DNA from: Campylobacter mucosalis
GTDB lineage: Bacteria > Campylobacterota > Campylobacteria > Campylobacterales > Campylobacteraceae
Assembly (NCBI RefSeq): GCF_013372205.1
Contig: NZ_CP053831.1
Span: forward strand, 1,612,001-1,676,000
Direction of reading: 5' to 3'
DNA: 64,000 nucleotides
Each line of letters starts with the position of its first letter. The first letter of the stretch is position 1. The position numbers and the translations under genes are program-made. Shown one piece after another: positions 1 to 64,000 of this stretch. The notes under the pieces were generated by a model. That model worked only from the letters and a program-made list of their open reading frames with translations, had not been told where the DNA came from and did not search any database.

Positions 1-128
1 ATAAACGCGTCTTTATCAAGCTCTGCGTTTGGGTTTGTGCCTTGCGCCCTTGAGGCTTTTGCCGCCGCCTTTTGATCGGCTATCTTATCGGCTGTAAATT
101 TTTGAGTAGTATCTGAAACACTTGCCAT
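1..128 (-). CDS. flgD: FlgD, flagellar hook assembly protein (N-terminal part, runs off the window)
   Basis: Only the first 42 or so codons are inside the window; the gene is read leftwards from an ATG at 126-128. The visible N-terminus begins MASVSDTTQK and runs into NPNAELDKDAF, which resembles the FlgD N-terminal motif preceding the conserved 'FLKLLVAQLQNQDP'-type segment. FlgD caps the growing hook and promotes FlgE polymerisation outside the cell. It lies 16 bases downstream of fliK on the same strand, a common pairing in Campylobacter. The identification rests on this short segment plus the neighbour, so it is good but not certain. Confidence 0.75.
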   Translation of the reverse strand, partial: MASVSDTTQKFTADKIADQKAAAKASRAQGTNPNAELDKDAF

Positions 129-144
129 TTTTTCTCCTTTTATT

Positions 145-1566
145 TTATGCGTATCTTGGTATCACCAGCTCTAGCGTAGTGGCTGAAATTTCAGTATCTA
201 GCGAGTCACTTTGAGAGTTGGATAAATTTTTATATAGCCTTTTGCCCTGCTCTTGCTGTTTTTGGTTTTGATCTGAAAAGTTCATCTCAAGCTCGGTAAA
301 TCCCATATTTACAAGGCTGTTTTTAAACTCGGCTTGGTTTTGCAAAAACAAGTTCATAGTGTTTGTATTTGAGTTAAAATTTAGATGTAGGTTGTTGCCA
401 CGATTTATCATCGTCACTTCAACTTCGCCTAAATTTAGCGGATTTAACGCAATATGAACTCTGGTAAATGGAGCCTTATAGTTTGCCACCTGCTCGGCTA
501 AATTCTGTGAAAAGTTTGTTAAGGTTTCTTTAACAACTATGCGGTTTTGTATTTGAGATTGTGCGTTTTTGGCAATATCTCTCACCATAGAATTTAAATC
601 ACTCTCAACACTAACGCCCTCATTTGTAGTTTGCATTGCTTCGCTGCTATCTTTAGCCCTTTCTGGATAGAGTAAATTTTCTAGCGTGACCTTTTTTGGT
701 TGTTTTATCTCTTGGGTTGTAGTTTCTTTTAGCATTGCGTCGGCGTCATCTACCTTTGCGTCATCTAAAGGCATAGTTTGCTCGGTCTCGTTTTTTACGA
801 TCTCTTTTATGACTTCAGGCGTTGGTTGAGCTAAAATTTGCGGTTTTGCCTCGCTATTTTTTGTGATGTTAGTAGGCGCAACTACCTCTTTTAAAAGGTC
901 GTTTAATTTTGGAGTTTTAGGCTCATCTGTTTGGCTTAAGTTTTGCTCTATATCCTTTTTAAAATCACTCATAAGCTTTGGTTGTGGCGGTAAAACTGGC
1001 GTAAAAAACTCATTTTTACCCAAATTTTTAAACATTTCGTTTAAATTTTTGGCGTCCGTTTCGCTAATTGTGATTTTTTCTAAGCCTAAGTCAAATTTCT
1101 TAGCTAAATCTAAAAGCTCACTAACGCTCTTAACCTCGCTAAGCTCTGCTACGTTTTGTGCGTTACTTAAGAAATTTGCTATTTTATCGCTAAAATTTGG
1201 ATATTTACTTATCTGTTCGCCACCATTTAAAATTTCAAGCACTTGCAAAAGTTGCATAAAATTTGCATTTTCATAAAGCTCATTTTTAGTTGTATCATCA
1301 AGCTTTGTAGCGATATCAGAAGCCACTTTGGCGATTGCTTCTTGCTCCGTTTTTGCCAAATTTTCATTTTGCATACTTACGGATTTTGCTATCTGTTTAA
1401 CATCCTTTTCGCTTATGCTCTCGCTCTGTTTAGCACGACTTGCAGCCGCGTTTAATACCATATTTAAAAAATCATCTTTATTCTCTTTTTTTGAGCCAGA
1501 TGACGGCTTTTTAGCAGGTGAGCTAAGCACTTCAAATGCGCTATTTGTCTTATTAAAAGTTTGCAT
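145..1566 (-). CDS. fliK: FliK, flagellar hook-length control protein
   Basis: This 473-residue protein is long, hydrophilic and poorly conserved over its first 330 residues (rich in K, E, N and T). It ends in a compact domain of about 85 residues containing HIALNPLNLGEVEVTM and FLQNQAEFKNSLVNMGF. That is the hallmark of the Flg_hook C-terminal domain, which switches the export gate from hook to filament substrates once the hook is full length. The N-terminal ruler part is expected to vary. A sigma-54-like promoter lies directly upstream (1600-1617), matching RpoN control of hook genes in Campylobacter. flgD follows at once, so the two probably form one transcript. Confidence 0.9.
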   Translation of the reverse strand: MQTFNKTNSAFEVLSSPAKKPSSGSKKENKDDFLNMVLNAAASRAKQSESISEKDVKQIAKSVSMQNENLAKTEQEAIAKVASDIATKLDDTTKNELYENANFMQLLQVLEILNGGEQISKYPNFSDKIANFLSNAQNVAELSEVKSVSELLDLAKKFDLGLEKITISETDAKNLNEMFKNLGKNEFFTPVLPPQPKLMSDFKKDIEQNLSQTDEPKTPKLNDLLKEVVAPTNITKNSEAKPQILAQPTPEVIKEIVKNETEQTMPLDDAKVDDADAMLKETTTQEIKQPKKVTLENLLYPERAKDSSEAMQTTNEGVSVESDLNSMVRDIAKNAQSQIQNRIVVKETLTNFSQNLAEQVANYKAPFTRVHIALNPLNLGEVEVTMINRGNNLHLNFNSNTNTMNLFLQNQAEFKNSLVNMGFTELEMNFSDQNQKQQEQGKRLYKNLSNSQSDSLDTEISATTLELVIPRYA

Positions 1567-1599
1567 TTTTGCCCTTTTTAAATTTAAACTACCGACTTA

Positions 1600-1617
1600 A
1601 AGCAATATTTGTTCCAA
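1600..1617 (-). promoter_or_regulatory. sigma-54 (RpoN) type promoter of fliK
   Basis: On the minus strand the sequence reads TTGGAACAAATATTGCTT. The GG and GC dinucleotides are separated by exactly ten bases, as in the -24/-12 consensus TGGCAC-N5-TTGCW. It sits about 35 bases upstream of the fliK ATG. RpoN control of rod, hook and hook-length genes is established for Campylobacter; assignment of this site is inferred from the match. Confidence 0.7.
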
Positions 1618-1651
1618 AATTGCTCTTAAATTTATGTAAGAAATTTTTAGC

Positions 1652-1657
1652 TATAAT
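1652..1657 (+). promoter_or_regulatory. -10 box of the typA promoter
   Basis: TATAAT preceded by TTTTTAGC lies 30 bases before the typA start, with a purine-rich ribosome site AAGGGA at 1677-1682. No -35 box is evident, which is usual for the housekeeping sigma factor in Campylobacterota. Confidence 0.6.
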
Positions 1658-1687
1658 CTCCCCCTTACTAAAAACAAGGGATAAATT

Positions 1688-3496
1688 TTGGAAAATATAC
1701 GAAATATTGCCGTTATCGCACACGTTGATCACGGAAAGACTACATTAGTTGATGAGCTTTTAAAACAATCAGGCACATTTAACGAACACCAAAGTGTTGG
1801 CGAAAGAGTGATGGATAGCAATGACATTGAGCGTGAGCGTGGCATTACAATCCTTTCAAAAAATACGGCAATTCGCTACAAGGATACAAAGATAAACATT
1901 ATTGACACGCCAGGACACGCCGATTTTGGTGGAGAGGTTGAGCGTGTACTTAAAATGGTTGATGGCGTTTTGCTACTTGTTGATGCACAAGAGGGCGTTA
2001 TGCCTCAAACAAAATTCGTCGTAAAAAAGGCATTAAGTCTGGGACTTCGCCCTATCGTTGTCGTAAATAAGATTGATAAACCAGCAGGTGATCCAGAACG
2101 CGTGATAAATGAAATTTTTGACCTATTTGTCGCACTTGACGCAAGTGATGAACAGCTAGAATTCCCAGTCGTCTATGCAGCTGCCAAAAATGGCTACGCT
2201 AAGCTAAATTTAGAAGATGAAAATGTGAATTTACAGCCACTTTTTGAAACCATTTTAGCCCACGTCCCACGCCCAAGTGGTAGTGATGAAAATCCGCTTC
2301 AACTTCAAGTTTTCACGCTTGATTATGATAACTATGTCGGCAAAATCGGCATTGCTAGAATTTTTAACGGCAAAATTTCAAAAAATCAAAATGTAACCCT
2401 AGCCAAAGCTGATGGCTCAAAAACAACTGGTAGAATTTCAAAACTAATCGGCTTTATGGGACTTGAGCGTGCCGACATAAACGAGGCAGGCACTGGCGAT
2501 ATCGTGGCAATTGCTGGATTTGAGGCACTTGATGTTGGCGATAGCGTGGTAGATCCAAACAACCCTATGCCACTTGATCCGCTTCACATTGAAGAGCCGA
2601 CTTTAAGCGTTGTATTTAGCGTAAATGACGGCCCACTAGCAGGAACTGAGGGCAAACACGTAACTTCAAATAAGATTGATGAACGCCTTGCAAACGAGAT
2701 GAAGACAAATATAGCAATGCGTTATGAAAATATCGGCGAGGGCAAATTTAAAGTAAGTGGCCGTGGGGAGTTACAAATTACGATTCTGGCTGAAAATATG
2801 CGTAGAGAGGGTTATGAGTTTTTACTTGGACGACCTGAGGTTATCGTTAAAGAGATTGACGGCGTTAGATGTGAGCCTTTTGAACTTCTTGTCATTGACG
2901 CACCAGATGATTGCACCGGCACGGTTATTGAAAAACTTGGCAAGAGAAAGGCTGAGATGGTAAGCATGAATCCAACTGGCGACGGACAAACTAGGATTGA
3001 GTTTGAAATCCCTGCACGCGGACTTATCGGATTTAGAAGCCAGTTTTTAACCGACACAAAGGGCGAGGGCGTGATGAACCACAGCTTTTTAGAATTTCGC
3101 CCACTAAGCGGTAGCGTAGAGCACCGCACAAACGGCTCACTTTGCAGTATGGAAAACGGCGTTGCACTTGCTTACTCGCTATTTAACCTGCAAGATCGTG
3201 GCGTGCTGTTTATTGATCCGCAAACAAAGGTCTATGTAGGTATGATTATCGGAGAGCACAGCCGTCCAAACGACCTTGATGTAAATCCTATAAAAGGCAA
3301 AAACTTAACAAACGTCCGTGCTAGTGGAAGTGATGATGCTATTAAACTCGTGCCACCAAGAAAGCTAAATTTAGAAAGAGCGTTAGAGTGGATTGAAGAC
3401 GATGAGCTTGTTGAGGTTACGCCTATAAATATTCGCGTTAGAAAACGCTATCTTGATCCGACGCAACGCAAGAGAATGTCAAAACAAGTCGGTTAA
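1688..3496 (+). CDS. typA: TypA/BipA ribosome-associated GTPase
   Basis: A 602-residue translational GTPase of the usual TypA length. The G domain shows AHVDHGKTT (residues 11-19), DTPGH (73-77) and NKID (127-130). It is followed by the beta-barrel, EF-G-like III and V domains and the TypA-specific C-terminal part ending in the [13 protein letters not shown] motif. TypA binds the 70S ribosome under stress and helps large-subunit assembly. The start is a TTG at 1688: it gives [16 protein letters not shown], the standard N-terminus, and sits behind AAGGGA. The stop codon overlaps the next gene's start by one base (TAATG), implying translational coupling to the DUF5131 gene. Confidence 0.96.
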
Positions 3497-4209
3497 TGCA
3501 AAATTTCGCCCGCTCATCTTGGAACCCAAGCATTGGCTGTTCTAAGGTGAGCCCGGGCTGCCTAAACTGCTACGCCCAAAATATCGCAACTTATTTACAA
3601 AAACAAGGTAACGCCACTTATAAAGATGGCTTTTTGTTTAAAATTCTGCCCGAACGCCTAAAAATCCCGTTAAAAACTAAAAAACCAACGCTATTTTTTG
3701 TAAATTCTATGAGTGACATTTTTCACGAAAATATGCCCTTTGATTTTTTAAATGAAATTTTAAAAATCATCGCTAAAACCCCAAATCATCAATATCAAAT
3801 GCTAACAAAACGCCCAAAAATAATGGCTAAATATTTTAAAAACCACCAAATTCCAAAGAATTTATGGCTTGGCGTTACGATTGAGAGTGAGTTTTTTGTT
3901 AGTAGGCTTGAAATACTTAAAAATTTAGACGCATTTGTTAGGTGGATTTCGTTTGAACCGCTACTTTCTAGCGTTAAAGGCATTGATTTAAGTGGTATTA
4001 GCTGGGCTTGTGTTGGCGCTGAGAGTGGTGCTAGAGCTAGAAAAATTAATCCAATTTGGGTGCGTGAAATTTTAAGCCAGTGCCATAAAAGTGGTACGTC
4101 GCTTTATTTTCACGGCTGGGGCGATAGTGGTGTAATTTGCGATGAATTTGACGATTTTAAAGAGTATCCAAAAATTTTCACGCCAAAAACCTCGCTTTTT
4201 GATTTTTAG
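3496..4209 (+). CDS. DUF5131 (phage Gp37/Gp68-like) family protein
   Basis: A 237-residue protein with the N-terminal signature WNPSIGCSKVSPGCLNCYA, which carries three cysteines in a CxxxxxxxCxxC arrangement, followed by FVNSMSDIFHE and WLGVTIES motifs. These define the DUF5131 or Gp37/Gp68 family found in phages and bacteria. The cysteine cluster resembles a radical-SAM-like site, but no function is established. The start ATG overlaps the typA stop by one base, so it is probably translated with typA. It ends six bases from the convergent thyX gene. I know of no functional link between TypA and this family. Confidence 0.8.
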   Translation: MQNFARSSWNPSIGCSKVSPGCLNCYAQNIATYLQKQGNATYKDGFLFKILPERLKIPLKTKKPTLFFVNSMSDIFHENMPFDFLNEILKIIAKTPNHQYQMLTKRPKIMAKYFKNHQIPKNLWLGVTIESEFFVSRLEILKNLDAFVRWISFEPLLSSVKGIDLSGISWACVGAESGARARKINPIWVREILSQCHKSGTSLYFHGWGDSGVICDEFDDFKEYPKIFTPKTSLFDF

Positions 4210-4215
4210 CACAAC

Positions 4216-4848
4216 TTACTCGCTTAATTTTTCATCTTTTATACAATTTTCAAATATAAACTTATGCTCATCTGGCAAGGCGTTATAAAGCTCATTTGCT
4301 AAATTTCTAATCTCCCAAAGAGCTGATTTGTTTGAGCGAAGAGAGAGAAAATTTTGTAAACTTCTAGCATTTATGCTCCACGTAAGCTCGGTCTTGTAGC
4401 ACTCTGGTAAACAAAATTTGACAATATCAAGGCTAGTTGTTGTGGTAGCTAGAATTTCACGCAAATTTTCAAGTGCTTTAATACTTGCATTATCGACAAG
4501 TTCGTTACCTGTAAGTACTATGTATCTACTTGCATTCTCAAAGTCATTTAGCTCAAATTTTGGCTCTTTTTTTAGCTCTTTTAGTGTGTAGCGAGTGGAT
4601 TTTACGCTAAGACTTGCTATCCTGTGACGAGCTAACTCCTGAAGCAAAGCACGAGAGATACCCTGGATATAAAAGTTGTAATACAAATGCTCCAAAGTCG
4701 AAGCGTGTTTAAATTTATTACCAACCCTGTCAATTAGCTCGATGTCCTTTTCGCCGCCATTATCGCCCTTTTCAAAACTCTGCCAACAAGTCCTAATAGC
4801 GTGCGAGCAGATATTTAACGGAGTGTGATTTAAAAGTGTGATTTTCAT
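4216..4848 (-). CDS. thyX: ThyX, FAD-dependent thymidylate synthase
   Basis: A 210-residue protein carrying the ThyX signature RHRxxSxxxxS, seen as RHRIASLSVKS at residues 75-84. The flavin and dUMP pocket region follows further on (NARSLQNFLSLR). ThyX makes dTMP from dUMP using methylene-tetrahydrofolate, NADPH and FAD, and replaces ThyA in Campylobacter and Helicobacter. Length is typical. It is a single gene, convergent with the DUF5131 gene and downstream of the Crp/Fnr-like regulator on the same strand. Confidence 0.95.
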   Translation of the reverse strand: MKITLLNHTPLNICSHAIRTCWQSFEKGDNGGEKDIELIDRVGNKFKHASTLEHLYYNFYIQGISRALLQELARHRIASLSVKSTRYTLKELKKEPKFELNDFENASRYIVLTGNELVDNASIKALENLREILATTTTSLDIVKFCLPECYKTELTWSINARSLQNFLSLRSNKSALWEIRNLANELYNALPDEHKFIFENCIKDEKLSE

Positions 4849-4896
4849 ACTATGCCTTTAAAATTTTAGGTATTTTAGCCTGTTAATGCTTTGAAT

Positions 4897-5529
4897 TTAG
4901 TTAGTGTAGCTCTTTAGCTTTTCAAAATTTACTATTAAAAATTCGTGTGGACTTAACCGCCTTATGATGTCATCTTTGATTAGCTCGTTAAAAATCGTCG
5001 AGGCACTTTGACGCTTAAGCCCTACAAAAGATGAAAGCACCTTAAGAGAAAATGGCAAAAATATGTAATAATAGCCATTTTGCACCAAATCCTGCTCGGT
5101 TGCTAGTTCGATTAAAAAATTTGCGATGCGACCCTTTGCACTCTCAAAGAGTATCGAGCGGATAATCTGCCTTTGAAGTATGATGATATAGATTAGCGAA
5201 TCTGTGAAATTTAGGGCAAAACCCTTATCAGATAAAAGCTTATCCATCTCATCTATGCCGACGCTAAAAACCTCGCTCTCCTCTAAAAACTCAATGGCAC
5301 AGGTATCATCTAGTATGGTTAAATTCTCTTTTTGGATGTTATAAAGTATGAATTCTTCACCATCTTCAAAAAAACAGAGCTTTGCCGAGCCAGTTTTTAA
5401 CAGCACCAGCTTTGGAGTTTGAGTATACAAAACGGCCGATTTTGCAAACAACTCGTGTTTTAGTGACGACTTTTGATCAAGTAGTTTAAGGGCGTTATTT
5501 ACAGGTAGCCCAAGCCTAGAAGTACCCAT
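4897..5529 (-). CDS. Crp/Fnr-family transcriptional regulator
   Basis: A 210-residue protein with an N-terminal cyclic-nucleotide-binding-like beta-roll (about residues 20-115) and a C-terminal winged helix (about 150-205). The latter contains LSSFVGLKRQSASTIFNELI, the recognition-helix region of the Crp family. There is no cluster of N-terminal cysteines, so it is not a classical iron-sulfur FNR. Some Campylobacter relatives bind haem or other ligands, but nothing here settles the effector. It is divergent from fdhF across a 290-bp AT-rich region with palindromes, which suggests it regulates formate metabolism and itself. That target is an inference. Confidence 0.85.
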   Translation of the reverse strand: MGTSRLGLPVNNALKLLDQKSSLKHELFAKSAVLYTQTPKLVLLKTGSAKLCFFEDGEEFILYNIQKENLTILDDTCAIEFLEESEVFSVGIDEMDKLLSDKGFALNFTDSLIYIIILQRQIIRSILFESAKGRIANFLIELATEQDLVQNGYYYIFLPFSLKVLSSFVGLKRQSASTIFNELIKDDIIRRLSPHEFLIVNFEKLKSYTN

Positions 5530-5690
5530 TTTTCCTCTTTAAATTTTCTGCTTTTAGTATAGTAAAATTTAATTATATTTGGCTTAAGAAAACTATGCAA
5601 TTTTATGAAAAATAACGTAAAAAAGCCGTAAATATTATTTATATAATTTTATTTATTAATATTATTAGATATATTTTATATAATAAAAGC

Positions 5691-5702
5691 CCTAAATTTA
5701 GG
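5691..5702. promoter_or_regulatory. Perfect 12-bp palindrome upstream of fdhF
   Basis: CCTAAATTTAGG is a perfect palindrome about 90 bases upstream of the fdhF -10 box, in the divergent region shared with the Crp/Fnr-like gene. It could be an operator half of a larger control region. No binding factor can be assigned from sequence. Confidence 0.35.
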
Positions 5703-5710
5703 ATATTACT

Positions 5711-5729
5711 ATATGCAAAATTTGCATAT
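5711..5729. promoter_or_regulatory. 19-bp palindrome, candidate operator between the Crp/Fnr-like gene and fdhF
   Basis: ATATGCAAA-A-TTTGCATAT is a perfect 9+1+9 inverted repeat. It lies about 60 bases upstream of the fdhF -10 box and close to the start of the divergent regulator gene. It does not match the FNR consensus TTGAT-N4-ATCAA closely. The symmetry suits a dimeric regulator, and the adjacent Crp/Fnr-like protein is the obvious candidate. Confidence 0.4.
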
Positions 5730-5788
5730 TATTAATAATTTCTTAAATATTTTAATTAATTTTAAAAATAAATTTATCTTTTGAGTGT

Positions 5789-5794
5789 TATAAT
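5789..5794 (+). promoter_or_regulatory. -10 box of the fdhF promoter
   Basis: TATAAT, 29 bases upstream of the fdhF ATG, with a strong ribosome site AAGGAGAGGA at 5811-5820. The implied transcript start near 5801 leaves a leader of about 20 bases. Confidence 0.6.
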
Positions 5795-5822
5795 GGGCTA
5801 TATATTTTTAAAGGAGAGGACA

Positions 5823-8063
5823 ATGGAGAGTATCGTAAAAACTACCTGCCCCTATTGTGGGACGGGTTGCGGTATCGATCTTGTCGTTAAAAACGGCAAA
5901 ATCGTAGATGCCAAACCTACAGATAATCATCACGTAAATGATGGGCAACTCTGTTTAAAAGGTATGTTTGGCTGGGAATTTGTAAATTCCAAAAAACGGC
6001 TAACAAAACCACTTATCCGTAAGAAAAACGGTGTTTATGACAAACACGGCGAACTTGTCGAAGTAAGTTTTGAAGAGGCTTACGAATTTGTCGCAGATAA
6101 GTTTAAAACCATAACTCAAAAGTATGGTAGTGACGCCATTATGGGATTTAGCTCGGCTAGATCAAACAACGAAGATAACTATGTCTTTTCAAAATTCTTT
6201 AGGGCATTAGGTAGCAACAACGTAGATCACTGTGCTCGTCTTTGACACGCTCCAACAGTAGCAGGTCTTGCTAACACACTTGGAAACGGAACGATGACAA
6301 ATGATCTTGTTGAGTTTGCAACAGATACAGATGTATTTTTACTAATAGGCACAAACACGAGCGAATGCCATCCGATAATCGCTATGCAAATGCAACGTGG
6401 TCTAGAGCGTGGTGCTAAGATGATAGTAATAGATCCAAAACGCACAGATATGGCAAAAAAGGCGGATTTATATCTTCAAATTCCAATCGGTGCAAATATC
6501 AAAACTCTAAACACTATGATAAACGTCATAATAAATGAAAATTTACAAGATGATGAGTTTATCAAAAACTATACGCAAGGTTATGAGTATGTAAAAGAGG
6601 CCGTTAAAGACTTTACGCCTGAGCGTTTTGAGCGTGAAACTGGAGTTAGTGCAGAGCTTATCACTAATGCTGCAAGAATGTATGCAAAAGCTGGGACTGC
6701 AGCCATTTGCTACACTATGGGAATAACACAATTTACAGACGGAACGTCAAATGTATTCTCTCTTTCAAATTTAGCGTTAATTACTGGAAATTTAGGTAAA
6801 AAAGGTGCTGGAGTAAATCCGCTTCGTGGGCAAAACAACGTTCAAGGCGCCTGTGATATGGGGGCTTTGCCAAATGTCATACCAGCTGGAACGGTAAATA
6901 GTACTTATGCACAAGAACAAGCAAGAAAGGTATGGCACTTTGAGCTAAATCCAAAACCAGGCATAAAACTCACTCAAGCACCAGATAAAATGGATAGCGG
7001 TGAGCTAAAACTGCTATATGTCTTTGGCGAAAATCCAGTAATGAGCGATCCTTGGACGGAGCACTTCGTTCACGCTGTGCATCATCTTGACTGTTTTATC
7101 GTTCAAGATCTATTTTTAACAGAGAGTGCACAAAAAGCAGACGTTGTATTACCTGCTGCTGGTTGGGGAGAAAAGGACGGAACGTTTATCAACACTTCTC
7201 GCCGTGTTCAACGCACCAGAAAAGCTAGTGAACCTGTAAATGGCGTCGAGCCTGACTGGAAAGTGGTGTGCAATATAGCAAACAAAATGGGGCTTGATGG
7301 CTTTAACTTTGGCAACGTAGAGCAAGTTTGGAACGAGCTTAGAGAGCTTATGCCAAAATTCTTTGGCGGTATAAGCTATTACAGACTAGAAAAGCTAGGC
7401 GGTATATCTTGGCCTTGCCCTGACGAGGATCATCCTGGAACGCCTGTACTTTATACGGACAAAAACTCAATGCTAGAGGATAAGAAATTTAGATTTGCAC
7501 CAGTCATTTACGTAGATGATAAGCAAAAACGTGCCGACGCTGAGCATGAATTTAGAGCAAGACTTGGCATACCTGATAGCTATCCAGTAGGCTCTGGCAC
7601 ACTTAGCGAAACGCCTGATGAGGTCTATCCTTGTTTATTTACAACTGGACGAAAAGTATTCCACTATCACACAGGTACTATGACTAGAGAGTGCCCTGCT
7701 CTTGAGTATGGTGCAGGTGTTGAGGGAGCGCTAATAGAGGTAAGTCCAGATATCGCAAGAGAGCGTGAGCTAGAGGAGGGTTGCTATGCCTTGGTTGAGA
7801 ATAAACGTGGCAAAATAGCAGCTAAATTACGTATAAATCCTGACTTAAAAGAGGGTACGATATTTACGACATTCCATTATAGCGAAGCTGACGGCAACGA
7901 ACTTGCAAACGCGTCAGATCCAGATCCGCTATCAGGCATAACTCCGCTTAAGATGACGATAGCAAATATTAGAAAACTAAACGAAGATGAGTTTATAAAA
8001 TTTAGAGAGCAAAACGAGATGAGTATGCACTCTGAAAGACCTTATCTATCCGTTAAACGTTAA
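5823..8063 (+). CDS. fdhF: Formate dehydrogenase, FdhF (FDH-H) type, selenoprotein
   Basis: A molybdopterin-dependent formate dehydrogenase of 746 residues, read through an in-frame TGA at 6243-6245 as selenocysteine (residue 141) in the context HCARL-U-HAPTV, the conserved active site. The N-terminus holds one 4Fe-4S motif, Cys9/12/16/44 (CPYCGTGC...C), followed by Lys47 and by the two molybdopterin-guanine-dinucleotide domains. There is no twin-arginine signal and no fdhB/fdhC partner nearby, so it resembles soluble FDH-H rather than the periplasmic FdhABC of C. jejuni. The start at 5823 follows AAGGAGAGGA; an upstream in-frame ATG at 5793 lacks a ribosome site. Translation needs SelA/B/C/D, which lie outside the window. 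A simple ORF caller splits it at the TGA. Confidence 0.95.
6243..6275 (+). promoter_or_regulatory. Selenocysteine codon and SECIS hairpin in fdhF
   Basis: The TGA at 6243-6245 is followed by a hairpin with stem AGCA/TGCT (6260-6263 with 6269-6272) and apical loop GGTCT. The lower GT/AC pairs carry a bulged A. The loop begins exactly 18 bases after the TGA. From memory the E. coli fdhF SECIS has the same loop sequence and spacing, which is the element SelB recognises. Confidence 0.85.
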
Positions 8064-8096
8064 ATTTTAGAGTCGGGAGGCCGACTCTAAAATTTT
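8062..8096. terminator. Bidirectional intrinsic terminator between fdhF and the small secreted-protein gene
   Basis: A perfect 15-bp stem (8062-8076 with 8081-8095) with GAGG tetraloop: AAATTTTAGAGTCGG pairs with its complement. The A/T-rich outer part gives a U run in both directions. It starts in the fdhF stop codon and contains the stop of the convergent gene, so it can end both transcripts. Confidence 0.85.
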
Positions 8097-8390
8097 AGCT
8101 ACTCCACTTGAGCTTTCGTAGAGTTCTTGCTGTTTTATGCCGTTTTTATCATAGACTTGCAGGTAATACTCTTTTTTAGAATTTACAACTCTTAGCTTTA
8201 AGACTACGATGAAATTTTCGTTAAGCCCTAAAAATTTACTGACATTAGAAGTATTTTTGTTTTTATCTGTAACCACAAAAGAGTATGAGCGAAAGCCACT
8301 AACACTATCAAATTGTTCCGCTCTTAAAAAGTCAAATTCCAAAGCGGATAAAAAGCCAAATGTAAAAAATATCACTAAAATTTTTCTCAT
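8067..8390 (-). CDS. Small secreted protein of unknown function
   Basis: About 107 residues. The start chosen is the ATG at 8390 (MRKILVIFFTFGFLSA), which gives a clean cleavable signal peptide; a TTG-initiated form would be five residues longer. The mature part is a short, mixed beta-type sequence (FDFLRAEQFDSVSGFRSYSF, then FIVVLKLRVVNSKKEYYLQVYD) without cysteines or known motifs. I do not recognise the family. It is the last gene of the leftward block behind the orphan response regulator and is probably co-transcribed with it. It ends inside the shared terminator. Confidence 0.65.
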   Translation of the reverse strand: MRKILVIFFTFGFLSALEFDFLRAEQFDSVSGFRSYSFVVTDKNKNTSNVSKFLGLNENFIVVLKLRVVNSKKEYYLQVYDKNGIKQQELYESSSGVAKILESASRL

Positions 8391-8418
8391 ATCAAATTTC
8401 AGCAAATTTCATACCAAA

Positions 8419-9066
8419 CTACTCTATTTTATAGCCTATGCCTCTAACGGTGGTAATTAGCTCAAGTGGGAGCTTTGCCCTTATCTCACGAATAAGAGAG
8501 CGAAGTCTATCTGGGGAAACTGACTCATTATGATACACGTGATACTCAAGCTCATCAAACGTAACCACGTGCGGACTATTTTTGGCTAACGCCTCAAGTA
8601 AAAGCCCCTCTTTTTTGCCAAGATAGATATTTTGGTTTTCGTAGGTAATACAAAGGCTGTTTTTATCAAAAACAAGTCCGTTTCTAAACTCAAATTTTGA
8701 CCCCAAAAGCGTCTTTGTGAGTTTAAAAATATGAAACAAAATTTCTGCATAGCAAAACTCACGGATAATAAATCCATCAACCCTTGCGTAGTAAATTCTC
8801 TTAAAATTTTCAGGAATACTCTCATCTAAAATCAGCATAATTGGCGTAAAATTTTGAGCTTCTCTTAAAAATTTAACCAAATTTAGATTTAAATTTTTAG
8901 CCTTTAGATCAAAAATATAAAGGTCATATCTCGTTCCAGACTCAAAATCAGATTTAATCTCTGCCTCTGTTTTAAACTGATTTATTCTAAAATTAAAACG
9001 ATAGAGTTCGGCACCAAGACCGATACCAAACTCAAAATCGCTGGATAATAAAGCTATGCGTTTCAT
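8419..9066 (-). CDS. OmpR/PhoB-like response regulator without a neighbouring kinase
   Basis: A 215-residue protein with an N-terminal receiver-like domain (about 1-115) and a C-terminal OmpR-type winged helix (about 130-215: SPDRLRSLIREIRAKL then VRGIGYKIE). Asp53 in DLYIFDL is the likely phospho-acceptor. The acidic pair normally near residues 8-10 is weak (SSDFE), and conserved Lys and Thr positions are not obvious, so phosphorylation is uncertain. It starts three bases after the NapC/NrfH-type cytochrome gene, hence in the same operon. No histidine kinase is present in the window. It may be an atypical regulator of the reductase operon. Confidence 0.8.
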   Translation of the reverse strand: MKRIALLSSDFEFGIGLGAELYRFNFRINQFKTEAEIKSDFESGTRYDLYIFDLKAKNLNLNLVKFLREAQNFTPIMLILDESIPENFKRIYYARVDGFIIREFCYAEILFHIFKLTKTLLGSKFEFRNGLVFDKNSLCITYENQNIYLGKKEGLLLEALAKNSPHVVTFDELEYHVYHNESVSPDRLRSLIREIRAKLPLELITTVRGIGYKIE

Positions 9067-9069
9067 ACG

Positions 9070-9747
9070 TTAGTGCGTTGAAGCTGGTTTATTGGCCTTG
9101 CTATTAATAAACTCCTGCTCACTCTTGCTTGGAGTATACTCATCGCCAAAGTATTTACGCTTTTGCTCTATCTTTTTCTCAAGCATTTTATTCTCATATA
9201 TCTTATATGTTGGCTTCCAGTACTCAAGATAATTTCTAAGCTCTCCTGCGTGTCCTACGCTATTGTGACAGCTTACGCACTTTATCTCTTTATCTGTACC
9301 CAAAAGCTTTGCATAGTGAGCGTGCATTTTTTGTGCTTGTTCTGATAACTCTTTGTTATCTAAGACATTAGCGTGACAGCTGGTACAACCATTATCAAAT
9401 ACATAGTGGGTGTTATTTTTCCTATTTTTTACCCAGTCAATATTTTCTGGCTCTCCAAAGAAGTGTATATAGCCCTCTATCACACCATTTTTTGCCTTTT
9501 GATAGACATATTTTGCTAGGTTATCGTGTGGCAAGTGACAATCAACACACTTTGCTCTAACCCCAGTTTTGCCTATACCGCTATGAATATCCTTGGTGTA
9601 TGAGATTACCATCGGATCCATCTCGTGACATACCACACAAAATTTCTCTCCACTAGTCTCTTCTAGGGCATAATGAACTGGTAAAACCATAAAAAATCCT
9701 ATAATACCACCTATAATAAATATTAGTATTGCAATTTTCTTTTTCAC
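9070..9747 (-). CDS. NapC/NrfH-family tetrahaem cytochrome c, FccC-like quinol oxidase
   Basis: A 225-residue membrane-anchored cytochrome with one N-terminal transmembrane helix (about 4-24) and four haem sites: CVVCH, CVDCH, CTSCH and CVSCH. Proteins of this family take electrons from menaquinol and pass them to periplasmic reductases. I choose the GTG at 9747, which overlaps the preceding stop as GTGA and follows ATGAGGG; an ATG six codons upstream at 9765 lacks a ribosome site. The order flavoprotein, small tetrahaem cytochrome, NapC-like protein matches the fccABC arrangement described in Wolinella succinogenes. Its expected partner reductase here is a pseudogene. Confidence 0.85.
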   Translation of the reverse strand: MKKKIAILIFIIGGIIGFFMVLPVHYALEETSGEKFCVVCHEMDPMVISYTKDIHSGIGKTGVRAKCVDCHLPHDNLAKYVYQKAKNGVIEGYIHFFGEPENIDWVKNRKNNTHYVFDNGCTSCHANVLDNKELSEQAQKMHAHYAKLLGTDKEIKCVSCHNSVGHAGELRNYLEYWKPTYKIYENKMLEKKIEQKRKYFGDEYTPSKSEQEFINSKANKPASTH

Positions 9748-10133
9748 GGCGTTACCCTCATCCATTGTGGAGTTTCGTGCTCATGGCACTCAACACACAT
9801 ATTTGTTGATTTTTTATGCTCAAAATGGCACTCATCGCAGTAAAGCGTAGGACCATCGTGAACCGAGTTGTGTGGATTTGCTTTTAAAGTATCCATAAAC
9901 TCAAGCCTTTTTGCCATAAATTTCTTAGTTTTATGACAGCTTAAACAGCCTTTATTGCCGATGCTTTTAAATTTAGAAGCGTCATCGCCTTGACCTTCGT
10001 GGCAAGTAACGCAGTCAAATGACAAGCTTTCGTGATGAGGCTTTATAGGATACTTTTGCCTAAGCTCATCAGCGTTTAAAAAACAGCTTAAACACAAAGC
10101 AAAAAGCAAAAAAATTAGTTTTAAAAATTTCAT
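9744..10133 (-). CDS. Periplasmic tetrahaem cytochrome c, FccB-like
   Basis: A 129-residue protein with a signal peptide (MKFLKLIFLLFALCLSCFLNA) and four CxxCH sites: CVTCH, CLSCH, CDECH and CVECH. Spacing and size fit the small tetrahaem cytochrome domain that feeds flavocytochrome c type fumarate or methacrylate reductases. The ATG at 10133 is preferred because it begins the signal peptide and follows AAGG; an upstream TTG is unlikely. It is the electron shuttle between the NapC-like protein and the flavoprotein, whose gene lies 280 bases upstream and is broken. Confidence 0.85.
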   Translation of the reverse strand: MKFLKLIFLLFALCLSCFLNADELRQKYPIKPHHESLSFDCVTCHEGQGDDASKFKSIGNKGCLSCHKTKKFMAKRLEFMDTLKANPHNSVHDGPTLYCDECHFEHKKSTNMCVECHEHETPQWMRVTP

Positions 10134-10172
10134 AGTTTGCCTTAATAAATCAATGAAACAAATTTGCAAGTA

Positions 10173-10278
10173 TTTTTAGATGATTTTTAAAGTTGCGAAG
10201 GAATTTTAAATCAAGATAAGACATTTAGTCTATCGTAGATTTAAAATTCCAAACTTCTTAAAATATCAAAAAACACGA
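10173..10278 (+). repeat. Palindromic intergenic element, copy 1 (degenerate outer arms)
   Basis: The core AAGATAAGAC-N5-GTCTATCGTAG (10213-10237) is enclosed by a perfect 13-bp stem, GGAATTTTAAATC (10200-10212) with GATTTAAAATTCC (10238-10250). A further AAGTT/AACTT stem lies outside it. The outermost arms seen in copies 2 and 3 are decayed. Same orientation as copy 2, which follows after about 12 bases. It lies between the fccB-like gene and the flavoprotein pseudogene. Confidence 0.75.
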
Positions 10279-10290
10279 CAAAAATCTATA

Positions 10291-10392
10291 TCGCAAGATG
10301 AATTTAAATGTTGTTGCAGTTTTTGCGACCAAGATAAGCCGTGTTGGCTATCGTAGGACGCAAAAACAAAACTCATTTAAAAGCACTTGCGA
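10291..10392 (+). repeat. Palindromic intergenic element, copy 2 (102 bp, different arm sequence)
   Basis: Nested stems: TCGCAAG (10291) with CTTGCGA (10386); TTTAAATG (10303) with CATTTAAA (10374); GTTTTTGCG (10319) with CGCAAAAAC (10359); AGCC with GGCT around loop GTGTT. The core is AAGATAAG[CC]...[GG]CTATCGTAG. The core starts 40 bases from the left edge exactly as in copy 3, and total length is equal. The middle arm differs from copies 1 and 3, yet pairing is kept. Confidence 0.75.
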
Positions 10393-10410
10393 GATTGATT
10401 TTTACAAATT

Positions 10411-11631
10411 TTAGATGTTTTCGCCAGCTATCATACCAAAGACTAAGCAGTCAGATATCGCGACCGAGCCAAGTCTACTAGCTCCGTGAACACCGCCAGT
10501 AACCTCACCTGCTGCATAAAGCCCAGGTATTGGTTTGTGTGTTTTAGCGTCGATAACTTGTGCTTTTGTGTTTATCATCACGCCACCCATTGTGTGATGA
10601 AGTTTTGGAGTGCCACGAACCGCGTAAAATGGCGGTTTTTCTATCATTATACCAGCCACAGTGTCCATAGGTTTGCCAAACTCATCTTTACCTGCTTTTA
10701 CGCCTTCGTTGTATTTTTTAATGCTCTCTTTTAGCGGCTCTAGCGGAATTTTAAAATGTGCAGCCATATCCTCAATGGTGTCAAATTTTTTAAGCACACC
10801 ACTTTCTAGTGGTTTTTTAAAGTGGCTATCCATAAGTGTCGCAACACCCTGAGAGTCGCAGAAATTTATAGGGTAGTTTTGATCATCGCCGATGACTTTA
10901 AACATAGCTTCTGATCTAGTCCTGCGGTCGGCAAGTTCATTCATATAGCGTTTGCCAGTTTTTGGATTGACTGAAATTCCATATCTAAAACTTGCATTTA
11001 CGTTAAACATAGAACCAACACCAAAGCCCTTCTCATCGGCACACGCCCAAGGTCCGTATTGTATCCAGCTTAGCTGAACTGGCGTAGCACCAATCCTTAA
11101 AGCCTCAACTAAGCCACCAGCAGTCGCACCTGGGTGGTTTGTGCTATCAACGTCATCTTTGATTGTTGGGTGTTGGGTTTTTCTAAAGAACGCGTCACGG
11201 CAAAAGCCTCCAGTAGCCAAAACAACAGCTTTTTTAGCCCTGATAGTTTTTGGAGTGCCAGTGGTGTTTTATATGTCGTCATTTAAAGATTTTGTATCAA
11301 AGCGATACTCCTCTCTGATATTTACACCAATGACTCCACCACTCTCATCAAGCACAAAACTATCAAATTTTGCCCTAGTGCGAATCTCGCCTTTTAGGTT
11401 GTTTTGGAAGTATTCAATCATCGGTTGCACGATTCCAGAGCCACTTCCGTTTGCAGTTTGTAAGCTTCTAGCAACACTATGCCCACCAGCGTGAGTGATC
11501 TCAGGGACATATTTTGCACCGCATTTTAGCGTTAGCTTATATGCATCTTGTGCACGGTTTGCTATGGCGTTGATTAGCTCGACGTAGTTGTATCCGCGAC
11601 CAGCTTTTAAGCAGTCTAAGTAGCTTAAATA
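10411..11631 (-). pseudogene. Flavocytochrome c/fumarate reductase-type flavoprotein, FccA-like, degraded
   Basis: The reading frame from about 11631 to 10411 encodes the C-terminal three quarters of a periplasmic FAD_binding_2 reductase. Visible motifs are HAGGHSVARS, KKAVVLATGGF, HPGATAGG, and the C-terminal GLYAAGEVTGGVHGASRLG. Two lesions break it. There is an in-frame TAA at about 11267-11269, between LNDDI and NTTGTPKT, which separates a 269-residue downstream ORF. In addition the 5' end is missing: a signal peptide and the dinucleotide-binding GxGxxG segment are absent, and an in-frame TAA precedes residue YFYLSYL at 11638-11640. Substrate was probably fumarate, methacrylate or a similar unsaturated acid. 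The cytochrome partners downstream are intact. Confidence 0.85.
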
Positions 11632-11729
11632 AAAATATTAATTTTTATATTTTATTATGTATTTTTGGTATAAATCGTAATAATTAAGCTTATAAAAAGA
11701 TTTTTTTAATATAATGCGATTTCTTGAGT

Positions 11730-11805
11730 GGTCGCGTAGCTCAGCTGGTAGAGCACTACCTTGACATGGTAGTGGTCGGAGGTTCAAGTCCTCTCGTGGC
11801 CACCA
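11730..11805 (+). tRNA. tRNA-Val (anticodon GAC)
   Basis: A 76-base cloverleaf with acceptor GGTCGCG/CGTGGCC, D arm GCTCAGCTGGTAGAGC, anticodon stem CTACC/GGTAG around TTGACAT (anticodon GAC), T arm with GGTTCAAGTC, and CCA encoded. It starts about 100 bases beyond the truncated 5' end of the flavoprotein pseudogene, so the deletion breakpoint lies beside this tRNA. Confidence 0.95.
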
Positions 11806-11903
11806 TTTACTTCGATAAGACAAATAAAAACAGCCACAAACATATAAAGTAAAAAATATTAAAAGAAAATATAAAAAAGGGATTTAAAAACATATTGAAG
11901 AAG

Positions 11904-11978
11904 TGGTGACCCATACGAGACTCGAACTCGTGTTACCGCCGTGAAAGGGCGATGTCCTAACCGCTAGACGAATGGGCC
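11904..11978 (-). tRNA. tRNA-Glu (anticodon TTC)
   Basis: Read on the minus strand: acceptor GGCCCAT/ATGGGTC, anticodon loop CTTTCAC giving TTC, T arm GAGTTCGAGTC, and encoded CCA (11904-11906). 75 bases. It faces tRNA-Val across about 100 AT-rich bases. Confidence 0.95.
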
Positions 11979-12101
11979 ACTCTGCGGTTTTCACTCCAAA
12001 AGTGAAATGGGATTTTAATATAAAAATACTTAAAATATATTTAAATCAGTTAAAATTTAAAAAAAATCGCTAAAATTAGCAAAAATTTATTAAGGATATG
12101 C

Positions 12102-12569
12102 GTGAGATATATTTTTTTAACGCTTTTTTCACTTTTAGCTATCTTGGGTTGCGGGGTAAATGTACCACAACAGTCAAAAACATATCAAGTTACAATACTT
12201 TCGCCAATGATAAAGATAAACGATATAGGCTTTTTGCACGAGTATAAAAACAGCATAAATTTGCAAATTTACAACTCTGGAGTCAATACCGCAAATATAA
12301 AAATTGCAGATAAAATTTGCATAAATAGTGTCTGTTTTAGTAAAAGTGAATTTAATCAAAAATTTTTCCTAGATGAGCATTATGATGAAATTTTTAAAGA
12401 TATTATAAAAACAAAGCCAATATATAGTGGCAAAAACCTGGTAAAAACGGAGTGCGGATATACTCAAAACCTAAAAAACGACACGATTACTTATAGTTTT
12501 TGCAAAAATCAGATAAAATTTATAGATACAAAAAACCGCATAAAAATCATAATAAAAGAGCTACAATGA
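12102..12569 (+). CDS. Small putative lipoprotein
   Basis: A 155-residue protein with a lipoprotein signal ([17 protein letters not shown], lipobox ILGC at residues 14-17) and a beta-rich mature part with four further cysteines ([23 protein letters not shown]). The start is a GTG at 12102 behind AAGGAT. I do not recognise a named family. Its stop overlaps the nfo start as ATGA, so the two are translationally coupled. Location is expected to be the inner leaflet of the outer membrane or the inner membrane. Confidence 0.75.
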
Positions 12570-13408
12570 GATACTTTGGTGCCCACGTAAGTGCTAGTGG
12601 CGGAGTAGAAAATGCACCGCTAAATGCCGCAAAAATAGGTGCGAATGCGTTTGCTTTATTTGTCAAAAATCAACGTCAGTGGAGTGCAAAACCGCTCACG
12701 CAAGAGAGTATACAAAATTTTAAACAAAACTGCCAAATAGCTAAAATAGACTCAAGACACATACTCCCTCACGACAGCTATCTAATAAATTTAGGGCATT
12801 ATGATGAGGCAAAACGAGAGCAGTCGTTTGAGGCATTTATGGATGAGATAAAACGTGTAGAACAGCTTGGACTCTCTCTTTTAAATTTCCACCCAGGCTC
12901 ACATCTAAACCAAATAGATGAAAAAACTTGCCTTAAACTAATAGCTGAGTGTATGAACAACGCCATAAAACAGAGTCAAAACGTCAAACTCGTCATAGAA
13001 AACACGGCTGGTCAAGGCTCAAATTTGGGTTATAAATTTGAACACTTAGCATTTTTAATCGACCTAATAGATGATAAAAGCAGAGTTGGCGTGTGCCTTG
13101 ATACCTGTCACACGTTTGCAGCTGGATATGATTTAAGGGATCAAAGAGCTTATAAAAAGACTATGGGCGAATTTGATAGCATTGTAGGGTATGAGTTTTT
13201 ATCAGCTATGCACCTAAATGATACAAAATTTGGGCTTGGCTCAAAAAAGGATCGCCACGAAAGTCTTGGCAAAGGACATTTGGGGATTGAAGCGTTTAAG
13301 TGCATAGTAAACGACGAGCATACGCACGATATACCACTTGTGTTAGAAACGATAGATGAGAACATTTGGACTGATGAGATAGCCTTGCTTCGTAGCCTTC
13401 AAGGCTAA
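12566..13408 (+). CDS. nfo: Nfo, endonuclease IV (AP endonuclease)
   Basis: A 280-residue protein matching the family length (about 285). It begins [14 protein letters not shown] and contains [31 protein letters not shown] and LVLETIDEN, which carry the His, Glu and Asp ligands of the trinuclear zinc centre in this TIM-barrel enzyme. It cuts DNA 5' to abasic sites in base excision repair. The ATG at 12566 overlaps the lipoprotein stop; a longer frame upstream is not used. Its 3' end overlaps the convergent nhaA gene by four bases. Confidence 0.96.
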
Positions 13409-14583
13409 ATGTCACATCTTTGTGGAGCAAATCTAAGCACTAAAAAGCCCAAAATTCCACTACAAACAGAGCCAAGCAATATAGCAAGTCTATCAGTATA
13501 TGCAAACATATCAGAATCACCATAAGATAGTCCGTTTATAAACAAACTCATCGTAAAACCAATACCACAAAGTGCTGAAAGCCCATAAAGTTGCACGAAA
13601 TTTATACCTTTTGGAATCTTTGCAAACCCAAGTTTGATAGCTAAAAAACTAAATCCAAAAATTCCAAGTTGCTTACCAATAAAAAGCCCAAGCATTGTTC
13701 CAAGCGGAACTGCTGAAAAAAGATGAGCCATACTAACATCGCTTAAAGAAATTCCAGCATTTGCAAAGGCAAAAATCGGCAACACTATAAATGCCACAAC
13801 GCCGTGCAAATCGTGCTCTATATTTTTTAGCATTGAACGCTTATCGTCTTTAAATTTTAGCGGTATAAAAAACGCAGTTATAATACCAGCAAGTGTGGCG
13901 TGAACGCCAGATTTTAGCACTGCTGTCCAAAAAATAATACCGACAAAGAGATAAACCGCCTTGTTTTTTACATTTAGTAAATTTAAAACAAAAAGCACCG
14001 CTACGCAAATTCCCCCTATGCCAAATGAAAATAGCGAAAGCTCTTTTGTGTAAAAAAGCGCCATTATCAAAATAGCACAAACATCATCAATAATAGCAAG
14101 AGCAACTAGAAAAATTTTAAGACTAGGCGGTATGCGAGTGCCCAGCATACTTAAAATTCCTATCGCAAATGCAGTGTCTGTTGCCGTCGGTATCGCCCAA
14201 CCCTGCACAGCAAAGCTATCATTCTTAGTAAATGCATAAAAAATTAGTGCAGGTGCGATGATACCACCAAGTCCAGCAATAGCAGGGAGTGTAAGCTGTG
14301 AAAGGCTTTTAAGCTCCCCTTCTAAAAGCTCACGTTTAAGCTCAAGTCCGATTAAAAAGAAAAACATCGCCATAAGCCCGTCATTTATCCATAAAATGAG
14401 CGGTTTGTCTATGCTAAATTCGTCTATCGTTACACTAACTCTTGTCTTTAAAAACTCGGTGTAAAACTCACTTAAAAAGGTGTTATTGCACACCAAAGCA
14501 AGTATGGTGGCAGCTATAAGCAAAGCCCCACCCATCGACTCGTGGTGCAAGAACTCTTGAATATTTGCCTTAATGTGTTTCAT
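13405..14583 (-). CDS. nhaA: NhaA Na+/H+ antiporter (second of a tandem pair)
   Basis: A 392-residue, roughly 12-helix membrane protein. The NhaA motifs are clear: [14 protein letters not shown] (the discontinuous helix IV region), [13 protein letters not shown] (helix V with the paired Asp that bind Na+ and H+), and the C-terminal [10 protein letters not shown]. It exports Na+ or Li+ in exchange for protons and supports pH and salt tolerance. Its ATG overlaps the stop of the first nhaA by four bases, so both are made from one transcript. Its first part differs from its twin, but several stretches are identical in DNA. Confidence 0.95.
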
Positions 14584-15731
14584 TTTTTATCCGCAAATAG
14601 CAAGATTAAATATCCAAATATCCCAGAAGCAACCGAGCCGATTAAAATCGCAAGTCTATCTGTGTATAAAAATGCGTCTGAGTCGGCGTAAGCTAAGCCA
14701 TTTACAAATATACTCATCGTAAAGCCAACCCCGCAAAGCACACTAACGCCGTAAAGTTGCGTCCAGCTCGTATTTTCTGGCAAATTTGCAAGGCGAAATT
14801 TAATCGCTAAAAAGCTAAACGTAAAAACACCAAGCTGTTTGCCGACAAAAAGTCCAAGCATAGTAGCAAGTGGCACAGCCGAAAATAGCAGACTAGGCTC
14901 AACGCCTTTTAGTGAAATTCCGGCATTTGCAAAGGCAAAAATCGGCAAAACCCCAAACGCCACCCAGCCGTGTAGGTCGTGTTCTATCTCTTTTAGCATT
15001 GATTTGCCTTTTATGTTTAGTGGCACAAAAAATGCCGTGATAACCCCTGCAAGTGTGGCGTGAACGCCAGATTTTAGCACCGCCGTCCAAAAAATTAGCC
15101 CAACAACAAGATATGCTACTTTACTTGCCACGCTTAATCTGTTTAAAATCGCCAAGACAGCGATACAGACGCCACCGATGCCAAGCGAGATAAAGCTAAG
15201 CTCACTCGTGTAAAAAAGAGCGATGATGATAATGGCACACAAGTCGTCAATTATCGCTAGAGTCATTAAGAAGATTTTTAGAGCGGTCGGCACACGAGAG
15301 CCAAGAAGGCTTAAAATCCCAAGTGCAAAGGCAATATCAGTCGCCGTCGGTATCGCCCAGCCCTGAACAGCAAAGCTATCATTCTTAGTAAATGCATAAA
15401 AAATTAGTGCAGGTGCGATGATACCGCCAAGTCCAGCAAGTGCGGGAAGTGCGATTTGGGCTGGATTTTTAAGCTCACCTTCAAGCACTTCACGTTTAAG
15501 CTCAAGTCCGATTAAAAAGAAAAAAATCGCCATAAGCCCGTCATTTATCCACAAAATAAGCGGTTTTGATAACCCAAATTCGCCAAAGCTAACACTAAAT
15601 TTAGTATGTAAAAATGTCCCGTAAAATTCGCTTAAAAAGGTGTTGTTACACACAAGTGCCAAAATCGTAGCACACATCAAAAGCACACCACCCATTGACT
15701 CGTGTTTTAGAAATTCTCTAATGCTATTCAT
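14580..15731 (-). CDS. nhaA: NhaA Na+/H+ antiporter (first of a tandem pair)
   Basis: A 383-residue NhaA with the same layout as its neighbour: IPTATDIAFALGIL, LMTLAIIDDLCAI with the paired aspartates, and GVGFTMSIFV near the end. It lies upstream of the second copy and overlaps it by four bases. The two proteins share most of their helices, consistent with a tandem duplication. A block at 15367-15425 is identical at DNA level to 14207-14265 in the twin, suggesting recent gene conversion. Confidence 0.95.
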   Translation of the reverse strand: MNSIREFLKHESMGGVLLMCATILALVCNNTFLSEFYGTFLHTKFSVSFGEFGLSKPLILWINDGLMAIFFFLIGLELKREVLEGELKNPAQIALPALAGLGGIIAPALIFYAFTKNDSFAVQGWAIPTATDIAFALGILSLLGSRVPTALKIFLMTLAIIDDLCAIIIIALFYTSELSFISLGIGGVCIAVLAILNRLSVASKVAYLVVGLIFWTAVLKSGVHATLAGVITAFFVPLNIKGKSMLKEIEHDLHGWVAFGVLPIFAFANAGISLKGVEPSLLFSAVPLATMLGLFVGKQLGVFTFSFLAIKFRLANLPENTSWTQLYGVSVLCGVGFTMSIFVNGLAYADSDAFLYTDRLAILIGSVASGIFGYLILLFADKK

Positions 15732-15803
15732 TTTAACCCTTTTTGATTTTCTAGATTTTACGAAATTTTAGATTAAATTTCACAGCATTAAAGTTACAAT
15801 CAT

Positions 15804-16664
15804 CTAAATTTTGCCAAATTTACCGCTGTTAAACTCATTTATCGCCTCTCTTATCTCACCAGCTGAGTTCATCACAAATGGTCCATAACCCACAACTGGC
15901 TCGTTTATCGGCTCTCCTGAAAGCAGTAAAATTTTAGCGTCTTTGCCCTGTGCTTTTACGCTTATATCACCGCCATTTAGCTCAAATCCTACTAAATCGC
16001 CCTGCGTCGCCCTATCTTTGCCATTTATCTCTAAGTCGCCACGAAGCACGACAAGAGAGAGACTTTGATTGCTTGGGACGCTAAAATTTGCCGTTTTATC
16101 AGCATTTATGACGATATCCCAAACGTTTAGGACGCTAAATGTGCTAGCCGCACCTTTCGTGCCGTTAAAATTCCCAGCTATCACTCGCACAAATCCGCCA
16201 TCAAACTCTACCACCGGGATATTTTCTTTTGCTAGGTGCTGATATTTTGGCGGTGTTAGTTTGTGTGCTTTTGGCAAATTTACCCAAAGTTGTGCTATCT
16301 CAAACTCTCTACCACTTTTGCTGTAATTTTCTGAGTGAAATTCCTCGTGGATTATCCCAGCCCCAGCCGTCATCCACTGCACGTCGCCCGGCTTTATCAC
16401 GCCACCACCACCTGAGCTGTCACGGTGTGCTACCTCGCCACTATAAGCGATAGTAACGGTTTCAAAGCCCTTGTGTGGGTGTTTGCCCACGCCACGCGGT
16501 TTGCCGTAGTTTGGCTCATAAAACTGAGGTGCGGCATAATCAAGCATTAAAAACGGATTTGTGCCTTTATCCTCATCCATATGGCTAAAAAGTGGCGAAA
16601 CTTTAAAGCCATCTCCGACCCAGTGACTACTTTTTGCTTTGTAAATTTTAAAAACATTTCTCAT
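15804..16664 (-). CDS. Pirin family protein
   Basis: A 286-residue bicupin. The N-terminal cupin carries the metal-binding set HPHKGFET and HEEF together with GDVQWMTAGAGIIHEE, the pirin signature. The C-terminal cupin ends in NEPVVGYGPFVMNS, also typical. Pirins bind iron; some bacterial members act as quercetin dioxygenases and others as redox-linked regulators, so the role here is open. It is a single gene between nhaA and the proline genes, divergent from proB. Confidence 0.9.
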   Translation of the reverse strand: MRNVFKIYKAKSSHWVGDGFKVSPLFSHMDEDKGTNPFLMLDYAAPQFYEPNYGKPRGVGKHPHKGFETVTIAYSGEVAHRDSSGGGGVIKPGDVQWMTAGAGIIHEEFHSENYSKSGREFEIAQLWVNLPKAHKLTPPKYQHLAKENIPVVEFDGGFVRVIAGNFNGTKGAASTFSVLNVWDIVINADKTANFSVPSNQSLSLVVLRGDLEINGKDRATQGDLVGFELNGGDISVKAQGKDAKILLLSGEPINEPVVGYGPFVMNSAGEIREAINEFNSGKFGKI

Positions 16665-16810
16665 TTTTTCTCCTTTATTTTTGTGAAATTTTAAGCCACT
16701 CGCATTAATAAACTATGTAAAATTTATTAATCAAAAGTAAGAAATTTGAGCGAATTTGTAAAAATTTCTTAACAAAAAGGTATAATTAACCCAAAATTTC
16801 AAGGCATTAA

Positions 16811-17928
16811 ATGAGAAAAGAGCTATTTAAAAATATAAAACGAATAGTCGTAAAAGTCGGCACTTCAACACTTACAAATAGCGATGGCACCTTAAATGAA
16901 AGCCTGATAAAAAGCCTAGTGGCACAGATTTGCGCTATTAAGAATTTAGGTTACGAAGTGATTTTGGTAACCTCAGGTGCTGTTGGTGCTGGTATGGGAC
17001 GACTAAAAGTTAGCGTAAAGCCAAAAAATATCGCACAAAAACAAGCCTTAGCAGCAGTCGGACAGGTCGCTCTTATGCACCTTTATGAACGTGTATTTTG
17101 GGCGTATTCACGCACGATTGCACAGCTTTTATTAACAAGAGCCGACTTTGACGATAGAAAACGATATTTAAACGCCAGAAACGTCTGCAACGCACTTTTA
17201 ACGCAAGGTATAGTGCCAATCATAAACGAAAACGACCCAGTTGTAGCCGATGAGCTAAAAGTAGGCGATAACGACACTCTTTCAGCACTCGTTTGTGGAC
17301 TAACGGACGCTGATTTACTCATAATTTTAAGTGACATAGACGGACTTTACACGGCAAATCCAAACAGCGATAAAAACGCAAAACTGCTAAATTTGGTGCA
17401 AGATATTGATGAAAATATCATAAAAATGGCTGGTGGCGAGGGAAGTAAATTTGGCACTGGCGGAATGGCTACAAAGATAAGTGCGGCAAAAATTGCTACA
17501 AGAAATGGCACAAATATGCTTATTGCAAACGGCAAAACGAGCGATATTTTAACCAAAATCATAAATGGCAATGAGCTTGGAACGCTGTTTTTGGCTAAAA
17601 ATGGGGTAAATTCACGTAAATTTTGGGTCGCATTTGGTGCGAGTAAAAAGGGTGTTTTAGTCGTTGATGATGGTGCTAGCACGGCTTAAAAAGTGGCAAA
17701 AGTCTGCTTGCTGTGGGCATAAAAAAGATCGTTGGCGAGTTTGAGCGTGGCTTTGTGGTAGATATTTGCACCACTAAAAATGAAGTCATCGCAAGTGGTA
17801 TCACAAACTACTCATCAGATGATATGGCTCGTATTTTAGGGCTAAAAAGCGATGAGTTTGAAGCGATTTTAGGGCATAAAACAGACGATGAGATCATACA
17901 CGCTGATAATGCGGTGGTTAAGGTTTAA
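16811..17928 (+). pseudogene. proB: Glutamate 5-kinase ProB, frameshifted before the PUA domain
   Basis: The first frame (16811-17689, 292 residues) holds a complete amino-acid kinase domain: VVKVGTSTLT, VTSGAVGAGM, NENDPVVADELKVGDND and SDIDGLYTANP. It ends prematurely at a TAA at 17687-17689. The missing C-terminal PUA domain continues in the next frame, giving LKSGKSLLAVGIKK and then KIVGEFERGFVVDI to 17928. One extra T in the GCTTAAAAA run near 17686 would restore a single protein of about 372 residues. Because the kinase domain is whole, and C. jejuni ProB is shorter (about 250 residues from memory), activity may remain. It makes glutamyl-5-phosphate for proline; its partner proA now lies 6 kb away. 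Confidence 0.85.
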
Positions 17929-17959
17929 GCTGACGTAATTACCAGTAAAAATTTACAAG

Positions 17960-18033
17960 CTAAACAGCTAAGACTTAGGTCTTGGCTGTTTGGGAGTATG
18001 ACTTTATAATCCTAATTCATTAATCTAATTTAT
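17960..18033 (+). repeat. Third copy of the autotransporter 3' repeat end
   Basis: This stretch carries the terminator hairpin and flank found downstream of both autotransporter genes (20737-20795 on + and 21108-21180 on -), with one base difference (CCTAATTCAT for CCTAACTCAT). The match extends through TAATCTAATTTAT, as at the second gene. No coding remnant precedes it, so it looks like the scar of a recombination or a lost third gene next to proB. Confidence 0.8.
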
Positions 18034-18088
18034 ACCTAAAAACATCAAAAAGTAAAACTTTATTTAAAAAGCATTATAAATTTTAATA

Positions 18089-18116
18089 TTGCTTTAAGTG
18101 GGGGGGGGGGTAAAAT
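18089..18116 (+). promoter_or_regulatory. Promoter of the first autotransporter gene with a G11 spacer tract
   Basis: TTGCTT (18089-18094) and TAAAAT (18111-18116) are separated by 16 bases, eleven of them a run of G (18100-18110). Slippage in such a tract changes the spacing and, in other bacteria, switches transcription in steps. A well-spaced ribosome site AAGGAG precedes the ATG at 18153. Confidence 0.65.
18100..18110 (+). repeat. Homopolymeric G tract (11 G)
   Basis: Eleven consecutive G in a background that is otherwise very poor in G, immediately before the -10-like TAAAAT. Tracts of this length are the usual hypermutable contingency element in Campylobacter, though more often within coding sequence. 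Confidence 0.9.
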
Positions 18117-18152
18117 AGTATTGTGATTTCTATAATAATTTAAGGAGTTAAA

Positions 18153-20681
18153 ATGAAATTTTCAAAGATTGCATGTGTTGCACTTTTAAGTGCTAGTATA
18201 TCTACAGTTGCGTTGGCTCAACCAAGTGTTGACTTAGCCACTCTAGTTCAGAAAAAAGAAAGTGAATCTGTTAGAACAGCTGCTTATAATAAAATTCTTA
18301 AAGCCGTAAATGAGTTAGGTGGCATTTATAGTGATTTAAAAACTTGGACTGGAGAGAAGGGTAAGACTGACACTGATATAAATACAAAAATTTATAATGC
18401 CCTTAAAGTGATAAAAGATGAAAAAAGCAAAATTACAGAAAATGGCGATATTACACTAACAGGTAAAGATGCTTCAACATTAAAAATAACTTCAACAGGA
18501 AATATAAAATTACAAATACAACAAGGTGCTGATAACACAGCAGTTAACAATGGCGGTGGTGCAGAAATAACTATAGCTCTTGATGAGTTTAAAAATAGCG
18601 GCAACATTCATGATAAGATAAATGCTATGTTTGCAGAAAATAACAAAGATGTTTGGGAATCGTTTGTAGAACAATTTAAAGAAAAGCACAATGAAAAAAA
18701 AGAGGAAAGAGAGGGTGCAATAGATGCTAGTGTAGAAAACATTATAAAAGACTATAAGAAAATAGACGAAAAAGATGAAAAATACACAGCATTTGTCGAA
18801 AATAAAGATTTCATACTAAACAACATCCAAAATAACATAAAAAAAGAACAAGCTAATGTCACAGAAAAACAAAAAGAGCTAAATAAAGCAATAGCAGATG
18901 CGCCAAAAGACAAATTAACACTTAATGGCACAGACAAGGGGGCAATTAAAAAACAAGAAACTGATATAAAAGCACTTGCAAATAAATTAACCACAGCAAA
19001 AGGTAAAAACACTAATAGTGATGGTGATATTAAAGCAAAAGCCGACGCATTAATAGCTGCCATAGATGCAGGTGTAAAGCTACAAACTAAAGCAAACAAT
19101 GGTAGAGCACTAACCAAAGAGGACATTAATGGAATAAAGAATGGCACTGCAAAGAAAGATGATTTTGACAATGGTGGTGCACAGAATTTATCAGATAATA
19201 CGGAAAAAGCTAAAGTCCTAGATGCCCTTATAGGCAATGATAATAATAACGGCGCCCAAAAGGCAGTAGAAGCTGCAAAAATAGAAATAGAAAAAGTGAC
19301 AAGAGCAGTAATAGGCGTAACAACGGCAGAGGCTGATCTTGCCTCAGTAAATAAACTTATGGCTAGCGCAAACAAAGTTATTGCAGAAGTCACTAGCAGT
19401 TCAGATATTGCAGGAGATAAACTAGGAGCTCTCAATAAAGCCATAACAGAGAAGAAACCTGACCAAATCGCAAAAGCCCAACAAGAACTAAAAAACGCAG
19501 CTAATGCTCGTGCAACAGGTGTAACAAAGGTTGCAAACCTAGAAGAGAAACAAGGTGAAGTATTAGGATCATTTACTGATACTGTCTTAGCAAATGATAC
19601 TGTAAAATCTATAGTAACCTCATATAATGCAAAAGAACTTGCTGATACTGCAAAAGCACTAAACACATCAATAGAGCAAAGCCAACGATCACAGAACAAA
19701 GGTACATCTACTGATATCATAATGTTTAATACAGGACTTGCTACAAACACTCGCTTAGCAAAACTATCAAACCCATTTAATGCAGACCTAGCACTAGCAC
19801 AAGCTATTAATGAGCTAGAAGGAGAAACATTTGCTGATGCTGGTGATAGTCTATCAAGTGTAATAAAAGAGTATACAAATAGATTTAACCATGATAATAA
19901 CCTATGGGGTAATATCTTTGGTGGTAAAGGTAAAATAAAAGACTCTGCTAATCCAAGCATTTGGGGTGTAACACTAGGTTATGATAAAGCATTTGATAAC
20001 ACTATAGTTGGTGGATTTATCAACTATGCAAAAGTACAATCAAAAGATTCACAAGTAAGAAGTGAATCTGATAACTATAGCTTTGGTGTATATTCAAGAA
20101 GCTACTTTGATCAAAGCGAGATAGATGCTAAGATTGGATATGGATTTGGAAGAAATGAACTAAGCAGACATGCAATGGATTCTAAGATAGGTACTTCAAC
20201 AGGAAAGTATGATAGTAAATTCTTTGATGTAGATGTTGAGTATGGTTATGTATTTGGTTTAGGTAATGCTATGTTTATTAAACCTATAGCAGGTCTATCA
20301 TATACTCATATTAAACATGATGGCTTTACAGAAGATGGTAATGTTCCTGCTATATTTGGTAATACAACTCTAAAGACACTAAAAGCAAAACTTGGTAGTG
20401 AGTTTAGAGTATATACTGATAATGCAGGCTACTTTTATATAACTCCTGGTGTAGAAAGAGAACTTAGTAAGAGTGCAAATGACCTTAGTGTAAAATTTGT
20501 AGGTTCTAGTAAAGATGTAGTGTTTGATGCTGATAAGAAAAAGAATACATACATTACTCTTAAGACTGGTGCTGAGTTTAAGATTACAAACAATCTAAGC
20601 ACAAACATTAACTTTGGTGCAAAAGCTAAAGCAAAAGAACAATACTATAATGGAACACTTGGAGTTTCTTATAAATTCTAA
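18153..20681 (+). CDS. Autotransporter (type V secretion) with helical passenger, copy A
   Basis: An 842-residue surface protein. A signal peptide (MKFSKIACVALLSASISTVALA, about 22 residues) is followed by a passenger of about 550 residues rich in K, E, A, N and Q, probably long helices or coiled coil. A C-terminal beta-barrel of about 270 residues runs from about 570 and ends in GVSYKF with a terminal Phe, the outer-membrane sorting signal. There are no cysteines in the mature protein. The signal peptide and the last 401 or so residues are identical to copy B at 21236-23800; the passenger between is related but diverged. Function is unknown; adhesion or immune evasion would fit. Expression is probably phase-variable through the G11 promoter tract. 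Confidence 0.85.
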   Translation: MKFSKIACVALLSASISTVALAQPSVDLATLVQKKESESVRTAAYNKILKAVNELGGIYSDLKTWTGEKGKTDTDINTKIYNALKVIKDEKSKITENGDITLTGKDASTLKITSTGNIKLQIQQGADNTAVNNGGGAEITIALDEFKNSGNIHDKINAMFAENNKDVWESFVEQFKEKHNEKKEEREGAIDASVENIIKDYKKIDEKDEKYTAFVENKDFILNNIQNNIKKEQANVTEKQKELNKAIADAPKDKLTLNGTDKGAIKKQETDIKALANKLTTAKGKNTNSDGDIKAKADALIAAIDAGVKLQTKANNGRALTKEDINGIKNGTAKKDDFDNGGAQNLSDNTEKAKVLDALIGNDNNNGAQKAVEAAKIEIEKVTRAVIGVTTAEADLASVNKLMASANKVIAEVTSSSDIAGDKLGALNKAITEKKPDQIAKAQQELKNAANARATGVTKVANLEEKQGEVLGSFTDTVLANDTVKSIVTSYNAKELADTAKALNTSIEQSQRSQNKGTSTDIIMFNTGLATNTRLAKLSNPFNADLALAQAINELEGETFADAGDSLSSVIKEYTNRFNHDNNLWGNIFGGKGKIKDSANPSIWGVTLGYDKAFDNTIVGGFINYAKVQSKDSQVRSESDNYSFGVYSRSYFDQSEIDAKIGYGFGRNELSRHAMDSKIGTSTGKYDSKFFDVDVEYGYVFGLGNAMFIKPIAGLSYTHIKHDGFTEDGNVPAIFGNTTLKTLKAKLGSEFRVYTDNAGYFYITPGVERELSKSANDLSVKFVGSSKDVVFDADKKKNTYITLKTGAEFKITNNLSTNINFGAKAKAKEQYYNGTLGVSYKF

Positions 20682-20795
20682 GATACATACAATAAGTATG
20701 CATACAAACATACAATAAATAAACATACATACATACTAAACAGCTAAGACTTAGGTCTTGGCTGTTTGGGAGTATGACTTTATAATCCTAACTCA
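19475..20795 (+). repeat. Left arm of a 1321-bp inverted repeat (autotransporter 3' halves)
   Basis: From AGCCCAACAAG inside copy A to CCTAACTCA past its terminator, this segment matches the reverse complement of 21122-22442. Both arms are the same length, the encoded protein is identical throughout, and the blocks I compared base by base were identical. The identity begins and ends abruptly, which points to ongoing gene conversion. The arms are separated by 326 bases. Confidence 0.88.
20738..20767 (+). terminator. Hairpin downstream of autotransporter copy A
   Basis: AAACAGCTAAGAC-TTAG-GTCTTGGCTGTTT forms a 13-bp stem with one T-G wobble and a TTAG loop. The following tract is not U-rich (GGGAGTATGACTTT), so it may act as a transcript stabiliser as much as a terminator. 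The same hairpin occurs at 17962-17991 and 21150-21179. Confidence 0.65.
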
Positions 20796-20800
20796 ACATA

Positions 20801-20941
20801 AATGGCAGGGTTGTGATATTTTGTAAAAAGATTACAAACTCAATGCAAGAAGCCATTGACATAACGACACAAAGACGAAAAATCCAAGATGAATACAACA
20901 AAGCAAACAGCATAACGCCAACATCTACAAAATGTTTTTAG
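20801..20941 (+). pseudogene. Fragment of uvrB (excinuclease ABC subunit B)
   Basis: A 46-codon open stretch reads NGRVVIF then KKITNSMQEAIDITTQRRK and EYNKANSITPTST before a TAG. This corresponds to the conserved UvrB C-terminal segment usually written ADKITDSM..AIDETNRRR..QxxYNxxHxITP. It has no start and no flanking UvrB sequence. It begins five bases after the edge of the inverted repeat arm, so it was probably carried in by the recombination that built this island, from a site where such an autotransporter gene lay beside uvrB. Confidence 0.75.
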
Positions 20942-21121
20942 GTATAAAAATATGTAGATATTTATATAACAGCTGTAAGGGCTGATATTACGTGAGATTC
21001 TGCCATAGCTTATCATTTATTTAATTTTTTAATATGACAGAATTTTAGCTGATTTTAGAGATACAATCTTGTACGGATGCTACATAATAGTGATAAAGTT
21101 AAGATTAATAAATTAGATTAA

Positions 21122-22442
21122 TGAGTTAGGATTATAAAGTCATACTCCCAAACAGCCAAGACCTAAGTCTTAGCTGTTTAGTATGTATGTATGTTTATTT
21201 ATTGTATGTTTGTATGCATACTTATTGTATGTATCTTAGAATTTATAAGAAACTCCAAGTGTTCCATTATAGTATTGTTCTTTTGCTTTAGCTTTTGCAC
21301 CAAAGTTAATGTTTGTGCTTAGATTGTTTGTAATCTTAAACTCAGCACCAGTCTTAAGAGTAATGTATGTATTCTTTTTCTTATCAGCATCAAACACTAC
21401 ATCTTTACTAGAACCTACAAATTTTACACTAAGGTCATTTGCACTCTTACTAAGTTCTCTTTCTACACCAGGAGTTATATAAAAGTAGCCTGCATTATCA
21501 GTATATACTCTAAACTCACTACCAAGTTTTGCTTTTAGTGTCTTTAGAGTTGTATTACCAAATATAGCAGGAACATTACCATCTTCTGTAAAGCCATCAT
21601 GTTTAATATGAGTATATGATAGACCTGCTATAGGTTTAATAAACATAGCATTACCTAAACCAAATACATAACCATACTCAACATCTACATCAAAGAATTT
21701 ACTATCATACTTTCCTGTTGAAGTACCTATCTTAGAATCCATTGCATGTCTGCTTAGTTCATTTCTTCCAAAGCCATATCCAATCTTAGCATCTATCTCG
21801 CTTTGATCAAAGTAGCTTCTTGAATATACACCAAAGCTATAGTTATCAGATTCACTTCTTACTTGTGAATCTTTTGATTGTACTTTTGCATAGTTGATAA
21901 ATCCACCAACTATAGTGTTATCAAATGCTTTATCATAACCTAGTGTTACACCCCAAATGCTTGGATTAGCAGAGTCTTTTATTTTACCTTTACCACCAAA
22001 GATATTACCCCATAGGTTATTATCATGGTTAAATCTATTTGTATACTCTTTTATTACACTTGATAGACTATCACCAGCATCAGCAAATGTTTCTCCTTCT
22101 AGCTCATTAATAGCTTGTGCTAGTGCTAGGTCTGCATTAAATGGGTTTGATAGTTTTGCTAAGCGAGTGTTTGTAGCAAGTCCTGTATTAAACATTATGA
22201 TATCAGTAGATGTACCTTTGTTCTGTGATCGTTGGCTTTGCTCTATTGATGTGTTTAGTGCTTTTGCAGTATCAGCAAGTTCTTTTGCATTATATGAGGT
22301 TACTATAGATTTTACAGTATCATTTGCTAAGACAGTATCAGTAAATGATCCTAATACTTCACCTTGTTTCTCTTCTAGGTTTGCAACCTTTGTTACACCT
22401 GTTGCACGAGCATTAGCTGCGTTTTTTAGTTCTTGTTGGGCT
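21122..22442 (-). repeat. Right arm of the 1321-bp inverted repeat (autotransporter 3' halves)
   Basis: Reverse complement of 19475-20795, covering the last 401 or so codons of copy B, its terminator hairpin and flank. Beyond its outer edge the similarity to the third repeat copy at 17960-18033 continues to 21108, showing that the right arm retains more of the original flank than the left. Confidence 0.88.
21150..21179 (-). terminator. Hairpin downstream of autotransporter copy B
   Basis: Identical to the copy A hairpin on the opposite strand: 13-bp stem with TTAG loop. The two hairpins face each other across the 326-base spacer. Confidence 0.65.
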
Positions 22443-23800
22443 GTTTTTAAATCATCTGCTGTTTTTTGTTTTTTTGCAACTTGTTTTATGACATCGTCTA
22501 GAGCCTTTGACTTAGCATTTGCGATGCCTTCGTCGCTGGTTGCTTTTGCTACTACATCTTTAAATTTAGCCATAAGCTTATTTGAGTCACTAAGGTTAGT
22601 TTTTGCTGTTTCTACTTTTTCTATCTCATCTATAACTTTTTCTATTGCGGTTTGTGCATTTTTTGTTACGATAGCAGCACCTGTGCTTTGTGAAACGTCG
22701 CCCAATAAAGCATTAAGCACTTTTGCTTTATTCGCATCTCCTGATAAATCAGGTGCATTACCATTATCAAAGTCATCTTTACTTGCTGTACCAGCAAGGA
22801 TAGCGTCAATGTCTGCTATTGTTAGGTCTCTACCGCCCGCGGTTTTAGTTTGTAGCTTTACACCCGCATTTATAGCTGCTTTTAGTGCGGTTGCTTTTTC
22901 TATGTTTTCTTCTGGAGTATTGCTATTTTTTGCTGCTGCCGTATTTATCTGATTGTGTATCTTTGATACGCTTTTTTCTTGTTCTTTGATTTTTTCATTA
23001 TCTGTTGTGCTTGAAAGGGTTACTAGTTTATTATCTACACCTTTTATAGCAGTAGATAGTCCAGTCTGAGCAGTTTTAACCGCTTCTTGCTTTGATTTTA
23101 TATCTACATTGATAGCATTCTCTACATTGTTTTTGTTTTCAACGTATGCTGTGTATTCATCTTGAATGCCGGTTATTGACTCTGGTTTATCTTTGGCAAG
23201 ATCTTTAGCAAGTTCTAGTGCCGCTATGTTTAGCAACCCCTTTCTTTTTTCTTGTTCCTTGTTGTGCTCTTCTTCAAATGCTTTTATAAATTTTTGCCAA
23301 ACATCTCTGTTGTTTTCAGCAAATATTTTAGCTATTTTATCTTTATTGCCGTTTTTAAAAGTTTCAAGGCTTAGGGTTAATTCCTGATCACCGCCACCAT
23401 TAACCGCTGTATTATCATCGCCCTTTATGAGTATTTTTATTTCTCCTTGTTGGGTTATTTTCAAAGTTGAATCACCTATAACTTTTAATGTGATGTCCTC
23501 TTTGCCTTTAATTGCATCTTTTTGTTTTTTTATCACTTCAAGGGCGTTGTAGATTTTTGTGTTTAGATCTGCTGAGAGTTTGTTTGCACCCTCGCCTACT
23601 TTATCGCCATTCCAGTTTTTTAAATTATCATAGCCTATAGCCTTTAGGCTGTTTACAGCCTTTATGATCTCTTTATAGGCAGCTGTTTTGGTTGCTTCTT
23701 CCATTTTGGTACTTTGCACATCTTCTAACTTAGTAGCCAATGCAACCGTAGATATACTAGCACTTAAAAGTGCAACACATGCAATCTTTGAAAATTTCAT
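21236..23800 (-). CDS. Autotransporter (type V secretion) with helical passenger, copy B
   Basis: An 854-residue protein, convergent with copy A. It shares the signal peptide and the final 401 or so residues, including the whole beta-barrel and terminal Phe. The passenger part (about residues 23-450) aligns with copy A in motifs such as TKIYNAL, FAENN.DVW, KLQTK and KDDFDNG, but differs at many positions. This is the pattern of cassette or antigenic variants. A G9 tract lies in its promoter, giving a shorter -35/-10 spacing than at copy A. Large open frames on the opposite strand are shadows of the biased codon use and are not listed. Confidence 0.85.
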   Translation of the reverse strand: MKFSKIACVALLSASISTVALATKLEDVQSTKMEEATKTAAYKEIIKAVNSLKAIGYDNLKNWNGDKVGEGANKLSADLNTKIYNALEVIKKQKDAIKGKEDITLKVIGDSTLKITQQGEIKILIKGDDNTAVNGGGDQELTLSLETFKNGNKDKIAKIFAENNRDVWQKFIKAFEEEHNKEQEKRKGLLNIAALELAKDLAKDKPESITGIQDEYTAYVENKNNVENAINVDIKSKQEAVKTAQTGLSTAIKGVDNKLVTLSSTTDNEKIKEQEKSVSKIHNQINTAAAKNSNTPEENIEKATALKAAINAGVKLQTKTAGGRDLTIADIDAILAGTASKDDFDNGNAPDLSGDANKAKVLNALLGDVSQSTGAAIVTKNAQTAIEKVIDEIEKVETAKTNLSDSNKLMAKFKDVVAKATSDEGIANAKSKALDDVIKQVAKKQKTADDLKTAQQELKNAANARATGVTKVANLEEKQGEVLGSFTDTVLANDTVKSIVTSYNAKELADTAKALNTSIEQSQRSQNKGTSTDIIMFNTGLATNTRLAKLSNPFNADLALAQAINELEGETFADAGDSLSSVIKEYTNRFNHDNNLWGNIFGGKGKIKDSANPSIWGVTLGYDKAFDNTIVGGFINYAKVQSKDSQVRSESDNYSFGVYSRSYFDQSEIDAKIGYGFGRNELSRHAMDSKIGTSTGKYDSKFFDVDVEYGYVFGLGNAMFIKPIAGLSYTHIKHDGFTEDGNVPAIFGNTTLKTLKAKLGSEFRVYTDNAGYFYITPGVERELSKSANDLSVKFVGSSKDVVFDADKKKNTYITLKTGAEFKITNNLSTNINFGAKAKAKEQYYNGTLGVSYKF

Positions 23801-23838
23801 TTTTTTAACTCCTTAAATTATGTAGAAACTACGGTAAT

Positions 23839-23864
23839 ATTTTACCCCCCCCCGCTTAAAGCAA
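23839..23864 (-). promoter_or_regulatory. Promoter of autotransporter copy B with a G9 spacer tract
   Basis: On the minus strand TTGCTT and TAAAAT are the same as at copy A, but the spacer is 14 bases because the G run has nine rather than eleven. If the -35-like box is used, this promoter should be weaker in the sequenced state. Confidence 0.6.
23845..23853 (-). repeat. Homopolymeric G tract (9 G on the minus strand)
   Basis: Nine C on the + strand, in the equivalent position to the G11 tract of copy A. The length difference between the copies is itself a hint that the tracts are unstable. Confidence 0.9.
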
Positions 23865-23979
23865 CGTTAAAAATATATAATTTATTAATATTTCGCAAAT
23901 GTTTTAAAATACATTTAAAAATATAACATTAACATTCACTTAATACTTTAGAAAGTATAATTTACCAAAAAGGGTAAAA

Positions 23980-25227
23980 ATGAGCGAAATTTTAAATCTT
24001 GCAAAGGCGGCAAAAGAGGCTAGTTTTAAGCTAGTAAATTTAAAAACAGGCGTGAAAAATAGCGTCCTAAACGCCGTAGCAGATGAGCTAATAAGCAAAA
24101 AAGAGTGGATAAAATCGCAAAATGAGATTGACTTAAAAAACGGCAAGGATAGCAGTCTAAGCACGGCTTTACTTGATCGCCTAAGGCTTACTAACGCACG
24201 GATTGAAGCGATGGCAAAGGGGCTAAACGATGTTGCAAATTTAAGTGATCCAGTGGGCGAAATTTTAAGCGGATTTAAACACCCAAATGGTATGCAAATC
24301 AGTAAAATTCGCACTCCGCTTGGCGTCATCGGTATGATTTATGAGAGTCGTCCAAATGTCAGCATTGATGTGGCAGCACTTGCATTAAAAAGCTCAAATG
24401 CAGTGATTTTACGAGGGTCAGCAAGTGCTTTAAACTCCAACATCGCTCTTGTTGAAATTTTTAACGATATCGCCACAAAACACGAAGTGCCAAATGGTGC
24501 GATCTCGCTCGTGCGTGATACAAGGCGAGAGAGTGTAAGCCAAATGATACGCCTAAATGGGCTAATTGACGTCATAATCCCAAGAGGCGGTAAAAATTTA
24601 AAGGAATTTATCACGCAAAACGCCACAATACCGGTGATTGAAACTGGTGCTGGTGTGTGTCATATTTTTGTTGATGAGAGTGCGGATATAAGCCAAGCCG
24701 TAGCGATAATTAAAAACGCCAAAACACAACGCCCAAGCGTATGCAATGCCGTTGAATGCGTGATCTTACACAAAAACATAGTAGATAAAATTATGCCACT
24801 TTTAATCGCCGAGTTATCAAATGTAGAGTTAAAATTAGAGCGTGAAATTTGGCAAAATTACGAAGGGTTTGAAAACGTGCGGTTAGCCGATGAGAGCGAC
24901 TTTGGGACGGAGTTTTTAGAGCTTATTTTAGCGGTTAAAAGCGTGAGCGATTTAAATGAAGCCATAAATTTTATTAACGCCCATTCTAGCGGTCATTCAG
25001 ACGCGATTTTAAGCAAGGATTACAAAAATATAGAGAATTTTTTAAATGCAGTCGGCAGTGCGGTCGTTTATGCAAACGCATCGACACGTTTTAGTGATGG
25101 CGGTGAGTTTGGCTTTGGCGGCGAGATTGGAATTTCAACGCAAAAACTTCACGCAAGAGGACCAATGGGCTTAAAAGAGCTTACGACTTATAAATATATC
25201 GTGCGTGGCAGCGGGCAAGTTAGGTAG
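23980..25227 (+). CDS. proA: ProA, gamma-glutamyl phosphate reductase
   Basis: A 415-residue aldehyde-dehydrogenase-fold enzyme of standard ProA length. Seen motifs: IYESRPNVSIDVAALALKS, PRGGKNL, the catalytic cysteine in RPSVCNAVE (about residue 250), and C-terminal FGFGGEIGISTQKLHARGPMG. It reduces glutamyl-5-phosphate to the semialdehyde in proline synthesis. proC follows after 13 bases. Its usual partner proB lies 6 kb upstream on the same strand, beyond the autotransporter island. Confidence 0.96.
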   Translation: MSEILNLAKAAKEASFKLVNLKTGVKNSVLNAVADELISKKEWIKSQNEIDLKNGKDSSLSTALLDRLRLTNARIEAMAKGLNDVANLSDPVGEILSGFKHPNGMQISKIRTPLGVIGMIYESRPNVSIDVAALALKSSNAVILRGSASALNSNIALVEIFNDIATKHEVPNGAISLVRDTRRESVSQMIRLNGLIDVIIPRGGKNLKEFITQNATIPVIETGAGVCHIFVDESADISQAVAIIKNAKTQRPSVCNAVECVILHKNIVDKIMPLLIAELSNVELKLEREIWQNYEGFENVRLADESDFGTEFLELILAVKSVSDLNEAINFINAHSSGHSDAILSKDYKNIENFLNAVGSAVVYANASTRFSDGGEFGFGGEIGISTQKLHARGPMGLKELTTYKYIVRGSGQVR

Positions 25228-25240
25228 TTAAGGAGTGATA

Positions 25241-26002
25241 ATGAAACTAGGTTTTATCGGTGTTGGTAATATGGCAAGTGCGATGATATCGGCACTTTTT
25301 GGGCAAAAAATGTGTGCGTTTAGCAAAGGTAAAAATAGCGAGTTTTTAAGCAAAAATAGCGTTTGTATTTTAGACAGCGAAAAAGAGGTTGCCAAAAACG
25401 CAGATATCGTGATTTTAGCAGTTAAACCAAAAGATTACAACGCAATTTTAGACATCATAAAAGATGAGATGAGCGGTAAAATTTTAGTTAGTTTAGCTCC
25501 AAATTTTAGTATCACTCAGCTACAAAACACGCTAAAAAACGCAAAGATCGTCCGTGCTATGCCAAACACCCCAGCTCTTGTCAAATCAGCCACAACAGCA
25601 CTTTGCTTTGATAAAAATTTTAGCGATTTAGATAGGCAAAACGTGGCTGGTATCTTTAAAAGTTTTGGTGAAGTTTTTGAGATTAAAGAGAGTGAATTTG
25701 GGGCATTTGTAGGCATTGCTGGTAGCTTACCGGCTTATGCGTTTATGTTTATTGAAGCCCTTGCTGACGCTGCTGTTTTAAACGGACTAAATAGAAAAAT
25801 GGCTTATAAAATCGCTTCAAACGCCCTTTTAGGCTCAGCAAAAATGGCACTTACTAGCGATAAACACGTAGCAATGCTTAAAGACGAGGTCTGCTCACCA
25901 TCAGGCACCACGATCGAGGCGGTAGCGAGTTTGGAGAAAAACGGCTTTCGCTCGGCCGTGATTGAAGCGGTAAATGCGTGTGTGGCAAAATGCAAGAGCT
26001 AG
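25241..26002 (+). CDS. proC: ProC, pyrroline-5-carboxylate reductase
   Basis: A 253-residue reductase with an N-terminal Rossmann motif (GFIGVGNMASAM), VRAMPNTPALV in the middle, and the family signature in the C-terminal helical part (LKDEVCSPSGTTIEAV). It performs the last step of proline synthesis with NAD(P)H. I use the ATG at 25241, five bases after AAGGAG; the GTG at 25235 overlaps that ribosome site. It lies directly behind proA and overlaps the next gene by 13 bases. Confidence 0.94.
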   Translation: MKLGFIGVGNMASAMISALFGQKMCAFSKGKNSEFLSKNSVCILDSEKEVAKNADIVILAVKPKDYNAILDIIKDEMSGKILVSLAPNFSITQLQNTLKNAKIVRAMPNTPALVKSATTALCFDKNFSDLDRQNVAGIFKSFGEVFEIKESEFGAFVGIAGSLPAYAFMFIEALADAAVLNGLNRKMAYKIASNALLGSAKMALTSDKHVAMLKDEVCSPSGTTIEAVASLEKNGFRSAVIEAVNACVAKCKS

Positions 26003-27075
26003 AGCTACTTTATGAATTAGCGTTAAAAAACGTAAAATTTACAAACCGAAAATACTTTATCAGTGCAAATAAAACCCTACTTATCGGCGCAACTGGAAGC
26101 GGAAAAACAAGCCTGATTTGCGAGTATTTATCAAATTTCAAGCCAACTCAAAGACTATACATCGACTTAAATGATTTACGAGTAAAAAGGGCTAAAATAC
26201 TGCAAAATTTAAAGGAATTTTTACAGAGCAAAACAGAGATACAAGTTCTTTGTGTAGAAAACGTAAATACCGATGAACTGGGCTTTCTACAAGATATAAC
26301 AACCCAAAATATCATCATCAGCACCACACAAAAACACATAAAAATAGATGGGTTTGCGACAATAAATTTGCCCTATTTAGACTATGAGGAATTTATATCG
26401 TTTTTTAAGAAAAATTTAGATCCAGATATGCTTTTTAGCTATTTTTTGGCACACGGAGGTGCTGTAAAATCCTCGCTAATTGATGCAACAGAAGTGCCAC
26501 AAAGTCTTGCAAATAATCTAAAAAAAGAGCTAAATGAGATAGAATTAGCCGTGATAAAAGAGTGTGTCCTTAGGTGTAACGAGCAAGTTAGCGTGTTTGA
26601 AATTTACAAAAGTCTAAAAGAGCAGATAAAAATTTCAAAAGACAGCGTATATACGATATTTAACAAACTTGAAAATATCGGACTAATCTCAAATATCTCG
26701 CGTCTAAAAGAGCCAAAAGCGAGTAAAAAACTATATCTTAACGACTTTGCTTTGCGTAGTGCATTGTGCCTAAAAAAGGACTTTGCCAATACATTTGCAA
26801 ATGTAATTTTCTGTGAGCTTTTAAAATTTAAAGATGAAATTTGCTATACAAAAGAGCTTGAGTTTGTCCTTTTGCAAAGGAAACTAGCAATAGTTTGTAT
26901 GCCATTTACAGCTACAGAGATAGCGTTACTGAAATTTAAAAAACTTCATAGCACCTTAAAAGAGCTTGGCGTCACAAGGCTACACGCCATTAGCGTGACA
27001 AACTCGGCAAATCTAAGCATAGAGGGCATAAGATACGAGCTAATCCCATTTTCAAGGTGGGCGCTTGGAATTTAG
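25990..27075 (+). CDS. P-loop ATPase with C-terminal winged helix, function unknown
   Basis: A 361-residue protein with Walker A GATGSGKT (residues 33-40), a Walker-B-like strand ending VLCVENVN, and then a winged-helix-like section (VSVFEIYKSLKEQIKISKDSVYTIFNKLENIGLI). This layout resembles the AAA_14/DUF4143-type ATPases often seen in Campylobacter and archaea, whose roles are unsettled. The ATG at 25990 overlaps the end of proC, so it is probably cotranscribed with the proline genes; that need not mean a shared pathway. Confidence 0.75.
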   Translation: MQELELLYELALKNVKFTNRKYFISANKTLLIGATGSGKTSLICEYLSNFKPTQRLYIDLNDLRVKRAKILQNLKEFLQSKTEIQVLCVENVNTDELGFLQDITTQNIIISTTQKHIKIDGFATINLPYLDYEEFISFFKKNLDPDMLFSYFLAHGGAVKSSLIDATEVPQSLANNLKKELNEIELAVIKECVLRCNEQVSVFEIYKSLKEQIKISKDSVYTIFNKLENIGLISNISRLKEPKASKKLYLNDFALRSALCLKKDFANTFANVIFCELLKFKDEICYTKELEFVLLQRKLAIVCMPFTATEIALLKFKKLHSTLKELGVTRLHAISVTNSANLSIEGIRYELIPFSRWALGI

Positions 27076-27076
27076 C

Positions 27077-27439
27077 CTATGAAAAACGGCTAAAAAACGC
27101 GTATAGCCAGGTAAATGCACACAAGATATTTGCTATCATCACGGCAGCACTTCCTGCGTCTTTTGCAGCACCTGCAAGGGTGTGAAAATCAGCACTTGCT
27201 AAATCTACAACTCGCTCAATTGCCGAATTTAAACACTCAACAACCAGCACAAAAGCCATACAAAATATCAAAAATAGATTTAAAACAGCACCAAAATTCC
27301 AAAACATCAAAGAAAAAGCAAGTGGGGCAAAAATCCAAATCTCAAGCCTAAAACTCTGCTCGTTTTTGTAAATTTCAGCCAAACCCTTAATAGCGTAACC
27401 CCAGTTTTTTAAAAATTTATATTTTGGTTGATTTCTCAA
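27077..27439 (-). CDS. dgkA: DgkA, diacylglycerol kinase
   Basis: A 120-residue protein with three transmembrane helices. The family signature is seen as VVECLNSAIERVVD followed by AKDAGSAAVMIA. It is the small trimeric inner-membrane kinase that recycles diacylglycerol to phosphatidate. It is convergent with the ATPase gene, with one base between the stops. Confidence 0.95.
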   Translation of the reverse strand: MRNQPKYKFLKNWGYAIKGLAEIYKNEQSFRLEIWIFAPLAFSLMFWNFGAVLNLFLIFCMAFVLVVECLNSAIERVVDLASADFHTLAGAAKDAGSAAVMIANILCAFTWLYAFFSRFS

Positions 27440-27485
27440 ATTTGCTCCTTAAAATTGCTATAATCATAACTAAAAAAGGATTAAA

Positions 27486-28235
27486 ATGAAACTAATAAGC
27501 TGGAACGTAAACGGGCTTAGGTCTGCTACTAATAAAAATGCATTTGCGTGGGTTGATGAAGCAAAGCCCGATTTTTTGGCACTTCAAGAGATAAAGGTCA
27601 AAGAAGCTGACGTGCCAAATGAAATTTACAAGCTCGGTTTTAATGAGATTAGCCTAAACTCGGGGCTTAGAGCTGGATACTCTGGCGTGATGAGCCTAGC
27701 TAAATTTCAAACGACAACACATAAGGGGCGATTTTTTGACGATAGTGAAGGCAGGGTTTTAGAGCACCATTTTGGTGATGTCGTGCTTTTTAACATCTAT
27801 TTTCCAAATGGGCAAAAAGATGATGAGCGTTTATCTTACAAAATGGCGTTTTATAAGGCATTTTTGGCGTATTGTGATGAAATTTTAAAAAGTGGTAAAG
27901 AGATTATAATTTGTGGCGACGTAAATACGGCTCACACTGAGATTGATTTAAAAAATCCAAAGGCAAACGCCAAAACTAGCGGATTTTTACCCATTGAGAG
28001 AGCGTGGATTGATGAGCTTTTATCGCACGGATTTATTGACACGTTTAGGCATTTTTATCCGCAAAAAACGGACGCTTACTCGTGGTGGAGCTACAGGTTT
28101 AACGCAAGGACTAAAAATATCGGCTGGAGAATTGATTATTTTTTCATCTCAAATGGGCTAAAAAACGCATTTATAATGCCTGAAATTTTAGGCAGCGATC
28201 ATTGTCCGGTTGGGATTGAGATAGAGCTTGGCTAA
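27486..28235 (+). CDS. xth: Exodeoxyribonuclease III (Xth)
   Basis: A 249-residue EEP-fold nuclease: MKLISWNVNGLRS with the active-site Asn, LQEIKV with the metal-binding Glu, CGDVNTAH with the Asp/Asn pair, and C-terminal GSDHCPVGIEI with the catalytic Asp-His. It acts as AP endonuclease and 3' repair exonuclease. It complements Nfo, encoded 14 kb away in this window. It is convergent with tonB. Confidence 0.95.
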   Translation: MKLISWNVNGLRSATNKNAFAWVDEAKPDFLALQEIKVKEADVPNEIYKLGFNEISLNSGLRAGYSGVMSLAKFQTTTHKGRFFDDSEGRVLEHHFGDVVLFNIYFPNGQKDDERLSYKMAFYKAFLAYCDEILKSGKEIIICGDVNTAHTEIDLKNPKANAKTSGFLPIERAWIDELLSHGFIDTFRHFYPQKTDAYSWWSYRFNARTKNIGWRIDYFFISNGLKNAFIMPEILGSDHCPVGIEIELG

Positions 28236-28236
28236 A

Positions 28237-29037
28237 TTATTTATATTGCTTAAATTTCTTGATGTTAAACTCAATTGGTATGTTTATGCTTATCGTTTCA
28301 TTTTCGCCAATAAAATCAGTCGGTGGCTTTGGCAAAGGCGAAGCCCTGTAAAATAGCTCGGTGGCTTCACGTGCTAAAAGTTCGTATTTTGCTTTATCTT
28401 TTAAATTTGCAGATATGATTTTGCCATTTTTATCCATCACGATACGAACTTTAATAGTCTCCTCTTCGTTATTTAAAAGTGCTTGTTTTGGATAGCGTTT
28501 GTGTTTGTTTAAATGTGACATCACAAGCCCTTGATAGCTTTTAACCTGCGTTTTACTTGCTCCGCTTGAATTTGAAGCTATTTTTGTGCCTTGTGCACTA
28601 ATGGGAGCTGAAGCTACATCATCTTTTGCCACGGAATTTATAGGCGACTGTGTAGCCACTTGGGTTTTTGTTTCTATCTCTTTTTTTATCTTTTGTGTTT
28701 TTTTGACTATTTTTTTGGGTTTTTTCTCTTTTTTTGGCACACTAATTTCTGATTTTATCTCTTGCAAAGGTGCTAAAATTTCAGGCTCTGGCTCAGGCTT
28801 AGGTGTCTCTTGTTTATTCTGAACTAAGTTTGGTGCTACCTCTTTAAATTCGCCTATTGGCAAATCCGAAACTATCGCAATACTTTCAAAAACATCATCT
28901 TTTATAGGATAGTCAAAACCACCTAAATTATTTGAAATTTTGACATCATTTTTTGCTATTAAAAATGCAAAAAGCAAAGCGTGTATAAAACAGGCAAATA
29001 AAAAAGAGTTAAACCACGATAGTTTTGAAGCTTTCAT
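28237..29037 (-). CDS. tonB: TonB, energy transducer for outer-membrane receptors
   Basis: A 266-residue protein: one N-terminal membrane helix (about 9-27, SFLFACFIHALLFAFLIA), a periplasmic linker rich in Pro, Lys and Glu (about 75-150, with PKPEPEPE and many KK pairs), and the TonB C-terminal domain (SYQGLVMSHLNKHKRYPKQA, then MDKNGKII and SPLPKPPTDF). It is the last gene of the chaN-receptor-exbB-exbD-tonB operon and couples the proton gradient to the adjacent receptor. Confidence 0.93.
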   Translation of the reverse strand: MKASKLSWFNSFLFACFIHALLFAFLIAKNDVKISNNLGGFDYPIKDDVFESIAIVSDLPIGEFKEVAPNLVQNKQETPKPEPEPEILAPLQEIKSEISVPKKEKKPKKIVKKTQKIKKEIETKTQVATQSPINSVAKDDVASAPISAQGTKIASNSSGASKTQVKSYQGLVMSHLNKHKRYPKQALLNNEEETIKVRIVMDKNGKIISANLKDKAKYELLAREATELFYRASPLPKPPTDFIGENETISINIPIEFNIKKFKQYK

Positions 29038-29043
29038 ACTAAC

Positions 29044-29445
29044 TCAGTCAGGCATTTTGGTTGAAAATGCGATTTTTGAGTATTTAGCGAGTTTTACTCC
29101 CTCTACGACCTCCATAAGTTTTTCATAACTAACGCTTTTATCTACGTAAAAATAAATAACACTCTCTTTGTTGTTTAGGCTTTTTTCGTCCAATTTTTGC
29201 TCTAAATTCTCAAGTGTAATCATCTCATCTTTTATAAAAAGCTCAGATTTTTCATTTATGCTTAAAATAAGTGGCTTATCTGTGTCGCTCTTTTCTTCGC
29301 TTTTACTCATCGGTAGTTCTACTTTTACAGAGCTTGTAACAATTGGCGTAACGACCATAAATATGATAAGAAGCACGAGCATAACGTCAATAAACGGCGT
29401 TACGTTTATCTCGCTTAATTCACTCTCGTTATTTGTTAGCGTCAT
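29044..29445 (-). CDS. exbD: ExbD, TonB-complex proton channel subunit
   Basis: A 133-residue protein with the family N-terminus SEINVTPFIDVMLVLLIIFMV, in which Asp19 is the proton-carrying residue in the single transmembrane helix. A periplasmic domain follows. It overlaps exbB by 17 bases and precedes tonB by six, so the three are made together. Confidence 0.95.
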   Translation of the reverse strand: MTLTNNESELSEINVTPFIDVMLVLLIIFMVVTPIVTSSVKVELPMSKSEEKSDTDKPLILSINEKSELFIKDEMITLENLEQKLDEKSLNNKESVIYFYVDKSVSYEKLMEVVEGVKLAKYSKIAFSTKMPD

Positions 29446-30127
29446 TGTTGCTCCTTAGGGCTTTTAGATATACTTTTAAACCAAGCACACAAAGCTCGTC
29501 TTTAAATTTAGCATTAAGCCTTACAAAGTAGTTATATAAAAGCACAGCAGGAATGGCAGCTGCAAGTCCTAGTGCCGTTGCAAACAGGGCTTCGGCAATG
29601 CCAGGCGCAACTACTGCCAAACTTGCATTATTTGCACTTGCTATACCAATAAAGCTATTCATAATGCCCCAAACGGTACCAAAAAGTCCGATAAATGGGG
29701 CTGATGAGCCGATACTTGCAAGTATAGTTATCTTCTCTCTAATATCATTTGAAATTTGCATAACTCTTATGTCAACGGCGTTTCTTAATCTTTCGTTTGT
29801 ATTAGCGCAGCTTACTAACTCATCTTTGACATCGGTTAAAATTTTAGATAAAAAGCTTTCATCGCTTAGCCCTAAGTTATCATTTATATCTTTAAGCTCT
29901 TTTAGGCTTTGCGTGTCGTGTTTTAGCACTCCAAACGCCTTTTTAAACTGCGTAATTTTAACGAAAAATATCGTCCAAGACGCGATAGAAAACAGCACCA
30001 AAAGCACTATGACGCCCTTAACTACTATATGGGCGTTATTAAAAAGTGCGTTAAAGCTCATATCTATTTTAACCTCATCACCAAAAGCCAAAATTGCTGT
30101 AAAAAATATAATCCAAATTCTTATCAT
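29429..30127 (-). CDS. exbB: ExbB, TonB-complex motor subunit
   Basis: A 232-residue MotA/TolQ/ExbB-family protein with a signal-like N-terminus, a first membrane helix at about 35-60, and the two conserved helices around PFIGLFGTVWGIMNSF and APGIAEALFATALGLAAAIPAV. With ExbD it forms the proton-driven motor that energises TonB. It starts two bases after the receptor gene. Confidence 0.95.
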   Translation of the reverse strand: MIRIWIIFFTAILAFGDEVKIDMSFNALFNNAHIVVKGVIVLLVLFSIASWTIFFVKITQFKKAFGVLKHDTQSLKELKDINDNLGLSDESFLSKILTDVKDELVSCANTNERLRNAVDIRVMQISNDIREKITILASIGSSAPFIGLFGTVWGIMNSFIGIASANNASLAVVAPGIAEALFATALGLAAAIPAVLLYNYFVRLNAKFKDELCVLGLKVYLKALRSNNDANK

Positions 30128-30129
30128 TT

Positions 30130-32373
30130 TTAATACCTATATTCAAAATTTACATAATAAGTCCTGCCACGAGCAGCATTTGAAAAGATATAGACATTAT
30201 CGCCATTAGCGTTGTATGTCACCTGATTTGAGCCATTATTTGCGTGCAGGGCGTCAATGTAGTTTTTATTAAACACATTTTGCACTTCGCCTTTAATACT
30301 GAAATTTTTAGTAACTTCATAGCTTATATAAAGGTCATAAATGGTAGGAATTTTTGGCAAATCCTGCCTTGCAAGTTGGTCGCTAATATCATATTTATCG
30401 CCATTTTCTCTCTCATCAATCCCTGGATATACACGCTTTGCCTTGCCAGTAATCTTTGCAATCCCGCCGATATTTAACTTCTCATCAAACAATCTAGTGC
30501 CAAGCTCAACATTTGCGTAGTATTTTGGAAGCCCTGAAATTTGCGTGTAGCCAAAACCACCCATATAGCTTGAAGATGTCTCTGAGACTGGCGTTTTTGT
30601 CTCTTGCCTTGAGTAGCTACCCTTTACATAAAACACGCCCATATCATATTTTAGCTCAACTTCATAACCGCTCATTTTTACAAGCTCTGGGTCATTTATG
30701 TGAAAATAGTAGGTTGAACCTACATTAATGCGTAAATTTCTAATGAAATTTTTGATATGCGTTTGATAGCGAGTTAGTTTAAAACCAAACATATCGCCGT
30801 CTGTAAAAAGTCCGTCTTTATAGGCATTAAAGCCAAATTCAAAGGTCTTAGCACGTTCTGCTTTTAAAAATGGATTTACACTATTTCCTTGATCTGAACC
30901 AAAAAACATCTCCTGTATAGTCGGAGCTCTATTTGATACTGAGTAGCTAATATAAGGTTCAAAAAGGTCGTGAAATTTATACGATAGAGTAGCACTTGCG
31001 TTTAGGTATTTATCATCTCTATCTACATCTATTGCTCCCATTGGGATACAACCGGTATTATCATCACACTCTGGCTTATGACCTTTGATATTCCATTTTG
31101 TGTAGTTTAGATTGCCCTCAAGCGTAAGGTCTTTATAGCTTAGAGAATTTTCAAGATACACGCTCTTAAAACTCTGCTCTCCATTTGGGCTAAATGTGCT
31201 TGTGCCGTATCCGTAATTTCCTAACTCTGAATAGGCTATGTTGTTTTGATACTTTGTTTTTAGATAACTTATGCCATATCTACTTTGCAAACCTAGGTCA
31301 TCTGCTAGTTCAAATTTAGAAGTATTACCTATATCAAAGGTAAACGATCTATTCTCTTGTTCTAACTGACTACCACTTGTTAGCTTTGAAAGATCTTGCG
31401 TAGCGACATATCCGCCGTCAGAATATTTTTGATCTGCTGTGTTAAAAGATAGCATAAATTTAAAATCCACCAAGTCGTTATTTGGATTGTAACGATAGTC
31501 GTTTTGATATGTTTTAAAGTCCATTTTACGCCCAGCAAGTGAGTTTTTATAGCTTCTAAACTGCGTAACATTTGAGTGGTCACTACTTGTTAGCTCGGTT
31601 TTAAATAAAATTGAGCGTGGCTTTTGCGTTAGCATACTTGGAGTTGTTGGGGAGGATATATCATCTCCATACTCATCTTTACCTAAGCTATCTCCCATTT
31701 TATAGCCATCACCGGTTTTATAATCCTGCCTTATCTTACTTGTGCTATATCCAAATATAAATCCGATTTTTGCATCATCGCTTATTGGTGCTTTTGCTCC
31801 GATTGTTCCCATATAGCTTGGTCCTATGCCATTTGTGCCGTATGAGTATTTGCCCAAAAAGCCAAATATATTACCCTCTCTAACAACATCATCAACGCCT
31901 ATTGTTCGGTAGTTTGCCGAGCCCATAAGAGCATTTGCGTCATTTGAGCTACCACCCCTGTTTATATCAACGCCGATTAAGAAATTTTTATCAACCATCG
32001 TTGCAAAGGCATTTGTAGAACCGCCATTATGATAGCCATAACTATCCGATGAAGTCCCATAAAATGTCTGAGTAACCCCATCAACCTTTGAAGCAACCCT
32101 ACCAAAGCCAGTCATACCGCGTATATTTGTGCTAACGCCACCAATTGAAGGATCAATCTGCGTATAAGTACCTGGAATTCCACGAACAATAGAGTCAATA
32201 CTTTGCGTATCCTTACTTGAAATTTCTCTTGAGCTAACAGCACCCGTTGTCACAAACGCCTTATCTTCGCTACTTGTTTTATTTGCCGAAACATCAAGCG
32301 TTTCAAACTCAAACTCATTTGCGTTTAAAACGGCACAAAACGCAAACAAACTACCCCAAATTTTACCTTTCAT
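30130..32373 (-). CDS. TonB-dependent outer-membrane receptor (iron uptake, CtuA/Cj0178-like)
   Basis: A 747-residue receptor. After a signal peptide (MKGKIWGSLFAFCAVLNA) comes a plug with SIDSIVRGIPGTYTQ and STNIRGMTGFGRV (about 50-150), then a 22-strand-type barrel ending in the aromatic C-terminus RTYYVNFEYRY. A TonB-box-like segment FETLDVSA is near the N-terminus. I use the ATG at 32373 behind GGGAGAG; a TTG eight codons earlier lacks a ribosome site. Position beside chaN and exbB-exbD-tonB matches the C. jejuni Cj0177-Cj0181 locus, where the receptor is linked to host transferrin-type iron. Substrate here is an inference. Confidence 0.88.
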   Translation of the reverse strand: MKGKIWGSLFAFCAVLNANEFEFETLDVSANKTSSEDKAFVTTGAVSSREISSKDTQSIDSIVRGIPGTYTQIDPSIGGVSTNIRGMTGFGRVASKVDGVTQTFYGTSSDSYGYHNGGSTNAFATMVDKNFLIGVDINRGGSSNDANALMGSANYRTIGVDDVVREGNIFGFLGKYSYGTNGIGPSYMGTIGAKAPISDDAKIGFIFGYSTSKIRQDYKTGDGYKMGDSLGKDEYGDDISSPTTPSMLTQKPRSILFKTELTSSDHSNVTQFRSYKNSLAGRKMDFKTYQNDYRYNPNNDLVDFKFMLSFNTADQKYSDGGYVATQDLSKLTSGSQLEQENRSFTFDIGNTSKFELADDLGLQSRYGISYLKTKYQNNIAYSELGNYGYGTSTFSPNGEQSFKSVYLENSLSYKDLTLEGNLNYTKWNIKGHKPECDDNTGCIPMGAIDVDRDDKYLNASATLSYKFHDLFEPYISYSVSNRAPTIQEMFFGSDQGNSVNPFLKAERAKTFEFGFNAYKDGLFTDGDMFGFKLTRYQTHIKNFIRNLRINVGSTYYFHINDPELVKMSGYEVELKYDMGVFYVKGSYSRQETKTPVSETSSSYMGGFGYTQISGLPKYYANVELGTRLFDEKLNIGGIAKITGKAKRVYPGIDERENGDKYDISDQLARQDLPKIPTIYDLYISYEVTKNFSIKGEVQNVFNKNYIDALHANNGSNQVTYNANGDNVYIFSNAARGRTYYVNFEYRY

Positions 32374-32381
32374 AACTCTCC

Positions 32382-33194
32382 CTATTTTAGCACCCAAACA
32401 AAATCTGCTAAATTATTATTTAGATAAATTTCATCGCTATTATCCAAAGCGACCACAATAACGCTTTTTTTATTTTTAAAATCAATTAGATGAAGTGGCA
32501 CACCGATATTTTTAAAAATGTGTAAATTTCCAGCCACCAAAACGGCTCTATCTTGAGAGACTTGCAAAATATCAGCCATACGTCTATCCTTATACTGCTG
32601 TATACTAACTAGCTTGTCTGCAAGCTCACTATCCATATTGTGGTGCGATAAAATGGCTTGTTTAATCAGCTCTTTAACCTCGCTTGTTGTTGAAATTTCG
32701 CCCTTAAGTGGCATTGCTCCATTGTAAATTGTGGCAATTTCTGTTTTACTTAAATTTCCAGCCTTTAAATTTGCATTATAAAATGCCAGTTCAACAAGCG
32801 TTTTGTAATATCGATAGTCCCATTTACTATCCCAGTTTATCGCATTTTTAAGGCTATCATTTGGCATTGTTTTTGGTGTTTTATTAATTAAGTCTTGCTT
32901 TGAAACATCAATCATCTCAAGCACAACATTAGTTTGCGTGGTAATAAAATTTTCTAAAATCGCAACCCTTGCGACAGCATGATTAAAATTATTATGCTCC
33001 TCTCCAAGAAGTAAAATTTCAGCTTTATTTATATGCTTTATTAACTCATCAAAACTTATCTGTTTATTTTGCTTAATATCTATAATTTTTCCGATATTTT
33101 TTATATTATGAGTATCATTTTTTGATATATCAAAACTCGTAACACAGCCAGTTAAAATAAGTCCAACAAATAAAAAAACTATATTTTTATACAT
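32382..33194 (-). CDS. chaN: ChaN-family haem/iron-binding lipoprotein
   Basis: A 270-residue protein with a lipoprotein signal (MYKNIVFLFVGLILTGC, lipobox LTGC) and the ChaN/DUF399 fold motifs ILLLGEEHNN, VVLEMID and VLVAGNLHIF. ChaN in C. jejuni binds stacked haem and is coregulated with the TonB receptor. The ATG at 33194 is preferred because it starts the signal sequence; a Fur-box-like site overlaps it. The receptor gene follows after eight bases. Confidence 0.88.
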   Translation of the reverse strand: MYKNIVFLFVGLILTGCVTSFDISKNDTHNIKNIGKIIDIKQNKQISFDELIKHINKAEILLLGEEHNNFNHAVARVAILENFITTQTNVVLEMIDVSKQDLINKTPKTMPNDSLKNAINWDSKWDYRYYKTLVELAFYNANLKAGNLSKTEIATIYNGAMPLKGEISTTSEVKELIKQAILSHHNMDSELADKLVSIQQYKDRRMADILQVSQDRAVLVAGNLHIFKNIGVPLHLIDFKNKKSVIVVALDNSDEIYLNNNLADFVWVLK

Positions 33195-33210
33195 AATGAT
33201 TTCCGTTATC
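33192..33210 (-). promoter_or_regulatory. Candidate Fur box overlapping the chaN start
   Basis: On the minus strand GATAACGGAAATCATTATG matches 15 of 19 positions of the classical Fur consensus GATAATGATAATCATTATC. It overlaps the chaN ATG and its ribosome-binding region, an unusual position for an operator. The match is counted by eye, and Campylobacter Fur sites diverge from the E. coli consensus. Confidence 0.5.
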
Positions 33211-33276
33211 AATAATAAAAAGTGCAATGATAATATATCTTTTATTAAAAAAATATTATTTTTTTAACTGGTAAAA

Positions 33277-34194
33277 CTATTTTAAAAAATCAAAACCAAA
33301 TTCATCGTTAATATCTAAATTTGAAGGCACAATAGCTTTAAATTTTAAGCCACCAAACTCCAAAAACAGCTCATAAAAAGAACCCAAAAAATCAGCCTTT
33401 AAAACTTTCGCCTTATATCTATTGCCTATAACTATCTGCTCTGGGCGAAACATAAAATTATGCTGTTTTATCCACGCTTTAAACTCATCGGGTAAAGTTT
33501 CCACATCACTCACCAAGTTTATATCGCCTAAAAAACTTGCTATCTCGTAGCTAGATGGATTAAAATAAAGCTGTTTTGGTGTGTCATTTGCCAAAATAAC
33601 TCCGTTTTTAATAAGTGCTATTTTATCACTTATTAAAAATGCATCTTGCTTATCGTGCGTTACCATTATCGCACTTAGGGCATTTTGCTTTATCATATCT
33701 TTTAACTCAGCCCTTAAAACGTTACGCAAATTATGATCTAAATTTGCAAACGGCTCATCAAGTAAAAGCAACTTCTCTTTATTTGCTACTGCCCTTGCAA
33801 AAGCAACTCGTTGAGCCTGACCACCTGAAATTTGATCGCACATTTTATCTTTTATAGCCTCTATTTTAAATTTACCCAAAAGCTCTTTAGTGATAGAGGC
33901 TCTTTGATTTTTTGGTGTTTTTAACAGAGCAAACTCAATATTTTCATAGACATTTAAATGCGGAAATAAAGCGTAGTTTTGAAACATCATAGCAACACCG
34001 CAATTAATTTTTAACTCCCCACTATCTTTATTTTCAAGCCCGGCAATGATACGCAAAAGAGTGCTTTTACCACAGCCACTTTCGCCTAAAATGGTTAGAA
34101 TTTCGCCCTCATTTAAAGCAAGACTTACATCTTTTAACACACTTTGTTTGCCAAAATTTTTATTTAAATTACTAATTTTTAAAATTTCACTCAT
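33277..34194 (-). CDS. cfbpC: CfbpC, ferric iron ABC transporter ATPase
   Basis: A 305-residue ABC ATPase with Walker A GESGCGKST, signature ISGGQAQRVAFARA, Walker B LLLLDEPFANLD and switch His in MVTHDKQD. A short C-terminal regulatory region of the FbpC/PotA type follows (FMFRPEQIVIG). It powers the CfbpB permease. Its start overlaps cfbpB by four bases, making a tight cfbpA-B-C operon. Confidence 0.93.
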   Translation of the reverse strand: MSEILKISNLNKNFGKQSVLKDVSLALNEGEILTILGESGCGKSTLLRIIAGLENKDSGELKINCGVAMMFQNYALFPHLNVYENIEFALLKTPKNQRASITKELLGKFKIEAIKDKMCDQISGGQAQRVAFARAVANKEKLLLLDEPFANLDHNLRNVLRAELKDMIKQNALSAIMVTHDKQDAFLISDKIALIKNGVILANDTPKQLYFNPSSYEIASFLGDINLVSDVETLPDEFKAWIKQHNFMFRPEQIVIGNRYKAKVLKADFLGSFYELFLEFGGLKFKAIVPSNLDINDEFGFDFLK

Positions 34195-35747
34195 ACCTTT
34201 TTCCTAGAAATAAGCTCTAAAAATAGCACAGCAATAAGAGATAAAAGCACGATTAAAAATGCTGGAAGTGCTGCTGCATAAAGCCTTTCGTCTGTTGCGT
34301 AAAAAAATGCTCTTATACTTAATGTTTCAAAGCCAAGAGGTCTTAAAATAAGACTTAGTGGCAACTCTTTAACTATATCGATAAACACAACAATCAAAGA
34401 CAAAAAGAAGAAGTGTCTTAAAAGTGGAAAATGCACCTTAAAAAATAGTGTAAATTTTGATCTATTTAAGAGCAAACTTGCGTCATCAATTGTGTTTACA
34501 ATCTTTGCATAACCGCTCTCAACAGCATAGACAGATGTTGCTAAAAAACGAACAATATAGCCAAAAATAAGCACAACAAAACTGGTTGAAAGTAGTTGCG
34601 TGTTTAGACTTCTATCAATATAACCAAAAACTATCATAACACAAAGTCCAATACTAGCACCAGGTAAAGCATAGCCAAGTGATGAGGCTTTTAGCAATAT
34701 CGTGTTTAGTTTTTTATCTTTTATAACTCTAGTTGAAAAAACTAGAAAGAAACTGATAATAGTTATTAAAACCGAAGCTATTACAGCCATTAAAAGCGAA
34801 TTAAAAGCCATATCTATAAACTCAAATTTAAAACTATCAAGTGTTGCGACAGACCAGTAAAAAAGCCAAATAAATGGGAATAAAAATGCCAAGCAAAAGA
34901 TCATTAAACACCACAAAAATGCAAAAGTTTTACCAACTAAACCAAGCTCTATTTTTTGGCTAAATTTTGAGATATTATGTGTGTTAAAGCTATATCTTTT
35001 TGAGTTTTTATTTATATGCTCAAATACCATAATGATAAAAACAACAATCATCAAAAGTCCTGCTAAAACCGAAGCAGAATAAGAATCTCCAAGATCAAAC
35101 CAAAGTTTAAAAATACCAGCACTAAATGTCTCAACCCCATAATATGCCACCGTCCCGTAATCACTAAGCGTCTCCATTAAAACAAGCATAGAACCGCCGA
35201 TTATGGCTGGGCGAGATAAAAATATGGCAATTTTTAAAATTTTAAACTGCGAAAGTTTGTAAATTTTACAAATATCAAAAAGCGTTGATGACTGCGTTTT
35301 AAAGGATGTTTTTGCAAACATATAAATATATGGATAAAGCGAAAGAGCAAGAACAAAAATCGCACCATAGATATTCATAAAATCAAAACGAAAACCAAAA
35401 ATTTGATGAAAATAACCGCCATGTTCCATAATACCAACATAACAAAAGCTAAAAATATAAGCTGGAATCGCAAGCGGAAGCATTAGAGCATATTCAAAGA
35501 AATTTGAGAGAAAAAAGCGGTAGTTTGCAACAATCCACGCCGAAACTACGGCAATTGCTATTGATAAGAACATTACACCAAATGCAACAAAAAATGTCCC
35601 TTGAATATACCTAAGAAAAAGATACTCAAAAAAGTGGCTAAGATGAGAGTAGTTGCCAAAACCAATCTCTATAAAAATGCTTAAAATGGGCGTTATAACG
35701 ACAAGGGCGATAAAAATCGCCCAAAATTTTACACCCACTATTTCCAA
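34191..35747 (-). CDS. cfbpB: CfbpB, ferric iron ABC transporter permease
   Basis: A 518-residue inner-membrane protein of about 12 helices, formed by two fused permease halves as in FbpB/SfuB. The first half has PLAIPAYIFSFCYVG (about residues 90-105), and the second PGASIGLCVMIVFG and the EAA-like loop VNTIDDASLLLNRSKFTLFFKVHFPLL. It overlaps cfbpA by ten bases at its start and cfbpC by four at its end. Confidence 0.92.
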   Translation of the reverse strand: MEIVGVKFWAIFIALVVITPILSIFIEIGFGNYSHLSHFFEYLFLRYIQGTFFVAFGVMFLSIAIAVVSAWIVANYRFFLSNFFEYALMLPLAIPAYIFSFCYVGIMEHGGYFHQIFGFRFDFMNIYGAIFVLALSLYPYIYMFAKTSFKTQSSTLFDICKIYKLSQFKILKIAIFLSRPAIIGGSMLVLMETLSDYGTVAYYGVETFSAGIFKLWFDLGDSYSASVLAGLLMIVVFIIMVFEHINKNSKRYSFNTHNISKFSQKIELGLVGKTFAFLWCLMIFCLAFLFPFIWLFYWSVATLDSFKFEFIDMAFNSLLMAVIASVLITIISFFLVFSTRVIKDKKLNTILLKASSLGYALPGASIGLCVMIVFGYIDRSLNTQLLSTSFVVLIFGYIVRFLATSVYAVESGYAKIVNTIDDASLLLNRSKFTLFFKVHFPLLRHFFFLSLIVVFIDIVKELPLSLILRPLGFETLSIRAFFYATDERLYAAALPAFLIVLLSLIAVLFLELISRKKV

Positions 35748-36739
35748 CCAACCATATCGTAAATTTTAACCGCTTCTTTTGTGTTTTTAACAGATTTATA
35801 AAGCGGTGTGCTATCTTCTTTGAATTTACCAAAGCTTTTTACAATATCACTTGGCTCAACCTCAGAGTTGATAGGATACTCATAGTTGATACCTGCTAGA
35901 ATTTTTTGAGCCTCTGGGCTTACTAAAAATTCCATAAATTTAATGGCATTTTCTCTATTTTTAGAAGCTTTTGTAAGAGCAATACCACTTATATTTACGT
36001 GAGTTCCGCGGTTATCTTGGTTTGGGAAAATGATACCTAAATTTTTAGCAGCCTCTACATCTTCTGGCTTTGGAGATGTTAGCATTAAACCTATATAGTA
36101 TGTGTTCATAACAGCCACATCGCCAACGCCCTCATAAATAGCCTTTGCCTGATCTCTATCGCCACCTTTTGGATCACGTGCTAGATTTTGTAGTGTGCCT
36201 TTTGCCCACTTTACAGCCTCATCTTTACCATCAGCCTCTATAATAGAAGCTAAAAGCGATTTGCTATAAGCTGCTGTTGCGCTTCTTATTAGAAGTTTGC
36301 CTTTTAGCTCAGGCTTTGCTAGGTCTTCATAGTTTTTAATACCGCTTGCATCAAAATCTCTCTTATCATAAGCGATTATTCTAGCTCTTTTTGAGATAGC
36401 AAACCACTGGTTTTCATCATCTCTGTATTGCTCTGGAACTATCTTATTTAAAATTTCAGATTTTACTGGAGCCAAAACGCCTTTATTTTTAGCTTCATAA
36501 AAATTTCCAGCATCAGCCGTGATAAAAAGGTCAGCAACTGAGCTATCGCCCTGAGTTTCAAGCTTTTTTATGAGCTCACCAGCTTTTGCCTGTGTAGCAT
36601 TTACTTTTATGCCTGTTTTTGCCTCAAAAAGTTTGTAAATTTCACTATCAGCGTCATAATGACGAGCTGAATAGATATTTATCTCAGCCGCTAGCGCAAA
36701 ACTAGCAAGCAAACTAAGTGCTAAAATGCTCTTTTTCAT
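35738..36739 (-). CDS. cfbpA: CfbpA, periplasmic ferric iron-binding protein
   Basis: A 333-residue class of extracellular solute-binding protein with signal peptide MKKSILALSLLASFALA and the body of FbpA-type iron carriers (INIYSARHYDADSEIY, PNQDNRGTHVNISGIALTKAS). The adjacent tyrosines in MNTYYIGLM are the expected Fe3+ ligands. In C. jejuni CfbpA (Cj0175c) binds ferric iron. A Fur-box-like site lies about 50 bases upstream. Confidence 0.93.
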   Translation of the reverse strand: MKKSILALSLLASFALAAEINIYSARHYDADSEIYKLFEAKTGIKVNATQAKAGELIKKLETQGDSSVADLFITADAGNFYEAKNKGVLAPVKSEILNKIVPEQYRDDENQWFAISKRARIIAYDKRDFDASGIKNYEDLAKPELKGKLLIRSATAAYSKSLLASIIEADGKDEAVKWAKGTLQNLARDPKGGDRDQAKAIYEGVGDVAVMNTYYIGLMLTSPKPEDVEAAKNLGIIFPNQDNRGTHVNISGIALTKASKNRENAIKFMEFLVSPEAQKILAGINYEYPINSEVEPSDIVKSFGKFKEDSTPLYKSVKNTKEAVKIYDMVGWK

Positions 36740-36788
36740 AAAATCTCCTTAAAAATGATATGTTTGTGAGATTTTATCTTTTTTTGCT

Positions 36789-36807
36789 TATAATGGTATT
36801 AATTATC
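36789..36807 (-). promoter_or_regulatory. Candidate Fur box upstream of cfbpA
   Basis: On the minus strand GATAATTAATACCATTATA matches 14 of 19 positions of the Fur consensus. It lies about 50 bases upstream of the cfbpA ATG and just downstream of the mntP stop region, where the cfbpA promoter must be. Iron repression of cfbpABC is established in C. jejuni. Confidence 0.6.
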
Positions 36808-36812
36808 AAAAA

Positions 36813-37370
36813 TTAAAATCCGTGGCTCATCAAATGCTCGGCTAAAATTTTAACTCCAAGCAAAATAAGTATCACGCCACCAAGTATCAACGCCTTATCG
36901 TGCAAACTTCTGCCTATAAATTTGCCAACATAACAGGCGATAATGCAAAGAGCAAAGCAGGTAGCGCCTATTAAAATACAGGCGTAAAAGATGCTCGTAT
37001 CATCAAAACTAAACGTCACACCGACAGCAAGGGCGTCAATGCTTGTAGCAACAGCCCCAAAAATCAGCTCTTTATCTGTAGATCGCCCCAGGTCATCATC
37101 ACTTTGTTCCCTGCTCTCTCTTATCATCTTTATCCCCAAAAACGACAAAATAGCAAAAGCGATAAAATGATCAATTGAAGCAATAACATCAACAAATCCG
37201 ATACCCAAAACATAGCCAAAAAACGGCATTATCGCTTGAAAAAAGCCAAAAATGAAAGCTATTTTGCAAATTCGTCCAAAATTTATATTTGGATTTTTTG
37301 CACCATTTATTATAGAAAGTGCCACAGAATCCATAGCAAGAGCAAACGCAAGAACCAAAAGTAACATCAT
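36813..37370 (-). CDS. mntP: MntP-family manganese efflux pump
   Basis: A 185-residue protein with six membrane helices in two repeats. Each repeat holds the conserved Asp/Gly motif (ALAMDSVALSIINGA near the start, and ATSIDALAVGVTFSF in the second half), as in MntP/YebN. It exports Mn2+ and protects against manganese excess. The start is one of two adjacent ATG codons at 37370 and 37367, behind AAGG. It sits just upstream of cfbpA on the same strand, so Mn/Fe balance may be coordinated. Confidence 0.88.
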   Translation of the reverse strand: MMLLLVLAFALAMDSVALSIINGAKNPNINFGRICKIAFIFGFFQAIMPFFGYVLGIGFVDVIASIDHFIAFAILSFLGIKMIRESREQSDDDLGRSTDKELIFGAVATSIDALAVGVTFSFDDTSIFYACILIGATCFALCIIACYVGKFIGRSLHDKALILGGVILILLGVKILAEHLMSHGF

Positions 37371-37454
37371 AAGCCTTAAATTATAAAATTTTAAAAGCAC
37401 TTATTTTATATTAAAAGGCTTTAGGATAAGATAACACCTTTCTAAAGGGGTAAA

Positions 37455-38342
37455 ATGACAACAAAAAGGCAGGAATTTTTAGCTGATTTGGCACTTGTTT
37501 TTGTTGGTTTAATTTGGGGTGTGACATTTTTACCTATGGCAAAAGCACTCGCAACAAACGGCGTTTTTGTCATACTTTTTTATAGGTTTTTAATAGCCTT
37601 TATCCTAATGGCGCTAATCTCTTTAAAATTTATCAAAAAAATCGACACAAAAAGCGTAAAATACGGCGCTATCGTTGGGGTGTTTTTATTTGCTGGATTT
37701 GCACTACAAACCTTTGCACTAAAATACACATTTAGCTCGACAGTTGCGTTTATAACAGGACTTGTGGTGATTTTCGTGCCATTTTTGGTGTTTGTATTTT
37801 TTCGCACGCGCATAAAATTTTACTCATACGTGGGTGCGACTCTTGCTACGATAGGGCTTTATATACTTTGTGACGGGGAGCTTGGGTTTGGGCTTGGCGA
37901 GCTTTTAAGCCTACTTTGCGCGTTTGCTTATGCGTTTGAGATAATGCTTGCTGGATACTATGTCAAAAAATGCGAAATTTTCGTAATGGTAGCGACGGAA
38001 TTTTTAGTCGTTTGCGTCCTATCGCTAGTGTGTACATTGATTTTTGAAGGATCCGCAAAACCCGTGATTGATAGGGAGTTTGTGATAGCCGTGGGCATCA
38101 CTGCGACATTTGCAACGGTATTTGCATTTTTTGTGCAAAATTTAGCACAACGCTACACAACACCAGTAAAAACGGTGCTAATCCTAACACTAGAGCCAGT
38201 AGGAGCCGGTTTTATAGGGTATTTTTTGGGCGGCGAGATACTAACTAGTTGGCAAATTTTTGGAGCGGTTATTATTTTGGTTGGAATTTTAGCAAGTGAG
38301 CTTGGCTCATATCTTATCACAAAGGAAAAAAATGAAAAATAA
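37455..38342 (+). CDS. EamA/DMT-family transporter (first of three)
   Basis: A 295-residue protein of ten transmembrane helices forming two EamA repeats (first repeat begins ADLALVFVGLIWGVTFLPMAKAL, second around LCAFAYAFEIMLAGYYVKK). Proteins of this family export metabolites such as amino acids, but substrate cannot be told from sequence. It overlaps the next transporter by 11 bases. The divergent mntP gene starts 85 bases away. Confidence 0.88.
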   Translation: MTTKRQEFLADLALVFVGLIWGVTFLPMAKALATNGVFVILFYRFLIAFILMALISLKFIKKIDTKSVKYGAIVGVFLFAGFALQTFALKYTFSSTVAFITGLVVIFVPFLVFVFFRTRIKFYSYVGATLATIGLYILCDGELGFGLGELLSLLCAFAYAFEIMLAGYYVKKCEIFVMVATEFLVVCVLSLVCTLIFEGSAKPVIDREFVIAVGITATFATVFAFFVQNLAQRYTTPVKTVLILTLEPVGAGFIGYFLGGEILTSWQIFGAVIILVGILASELGSYLITKEKNEK

Positions 38343-39225
38343 AGAAATCTTAGCAGACATCGCGCTCATATTTACGGCTATCGTCTGGGGTGCTACATTC
38401 TTACCTATGGGGAATGCAACCCTTACAAACGGCGTTTTTACCATACTTTTTTACAGGTTTTTAGCTTCATTTATCATAATGTCCATAATAGCCTTTAAAT
38501 TTGATAAATTCTTTGATAAAAATAGCTTAAAATCAGGACTTTTGCTAGGTTCTGTGCTTTTTATAGGCTTTGCCTCTCAAACTTTTGCGCTCAAATTTGC
38601 GCCAACATCAAGCGTTGCGTTTATTAGTGGTCTTAATGTCGCTATCGTGCCATTTGTGGCTTATCTGTTTTTACGAAGCAAAATCAGCAAATATGCATAC
38701 ATAGGCATTTTATTTGGCTGCGTTGGGCTGTATTTTCTTAGCTCGTTTAAATTTTCAATGCAATTTCTACAAAGCTTTGCTGGTATGGGAAACACACTAA
38801 GCTTGATTTGTGCGTTTGCATGGGCATTTCACATCGTGCTTACTAGTATTTTTGCAAAAAAATGTGAAATTTTCACACTGATTGCCACGCAATTTGGAGT
38901 TGTTTGTGTATTTAGTGCGATTTTTGCGTTTGGTTTTGAGGGTGGAGTAAGCGTAAATTTAGATGATAAATTCTATCTAGCGATGGTTATATCGGTGCTT
39001 TTTGCAAGTATTTTTGGCTTTATTATGCAAGCAAAAATGCTAACTCTTACAACGCCAATAAAAGCGGCTTTGATTTTTACTTTAGAGCCTGTTTCGGCTG
39101 GAATACTTGGGTATTTTGTGGCAAAAGAGACTCTTAGCACACTTCAAATTTTGGGTGCTTTTATCATACTAATTGGCGTTTTAATAAGCGAGATAGGAAC
39201 GATAAAAGAAAAGGCAAACAGGTGA
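38332..39225 (+). CDS. EamA/DMT-family transporter (second of three)
   Basis: A 297-residue relative of the first, with matching IALIFTAIVWGATFLPMGNA and ICAFAWAFHIVLTSIFAKK segments and the C-terminal FTLEPVSAGILGYF motif. The ATG at 38332 behind AAAGGA is used; the longer frame lacks a ribosome site. It overlaps genes on both sides, so the trio is one transcription unit. Confidence 0.88.
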   Translation: MKNKEILADIALIFTAIVWGATFLPMGNATLTNGVFTILFYRFLASFIIMSIIAFKFDKFFDKNSLKSGLLLGSVLFIGFASQTFALKFAPTSSVAFISGLNVAIVPFVAYLFLRSKISKYAYIGILFGCVGLYFLSSFKFSMQFLQSFAGMGNTLSLICAFAWAFHIVLTSIFAKKCEIFTLIATQFGVVCVFSAIFAFGFEGGVSVNLDDKFYLAMVISVLFASIFGFIMQAKMLTLTTPIKAALIFTLEPVSAGILGYFVAKETLSTLQILGAFIILIGVLISEIGTIKEKANR

Positions 39226-40094
39226 CTAGTAAAATCACAGAGCAAAAAGCCGACATAGCTCTACTTATAACCGCCATAATTTGGGGTGCGGCACTACTTC
39301 CTGTGTCAATAGCACTTAAAACAAATGGCGTTTTTACACTGCTTTTTTGGCGTTTTTTGCTCTCTGCGATTTTTATGGGACTTATTGCGTTAAAATTTGG
39401 GAAATTTGATAAACGCTCAATAAAAAATGGCGTTATCTTGGGCATAACATTATTTGTTGGAACAGCACTTCAAACATCGGCGTTAAAGTATACTTATAGC
39501 TCTAGCGTATCTTTTATAGTAAGTCTTTATGTTGTTATAGTGCCATTTTTAAGCCTGTTCTTACTTAAAAAGCGTGTTAGTATTTTCTCGTATTTTGGCA
39601 TAGCGCTTGGCATTATAGGACTTTTTATGATGCAAAAGAACTTTCATTTAGGTCTTGAGCGTGGAGAAATTTTAGCATTATTATCTGCATTTTGTTTGGC
39701 ATTTCATATTATATTTACTGGTATTTTTGCTAGAACAAGTGAGCTTTTTGCATTTTTGACCGCTCAGTTTTTTACTATTGCAATATTTTCATTTATAGCT
39801 TCATTTGTCTTTGCAAATGGTATAGTTGCCACAGTAAATACCGCTTTTATAAACGCCATAATCATAACGGTCTTTTTCTCAACCATAATAGGTTTTGGGC
39901 TTGAAGGGCTTATGTTAAGATATACAACCCCCACAAAAGCAGCGATAATATTTATTTTTAAATCTGTAACAGCAGGATTTGTGGGATATTTTTTTGGAAA
40001 AGAGGAGTTAAGCACCATGCAAATTTGTGGTGCTTTTGTTATTTTACTAGCCATATTAATAAGTGAGATAGGCACGATAAAAAGTAAAAAATAG
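39222..40094 (+). CDS. EamA/DMT-family transporter (third of three)
   Basis: A 290-residue member of the same tandem family (IALLITAIIWGAALLPVSIAL, LSAFCLAFHIIFTGIFART, FIFKSVTAGFVGYFFGKE). It starts with a GTG that overlaps the previous stop as GTGA. In the second half FKSVTAG replaces the FTLEPV(G/S)AG found in its neighbours, a change of the usual Glu-Pro that might alter the substrate path. Confidence 0.87.
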   Translation: MTSKITEQKADIALLITAIIWGAALLPVSIALKTNGVFTLLFWRFLLSAIFMGLIALKFGKFDKRSIKNGVILGITLFVGTALQTSALKYTYSSSVSFIVSLYVVIVPFLSLFLLKKRVSIFSYFGIALGIIGLFMMQKNFHLGLERGEILALLSAFCLAFHIIFTGIFARTSELFAFLTAQFFTIAIFSFIASFVFANGIVATVNTAFINAIIITVFFSTIIGFGLEGLMLRYTTPTKAAIIFIFKSVTAGFVGYFFGKEELSTMQICGAFVILLAILISEIGTIKSKK

Positions 40095-40099
40095 TTTTT

Positions 40100-40894
40100 T
40101 TAACGACCCTTAAAACAAAACACAAAAAAGCAAACCGAAGCGATTAGAATAATACTAGCTCCGCTTGTTAGGTTAAAATAAAAGCTAAGGGCTAGTCCAG
40201 CCATACAAAAGAGCATTGAAAGCAAAGATGAAACAAACATCATAGCACCAAGCGAGCTACAAAAACGACCAGCTATAATCGGAGCCAAATTTAAAAGTGC
40301 AATAACCAAAATAAGTCCTACAACGCGTATCGTAGCAACGACACAAAGTGCCATTAAACAAACTAAAACATAGTAAAAAAGTGTCGTATTTACGCCTCTA
40401 AGCCTAGCAAATTCCATATCAAAACTAATAGCAACAAACTGGCGGTAAAACAGCATACACACGGCTATAAAAATAATATCAAGAGCGGACATAAAGATAA
40501 TATCTGAGCTATCCACAGCCAAAATAGAGCCAAAAAGATAACTCATAAGATCGGCATTATAGCCTGGCGTAAGATCTATAAAAATAATGCCAATTGCCAT
40601 ACCAAACGCCCATATCGCACCTATTACGGAGTCTGATTTTACCCTGTCTTTTAATGTTATAAACGCGATCAAAAGTGCTAAAAGTAGCGAAAATATACTA
40701 GCTCCCACTAATGGCTCTATGGACAAAAAAAACGCAAGTCCTATACCGCCATAAGCTCCGTGCGCTATGCCGCCAGCAATAAAACCCATACGATTAATGA
40801 CCACAAGAGAACCTACTATGCCACACGCTATGCTAATTAAAATAGCCGCTATAAAAGCATTTTGCATAAAATCTAATTTTAAAATTTCAAACAT
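40100..40894 (-). CDS. znuB: ZnuB, zinc ABC transporter permease
   Basis: A 264-residue ABC-3 family permease of about eight helices, with GIAHGAYGGIGLAFFL, GAIWAFGMAIGIIF and the conserved ALLNLAPIIAGRF segment. The ATPase gene ends one base before it. It is the last gene of the zinc operon and is convergent with the third EamA gene. Confidence 0.9.
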   Translation of the reverse strand: MFEILKLDFMQNAFIAAILISIACGIVGSLVVINRMGFIAGGIAHGAYGGIGLAFFLSIEPLVGASIFSLLLALLIAFITLKDRVKSDSVIGAIWAFGMAIGIIFIDLTPGYNADLMSYLFGSILAVDSSDIIFMSALDIIFIAVCMLFYRQFVAISFDMEFARLRGVNTTLFYYVLVCLMALCVVATIRVVGLILVIALLNLAPIIAGRFCSSLGAMMFVSSLLSMLFCMAGLALSFYFNLTSGASIILIASVCFFVFCFKGR

Positions 40895-41644
40895 CTAACA
40901 CCCACACTCTCTTAAAGCGACCTCAACCTCGCAAAAATGTTTATGCTCCTTAGCCAAATGCTCTATAAATTCCTGTTTATCCAAGCTAGGATTTATCTTA
41001 TGTAGGTGCAAAGTTTTACTCACATAAGCTATCTTATTTGCAAAACTTAAGGCAATGCTCGTATCGTGGCTTACTAAAACAACTCCACATCCATCTAAAT
41101 TTATCTGCCTTAAAAGAGTGTAAATTTCAGCCTGAGTCTTTGCGTCAACACTAGCCGTAGGCTCATCAAGCATTAAAATTTTAGCCTCGCTTACTAATGC
41201 TCTAGCTATATAAACGCGTTGCCTTTGTCCACCACTTAATTCACTAATTCTTGCATTTGCAAATCTGCTCATACCGACTTTTTCTAGGCTTTGCATAGCG
41301 TAGTTTTTTTGCGTTTTTGTATAAAATCCAAATTTTTTTTGATCTATTAGCCCCATCAAAACAACATCTAAAACGCTAAGCGGAAAGCTTTGGTTTATCT
41401 CAAAACTTTGCGGGACATAGCCTACTAGATGACTTACACAACTAGGCTGTTTGCCAAAAATTTCAATACTCCCGCCACTAGGGATTAAAAGCCCCAGCAT
41501 TAGTTTTAAAAGTGTGCTTTTACCACCACCATTTGGGCCGATGATTGCTAAAAAATCACTCACATCAAATTTCAAATCTATATCACGCAAAACATCTTCA
41601 GAGTCGTAACCAAAACTTAAATTTTTAATCACAACATCACTCAT
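40895..41644 (-). CDS. znuC: ZnuC, zinc ABC transporter ATPase
   Basis: A 249-residue ATPase: Walker A GPNGGGKST, signature LSGGQRQRVYIARAL, Walker B ILMLDEPTASVD and switch His in LVSHDTS. The C-terminus has several His and Cys residues (HKHFCEVEVALRECGC), which may bind zinc. It overlaps the NicO-type gene by four bases and abuts znuB. Confidence 0.92.
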   Translation of the reverse strand: MSDVVIKNLSFGYDSEDVLRDIDLKFDVSDFLAIIGPNGGGKSTLLKLMLGLLIPSGGSIEIFGKQPSCVSHLVGYVPQSFEINQSFPLSVLDVVLMGLIDQKKFGFYTKTQKNYAMQSLEKVGMSRFANARISELSGGQRQRVYIARALVSEAKILMLDEPTASVDAKTQAEIYTLLRQINLDGCGVVLVSHDTSIALSFANKIAYVSKTLHLHKINPSLDKQEFIEHLAKEHKHFCEVEVALRECGC

Positions 41645-43041
41645 AAAACCCAGCTCCCAGCATTTATAATCATAAAAATTCCAAGCGTCATCATCAAAAT
41701 AATGGCTAAAATTTCAACATATTTTAGCATTTTAAACTCAAACATGCTCTTATTTATCTTAGCACCAAGAACAGCTGCAACAAATATCACTACAGACATT
41801 CCAAGCCCCATAAAAACTCCACTTACAATGCCACTTAGATAGCCTTTAAACTCAAAAGCTAGCAAAAACACCATTATCACGCCAGGACAAGGCACGAGCG
41901 ACGCACCAAGCTTTATGCCAGTTTCGCCCTTAAAGCCTTTAATCGCTCTACAAGCCCCACATCCACACTCTGGCGAGTGAATCGACCATTTTTTTATCTT
42001 CGGACGAGAGAATTTCTTAAACAGCATAAAAGTTGCAATACAAACTATCAACACACCGCAAAATATGCTCGTTATATAACCAGCTGTTTTTGTGATATTT
42101 TCTAGTGTAAAAAATGTAACACAAACTAGTAAAAACGAGCCACCAACGTGCAATGCTCCAACGCTTAGTGCAAAATTTAAAGCCTTTTTGTAACTCCCGC
42201 CATTTGCTATAAAATAAGAGCTAGTAAGCGTCTTCGCGTGACCTGGCCCTGCTGCATGTATAAGCCCATACAAAAATGAAAAAAACGCCACAAACAGCAA
42301 TGAGCTAAATGAGTTATCGCCACTTTTTAAAATTTGCTTTAACCTGTCTAAATAGCTAAGGCTAAGCCTACTAGCAAGGTCAAATTTCTGCTCATCTGCT
42401 TTATCAATCGTGCTAAAATCTTGCTCTTTTTGTATCAGCGTTGAGATACTTGGCTTTTTTTCAAACTCTTTTGCTGAATTTGCATCGCTAAGCGCGAAAA
42501 ATGCTATATTTGCATTTGAGTTTTGGTTTAGATAAAACCCACTAATATTATGAACCTTTGAGGGCTCAAACATAAAGTTAAAGTAGCCACCATTATCTAT
42601 CATACTAGCAGAAATCACCAAAGCGTCTTTAAGCTCTAAATTTAGCCTAAAAACTATCTCAAAACTAAGCCTAGAGTTATCAAATTTCATCTGATTTTTT
42701 ATAACGTCAGGCTCTATGAATTTCTCGCTTTCATTGCCGTAATAGTAGTTTAAACTAAGCAAATATCCGTTTGGCTTAAGATAATCAAGCAAAGATAGGA
42801 GTATCTCATTTAGCTCATTTTCATCTAAATTTCCGTCAAAATTTGCGTCATTGCTTTGCAGTGTTAAAGATGAGAAATTCTCAGAAAAGCTCCAAGTAAA
42901 TTTCACACTCTCTAACACACTAGAACTTGCATTAAAATCCACACTAACATGAGCTGTGGGCGAGTATAGCGAACATAACGCACAAGCAAAAGCCTGTGAG
43001 CTAAAAATGGCTAAAAATATAATCTTTTTTAAAAAATTCAA
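41641..43041 (-). CDS. DUF1007-NicO fusion, metal transporter in the zinc operon
   Basis: A 466-residue protein. A signal peptide and a periplasmic DUF1007-like part (about 20-200) include an EF-hand-like loop, DANFDGNLDENEL. A C-terminal membrane domain of six or more helices follows, with HAAGPGHAKTLTSSYF and ALHVGGSFLL, the motifs of the NicO/RcnA nickel-cobalt family. A cytosolic loop HSPECGCGACRA is cysteine-rich. It sits between znuA and znuC with four-base overlaps on both sides, so it is coexpressed with zinc import. Zinc handling is therefore more likely than nickel, by context. Confidence 0.82.
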   Translation of the reverse strand: MNFLKKIIFLAIFSSQAFACALCSLYSPTAHVSVDFNASSSVLESVKFTWSFSENFSSLTLQSNDANFDGNLDENELNEILLSLLDYLKPNGYLLSLNYYYGNESEKFIEPDVIKNQMKFDNSRLSFEIVFRLNLELKDALVISASMIDNGGYFNFMFEPSKVHNISGFYLNQNSNANIAFFALSDANSAKEFEKKPSISTLIQKEQDFSTIDKADEQKFDLASRLSLSYLDRLKQILKSGDNSFSSLLFVAFFSFLYGLIHAAGPGHAKTLTSSYFIANGGSYKKALNFALSVGALHVGGSFLLVCVTFFTLENITKTAGYITSIFCGVLIVCIATFMLFKKFSRPKIKKWSIHSPECGCGACRAIKGFKGETGIKLGASLVPCPGVIMVFLLAFEFKGYLSGIVSGVFMGLGMSVVIFVAAVLGAKINKSMFEFKMLKYVEILAIILMMTLGIFMIINAGSWVL

Positions 43042-43916
43042 TTTGATAAACTAGCTCCTAAAATATCAGCCATCTGCTTCATAACACTCTCCCATTCATA
43101 CGGAAGTTGATCCACCTCATAAACATCAGCACCACTTTGTTTAGCGACAAGCTGGGCAGCCTTTTTGCTAAAATTTGGAGCGGTAAAAATAATTCTTATC
43201 TTATGCTCTTTTGCCTCGCTTATAAGCTCTGCTAACTGCGAAGGCTTTGGCTCTTTGCCCTCTATCTCAATAGCTAGCTGCTCTAAGCCATATCTTTTTG
43301 CAAAATACCCCCAAGATGGATGATAAACTATAAACTCATTACTTTTTAGGGTTTGAAATTTAGACCTTATGTAACTATCGATTTGATCTAGTTTTGCATT
43401 AAATGCTTCTAAATTTTGTCTGTAAATTTGCTCATTTTGTGGAAACTCGCTTATTAACGCGTCAGCTATATTTTTAGCTTGAGTTTTTACCAAAATCGGA
43501 TCAAGCCACACGTGTGGATCAAGTCCGCCGTGAGAGTGTCCGCAACCCTTGCCGTGCTCGTGATGTATATCGCCATGCTCGTGATCGTGCTGAGTCATTG
43601 CTATCTTTTCTATGCCATTTTCTGTATGGATTATCTTAAGATTTGGATAGTTTTTCTCAAATTTTTTAAGCCAAACATCTTCAAACTCTATGCCTATAGC
43701 AAAGTAAAGCACGCTATTTTCAAGCTCTTTCATCTGTTTTGGCTTTGGCTCATAAGTGTGCGGATCATCGCCTTTGTTTGTTAAGACATTTACGCTTAGT
43801 GTATCACCAGCAATTTGCTCGATGAAATATTTTGTTGGAAGTATAGAAGCACTTACTTGCGGTTTTGCAAATAGTGCCAAACACGAAGCTAAGAGTGCAA
43901 AAAGTATCTTGTTCAT
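43038..43916 (-). CDS. znuA: ZnuA, periplasmic zinc-binding protein
   Basis: A 292-residue cluster A-I solute-binding protein with signal peptide MNKILFALLASCLALFA. It has DPHTYEPKPKQ (His ligand), a His-rich loop with HDHEHGDIHHEHGKGCGHSH, then LDPHVWLDP and YHPSWGYFAKRYGL ligands and a C-terminal TAPNFSKKAAQLVA. The His-rich loop marks zinc rather than manganese proteins. The ATG at 43916 follows AAAGGA; a longer frame adds nine unlikely residues. It is the first gene of the operon, divergent from the Fur-family regulator. Confidence 0.93.
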   Translation of the reverse strand: MNKILFALLASCLALFAKPQVSASILPTKYFIEQIAGDTLSVNVLTNKGDDPHTYEPKPKQMKELENSVLYFAIGIEFEDVWLKKFEKNYPNLKIIHTENGIEKIAMTQHDHEHGDIHHEHGKGCGHSHGGLDPHVWLDPILVKTQAKNIADALISEFPQNEQIYRQNLEAFNAKLDQIDSYIRSKFQTLKSNEFIVYHPSWGYFAKRYGLEQLAIEIEGKEPKPSQLAELISEAKEHKIRIIFTAPNFSKKAAQLVAKQSGADVYEVDQLPYEWESVMKQMADILGASLSN

Positions 43917-43955
43917 ATCTTGTCCTTTAAAAAATTTTGGCAAAGTTTAACCAAA

Positions 43956-43970
43956 TGCAACTAAGTTGCA
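43956..43970. promoter_or_regulatory. Candidate Zur operator, perfect 15-bp palindrome
   Basis: TGCAACT-A-AGTTGCA lies in the divergent region, about 40 bases from the znuA ATG and 65 from the Fur-family gene. Operators of Fur-family zinc regulators are dyads in just this setting. The sequence does not need to match the E. coli Zur box. Confidence 0.6.
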
Positions 43971-44035
43971 ACTTAAAATCATAAAATAATCGAAATTTTA
44001 GCATTTTAAGGGTATTATTACATAAAGGTTTAGCA

Positions 44036-44389
44036 ATGAATGTAGTGGAATTTTTAAACAAGCATAGTATAGCTATCACGCCCTTACGTGTAAAGATAAT
44101 TGAAATTTTAAATGAGAAAAAAGAGCCGTTAAGCTATGATGAAATTTTATCAAAACTAGAGGCAAACAAGACGACATTTTATAGAAATATGCAGTTGTTT
44201 GAAGCTCAAGGCATAGTTACTAGCTTTGAAAAAGACCACAAAAACTACTACGAGCTAGGAAGCGGTGCTAAGGCATACTTTGTGTGCGACATCTGCCACA
44301 AGGTTACAAATATTAAAGTGCCGTTTTTAAAAGAGGCAAAGCTCGTTAAAAGTGCTGTAATAAAAGGAGTATGTAATACCTGTGAGTAA
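44036..44389 (+). CDS. Fur-family transcriptional regulator, probably Zur-like
   Basis: A short 117-residue Fur-family protein: an N-terminal winged helix (about 1-80, with ITPLRVKIIEIL and KTTFYRNMQLFEAQGIV) and a small C-terminal part with two CxxC pairs (CDIC and CNTC) forming the structural zinc site. It lacks most of the His/Glu sensor residues seen in full-length Fur. Divergence from znuA points to zinc-responsive control. It overlaps the next gene by eight bases and heads a four-gene unit. Confidence 0.85.
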   Translation: MNVVEFLNKHSIAITPLRVKIIEILNEKKEPLSYDEILSKLEANKTTFYRNMQLFEAQGIVTSFEKDHKNYYELGSGAKAYFVCDICHKVTNIKVPFLKEAKLVKSAVIKGVCNTCE

Positions 44390-45113
44390 GATAACGCAAC
44401 TATGGGATCAAAAATCAAGCAAATATCCTAGATTTAACGGCACATTAAATCCATTCTCACACAAAGTTTTTAGCGCTCTTAAAGAGCTTGGTGTGAAATT
44501 TGGCAAAAAAAGCGTTATTGACATAGGCTGTGGAACTGGGGTTTATACCCTATACATCGCAAAACTTTGCGAGGAGATAACTGGCGTAGATAGCTCTGAG
44601 GGTATGCTTGAGATTTTAAAGCAAGACGCTTTGACATTTGATATTAAAAATTTAAAAATTATAAAAAGCTACTGGCTTGAATTACAAGCCCAAAAACACT
44701 ATGACATAGCCATTAGCACGATGAGTCCTGCCATTAGAGAGGATGATGACTTTGCCAAATTTGACGCTATGGCTGATACAAAAATCTATCTAAATTTTTC
44801 AGGTACAAGAAGCTCTAGTTTGCTTAAGCCATTTTTTGCCCATTATGGCGTAAAATCAGGCAACGGCTCAAGTGTAGCAACACTGCAAAATTGGCTAGAA
44901 GCAAACGATAAAGAGTATAAAAAAGTGGATTTAAAAGAAAAAAGAGTAGCCATTAGAAGCAAAACAGAGGCGATAGAAAATGTCTGCTGGCACCTTGAAA
45001 TAAATGGCGTAAGATACGATAAAAATGAAATCTTGGCAATGATTGATGAGATAAAATTTAAAGGCGACATAAAAGATGAGATAAACTCATCGATGAGCCT
45101 TTTTGTGTTTTAA
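44382..45113 (+). CDS. Class I SAM-dependent methyltransferase
   Basis: A 243-residue protein with the SAM-binding motif I VIDIGCGTGVYTLYIA (about residues 45-60), acidic motif II ITGVDSSEGML, and motif IV region ISTMSPAI. Substrate is unknown. The start is a GTG inside the end of the Fur-family gene, so translation is coupled. Cotranscription with a metal regulator suggests but does not prove a metal-linked role. Confidence 0.85.
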   Translation: MSKITQLWDQKSSKYPRFNGTLNPFSHKVFSALKELGVKFGKKSVIDIGCGTGVYTLYIAKLCEEITGVDSSEGMLEILKQDALTFDIKNLKIIKSYWLELQAQKHYDIAISTMSPAIREDDDFAKFDAMADTKIYLNFSGTRSSSLLKPFFAHYGVKSGNGSSVATLQNWLEANDKEYKKVDLKEKRVAIRSKTEAIENVCWHLEINGVRYDKNEILAMIDEIKFKGDIKDEINSSMSLFVF

Positions 45114-45127
45114 ATTTTGGAGAGAAA

Positions 45128-46012
45128 ATGGGTAAAATTTTTTATATTTTGTTTTTAGCAACCTTTGCTATGGCACAGCATTTTGTGCCATCAACCGGTC
45201 TTAGCTACAACGAAGCCAAAGCAGAGCTTGGCAAAAAGATGTTTTTTGACAAACGACTTAGCAAAAACCAGACATTTTCTTGCGAGAGTTGCCACAACCT
45301 ATACTGGGACTTTAGTGGAACGATACGCAAAAACATATTTGACGGCAAGATAAATCCGCCAAGCATACTAAATGCCGCCTCAAACTATCTATTTTTTAAA
45401 TATGGCAATGAACGCAATATGTCAAAGCAAATTCTAACCTCAATCACATCAACCAAAGAGCTATCAATGAGCGTGGATGAGCTGGTTAAGCGACTTTATG
45501 ATATCAGCGAGTATAGATCCGAATTTATAAAAGTTTACAATGAGGGCATAAAGATAGAAAATATCATCGAGTCATTTATCCACTTTCAAAAGGCGATTTT
45601 TACTGCAAATTCCGCGTTTGATAGGTTTTTACTAGGCGATAAAAATGCACTAAATGATGATGAAAAAATGGGTATGCAAATATTTATAGACGCTGGCTGC
45701 GTAGCTTGTCATAATGGCGTAAATTTGGGTGGCGGCATTAGACAGCAAAGTAGCTTTTTTAGAAGCGTTTTTGAAAAAAGCGACACACCAAATGAACTAG
45801 GGGCGATATTTGCACTAGAACGTATAAGAGTCGCGCCGCTAAGAAATGTCGCAAGAACTGCTCCATATATGAGCAATGGCTCTATTACAAATCTAAAAAT
45901 CGCCATATCTCATACCAAAAGCATAGATAGAAATTTAGACCAAAAAGATGTCGAATATATAGAAAAATTCTTAAAGACACTTAGCGGGGAACATCCAAGG
46001 ATACTTAAATGA
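45128..46012 (+). CDS. Dihaem cytochrome c peroxidase
   Basis: A 294-residue periplasmic protein with signal peptide MGKIFYILFLATFAMA and two haem sites, CESCH (about residue 56) and CVACH (about 197), as in bacterial CcpA/MauG-type peroxidases. The distal part ends with APLRNVARTAPYMSNGSI, the usual C-terminal signature. It reduces hydrogen peroxide with electrons from the cytochrome c pool. It lies 14 bases behind the methyltransferase and overlaps the next gene by four bases. Confidence 0.92.
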   Translation: MGKIFYILFLATFAMAQHFVPSTGLSYNEAKAELGKKMFFDKRLSKNQTFSCESCHNLYWDFSGTIRKNIFDGKINPPSILNAASNYLFFKYGNERNMSKQILTSITSTKELSMSVDELVKRLYDISEYRSEFIKVYNEGIKIENIIESFIHFQKAIFTANSAFDRFLLGDKNALNDDEKMGMQIFIDAGCVACHNGVNLGGGIRQQSSFFRSVFEKSDTPNELGAIFALERIRVAPLRNVARTAPYMSNGSITNLKIAISHTKSIDRNLDQKDVEYIEKFLKTLSGEHPRILK

Positions 46013-48450
46013 ATCCACACAAAATCAAACTTTTTATACTAACAATCGTCATTATGTTTAGTGTTTTTGCCTACCGCCTAACAAGCCTGGATAACATCAT
46101 CACAGATAATAGAGCCAGCCAAGAACACATTTTGGAGTTAAAGCTCTTAAATAAGCAAATGGATGATTACTTTAAAAACGGACTAAATCAAGATAACTAC
46201 GATGGCATAAACAAAATAGCAAGAGATTTTGGAACACATATAGAGGGATTAAAGCTCTCTAGTGGCTTTACCACACTTTCTGAAATTTACGATAGCCAAA
46301 AGAACATAAGCACTATCTCTAAGACGTATGAGCTAAAACTTGAGTTGCTTGATAAATACAACTACATAAGCTCAGGCGCTATGCTATTTTTAATGGATAG
46401 TGAAAGGGATATCAAAAAAGATATCGGCATAAAAAAACTTGAGCTACTATTTGCCAGGATTAAAAGCGTAGATTTTAAAGATATAAAATCCATAAACCAA
46501 GCAGAAGAAGAGGTGCAATTCCTGGCTGACGATATATTTTTACTACCCACTGCAACAGAACATCTAATCTTACTTAAAAAAGCAAATTTTGTGCTAATCT
46601 CGCTAAGAGATTTAAGAGAAATTTACCAGCAAAATTTAAACCTTGATCTATCTTTGCAACTAGAAAATCTCTCAATAGCATACAACAATCAATACAAAAG
46701 CACCATAAGCTCACTCTACTGGTATGGGCTTGGCACCTTATTTACAATTTTGATATTTGTCGCGCTAACACTAATGCTTTTAAAACAACAAAGAGAGCTT
46801 CGTAAAAATTTAGAAAAATACAAACTAGCTGTTGACAATGACTACACATCGATAATCTTTACAGACGAGAATAACATAATCTCATACGTAAATGAAACCT
46901 TTGAAGAGATACACGGCTATAAACAAGAGGATGTTTTGGGCAAAAATCCAAACATCCTAAAGTCATTTTTGCACCAAGATAGCTTCTATCAAGATATAAG
47001 AGACGCCATAAAAGAGACAAAATCTTGGAGCGCTGCTGAGCTAGTTAGTAAGAGCAAAAGCGGAAAATACCTATATGAACGTGTAAATTTTATCCCATTT
47101 GTGTTTGAGGGTAAGCCGTTTGGGTTTATCGGCATTAAAATGGATAAAACCGCCGAAACAAATATGGTTAATGAACTAAAGAAAAAGAACGAACAGCTAA
47201 AAGCTCAGTCATCTATCGATAAACTAACCGGATTTGGCAACTACTTTGCAATGGCTGAGATGTTAGAGAGTAAAAAAGACGGGGTCGTAATAGCAATTTC
47301 TATTAAAAATTTCGACAACTTACGGTTTTTCTATCAAACAAAAGTTATAGAAGCAATGCTTACATCATTTGCAAAAACACTGAAACTTTGCGTTGAGACC
47401 TCTGAGATTAGCACGAAACTATTTCGCTTTCAAGATGATGAGTTTTTTCTATGGTATAGCGGAGATGACGCACACAGAGATATAGCCTATATCCAAGACT
47501 ACTTTAGTTTTGGCGAGATGGAGATAGATATTGACGGCAGGAGCGAAACTCTGCCTGGCCCAAAGGTTGTTATAGGCATAAGTCTAAACAGAGACACAAT
47601 CCAAACAAACCGCCTAATCCAGGCAATACTTGCAAAACAACAGGCGTTTAAACTAGGCAATGATATCTATCAATACAAAGAAAATGACGAGATTGAGCTA
47701 CAATACTACAAAAACCAATCCACAACACAGCTCATAGAATACGCCCTTGAAAACAACACTGTTATCGTAGAGTGTCAAGGTATATTTGATATCACAACCG
47801 ATACATCAAATCCTAAAACAAACTACTATGAAGTTCTAGTCCGTTTAGTAGATCAAAATGGCAAAATCCGCTATCCTGGTGAATTTTTAGGTGTAGCTAT
47901 GCAGACGCAACTTTATACAAGGATTACCAAAAAAGTTATCGAACACGCCTTTGTGCTAGCAGAAAGATACCCTGAACACGTCTTTTCAATCAACCTTTCA
48001 GGAATAGATATCATAGATAACTCAGTTAGAGAATTTCTAGAAGAAAAACTAAGAGAGTGCTCAAATCCTTCACACATATGCTTTGAAATTTTAGAGAGCG
48101 AGGATATTGGGGACTATGATATGATAAACTCATTTATCAAGCATATTAAGGGTTATGGTAGTAAAATTTCTATTGATGACTTTGGCTCTGGATACTCAAA
48201 CTACTACAGAATTTTAGAACTTGATATAGATACGATTAAGATAGACGGCTCAATTATTAAAAAGCTACCATTTGATAAAAACTCGCAGTATTTAGTTGAA
48301 ACAATCGTAAATTTTGCTAGCAAGCAAAACTACAAAATAGTTGCAGAATTTGTAAGTAGCGATGAAATTTTAGAACAAGTTAAGAAGTTTGGCATAGACT
48401 ACGCACAGGGATTTTTACTAGGCAAACCAACATCGGTGGATAACCTATAA
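46009..48450 (+). CDS. Membrane PAS-GGDEF-EAL protein, probable c-di-GMP phosphodiesterase
   Basis: An 813-residue sensor: membrane helices at about 5-24 and 243-265 flank a periplasmic helical sensor. A PAS domain with NEIIS/ETFEEIHGYKQEDVLGKNPNIL-like motifs (about 280-390), a GGDEF domain and an EAL domain follow. The GGDEF signature is degenerate (FQDDEFF in place of GGDEF), so cyclase activity is unlikely. The EAL part keeps the key acids (YEVLVRL in place of EALxR, then NLSG, FEILESE, DDFGSGYSNY and IKIDGS), consistent with hydrolysis. It is the end of the Fur-family/methyltransferase/peroxidase unit. Confidence 0.88.
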   Translation: MNPHKIKLFILTIVIMFSVFAYRLTSLDNIITDNRASQEHILELKLLNKQMDDYFKNGLNQDNYDGINKIARDFGTHIEGLKLSSGFTTLSEIYDSQKNISTISKTYELKLELLDKYNYISSGAMLFLMDSERDIKKDIGIKKLELLFARIKSVDFKDIKSINQAEEEVQFLADDIFLLPTATEHLILLKKANFVLISLRDLREIYQQNLNLDLSLQLENLSIAYNNQYKSTISSLYWYGLGTLFTILIFVALTLMLLKQQRELRKNLEKYKLAVDNDYTSIIFTDENNIISYVNETFEEIHGYKQEDVLGKNPNILKSFLHQDSFYQDIRDAIKETKSWSAAELVSKSKSGKYLYERVNFIPFVFEGKPFGFIGIKMDKTAETNMVNELKKKNEQLKAQSSIDKLTGFGNYFAMAEMLESKKDGVVIAISIKNFDNLRFFYQTKVIEAMLTSFAKTLKLCVETSEISTKLFRFQDDEFFLWYSGDDAHRDIAYIQDYFSFGEMEIDIDGRSETLPGPKVVIGISLNRDTIQTNRLIQAILAKQQAFKLGNDIYQYKENDEIELQYYKNQSTTQLIEYALENNTVIVECQGIFDITTDTSNPKTNYYEVLVRLVDQNGKIRYPGEFLGVAMQTQLYTRITKKVIEHAFVLAERYPEHVFSINLSGIDIIDNSVREFLEEKLRECSNPSHICFEILESEDIGDYDMINSFIKHIKGYGSKISIDDFGSGYSNYYRILELDIDTIKIDGSIIKKLPFDKNSQYLVETIVNFASKQNYKIVAEFVSSDEILEQVKKFGIDYAQGFLLGKPTSVDNL

Positions 48451-50157
48451 AAGTCCCACCTTTTTCTCATCGCCAAAAGCCGAGCTTAGCTCACGCTCTA
48501 TACTTGCCTTAAAATCTGCTAGGGTAAATATCCCATCATCTTTTGTAGCAACCCTTAAGGCTGTATTTTTTAGCACCAGCACGATTTGAGCACCACTTAA
48601 ATTATACTGGGCTAACTTTTCTAAATCAAAGCCATCCTCAAAACTAGCACTTTGTGGCAAAACATTACGCCATATGGCAAGTCTGGCTTTAAAATCTGGC
48701 TTTTTAAACTCAATCTTATAATCAAACCTGCGAGAAAACGCACTATCAAGGCTTTGTAAGAAATTTGTTGTGGCAATTAAAACACCCTCAAATCGCTCAA
48801 TCTGCTCTAAAAAGATATTTTGCATTTGATTGTGCATCTTTTCAGCGCCACTTCCACCCTCAATGCGAGTGCTTAAAAACTGATCAGCTTCATTTAAAAG
48901 AAGCACTGGCTCGGTTTTACTTTTTTTGCAAATTTCCTTATAGCTATCAAAAATTTTTCTGACGTTTTGCTCACTTTCGCCAACATATTTGCTTAAAATT
49001 TTAGAGCAGTCAAAACTTAAAACCTGTTTTTTTAGGCTCTTTGCAAGACTTAACGCACTCATCGTCTTACCAGTGCCTGGCTCTCCGTAAAATATTATCT
49101 TAGCATCTATGCCTTTACGCGACTTTATACCCCAGCTATTAAGTCTAGATAGAACTCTTTTATCAACCTGTTTTAAAATTTGGCTTAAAAGCTCTTTTGT
49201 ATTTTCGTTTAAAACCACGTCATTGATATTGGTTTTTGGCTCGATAAGCTCGAAAATTTCTTGCTCCTTAACAATGCTTTCTAGCTTTAACCTACTATCT
49301 GATTTTGTGCTTTGAGAGTGCATTATCTCTTGTAAAATTTCCTCGACTATAAAAAAACTCTGAGTGATATTATCAAAACCGTTTAAAACCTCATCATACT
49401 CTATAAGGGAATTTTCTAATAGTTTTGCACCATCACTTAAAAACGCTCTAGCATTTACCCGCTCTATCTCGTCATCTCCGACTAAACTAGCCAAATTTTC
49501 AAGCTCTCGCATATTGGTATCTGAGTTTGTATACTCTTGCTTTAAAAGAGCCAAAAACAAAATCTGCTCTTTGTCGTTTAGAGAATTTTCTTTAAAAATT
49601 TGCTCTATTTTTAGTGAAATTTTACTAAGCCCAAGACGCTCTTTGATAAATTTTTCATATATTTTTATCTGATTATCAATATGCTTTTTTGCTTCAGAGT
49701 TGCTATTTAACAAGGCTTTTCGCTCATAAAGCTCAATCCTAGCAAACTGATCTTTTAGATACTCAAAATGCTCTTTATAGGCACTTGGCGTTGGCAAACT
49801 TATCTCTATACCGCCCTCTTCTAAGAGCTTTAAGAAATTTTGAGATAAGGATATATCAGCATATAGCATAGATAGCAAGGAGTTGTTGCTACGCTCTTGT
49901 TTAAAAACGCCAAAAACAAGAGTAATCCAACCAGCATCTAGCAAATTTTTTACATCTTTTAAATGCTCTATGTGAGATAAATTTTCATTGCCAAAAATAG
50001 CACTCAAGGCGTCATACACGCTCATACTAGAAACGCCGGTCGTGTATGACATGCTTAAATGTTTTAAAATTTCAAGCTGAGCGTCAGAGCAGTTTAGAGA
50101 TAACGCTACTTTGCTATCTTTTGTGTTTTCATTTAAAAATTCCAAAAGATACTGCAC
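48445..50157 (-). CDS. AAA-family ATPase (single AAA domain at the C-terminus)
   Basis: A 570-residue cytosolic protein. The N-terminal 300 residues are helical and unlike any family I recognise. A classical AAA module then shows Walker A GEPGTGKT, pore-loop-like CSKILSKYVGESEQNVRKIF, and IATTNFLQSLDSAFSRRFD with the arginine fingers. Walker B reads LLLNEAD, so the usual Asp is replaced by Asn while the following Glu is kept. It resembles a Campylobacter ATPase annotated Cj0377 in C. jejuni (from memory). Its stop overlaps that of the EAL gene. Confidence 0.8.
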   Translation of the reverse strand: MQYLLEFLNENTKDSKVALSLNCSDAQLEILKHLSMSYTTGVSSMSVYDALSAIFGNENLSHIEHLKDVKNLLDAGWITLVFGVFKQERSNNSLLSMLYADISLSQNFLKLLEEGGIEISLPTPSAYKEHFEYLKDQFARIELYERKALLNSNSEAKKHIDNQIKIYEKFIKERLGLSKISLKIEQIFKENSLNDKEQILFLALLKQEYTNSDTNMRELENLASLVGDDEIERVNARAFLSDGAKLLENSLIEYDEVLNGFDNITQSFFIVEEILQEIMHSQSTKSDSRLKLESIVKEQEIFELIEPKTNINDVVLNENTKELLSQILKQVDKRVLSRLNSWGIKSRKGIDAKIIFYGEPGTGKTMSALSLAKSLKKQVLSFDCSKILSKYVGESEQNVRKIFDSYKEICKKSKTEPVLLLNEADQFLSTRIEGGSGAEKMHNQMQNIFLEQIERFEGVLIATTNFLQSLDSAFSRRFDYKIEFKKPDFKARLAIWRNVLPQSASFEDGFDLEKLAQYNLSGAQIVLVLKNTALRVATKDDGIFTLADFKASIERELSSAFGDEKKVGLL

Positions 50158-50158
50158 G

Positions 50159-51769
50159 TTACAAATTTGCCTTTAAATTTTCTTTTAAAACACGCTTTAA
50201 AACCTTGCCTGTGGCATTTCTTGGTAAGTTATCTACAAAGTGTATCGTTTTTGGCACCTTGTAATTTGCTAAATGTTTTTTAAGATGAGCTCTTAGCTCC
50301 TTTTCTTCAAGCACAGCCCCGTCTTTTAACTGCACAAATGCTACAACTTCCTCATCTGCATACTCATCGCTAACGCCGATAACCGCACAGGCTTCAATAC
50401 TCTCAAGCTTATATATCATCTCCTCTATCTCACGCGGATAGATATTTATGCCTTTTGAGATTATAAGGTCTTTTTTGCGATCAACGATATACAAAAAGCC
50501 GTCCTCATCGACCTTGCCAAGATCTCCGGTTTTTAGCCAACCATTTACGATAGTTTCATCATTTATGCCAAGATAACCTTTCATAACACAATCGCCCTTG
50601 ACGATAATCTCGCCAATCTCGCCAATCTTAACCTCAACCATCTCCTCATCAACTATCTTTATCTCATAGCCATCAAGCGGTTTACCTACACTTAATAGCT
50701 TTTGCTGTTCTAGCAAATTTGCCGTTACTATCGGCGAACACTCGCTAAGACCATAGCCCTCAATAAGCCTTGCTCTTGGGAATTTTATCTTAAAATCATC
50801 TATAGTTTGCTGTGCTAAAGGTGCCGCACCACTAACAAAAATTCTAATATTATTAAACCACCTAAAATACCAAGGAATTTTTGCCTTGCCTATTGCAGTA
50901 TAGATAGATGGAACTCCTAAAAACACGGTTGCTCGCTTAAATAACGCCTGTTTTAAAACGTTTGAAAATGGAAATACGGATTTAATGATAATGCAAGAAC
51001 CACCTATATAAAGTGGCAAAATAACCATAGCAGTTAGCGTAAAGCTATGAAACATCGGTAAAAATACAAGGAATCTATCCTTTTTATTTGCATTAAATCT
51101 GCTCATAGCTCCGTGGACGTTTGATAGGATATTTTTATAGCATATCATCGCACCCTTTGGCTTACCAGTCGTGCCAGATGTGTAGATGATGTGCACCATA
51201 TCGTTAAGGCTAGGTTGCTTTTGTAAGTCAAGCCTTTTTGTACAAGATAAAACATCATCAAAGCTAACCTCTTTTTCATACTGTATATCCTGACTATCGC
51301 CTAGATACAAGCTCTCGCCATACTCATCTTGCTCTAAATTTGGCTGTTTTTTTGGCTTTAGTCTAGGATTTTGACCTATCCAAATAATGCGTTCAAGCTC
51401 AATTTTATCGATATTTTTTAGCTCTTTTAAAAGCGAACTAGAAGCGATAAGCACTCTTGCTTTAGAGTCTGAAAGTATAAACTCAATCTCTTCAAATTTT
51501 AAAAATGTATTCATCGGCACAGCTACACCGCCAAGGGTTGTAATGGCTAAATAGCTTATGATAAATTCGTGCGAGTTTTGCACAAACATTGCCACCTTAT
51601 CGCCAAATTTCACACCACAACCCTGCAAATACGCAGCAACCGTATCCACCTTTTGCTTTAGCTCTTTGTAGGTGATTTTTAAATCATCTTCAAATATCAC
51701 AACAGCATTTGCTCTATTTAGTGCGACATCGGCTAAATTTTGGTATAAATTTTGATATTTATATGTCAT
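50159..51769 (-). CDS. fadD: Long-chain acyl-CoA synthetase (FadD-like)
   Basis: A 536-residue adenylate-forming enzyme with the AMP-binding motif IIYTSGTTGKPKGAM, then EGYGLSECSP, GWLKTGDLG and the C-terminal lysine region NLPRNATGKVLKRVL. It activates fatty acids to acyl-CoA at the inner membrane. The fadL-type gene lies eight bases upstream on the same strand, making an uptake-activation pair. No beta-oxidation genes are in view, so the products may go to lipid synthesis. Confidence 0.87.
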   Translation of the reverse strand: MTYKYQNLYQNLADVALNRANAVVIFEDDLKITYKELKQKVDTVAAYLQGCGVKFGDKVAMFVQNSHEFIISYLAITTLGGVAVPMNTFLKFEEIEFILSDSKARVLIASSSLLKELKNIDKIELERIIWIGQNPRLKPKKQPNLEQDEYGESLYLGDSQDIQYEKEVSFDDVLSCTKRLDLQKQPSLNDMVHIIYTSGTTGKPKGAMICYKNILSNVHGAMSRFNANKKDRFLVFLPMFHSFTLTAMVILPLYIGGSCIIIKSVFPFSNVLKQALFKRATVFLGVPSIYTAIGKAKIPWYFRWFNNIRIFVSGAAPLAQQTIDDFKIKFPRARLIEGYGLSECSPIVTANLLEQQKLLSVGKPLDGYEIKIVDEEMVEVKIGEIGEIIVKGDCVMKGYLGINDETIVNGWLKTGDLGKVDEDGFLYIVDRKKDLIISKGINIYPREIEEMIYKLESIEACAVIGVSDEYADEEVVAFVQLKDGAVLEEKELRAHLKKHLANYKVPKTIHFVDNLPRNATGKVLKRVLKENLKANL

Positions 51770-51776
51770 TTTACAC

Positions 51777-53021
51777 CTAGAATTTGTATTTTAAACCAAG
51801 TCCAAGTATCCAAATTTTACCTTTCTCAAACTCTCCAAGCATATCCGATCCTGTCGAAGGGAAAGTGCTACCTTTCATAACCTTTAGACTAGCATTTGTA
51901 CTCTGTCTAGTTTGATAAAGTCCGCTAAATGCGAGTTCTAAATTCTCACTAAATTTGTAATTCACACCCAAAGAGTATGCACGAGAGTTTGAGTCTGGCA
52001 AATCAAAGCTAGAGCTTTTAGCGTCCTTTGCAGCCTTTTGGTCATATACAAAACCCGCCATTAGCCTTACTTTCTCGTTTAAATCGTGAGCTATACCAAA
52101 GCGAAATGTGTTTGTATTGCGATAATTTCTCTCAACTTTATTATCAAATAGCTGAGCAAAAATCGAGTTATTTGGTGCCCCATCATACTCAAAGTCATAT
52201 CCGCTAAATGCCGACCAGTAGGTTCTATCGTATGCAAAAAGTAGCGTTGTATCGGCTATTTTATAGGATGTAGCAAGAGTAAGCACCGCAGGTAGTGGTA
52301 TGCTCACACTAGCGCTACCGCTGTAGTTTGGAACAAGCGTTGCCTTGGATATATCAGCGCTACCCTTTAAATTTAGATCGATTTTAGAGCGATATGTTGC
52401 TGCTAAAGACCAATTTTCAGTTGGTTTATATGTCATAGCCACGTTGTATCCGTAATCTATACCATCACCCCAAATAGCTCTATCACCCGCACCATAAAGC
52501 TCGGTTACTATCCTACCTTTGCTATACACTGCCCTTGCACCTGCTGCGATAGCGAAGTTATCGGTTACTCTGTAAGCCACACTTGGATTTAACTCAACCA
52601 CTTTTAACTTAAAGTGCTTACCTGTAAATGCAGGGTCATTATCTCTCCAACCTATGCCAACTGCGGCTGGAACGGCTAGGCTTAAACCAAATCTCCAATT
52701 TTCATAATACTCAGGTGAAACAAAATGAAACGTGGTCGCTAGTGAGTCAAATTTGTTAGATTTAAACTCGCGTCCGTCGTTGCTTTTAAATTTCAAAGGA
52801 GCTATGTGAAACCACGCTACGGTATTTTCAAAATAGTGTCTAGTATCTGGTAAAAACATCATATTTGCTGGGTTGTAATACGCTGCGTCTGGGCCAAAAC
52901 TCGTTGCTACGTTACTAGCTGACAAAGCTAATGAGTCTGAGCTTTGTTCAGGGATTTTATACCCAGCGGCATTTAGTAAGCTCGCGCTTACGATAAAACT
53001 TAGTGCAATTTTTTTAACCAT
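51777..53021 (-). CDS. fadL: FadL/OmpP1/TodX-family outer-membrane channel
   Basis: A 414-residue beta-barrel with signal peptide MVKKIALSFIVSASLLNA. The N-terminal hatch has AGYKIPEQSSDSLALSASNVA and the YNPANMMFL motif typical of FadL. The barrel ends in WILGLGLKYKF with terminal Phe. It carries long-chain fatty acids or other hydrophobic compounds across the outer membrane. It is directly upstream of fadD in the same transcript. Confidence 0.9.
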   Translation of the reverse strand: MVKKIALSFIVSASLLNAAGYKIPEQSSDSLALSASNVATSFGPDAAYYNPANMMFLPDTRHYFENTVAWFHIAPLKFKSNDGREFKSNKFDSLATTFHFVSPEYYENWRFGLSLAVPAAVGIGWRDNDPAFTGKHFKLKVVELNPSVAYRVTDNFAIAAGARAVYSKGRIVTELYGAGDRAIWGDGIDYGYNVAMTYKPTENWSLAATYRSKIDLNLKGSADISKATLVPNYSGSASVSIPLPAVLTLATSYKIADTTLLFAYDRTYWSAFSGYDFEYDGAPNNSIFAQLFDNKVERNYRNTNTFRFGIAHDLNEKVRLMAGFVYDQKAAKDAKSSSFDLPDSNSRAYSLGVNYKFSENLELAFSGLYQTRQSTNASLKVMKGSTFPSTGSDMLGEFEKGKIWILGLGLKYKF

Positions 53022-53117
53022 AATAATCCTTAGTCAATTGTTTTTTAATAGATTTTAGCGATTTTTTGCAAAAAAACTTATAAATTTAAAATGTATTAAA
53101 AATTATCTTTTTACGCT

Positions 53118-53876
53118 TTATGCGATGCTTAAAATTTCAGCCCTGCCGTTTATGATAGCAACGCAATGCTCGTAGTGTGCCGTCCTAAGTCCGTCCTTAG
53201 ATGTAACACGCCACTTGTCACTACCAACAACTGGTGTGCCGTCTTTTTGGCAAATCATTGGCTCAATGCAAAATACCATTCCATTTTTAATCTTTGGACC
53301 AGCTTTTGGGTTTGTGCCCTCTAGATAGTTTGGGATTTCAGGCTCTTCGTGAGGCCTACGACCAATGCCGTGTCCACAAAATCCACGAAGTGGGACAAAA
53401 CCACGAGCGGTTATAAATTTTTCAAGCTCATTGCAAAGCTCTTTAAAATGTATACCCGTTTGGATAAAATCAATGGCAAAGTAAAGAGCGTCTTTTGAGC
53501 AAGCTATTAACGCCTCATCTTTTTTTGAAATTTTACCAACGCCAAAAGTTCGTGCCGAGTCGCCAAAAAATCCGTCTAAATTTGAGCCAATATCAACACC
53601 TACGATATCTCCCTCTTGCAAAATGGTCTTATCGGGTATGCCGTGGATTACAACCTCATTTAGGCTGATACAAGCTGCATTTGGAAAGCCATAAAGCCCT
53701 TTAAACGCAGGTTTTGCACCGCAAGAAAGTATCATCTCCTCACAAATTTTATCAATCTCAAGCAAACTCATACCAGGCTTTATCACGCTCTCTACATAAT
53801 CAAGCGTCTTTGCCACTATTTTATTTGCCTCTCTTAGTTTTTCTATCTCTCGTGGTTGTTTTAATGTTATTGCCAT
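53118..53876 (-). CDS. map: Map, methionine aminopeptidase (type I)
   Basis: A 252-residue enzyme with the dinuclear metal ligands visible: VGVDIGSNLDGFFGDSART (two Asp), GFCGHGIGRRPHEEP (His), FCIEPMI (Glu) and the C-terminal YEHCVAI (Glu). It removes initiator Met from nascent proteins. In C. jejuni map follows secY directly; here 298 bases with a palindromic repeat intervene, so it may need its own promoter. Confidence 0.95.
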   Translation of the reverse strand: MAITLKQPREIEKLREANKIVAKTLDYVESVIKPGMSLLEIDKICEEMILSCGAKPAFKGLYGFPNAACISLNEVVIHGIPDKTILQEGDIVGVDIGSNLDGFFGDSARTFGVGKISKKDEALIACSKDALYFAIDFIQTGIHFKELCNELEKFITARGFVPLRGFCGHGIGRRPHEEPEIPNYLEGTNPKAGPKIKNGMVFCIEPMICQKDGTPVVGSDKWRVTSKDGLRTAHYEHCVAIINGRAEILSIA

Positions 53877-54063
53877 AAAATTTCCTAAAATTTTTGCAAA
53901 TTTATATCAAAATTTTGCTTTTAAAGGGGTAAAAGGGATTGTAAAAATGAGATGATTTTTAAAAACAAAAAGGCTTTTGTATTGCAAAGCATAGCTAGGC
54001 GGACTAGGCTTTGGCAAAGGGGGTTACCAGATAAAGTGTGATTTAAAAATTAAGGCTTTATTA

Positions 54064-54165
54064 TCGTGAGATGATTTTTAGGGTTGTGTAGGAATTTTAA
54101 ATCAAGATAAGACATAAAGTCTATCGTAGATTTAAAATTTCAAACTCCCTAAAAAGCACTCACGA
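54064..54165 (+). repeat. Palindromic intergenic element, copy 3 (102 bp, between secY and map)
   Basis: Nested stems: TCGTGAG (54064) with CTCACGA (54159); TTTTTAGGG (54075) with CCCTAAAAA (54147); GGAATTTTAAATC (54091) with GATTTAAAATTTC (54129, one mismatch); GAC with GTC around loop ATAAA. The core AAGATAAGAC...GTCTATCGTAG is the same as in copies 1 and 2. The rest of the secY-map gap (53877-54063) shows nothing I can interpret. Confidence 0.8.
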
Positions 54166-54174
54166 GAAAAGCCA

Positions 54175-55437
54175 TTAAAGACCGACTGCTGATAGCGTTT
54201 GATATTTACTCATATAATTTTGTGCCTCAATCCTTCTCATCGTATCAAGAGCGACAGAGACAACAATAAGCACCGAAGTGCCACCAAAATAAAACGGAAC
54301 GCCCATAAATTTTACCAAAACCCAAGGCAAGGTTGAGATTAAGCCAAGATAAATCGCACCACTAAATGTAAGGCGACTAGCCACTTCGTTTAAATACTCA
54401 GCCGTATGTTCGCCAGGACGTACACCTGGTATAAAGCCACCTTGTCTCTTTAAATTTTCACTTATATCTTTTGTATTAAATGTGATTGAAGCGTAAAAAT
54501 ACGCAAAAAAGATGATAAATAAAAATGTTAAAAAGTTAAATGTATAGCTATTTGGGTTTAAAAAGTCATAAACTGCTTGAACATATTTGTTGGTACTAGC
54601 CTGCAAAATCGTGCTAGGAAACATCAAAATCGCACTCGCAAAAATCGGCGGTATAACACCACTTAAATTTACCTTTATAGGTATGTAGTTCATTATGCGT
54701 TTGTTTTGATTTTGCATAATTACCTTACGAGAATACGAAATCGGTATACGTCTTTCGCCCATCTCCACAAAGATGATAATGCCAATAGTCAGCAAAATAA
54801 CGATAAAAATTCCAATAACTGCTAAGAAATTCATCTCGCCGGTATTTACTAAATTTATCGTGCCACCTATCGCACTTGGTATGCCTGAGACGATACCTGC
54901 AAAGATGATAAGGCTGATACCATTACCAATGCCTCGCTGTGTGATTTGCTCACCTATCCACATTAAAAGCATAGTGCCTGTTAGCATAGAAGCGGCAGCG
55001 ATTGCGATAAATAGGTTTATATCTACCATAATAGCTTGTTCACCTTGAGTGCCTGTTAAGCTCTGAAGTCCTATGCTGACGCCTATTGACTGCACTATCG
55101 TAATAACAATCGTAGCGTAGCGGATAATTTGCATATACTTTTGCATACCATCACGCTCTTTTTTCATCTTGCCCAAATTTGGGAAAGTCGCAGCTAGTAA
55201 CTCCATAATGATCGAAGCTGTAATGTAAGGCATAATGCCAAGTGAGATAATACTAAGACGCTCAGCGGCATTGCCACTAAACATATTAAATAGTCCAAGG
55301 GCGTTATTGCTGTTTGAGTTAAAAAATTCTTTAATCACATCTACATTAACGCCAGGAACCGGCACATACGCCAGTATCCTGTAAGCGAATAAAAATGCCA
55401 ACGTGATTAGAATCTTGTTGAGCAGTGTTTTATTCAT
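54175..55437 (-). CDS. secY: SecY, protein translocase channel subunit
   Basis: A 420-residue protein of ten transmembrane helices with the family N-terminus ILITLAFLFAYRILAYVPVPGV, FNMFSGNAAERLSIISLGIMPYI, and QRGIGNGISLIIFAGI. The cytosolic loop ERRIPI(S)YSRK is also present. It is the last gene of the spc block here and overlaps rplO by one base. Confidence 0.97.
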   Translation of the reverse strand: MNKTLLNKILITLAFLFAYRILAYVPVPGVNVDVIKEFFNSNSNNALGLFNMFSGNAAERLSIISLGIMPYITASIIMELLAATFPNLGKMKKERDGMQKYMQIIRYATIVITIVQSIGVSIGLQSLTGTQGEQAIMVDINLFIAIAAASMLTGTMLLMWIGEQITQRGIGNGISLIIFAGIVSGIPSAIGGTINLVNTGEMNFLAVIGIFIVILLTIGIIIFVEMGERRIPISYSRKVIMQNQNKRIMNYIPIKVNLSGVIPPIFASAILMFPSTILQASTNKYVQAVYDFLNPNSYTFNFLTFLFIIFFAYFYASITFNTKDISENLKRQGGFIPGVRPGEHTAEYLNEVASRLTFSGAIYLGLISTLPWVLVKFMGVPFYFGGTSVLIVVSVALDTMRRIEAQNYMSKYQTLSAVGL

Positions 55438-55838
55438 TATTTTAATCCGCTAACGATAACGTTGCTATCTTTTATCTTTGAAGCAAGATCTTTTGCACTA
55501 ACGCCAATAAGCTTAACTTTTGTAACGCTCTTTGAAATTTTATGCACAGAAGCGATTGTAGCTAGTGAAATTTCGGTTAACTCTTTAACTGCTGTGATTT
55601 TCTCAACGTTAATTACATAAGGTTTTTCAAATTTAGATGTAAAGCCTACTTTTGGCAAACGTCTTTGAAGTGGTTGTTGACCGCCCTCAAAGCCACGCTT
55701 CTCATTGTAGCCTTTTCTTGCTCTTTGACCTTTGTGTCCTTTGCCTGCTGTTTTGCCTTGACCGCTACCTTGACCGCGACCAAGTCTTTTTGTGTTTCTT
55801 GTTGAACCAACGGCTGGTTGTAAATTTTCTAGTGCCAT
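55437..55838 (-). CDS. rplO: 50S ribosomal protein L15
   Basis: 133 residues, starting [22 protein letters not shown] and followed by the Gly/Lys-rich [18 protein letters not shown] and [18 protein letters not shown], the L15 signatures. It lies between rpsE and secY in the spc order; no rpmD (L30) gene is present between rpsE and rplO. Confidence 0.97.
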
Positions 55839-55841
55839 AAA

Positions 55842-56285
55842 TTATCCTTTTAACATACTAAGTGCTTTGATTGTAGCACGAACAACGTTTGCTGAGTTGT
55901 TTGAACCAAGCGATTTTGTAAGGATATCTTTAATACCCGCAAGCTCTAAAATAGGTCTAGCACCACCACCAGCGATAACGCCTGTACCTTCACTAGCTGG
56001 GCGAAGTAAAATTCTACTTGCGTTGTATTTTACCTCAATATCGTGAGGGATTGTAGAGCCTTTTAGTTTTACTTCGATGATGTTTTTAAATGCATCATCT
56101 ACCGCTTTACGCATAGCGTCTGGCACCTCTTTTGCCTTGCCATAACCAAAGCCAACAAGACCATTTCTGTTACCAACAACTACAAGAGCTGTAAATCTAA
56201 ATCTACGACCACCTTTAACAACCTTTGTAACCCTACCGATATCAACCATTACTTCTTCAAATTCTTCTCTGTTATACTTTTGCAT
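55842..56285 (-). CDS. rpsE: 30S ribosomal protein S5
   Basis: 147 residues with the S5 double-stranded-RNA-like fold motifs [17 protein letters not shown] and [18 protein letters not shown], then [21 protein letters not shown]. Length is shorter than in E. coli, lacking part of the N-terminal extension, as usual for the group. It follows rplR after 15 bases. Confidence 0.97.
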
Positions 56286-56300
56286 TGATTTTCCTTTGGG

Positions 56301-56657
56301 TTATAGCTTGATGCCATTTTCTCTTAAAGCGTCAGCAAATGCTGCAACTACGCCGTGGTAAAGATAGCCGTTTCTATCAAATACACCTTGACTTATACCA
56401 TTATCTTTTAGCTTTTTAGCAAAATCTTTTGCCAAAACAACTGCACCATCTTTGTTTGCTTTTATGCCTAGCTTTCTGCCATCAGATGCCACTATGGTTG
56501 TAGCGGTAACATCGTTGATAGCTTGGACATAGATTGTTCTATTTGATTTAAAAATAGAAATTCTTGGGCAGCTAACAACACCTGAAATTTTTGCTCTAAC
56601 TCTCTTTTTTCTCTTGATTCTAAGAGCGAGTTTTCTTTTTAATACTTTTGCTGTCAT
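56301..56657 (-). CDS. rplR: 50S ribosomal protein L18
   Basis: 118 residues: [20 protein letters not shown], then [16 protein letters not shown] and C-terminal [23 protein letters not shown], typical of L18, which binds 5S rRNA. It lies ten bases after rplF in the spc order. Confidence 0.97.
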
Positions 56658-56667
56658 CGCCTATCCC

Positions 56668-57204
56668 TTACTTCTTAGATGTTTTGCCCGCTTTGCGGAT
56701 AATACGCTCTTCTACGTATTTAATACCCTTGCCTTTGTATGGCTCAGGTGGTCTAAATCCTCTAACTTGAGCAGCAACCTGTCCAATAACTTGCTTATCA
56801 GAACCCTTTAGCGTGATAACGTTTTTCTCTACACTAGCTTCGATACCTTCTGGTAGTTCATAGTTTATTAAGTGTGAAAAACCTAGAGTTAGCTCTAAAA
56901 TTTTGCCTTTTACAGCAGCTTTGTAACCAACGCCATTAATTTCAAGTTGGCGTGTAAATCCTGATGTAAGACCTACAACTACGTTATTTGCTAAGGCTCT
57001 ATATGTGCCCCAGTAAGCTCTACTTTGGCGATCTTCGCCTTTAGCTGCAAAAACGATAGAACCATTTTCTATTTTTACATCAACGTTATTTTTTGTATCA
57101 AGTTCTTTTGTTAGGTTGCCTTTTTTAAATTTAAGCACACCATTATCTATGCTAACATCTACACCATTTGGGATAGATATTGGCTGTTTTCCTATACGTG
57201 ACAT
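56668..57204 (-). CDS. rplF: 50S ribosomal protein L6
   Basis: 178 residues beginning [17 protein letters not shown], with the C-terminal signature [16 protein letters not shown]. It is separated from rpsH by about 100 bases, the largest gap within the ribosomal block, which contains a hairpin. Confidence 0.97.
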
Positions 57205-57259
57205 TTCTTTCCTTTTACTTGTCTAGGGTGCAACTACAATCTTGAATATGCACCACAAT

Positions 57260-57288
57260 GCCGTAAAATTTATCGCCATTTTACTGGC
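57260..57288 (-). promoter_or_regulatory. Hairpin in the rpsH-rplF gap
   Basis: Read on the minus strand, GCC-A-GTAAAAT pairs with ATTTTAC-GGC around a short loop, with one bulged A. It has no following U run, so an attenuator or RNA-processing site is more likely than a full terminator. The rest of the 101-base gap shows no feature. Confidence 0.4.
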
Positions 57289-57305
57289 GAAACCTTTAAA
57301 ATTTA

Positions 57306-57701
57306 TTACCAAATCGTGCAGAGTATCTCGCCACCAACACCGGCTTTATGAGCATCAATACCGCTCATAACGCCTTTGCTTGTGCTAACGATGATAGTTC
57401 CGTATCCATTTTTAAAGCGTTTAATATCGTCTTTACCTTGATAAACACGTCTGCCCGGACTTGAAACTCTTTTTATCTCATTGATTACGCTTCTGCCGTA
57501 TTCGTCATACTTTAAAACAACATTTATAAATTTCTTGTTGCCCTCTTCTACGATGTTAAAGCTCTCTATGTAGCCCTTTGCAGCTAAAATAGATATAGTA
57601 GCCTCAACAACTTTTGAATAAAGGAGTTTTGTTGTTTCAAGTTTTCTCATACTTGCATTTCTAATGCGTGTTAGTCCGTCTGATATTAGGTCGTTTAACA
57701 T
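57306..57701 (-). CDS. rpsH: 30S ribosomal protein S8
   Basis: 131 residues: [20 protein letters not shown] at the start and [17 protein letters not shown] followed by [28 protein letters not shown] at the end, the S8 signature. In E. coli S8 represses its own operon; no such site was identified here. Confidence 0.97.
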
Positions 57702-57710
57702 TTTTACTCC

Positions 57711-57896
57711 TTACCAACTTGCTTTTTTAAGACCTGGGATTAGTCCCTCGTTAGCCATTTTTCTTAGGCAAACACGACAAATTCCAAAATCCTGATAAAC
57801 AGAGTGCGGACGACCGCAAATTTGGCATCTTGTATAGCCACGAACCGCAAATTTTGGCTTGCGTGCAGCTTTTGCTATCATTGATTTTTTTGCCAT
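57711..57896 (-). CDS. rpsN: 30S ribosomal protein S14 (zinc-binding type)
   Basis: 61 residues starting [16 protein letters not shown], with two cysteine pairs, CQIC and CRVC, that bind zinc. This is the short C+ form of S14. The ATG at 57896 is used; ten upstream in-frame codons are not conserved and fall in the rplE-rpsN junction. Confidence 0.96.
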
Positions 57897-57897
57897 C

Positions 57898-58440
57898 TTA
57901 CTTTCCTTTTGCAAATGGCATACCAAATAGCTCTAACAATTTGAATGCCTCTTTATCGTTTTTAGCGGTTGTTGTGATAGTAATGTTCATACCGTGAGTG
58001 CGTAAAATTTTATCATACTCAACCTCTGGGAACATTAGCTGCTCACTTAGACCGAAGTTATAGTTACCTCTGCCGTCAAAGCCATTTCTTGGTAGACCAC
58101 GAAAATCTTTAACGCGTGGTAAAGCAACGCTTATAAGCTTATCCAAAAACGCATACATACGCTCTTTTCGTAAAGTTACCTTAATACCAACTGGAAAGCC
58201 CTCTCTAACCTTAAAACCAGCTACTGATTTTTTAGCGTTGCAAACAACAGCTTTTTGACCAGCTATCAAAGAGATTGTGTCTGCCATATTTTGCATAACT
58301 TTTTGATCTTTTGCTGAATCGTTTGCACCAACGCTAATTACAATCTTTTCAAGAGCTGGGATTAGCATAGGGTTTTTGATATCAAATTCTTTTGTTAGAG
58401 CGGCTTTGATAGTTTCGTTATATTTATCTCTTAATCTCAT
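57898..58440 (-). CDS. rplE: 50S ribosomal protein L5
   Basis: 180 residues: [19 protein letters not shown], then [22 protein letters not shown] and C-terminal [20 protein letters not shown]5 binds 5S rRNA and the P-site tRNA region. It is two bases ahead of rpsN. Confidence 0.97.
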
Positions 58441-58445
58441 AACTC

Positions 58446-58676
58446 TTAGCCCTCAACTTTCGCAACATTTGAGATGTCTATTGGCATTTCTTTGTTTATA
58501 TGACCGCCATTTGGAGTCTTCTCGCTTGGTTTTATAGCTTTTTTTGCCACTTTGCAACCCTCAACTATAACTTGACCTTTTTTTGCAAGAACAGACAGAA
58601 CTTTGCCGGTTTTACCCTTGTCATCTCCTGCGATGATTTTTACTAAATCACCCTTTTTGATTTTATACTTAACCAT
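58446..58676 (-). CDS. rplX: 50S ribosomal protein L24
   Basis: 76 residues with an N-terminal KOW motif ([23 protein letters not shown]) followed by [15 protein letters not shown]. This is short compared with the E. coli L24 of about 104 residues, as in other Campylobacter. It overlaps rplN by one base. Confidence 0.96.
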
Positions 58677-59044
58677 TATAGAACCTCCGGTGCTAGTGAA
58701 ACAATCTTCATAAAGTTAGCATATCTAACCTCACGACCAACTGGACCAAAGATACGTGTGCCTACTGGCTCTCTTTTGTTATCAAGTATAACGGCTGCAT
58801 TCTCATCAAATCTGATAAGTGAGCCATTTTCTCTATGAACCTCTTTTTTAGTTCTAACAACAACAGCCTTAACGACTTGACCTTTTTTGATCTTGCCGTT
58901 TGGTAGAGCCTTTTTAACTGAGCAGATAATAATATCGCCCAAAGTCGCATATCTTCTCTTGCTACCACCTAAAACTTTAATACACATTAACTCTTTTGCA
59001 CCGCTATTATCAGCAACTGCAAGTCTTGTAAAACTTTGAATCAT
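58676..59044 (-). CDS. rplN: 50S ribosomal protein L14
   Basis: 122 residues: [27 protein letters not shown] at the start and [26 protein letters not shown] at the end. L14 joins the intersubunit bridges. It overlaps rpsQ and rplX by one base each. Confidence 0.97.
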
Positions 59045-59295
59045 TACTCAACTCCCTTTGCTAAGATAGCTTTTAGGCGAAAGCTTTTGCGTGCTGAAAG
59101 TGGTCTGCACTCAACTGCTAGGATTGTATCTCCTGCGTTTGTTTCGTTCTTCTCATCGTGAACTAAATACTTTTTAAAACGCTTTACAAATTTGTGGTAT
59201 CTTGGGTGCATAACGCGTCTTTCAACCAAAATAGTAGCTGTTTTATCACCAGCCTTTTGTAAAACTACGCCTTGAATTTCTCTTTTTAATGCCAT
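59044..59295 (-). CDS. rpsQ: 30S ribosomal protein S17
   Basis: 83 residues: [27 protein letters not shown] and then [25 protein letters not shown], the OB-fold signature of S17. It lies ten bases after rpmC. Confidence 0.97.
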
Positions 59296-59305
59296 TTTAC
59301 GCCCC

Positions 59306-59491
59306 TTATTTTATCGCACTAATTGCAGTATTGATTTGTGCTATCTCTTTTTTGACAGCACCTATCTCATTAGGGTTGCTTAACTGCATAGTTTTTAGCT
59401 TTTGCTTTAATGTAAATAAAAGCACCTTTTTCTCTTTAAGCATAGCGTTTAGTTCTGCAACGCTTTTATCTTTTAACTCAGTATATTTCAT
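59306..59491 (-). CDS. rpmC: 50S ribosomal protein L29
   Basis: 61 residues, [20 protein letters not shown] then [20 protein letters not shown], a helical hairpin at the polypeptide exit. The ATG at 59491 is used because it is spaced properly from GAGAGAG; a GTG two codons earlier is possible. Its start overlaps the end of rplP by 14 bases. Confidence 0.95.
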
Positions 59492-59903
59492 TTTCACTCT
59501 CTCGCGTTACAAATTTTGTCTTAAATGGCAATTTATGCATAGCTAGTGTAAGTGCTTCTTTTGCAAGCTCTTCGCTAACACCTGCTAATTCATAAATAAT
59601 GCGGCCTGGCTTAATATTCATTACCCATTCTTCAACACCTGCTTTACCCTTACCCATACGAGTTTGAAGTGGCTTTTTAGTTAGTGGTTTATCAGGGAAA
59701 ACCCTAATCCAAATTTTAGCCTGTCTTTTAACGTGACGTGTAAGAGCTTGACGAGCAGCCTCTATCTGACGTGAATTTACACGACCTGCTTCAACAGCTT
59801 TTAGTGCAAATTCGCCTGTTGATAGGTTTGTGCCACGAGTTGCATAGCCGCGATTACGGCCTTTCATTTGCTTACGAAATTTCGTTCTTTTAGGCATCAA
59901 CAT
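59478..59903 (-). CDS. rplP: 50S ribosomal protein L16
   Basis: 141 residues with the family N-terminus [21 protein letters not shown], then RIFPDKP-like [14 protein letters not shown], and C-terminal [14 protein letters not shown]. Length equals other Campylobacter L16 proteins. It lies two bases after rpsC. Confidence 0.97.
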
Positions 59904-59905
59904 AA

Positions 59906-60607
59906 CTATTTACCTCTTCTTGCTCTACGTGGTTTTCGATCGCTTTTTTCTTCTTCGTTACGCTCTGGTTGAACGCCCTTTTGAAGAACTTCGCCTTTAA
60001 AGATCCACACTTTTATACCTATGTTTCCATAAGTCGTGTGTGCCTCTGCAAAACCATAATCAATTTTTGCTCTAAGTGTGTGAAGTGGCACACGACCCTC
60101 AAGATACCATTCAGTTCTTGCCATCTCAGCACCACCCAAACGTCCTGCAACAGAAATTTTAATACCTTTTGCACCTGACTTTTGAGCACCTTGAATAACT
60201 TTTTTCATCGCACGGCGGAAAGCAACACGACGCTCTAGTTGCATAGCAACGTTTTCAGCTGCAAGTTGTGCTGACGCTTGTGCCTTTCTCTCTTCTTTGA
60301 TGTTTATATTTACTTCTTTGCCGATTAGTTTTGCTACGTCATTTTTTAGTACTTCAACATCAGAGCCTTTTTTGCCGATGATGATACCAGGACGAGCAGC
60401 AACAACGGTTACACGAAGTTTTTTCGCCGTTCTTTCTATTAAAATTTGTGAAATTCCAGCATAGTAAAGTTTTTTCTTTAAATATGCACGAATTTTATAA
60501 TCTTCGCCAATGTTTTCAGCCAAGTTTGATTTAGCAGGAAACCATCTTGACTCCCAGTTGCGGTTAATACCAAGTCTAAGACCTATCGGATTTACTTTTT
60601 GTCCCAT
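59906..60607 (-). CDS. rpsC: 30S ribosomal protein S3
   Basis: 233 residues: [22 protein letters not shown], a KH domain with [16 protein letters not shown], and [27 protein letters not shown]. The C-terminal tail is Lys/Arg/Glu-rich ([12 protein letters not shown]). It sits one base after rplV. Confidence 0.97.
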
Positions 60608-60608
60608 A

Positions 60609-60938
60609 TTATGCTTCCTTGTTTGCTTTTGATACTTCTACCAATATATGAGAAGTTGGTTTGCGAATTCTACTTGCACTACCTCTCGCTCTTGGTCTAA
60701 ATCTTTTTAACACAGGGCCTGCATCAACACGGCAACTAGTGACCACAACCTCTTCTGGCTCAAAACCGCCATTTGCAACAGCCGAGCTGATAGCGTTAGC
60801 GATAAATTTTGCACCACGATTTGGCATAAACTGCAAACTTGCAAGAGCAAGTTCGGCATTCATACCTTGAACTTCACGTGCTATAAGTCTAGCTTTTGTA
60901 GGTGAAAGTCTAACAAATTTTGTAATTGATCTACTCAT
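60609..60938 (-). CDS. rplV: 50S ribosomal protein L22
   Basis: 109 residues: [19 protein letters not shown], and the long hairpin region [20 protein letters not shown], which lines the exit tunnel and is the usual site of macrolide-resistance changes. No insertion is evident in the hairpin. Confidence 0.97.
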
Positions 60939-60948
60939 AACCTACCCC

Positions 60949-61230
60949 TTACTTACCTATTTTCTTTTGCACTGAGCCTTTATGACCCTTAAATGTGCGT
61001 GTTGGAGCAAATTCGCCAAGTTTGTAGCCTATGTGATTTTCTGTGATATACACAGGTATAAAGCTCTTACCATTATGAACGTTAAATGTAAGTCCAATCA
61101 TCTCAGGCACTATTGTGCTTCGTCTTGACCAAGTTTTGATTGGCTTGTTGTCGTTTGCCTTTTTAGCGGCATCAACTTTTTTCATAACGTGATCATCTAC
61201 GAAAGGACCTTTTTTGAGTGATCTTGCCAT
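60949..61230 (-). CDS. rpsS: 30S ribosomal protein S19
   Basis: 93 residues: [19 protein letters not shown] and then [41 protein letters not shown]. All S19 signatures present. Confidence 0.97.
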
Positions 61231-61232
61231 CT

Positions 61233-62066
61233 CTATTTTCCTTTCCTTCTTGAAATTATAAGCTTATCGCTTGCTTTTTTACGGCGAGTTTTTGCACCTT
61301 TTGTTGGTTTGCCCCACGGAGTTACTGGATGGCGACCTGAGTTTTTCTTACCCTCACCACCGCCGTGTGGGTGATCAACTGGGTTCATTGCAGAACCACG
61401 TGTTTGTGGGCGGATACCTCTGTGGCGGTTACGACCAGCTTTACCGATAGTTACGTTTGCCCAATCTTCGTTGCCAACAACACCGATACTTGCCATACAT
61501 TCAGCCAAAATTTGTCTCATCTCACCACTTGGCATACGAACGATGACATATTTTTCTTCTTTACCCATTAGCTGAGCATAGCCACCAGCTGAACGAGCTA
61601 TTTGAGCACCTTTGCCCGGCTTTAACTCTATGTTATGAACTATCGTTCCCACTGGGATATAGCGTAGTTTCATAGCGTTACCCGGTTTAATGTCAAGTGC
61701 GCCGTTTTCTGCACTAGCGATAATATCGCCTACATTTAGTCCGCTTGGCTTAATGATATAGCGTTTTTCGCCGTCTTTGTAAGCAATAAGTGCGATACGG
61801 CAGTTTCTGTTTGGATCATACTCAATCGCTTCAACTTTGCCTTCAACATCAAATTTGCGACGTTTAAAGTCAATAATACGATAAAGTTTTTTAGCACCAG
61901 CCTCTTTATGTCTTGAAGTAATGCGACCATTGTTATTTCTACCGCCAGTTGCTGGAAGTTTTACAAGAAGGCTTCTAACACTTGGTTTAGCTGTGATATC
62001 TTCGCTGCTTAAACCAGTAATATATCTACGGCTTGGGGTATATGGTTTATATGATTTTATAGCCAT
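61233..62066 (-). CDS. rplB: 50S ribosomal protein L2
   Basis: 277 residues: [20 protein letters not shown], the [12 protein letters not shown] segment, and the peptidyl-transferase-proximal [14 protein letters not shown] with the conserved His. Ends in the basic tail [10 protein letters not shown]. It lies two bases after rplW and ahead of rpsS. Confidence 0.98.
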
Positions 62067-62067
62067 C

Positions 62068-62349
62068 TTATGCCTCCGTGTTTTCTAGGGTTACACCCTC
62101 TGGTAGCTTAACGTAAAATTTCTTCACGTCATCTCTAACGCCAACTCTGCCTCTAAAACGCTTAACTTTGCCGTCCATTCTTAGTGAATTTATGCGAAGT
62201 GGCGTTACACCAAAATACTCTTTTAGCACCTCTTTTAAACCATTTTTGGTAACTTTTGGTGAAGTTTGGATAACTACAACACCTTGTTCGCCAAGGCCAA
62301 GAGTTTTTTCTGTATATATAATTGTTCTGATATCTGTAATATCTGCCAT
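62068..62349 (-). CDS. rplW: 50S ribosomal protein L23
   Basis: 93 residues: [25 protein letters not shown], and [23 protein letters not shown], matching L23, the docking site for trigger factor and SRP at the exit tunnel. Confidence 0.96.
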
Positions 62350-62350
62350 T

Positions 62351-62965
62351 TTAGCCCTCTTTTGTTATAGTTTGAAGTGCTGCTTTTTCAATTATAACTG
62401 CACTATAAGTTGATACCAAATAAGCATTTACTTCACTAGCATCAACAACATAGCTATTTGCTAAATTTCTAAATGCAAGTAGAGTTTTGTCATCAAGCAA
62501 ATCTTTAACAACTAAAACATCTCTTACATTTAGAGCTTTGATGATTTTAGCTGCGTCTTTTGTCTTGCCACTCTCAACTGCTATGCTATCAACTGCAAAT
62601 AGTTTATTAGCTGCTGCTTTTTCATTTAGTGCAAATTCAAGAGCAAGTCTTTTTTGCTTTTTATTTACCTTTTGGAAGTAGTTTTTCTCATTTGTAGGAC
62701 CAAATGCTACTGCACCGCCAACCCATACGTTTGTTCTAGTTGAACCTGCACGAGCACCACCGCGACCTTTTTGTCTCCAAGGCTTCTTACCACCACCGCT
62801 TACAAATGCACGGCTCTTTGTATGAGCTGAATTTGCACGCATAGAAGCTAGGTAAGATTTTACATAAAGATAAAGATTGTGTGGATTTACCTCTGCATAA
62901 CTTGCTGGAAGTTCTAGCTCACTAGCTTTTTCAAATTTATCATTTAATACACAAATTTTACTCAT
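62351..62965 (-). CDS. rplD: 50S ribosomal protein L4
   Basis: 204 residues; the tunnel loop region [31 protein letters not shown] is the L4 signature. In E. coli L4 controls the S10 operon; whether this occurs here cannot be seen. It overlaps rplC by four bases. Confidence 0.97.
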
Positions 62966-63540
62966 TTTACAATCCTTATTCTGCCCATTGCACCATTAAA
63001 TCCCGGCACACAACCCTTTACAACGATAATGCCATTTTCTGCATCAAAGCTTACTAGCTCGTTTTTAACGGTTACTTTCTCGTTGCCCATATGTCCTGCC
63101 ATTTTCATACCTGGCTGAACACGACCTGGCCACTCTCTATTACCGATTGAACCGTGGCGTTTGTGGAAACGTGAACCGTGGCTAGCTGGACCACCTGCAA
63201 ATCCGTGTCTTTTTACAACACCTTGATAGCCTCTACCCTTTGAGTTAAAGCTAACTTTTAAAACCTTTGCTTCGCTTAATGCCGAAACATCAATAGCACC
63301 AGCCTCTTTGTTTGCAACTTGCAAAGTAGCAAATTTGTTAAATTCAGCAGTTAGATTGTATTTTTTTTGCTGACCTGCGATAGCTTTGTTGTTTGCTTTT
63401 GTATCAGCGTATGCTACGATAGCACGACCGCTTTCATCAACTTCGCAAACTTTTGTATCTACAAGTTTTAGTAGCGTTACTGGTATGCTTTGTGCAGCGA
63501 TTGTTCTGCTCATACCGATTTTTTCTACGATGAATTCCAT
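62962..63540 (-). CDS. rplC: 50S ribosomal protein L3
   Basis: 192 residues: [25 protein letters not shown], then [22 protein letters not shown] and [18 protein letters not shown], the L3 signature. It follows rpsJ by ten bases. Confidence 0.97.
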
Positions 63541-63550
63541 AACTTGCTCC

Positions 63551-63859
63551 TTACTTCATTGCACGAACTTCAACATTAACCTCAGGGGCTAAGTCAAGTT
63601 TTGTTAGGCTATCTACGGTTTCTGGAGTAGCTGCTACAATGTCAAGCATTCTAGCGTGAATTCTCATCTCAAACTGCTCACGTGAGTCTTTATTTACGTG
63701 TGGAGATTTTAAGACTGTGTAGCGTTTAATCTTCGTAGGCATTGGCACTGGACCACGAACGTCAGCACCAGTTCTTTTGACAGCTTCTACAATTGCTGCA
63801 ACTGTGCGGTCTAGAACTCTATGGTCATAAGCTTTTAGCTTTAACCTGATTCTTTCCAT
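63551..63859 (-). CDS. rpsJ: 30S ribosomal protein S10
   Basis: 102 residues starting [20 protein letters not shown], with the central [31 protein letters not shown] signature. The ATG at 63859 follows AAAGGAAAAAAT; ten upstream in-frame codons are leader sequence. It is the first gene of the S10 block. S10 also works with NusB in antitermination. Confidence 0.97.
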
Positions 63860-63882
63860 ATTTTTTCCTTTAAAAAGAACTT

Positions 63883-63898
63883 GTCGCAAACCCGCGAC
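63883..63898 (-). promoter_or_regulatory. Small hairpin in the S10-operon leader
   Basis: On the minus strand GTCGC-GGGTTT-GCGAC forms a 5-bp GC-rich stem about 25 bases upstream of the rpsJ ATG, in an otherwise AT-rich leader. It could take part in leader regulation. The promoter is probably further upstream in 63900-64000, where TTACAAT is a possible -10; neither is certain. Confidence 0.35.
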
Positions 63899-64000
63899 CC
63901 CTTTACATAGACAAATTTACAGAGGATTGTAAGCTTTTTGTGGCTTTTAATCATGCAAACAGATATTAAATCTTTCGTAAAGAGAACGCGATTTTACTAA

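Follow-up and report, generated by a model that had tools for sequence, protein, structure and literature searches.

The window analysed here (64,000 nucleotides of the Campylobacter mucosalis genome) carries three palindromic copies that share one core, and the question they raise is what kind of element this is and what maintains its shape. A preliminary description had offered a structured RNA, a REP-like hairpin or a protein-bound cruciform. The second of these proves closest, although the element is larger than REPs and comes without a REP transposase. Our analysis indicates that it probably belongs to a family of mobile palindromes that are non-autonomous and occur in Campylobacter relatives, and the best reading is that it acts like the Rickettsia palindromic elements (RPEs) and the CGTC-tagged REPs, but is longer and structurally richer. 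The three copies and their cores are as follows.

10173..10272, + strand: copy 1, with core and inner 13-bp arm intact and outer stem decayed; AATTTTAAATC arm subfamily
10213..10238, + strand: core of copy 1 (bulged A, AA/GTA loop, 5-nt apical loop)
10291..10392, + strand: copy 2, a complete 102-bp element; AGTTTTTGCG/CGCAAAAAC arm subfamily
10331..10356, + strand: core of copy 2
54064..54165, + strand: copy 3, a complete 102-bp element; AATTTTAAATC arm subfamily
54104..54129, + strand: core of copy 3

The core, AAGATAAGNC-N5-GNCTATCGTAG, was said to be shared by three copies, and it has three exact matches in the window (at 10213, 10331 and 54104, all on the + strand), where the shuffled window leads us to expect 0.00. 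These are also the only exact cores in the whole 1.77-Mb genome (G000), which has a further match with 3 mismatches at 511566. Copies 2 and 3 measure, as described, exactly 102 bp, and their cores are set 40 bases from the edge; they fold end to end at -42.1 and -41.5 kcal/mol respectively (z against shuffles -6.7 and -8.3, with 0 of 200 shuffles as good). Each arm does pair with its own partner, 98.7% of cells being paired over 38 stem pairs when these two copies are compared, and sliding the partners by 1-3 columns reduces pairing to 32-47% and double changes to 0-1. Both sides have changed in 12 of the 38 pairs (5.9 in shuffles), but 24 are invariant, and the claim that the arms differ in every stem was therefore too strong. 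Copy 1 belongs to the family by its core and inner hairpin, and scores 62.9 bits with covariance model R1 (see below), but its outer stem has decayed. The bulged A and the AA/GTA internal loop are indeed kept in all three copies. The adjacency of copies 1 and 2, and the arms that copies 1 and 3 have in common, might recall chance palindromes or the simple duplication of one sequence, yet the probability of this is practically nil; it is refuted by the expected number of cores, by the double changes, and by the R1 matches in other genomes and the 15-copy covariation presented below.

When 15 diverse copies are aligned with their flanks, 95.9% of cells are paired and 25 of 41 pairs are doubly changed, a number that 0 of 500 shuffles reach. 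A fixed folded geometry is maintained while the stem sequences drift in compensating fashion, and the suggestion that structure is preserved rather than sequence holds well beyond the window. The aligned copies all retain the same series of parts: an outer stem that reads TCGYRAG/CTYRCGA or, alternatively, TTTTGAG/CTCAAAA; a bulged A with a TG/CR step; TTT/AAA; GTTG..CAG/CAAAC; a variable arm of ~13 bp; an AA/GCA loop; a bulged A; and a 5-nt apical loop. The A bulge is retained across the wider family, in which the inner loop is mostly AA/GCA, flipped in some copies to GTA/GA. Most copies extend past the 102 bases. There, a left-hand GAAGTA faces a right-hand GACAA or GACGA in an extra internal loop, which is bounded by a short covarying stem (GGC/GCC, GCG/CGC or TTGC/GCAA); 3 of 3 pairs of this stem covary in the 15-copy alignment. 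The unit comprises the interrupted hairpin of ~102 bases, this additional conserved loop (GAAGTA/GACAA) and a short stem of variable sequence. There is also a second hairpin class, which has the same core and outer loop and an 18-bp inner arm (L018, + strand search position 1708; L056, 1674).

The covariance-model search of Campylobacter genomes that had been suggested was carried out with a model built from copies 2 and 3 alone (R1, threshold E<=0.1), which matches 44 of 48 genomes of the genus, many at E<1e-15 and the best foreign match at 6.6e-24. Hundreds of further copies lie in related genomes, whereas the preliminary description would have counted a lack of further copies as its refutation. 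Copy number ranges from 0 to about 37 across the genus; G002, G036 and G044 give no match, and the number is high in G035, G037, G038 and G039 (31-37 each by R1), in which nearly all copies are matched over all 102 positions at ~100-105 bp, and a few measure 125-135 bp. A second model, R2, built from the 15 diverse copies with flanks, matches 63 of the 153 genomes of the family, in 4 of its 12 genera; among 349 genomes drawn across the order, matches outside the family are confined to 5 genomes, all of one other family, which indicates that false matches are rare. Neither model detects an element in G034. Two unrelated loci of G037 (L046/L050) carry elements of 101 bp that are identical, which argues for recent dispersal. 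Rfam gives no match above gathering score for the element, searches of open papers turned up no description of such a Campylobacter repeat, and as far as we could find this palindromic element of ~102 bases has not been recorded previously. A strict core pattern applied to 84,980 species genomes returned 8 matches in unrelated phyla, which we judged to be chance.

The element is dispersed, and its sites are filled in some lineages and empty in others; this holds for the secY-map junction, the flavoprotein-cytochrome c space, valS and helices 25 and 45 of 23S rRNA. At the secY-map junction (30 genomes taken, of which G044 was unreadable), an insert of ~293 nt with copy 3 is present only in the window genome and its nearest relative, G033; secY and map abut or overlap in 25 of 28 relatives, and G034 and G047 have spacers of another kind without the element. 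The insert lies between two short features:

53872..53876, - strand: ATGGC, the present map start; the other copy of a putative duplication, with the ~293-nt insert between
54171..54177, - strand: TAATGGC, the secY stop with what is left of an ancestral, overlapping map start; the ATGGC in it is one copy of the putative duplication of 5 bp

The two occurrences of ATGGC are a possible 5-bp target-site duplication, seen at one site, where map needs an ATG start in any case. The space between the flavoprotein and cytochrome c genes is short and holds no element in G001, G009, G034 and G047, while in G000, G035, G037 and G038 elements of different arm subfamilies directly follow the stop. Either repeated insertion or replacement by conversion may lie behind this pattern, and different subfamilies at one site could mean conversion between copies rather than new insertion. 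At another orthologous site (L033, L035, L036, L038, L041), the same flanks enclose two clearly different elements between genomes, which suggests replacement or conversion.

Placement relative to genes was tallied over 80 distinct copies, many of which are orthologous, so that independent placements are fewer than 80. It is non-random, in that the right end lies near a gene: an antisense neighbour mostly has its stop codon 6-24 nt past the right end (9 nt being directly after GACAAGCC), and a sense neighbour mostly has its start codon 26-28 nt from it, just past the ribosome-binding site. Distances from the left end to a gene are usually much larger, typically 100-500 nt. In the window, 18 nt separate the right end of copy 2 from the flavoprotein stop (antisense, at 10411), and 9 nt separate that of copy 3 from the secY stop (also antisense). 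In G035, G037, G038 and G039, many copies have a second repeat of ~330-400 bp immediately to their left; its ends are inverted (CACCGAGACCCGCACC / GGTGCGGGTCTCGGTG), and it contains a GGGAGAGGAAGGGG hairpin (examples are the left flanks of L062, L065, L070, L078, L083 and L084).

Positions just after stops or before ribosome-binding sites, together with covariation and fixed internal loops, would fit a structured RNA, cis-acting or small, that is kept for host function as a regulatory leader, an mRNA stabiliser or an RNase III site; moreover, G.T exceeds A.C in the stems, 45 to 21. We nevertheless regard such an RNA as unlikely. Transcripts of the neighbourhood contain the complement of the + strand at most copies and the + strand itself at some, and the G.T excess is independent of this; the genes adjoining copies are unrelated to one another; the genus-wide range in copy number and the sites that are empty in most relatives also speak against a host function; and copies within valS and 23S rRNA cannot all be leaders. 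The G.T and A.C counts were also considered as a guide to the functional strand and set aside, the excess being mild, too weak to decide and model-biased. A protein-bound DNA cruciform with a chromosomal role, in architecture or as a replication marker, would accommodate the multiple internal loops at fixed spacing, which suggest protein contacts, and an orientation in line with the replichore in 85 of the 106 copies listed for complete genomes. However, we rejected replichore bias as an independent signal; the pooled counts are real, but confounded with orthology and gene direction, and since orthologous copies inflate the bias, which is weak within individual genomes of high copy number (22 of 29 in G037, 22 of 34 in G038), gene orientation may explain it. 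Some members of the genus have no match at all, and a cruciform role appears distinctly improbable.

Some observations count against a mobile palindrome as well. Placement with the right end toward genes goes beyond simple random insertion, and no transposase partner was found, the Y1_Tnp profile matching 0 of 48 genus genomes in a search that covers the Y1_Tnp family only and whose control gave matches in 5 known genomes. With a Y1 transposase absent from all 48, present movement of the RAYT type is unlikely. A classic REP moved by a RAYT (Y1) transposase would likewise be palindromic, intergenic and adjacent to stop codons, with some HH-type pairs, but it is highly improbable here and largely refuted unless the enzyme has since been lost; besides the missing transposase, the element measures 102 bp against 20-40 bp, and the terminal GTAG tag of REPs is absent from its ends, GTAG or GCAG occurring only inside the inner loop.

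Among known systems of mobile palindromes, the CGTC-tagged REPs have no dedicated transposase, lie mainly beside coding regions and sometimes in-frame (PMC3733652, PMC10969869), and allow CGTC, TGTC or CCTC as end variants (PMC3733652). The element resembles them in its CGTC/TGTC end, in the occurrence of outward-facing (HH) pairs and in having no dedicated transposase (PMC3733652): the reverse complement of the right end reads TGTC in 36/80 and CGTC in 17/80 (together 53/80), the tag being absent from the three window copies, and the copy pairs within 1.5 kb in three genomes are 3 HH and 1 TT, most copies being single. However, CGTC-tagged REPs have stems of 8-9 bp and loops of 4-5 nt, while the element is an interrupted hairpin of ~40 pairs, and their CCA tail was not seen in it; because stem size and tail both disagree, we do not file the element among them, though it works like one. 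RPEs are similarly dispersed palindromes of ~100-150 bp without a known transposase, sited between genes and in-frame in protein genes (PMC10969869, PMC3733652), and in-frame insertion in a protein gene is found here too. The likeness is one of behaviour, and RPEs belong to other bacteria, whereas our element is also found in 23S rRNA and has several covarying stems and conserved internal loops. MITEs (ERIC, Correia/NEMIS) are also short, non-coding intergenic palindromes without their own transposase, but the stem ends of the element vary and covary instead of forming fixed terminal repeats, and no parent insertion sequence has come to notice. Integron attC sites are recognised through their folded structure and have arms of variable sequence. 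Recognition by fold with variable arms would be the point of analogy, but the fixed part of the element is its core and loops, and it does not appear to form cassette arrays; integron-like gene cassettes were considered for the L070 cluster and dismissed, since it holds ordinary-sized genes on both strands.

Two further settings, in-frame in valS and inside 23S rRNA, could not have been seen from the window. The fourth copy of the window genome (G000:C1:652940-653041) is in-frame in valS, just before IVATTRPET, and the NWC..RPET segment of ValS is 106 residues long there, against 46-47 in most relatives; in G033 this segment has 46 residues, while downstream ValS is 98% identical to that of the window genome. 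Segments of 68-116 residues are found at the same place in G001, G034, G009 and G026, and outer element sequence is recognisable in those of G001, G009 and G026. A genome of another genus (G056) has an in-frame valS copy at the same place, and the ValS copies of the two genera share FASADR..SS.EQNS.S, which could be one inherited insertion. In G266 and G437, of the other family, an in-frame copy lies in a protein that we take, from the appearance of its sequence, to be saccharopine-dehydrogenase-like. In the ValS of G034 (L091), the segment at this site exceeds the usual length by ~70 residues, despite the lack of R1 or R2 matches, and it is possibly a decayed or other palindrome.

Within the 23S gene, the element lies antisense to the rRNA inside helix 45 insertions of G037, G041 and G045, and in G037 also within a helix 25 insertion, and two copies that face outward lie in helix 25 of G422, a genome of the other family; the helix names are our own assignments from the flanking sequence in the light of 23S structure. 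Helix 45 is short and empty in G000, G033, G016, G035 and G038; an intervening sequence (IVS) occupies it in G001, G037, G041 and G067. Cutting by RNase III is established for 23S IVSs in general, and by analogy RNase III would excise the rRNA-borne copies. A 2009 survey of Campylobacter IVSs describes them, with stem-loops, in helices 25 and 45, and a term search of this survey returned no mention of repeats, transposition or homologues elsewhere (PMC2801512). Copies of the element, though not those of the window, lie inside such insertions in some genomes, but make up just part of each IVS.

We propose that a folded single strand, either hairpin DNA or + strand RNA, would be recognised by some enzyme that copies or moves the element; the conservation of shape rather than sequence points in this direction. 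The element would persist at places that can bear a long hairpin with little damage: immediately beyond the stretch needed by the ribosome, at the tips of 23S helices from which RNase III could remove it, or in-frame in a tolerant loop of ValS. A bolder proposal, which we put forward tentatively and think rather doubtful, is that there is a new mobile-hairpin superfamily that needs a folded strand of fixed three-dimensional geometry for transposition by some enzyme, and that is a source both of 23S IVSs in Campylobacterales and of in-frame protein insertions. To our knowledge, the origin of IVSs in bacterial 23S rRNA is an open question. Since one and the same hairpin is found between genes, in rRNA insertions and in-frame in an aminoacyl-tRNA synthetase, and relatives with empty sites allow comparison, their origin from mobile palindromes becomes directly testable. 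The Rickettsia-type phenomenon of palindromes within protein genes is also extended to Campylobacterales, and the many copies with conserved internal loops provide a rich alignment for finding whatever recognises the fold.

The neighbourhood of copies 1 and 2 has two further features. The flavoprotein ORF (window 10411-11220), of 269 aa, matches FAD_binding_2 in its C-terminal half alone (profile 200-412). It is perhaps truncated or frameshifted, and tRNA genes lie upstream of it. At window 11767-11878 there is an Rfam match to the HPnc0260 antisense RNA (62.1 bits, cut-off 59), which overlaps a tRNA gene on the opposite strand.
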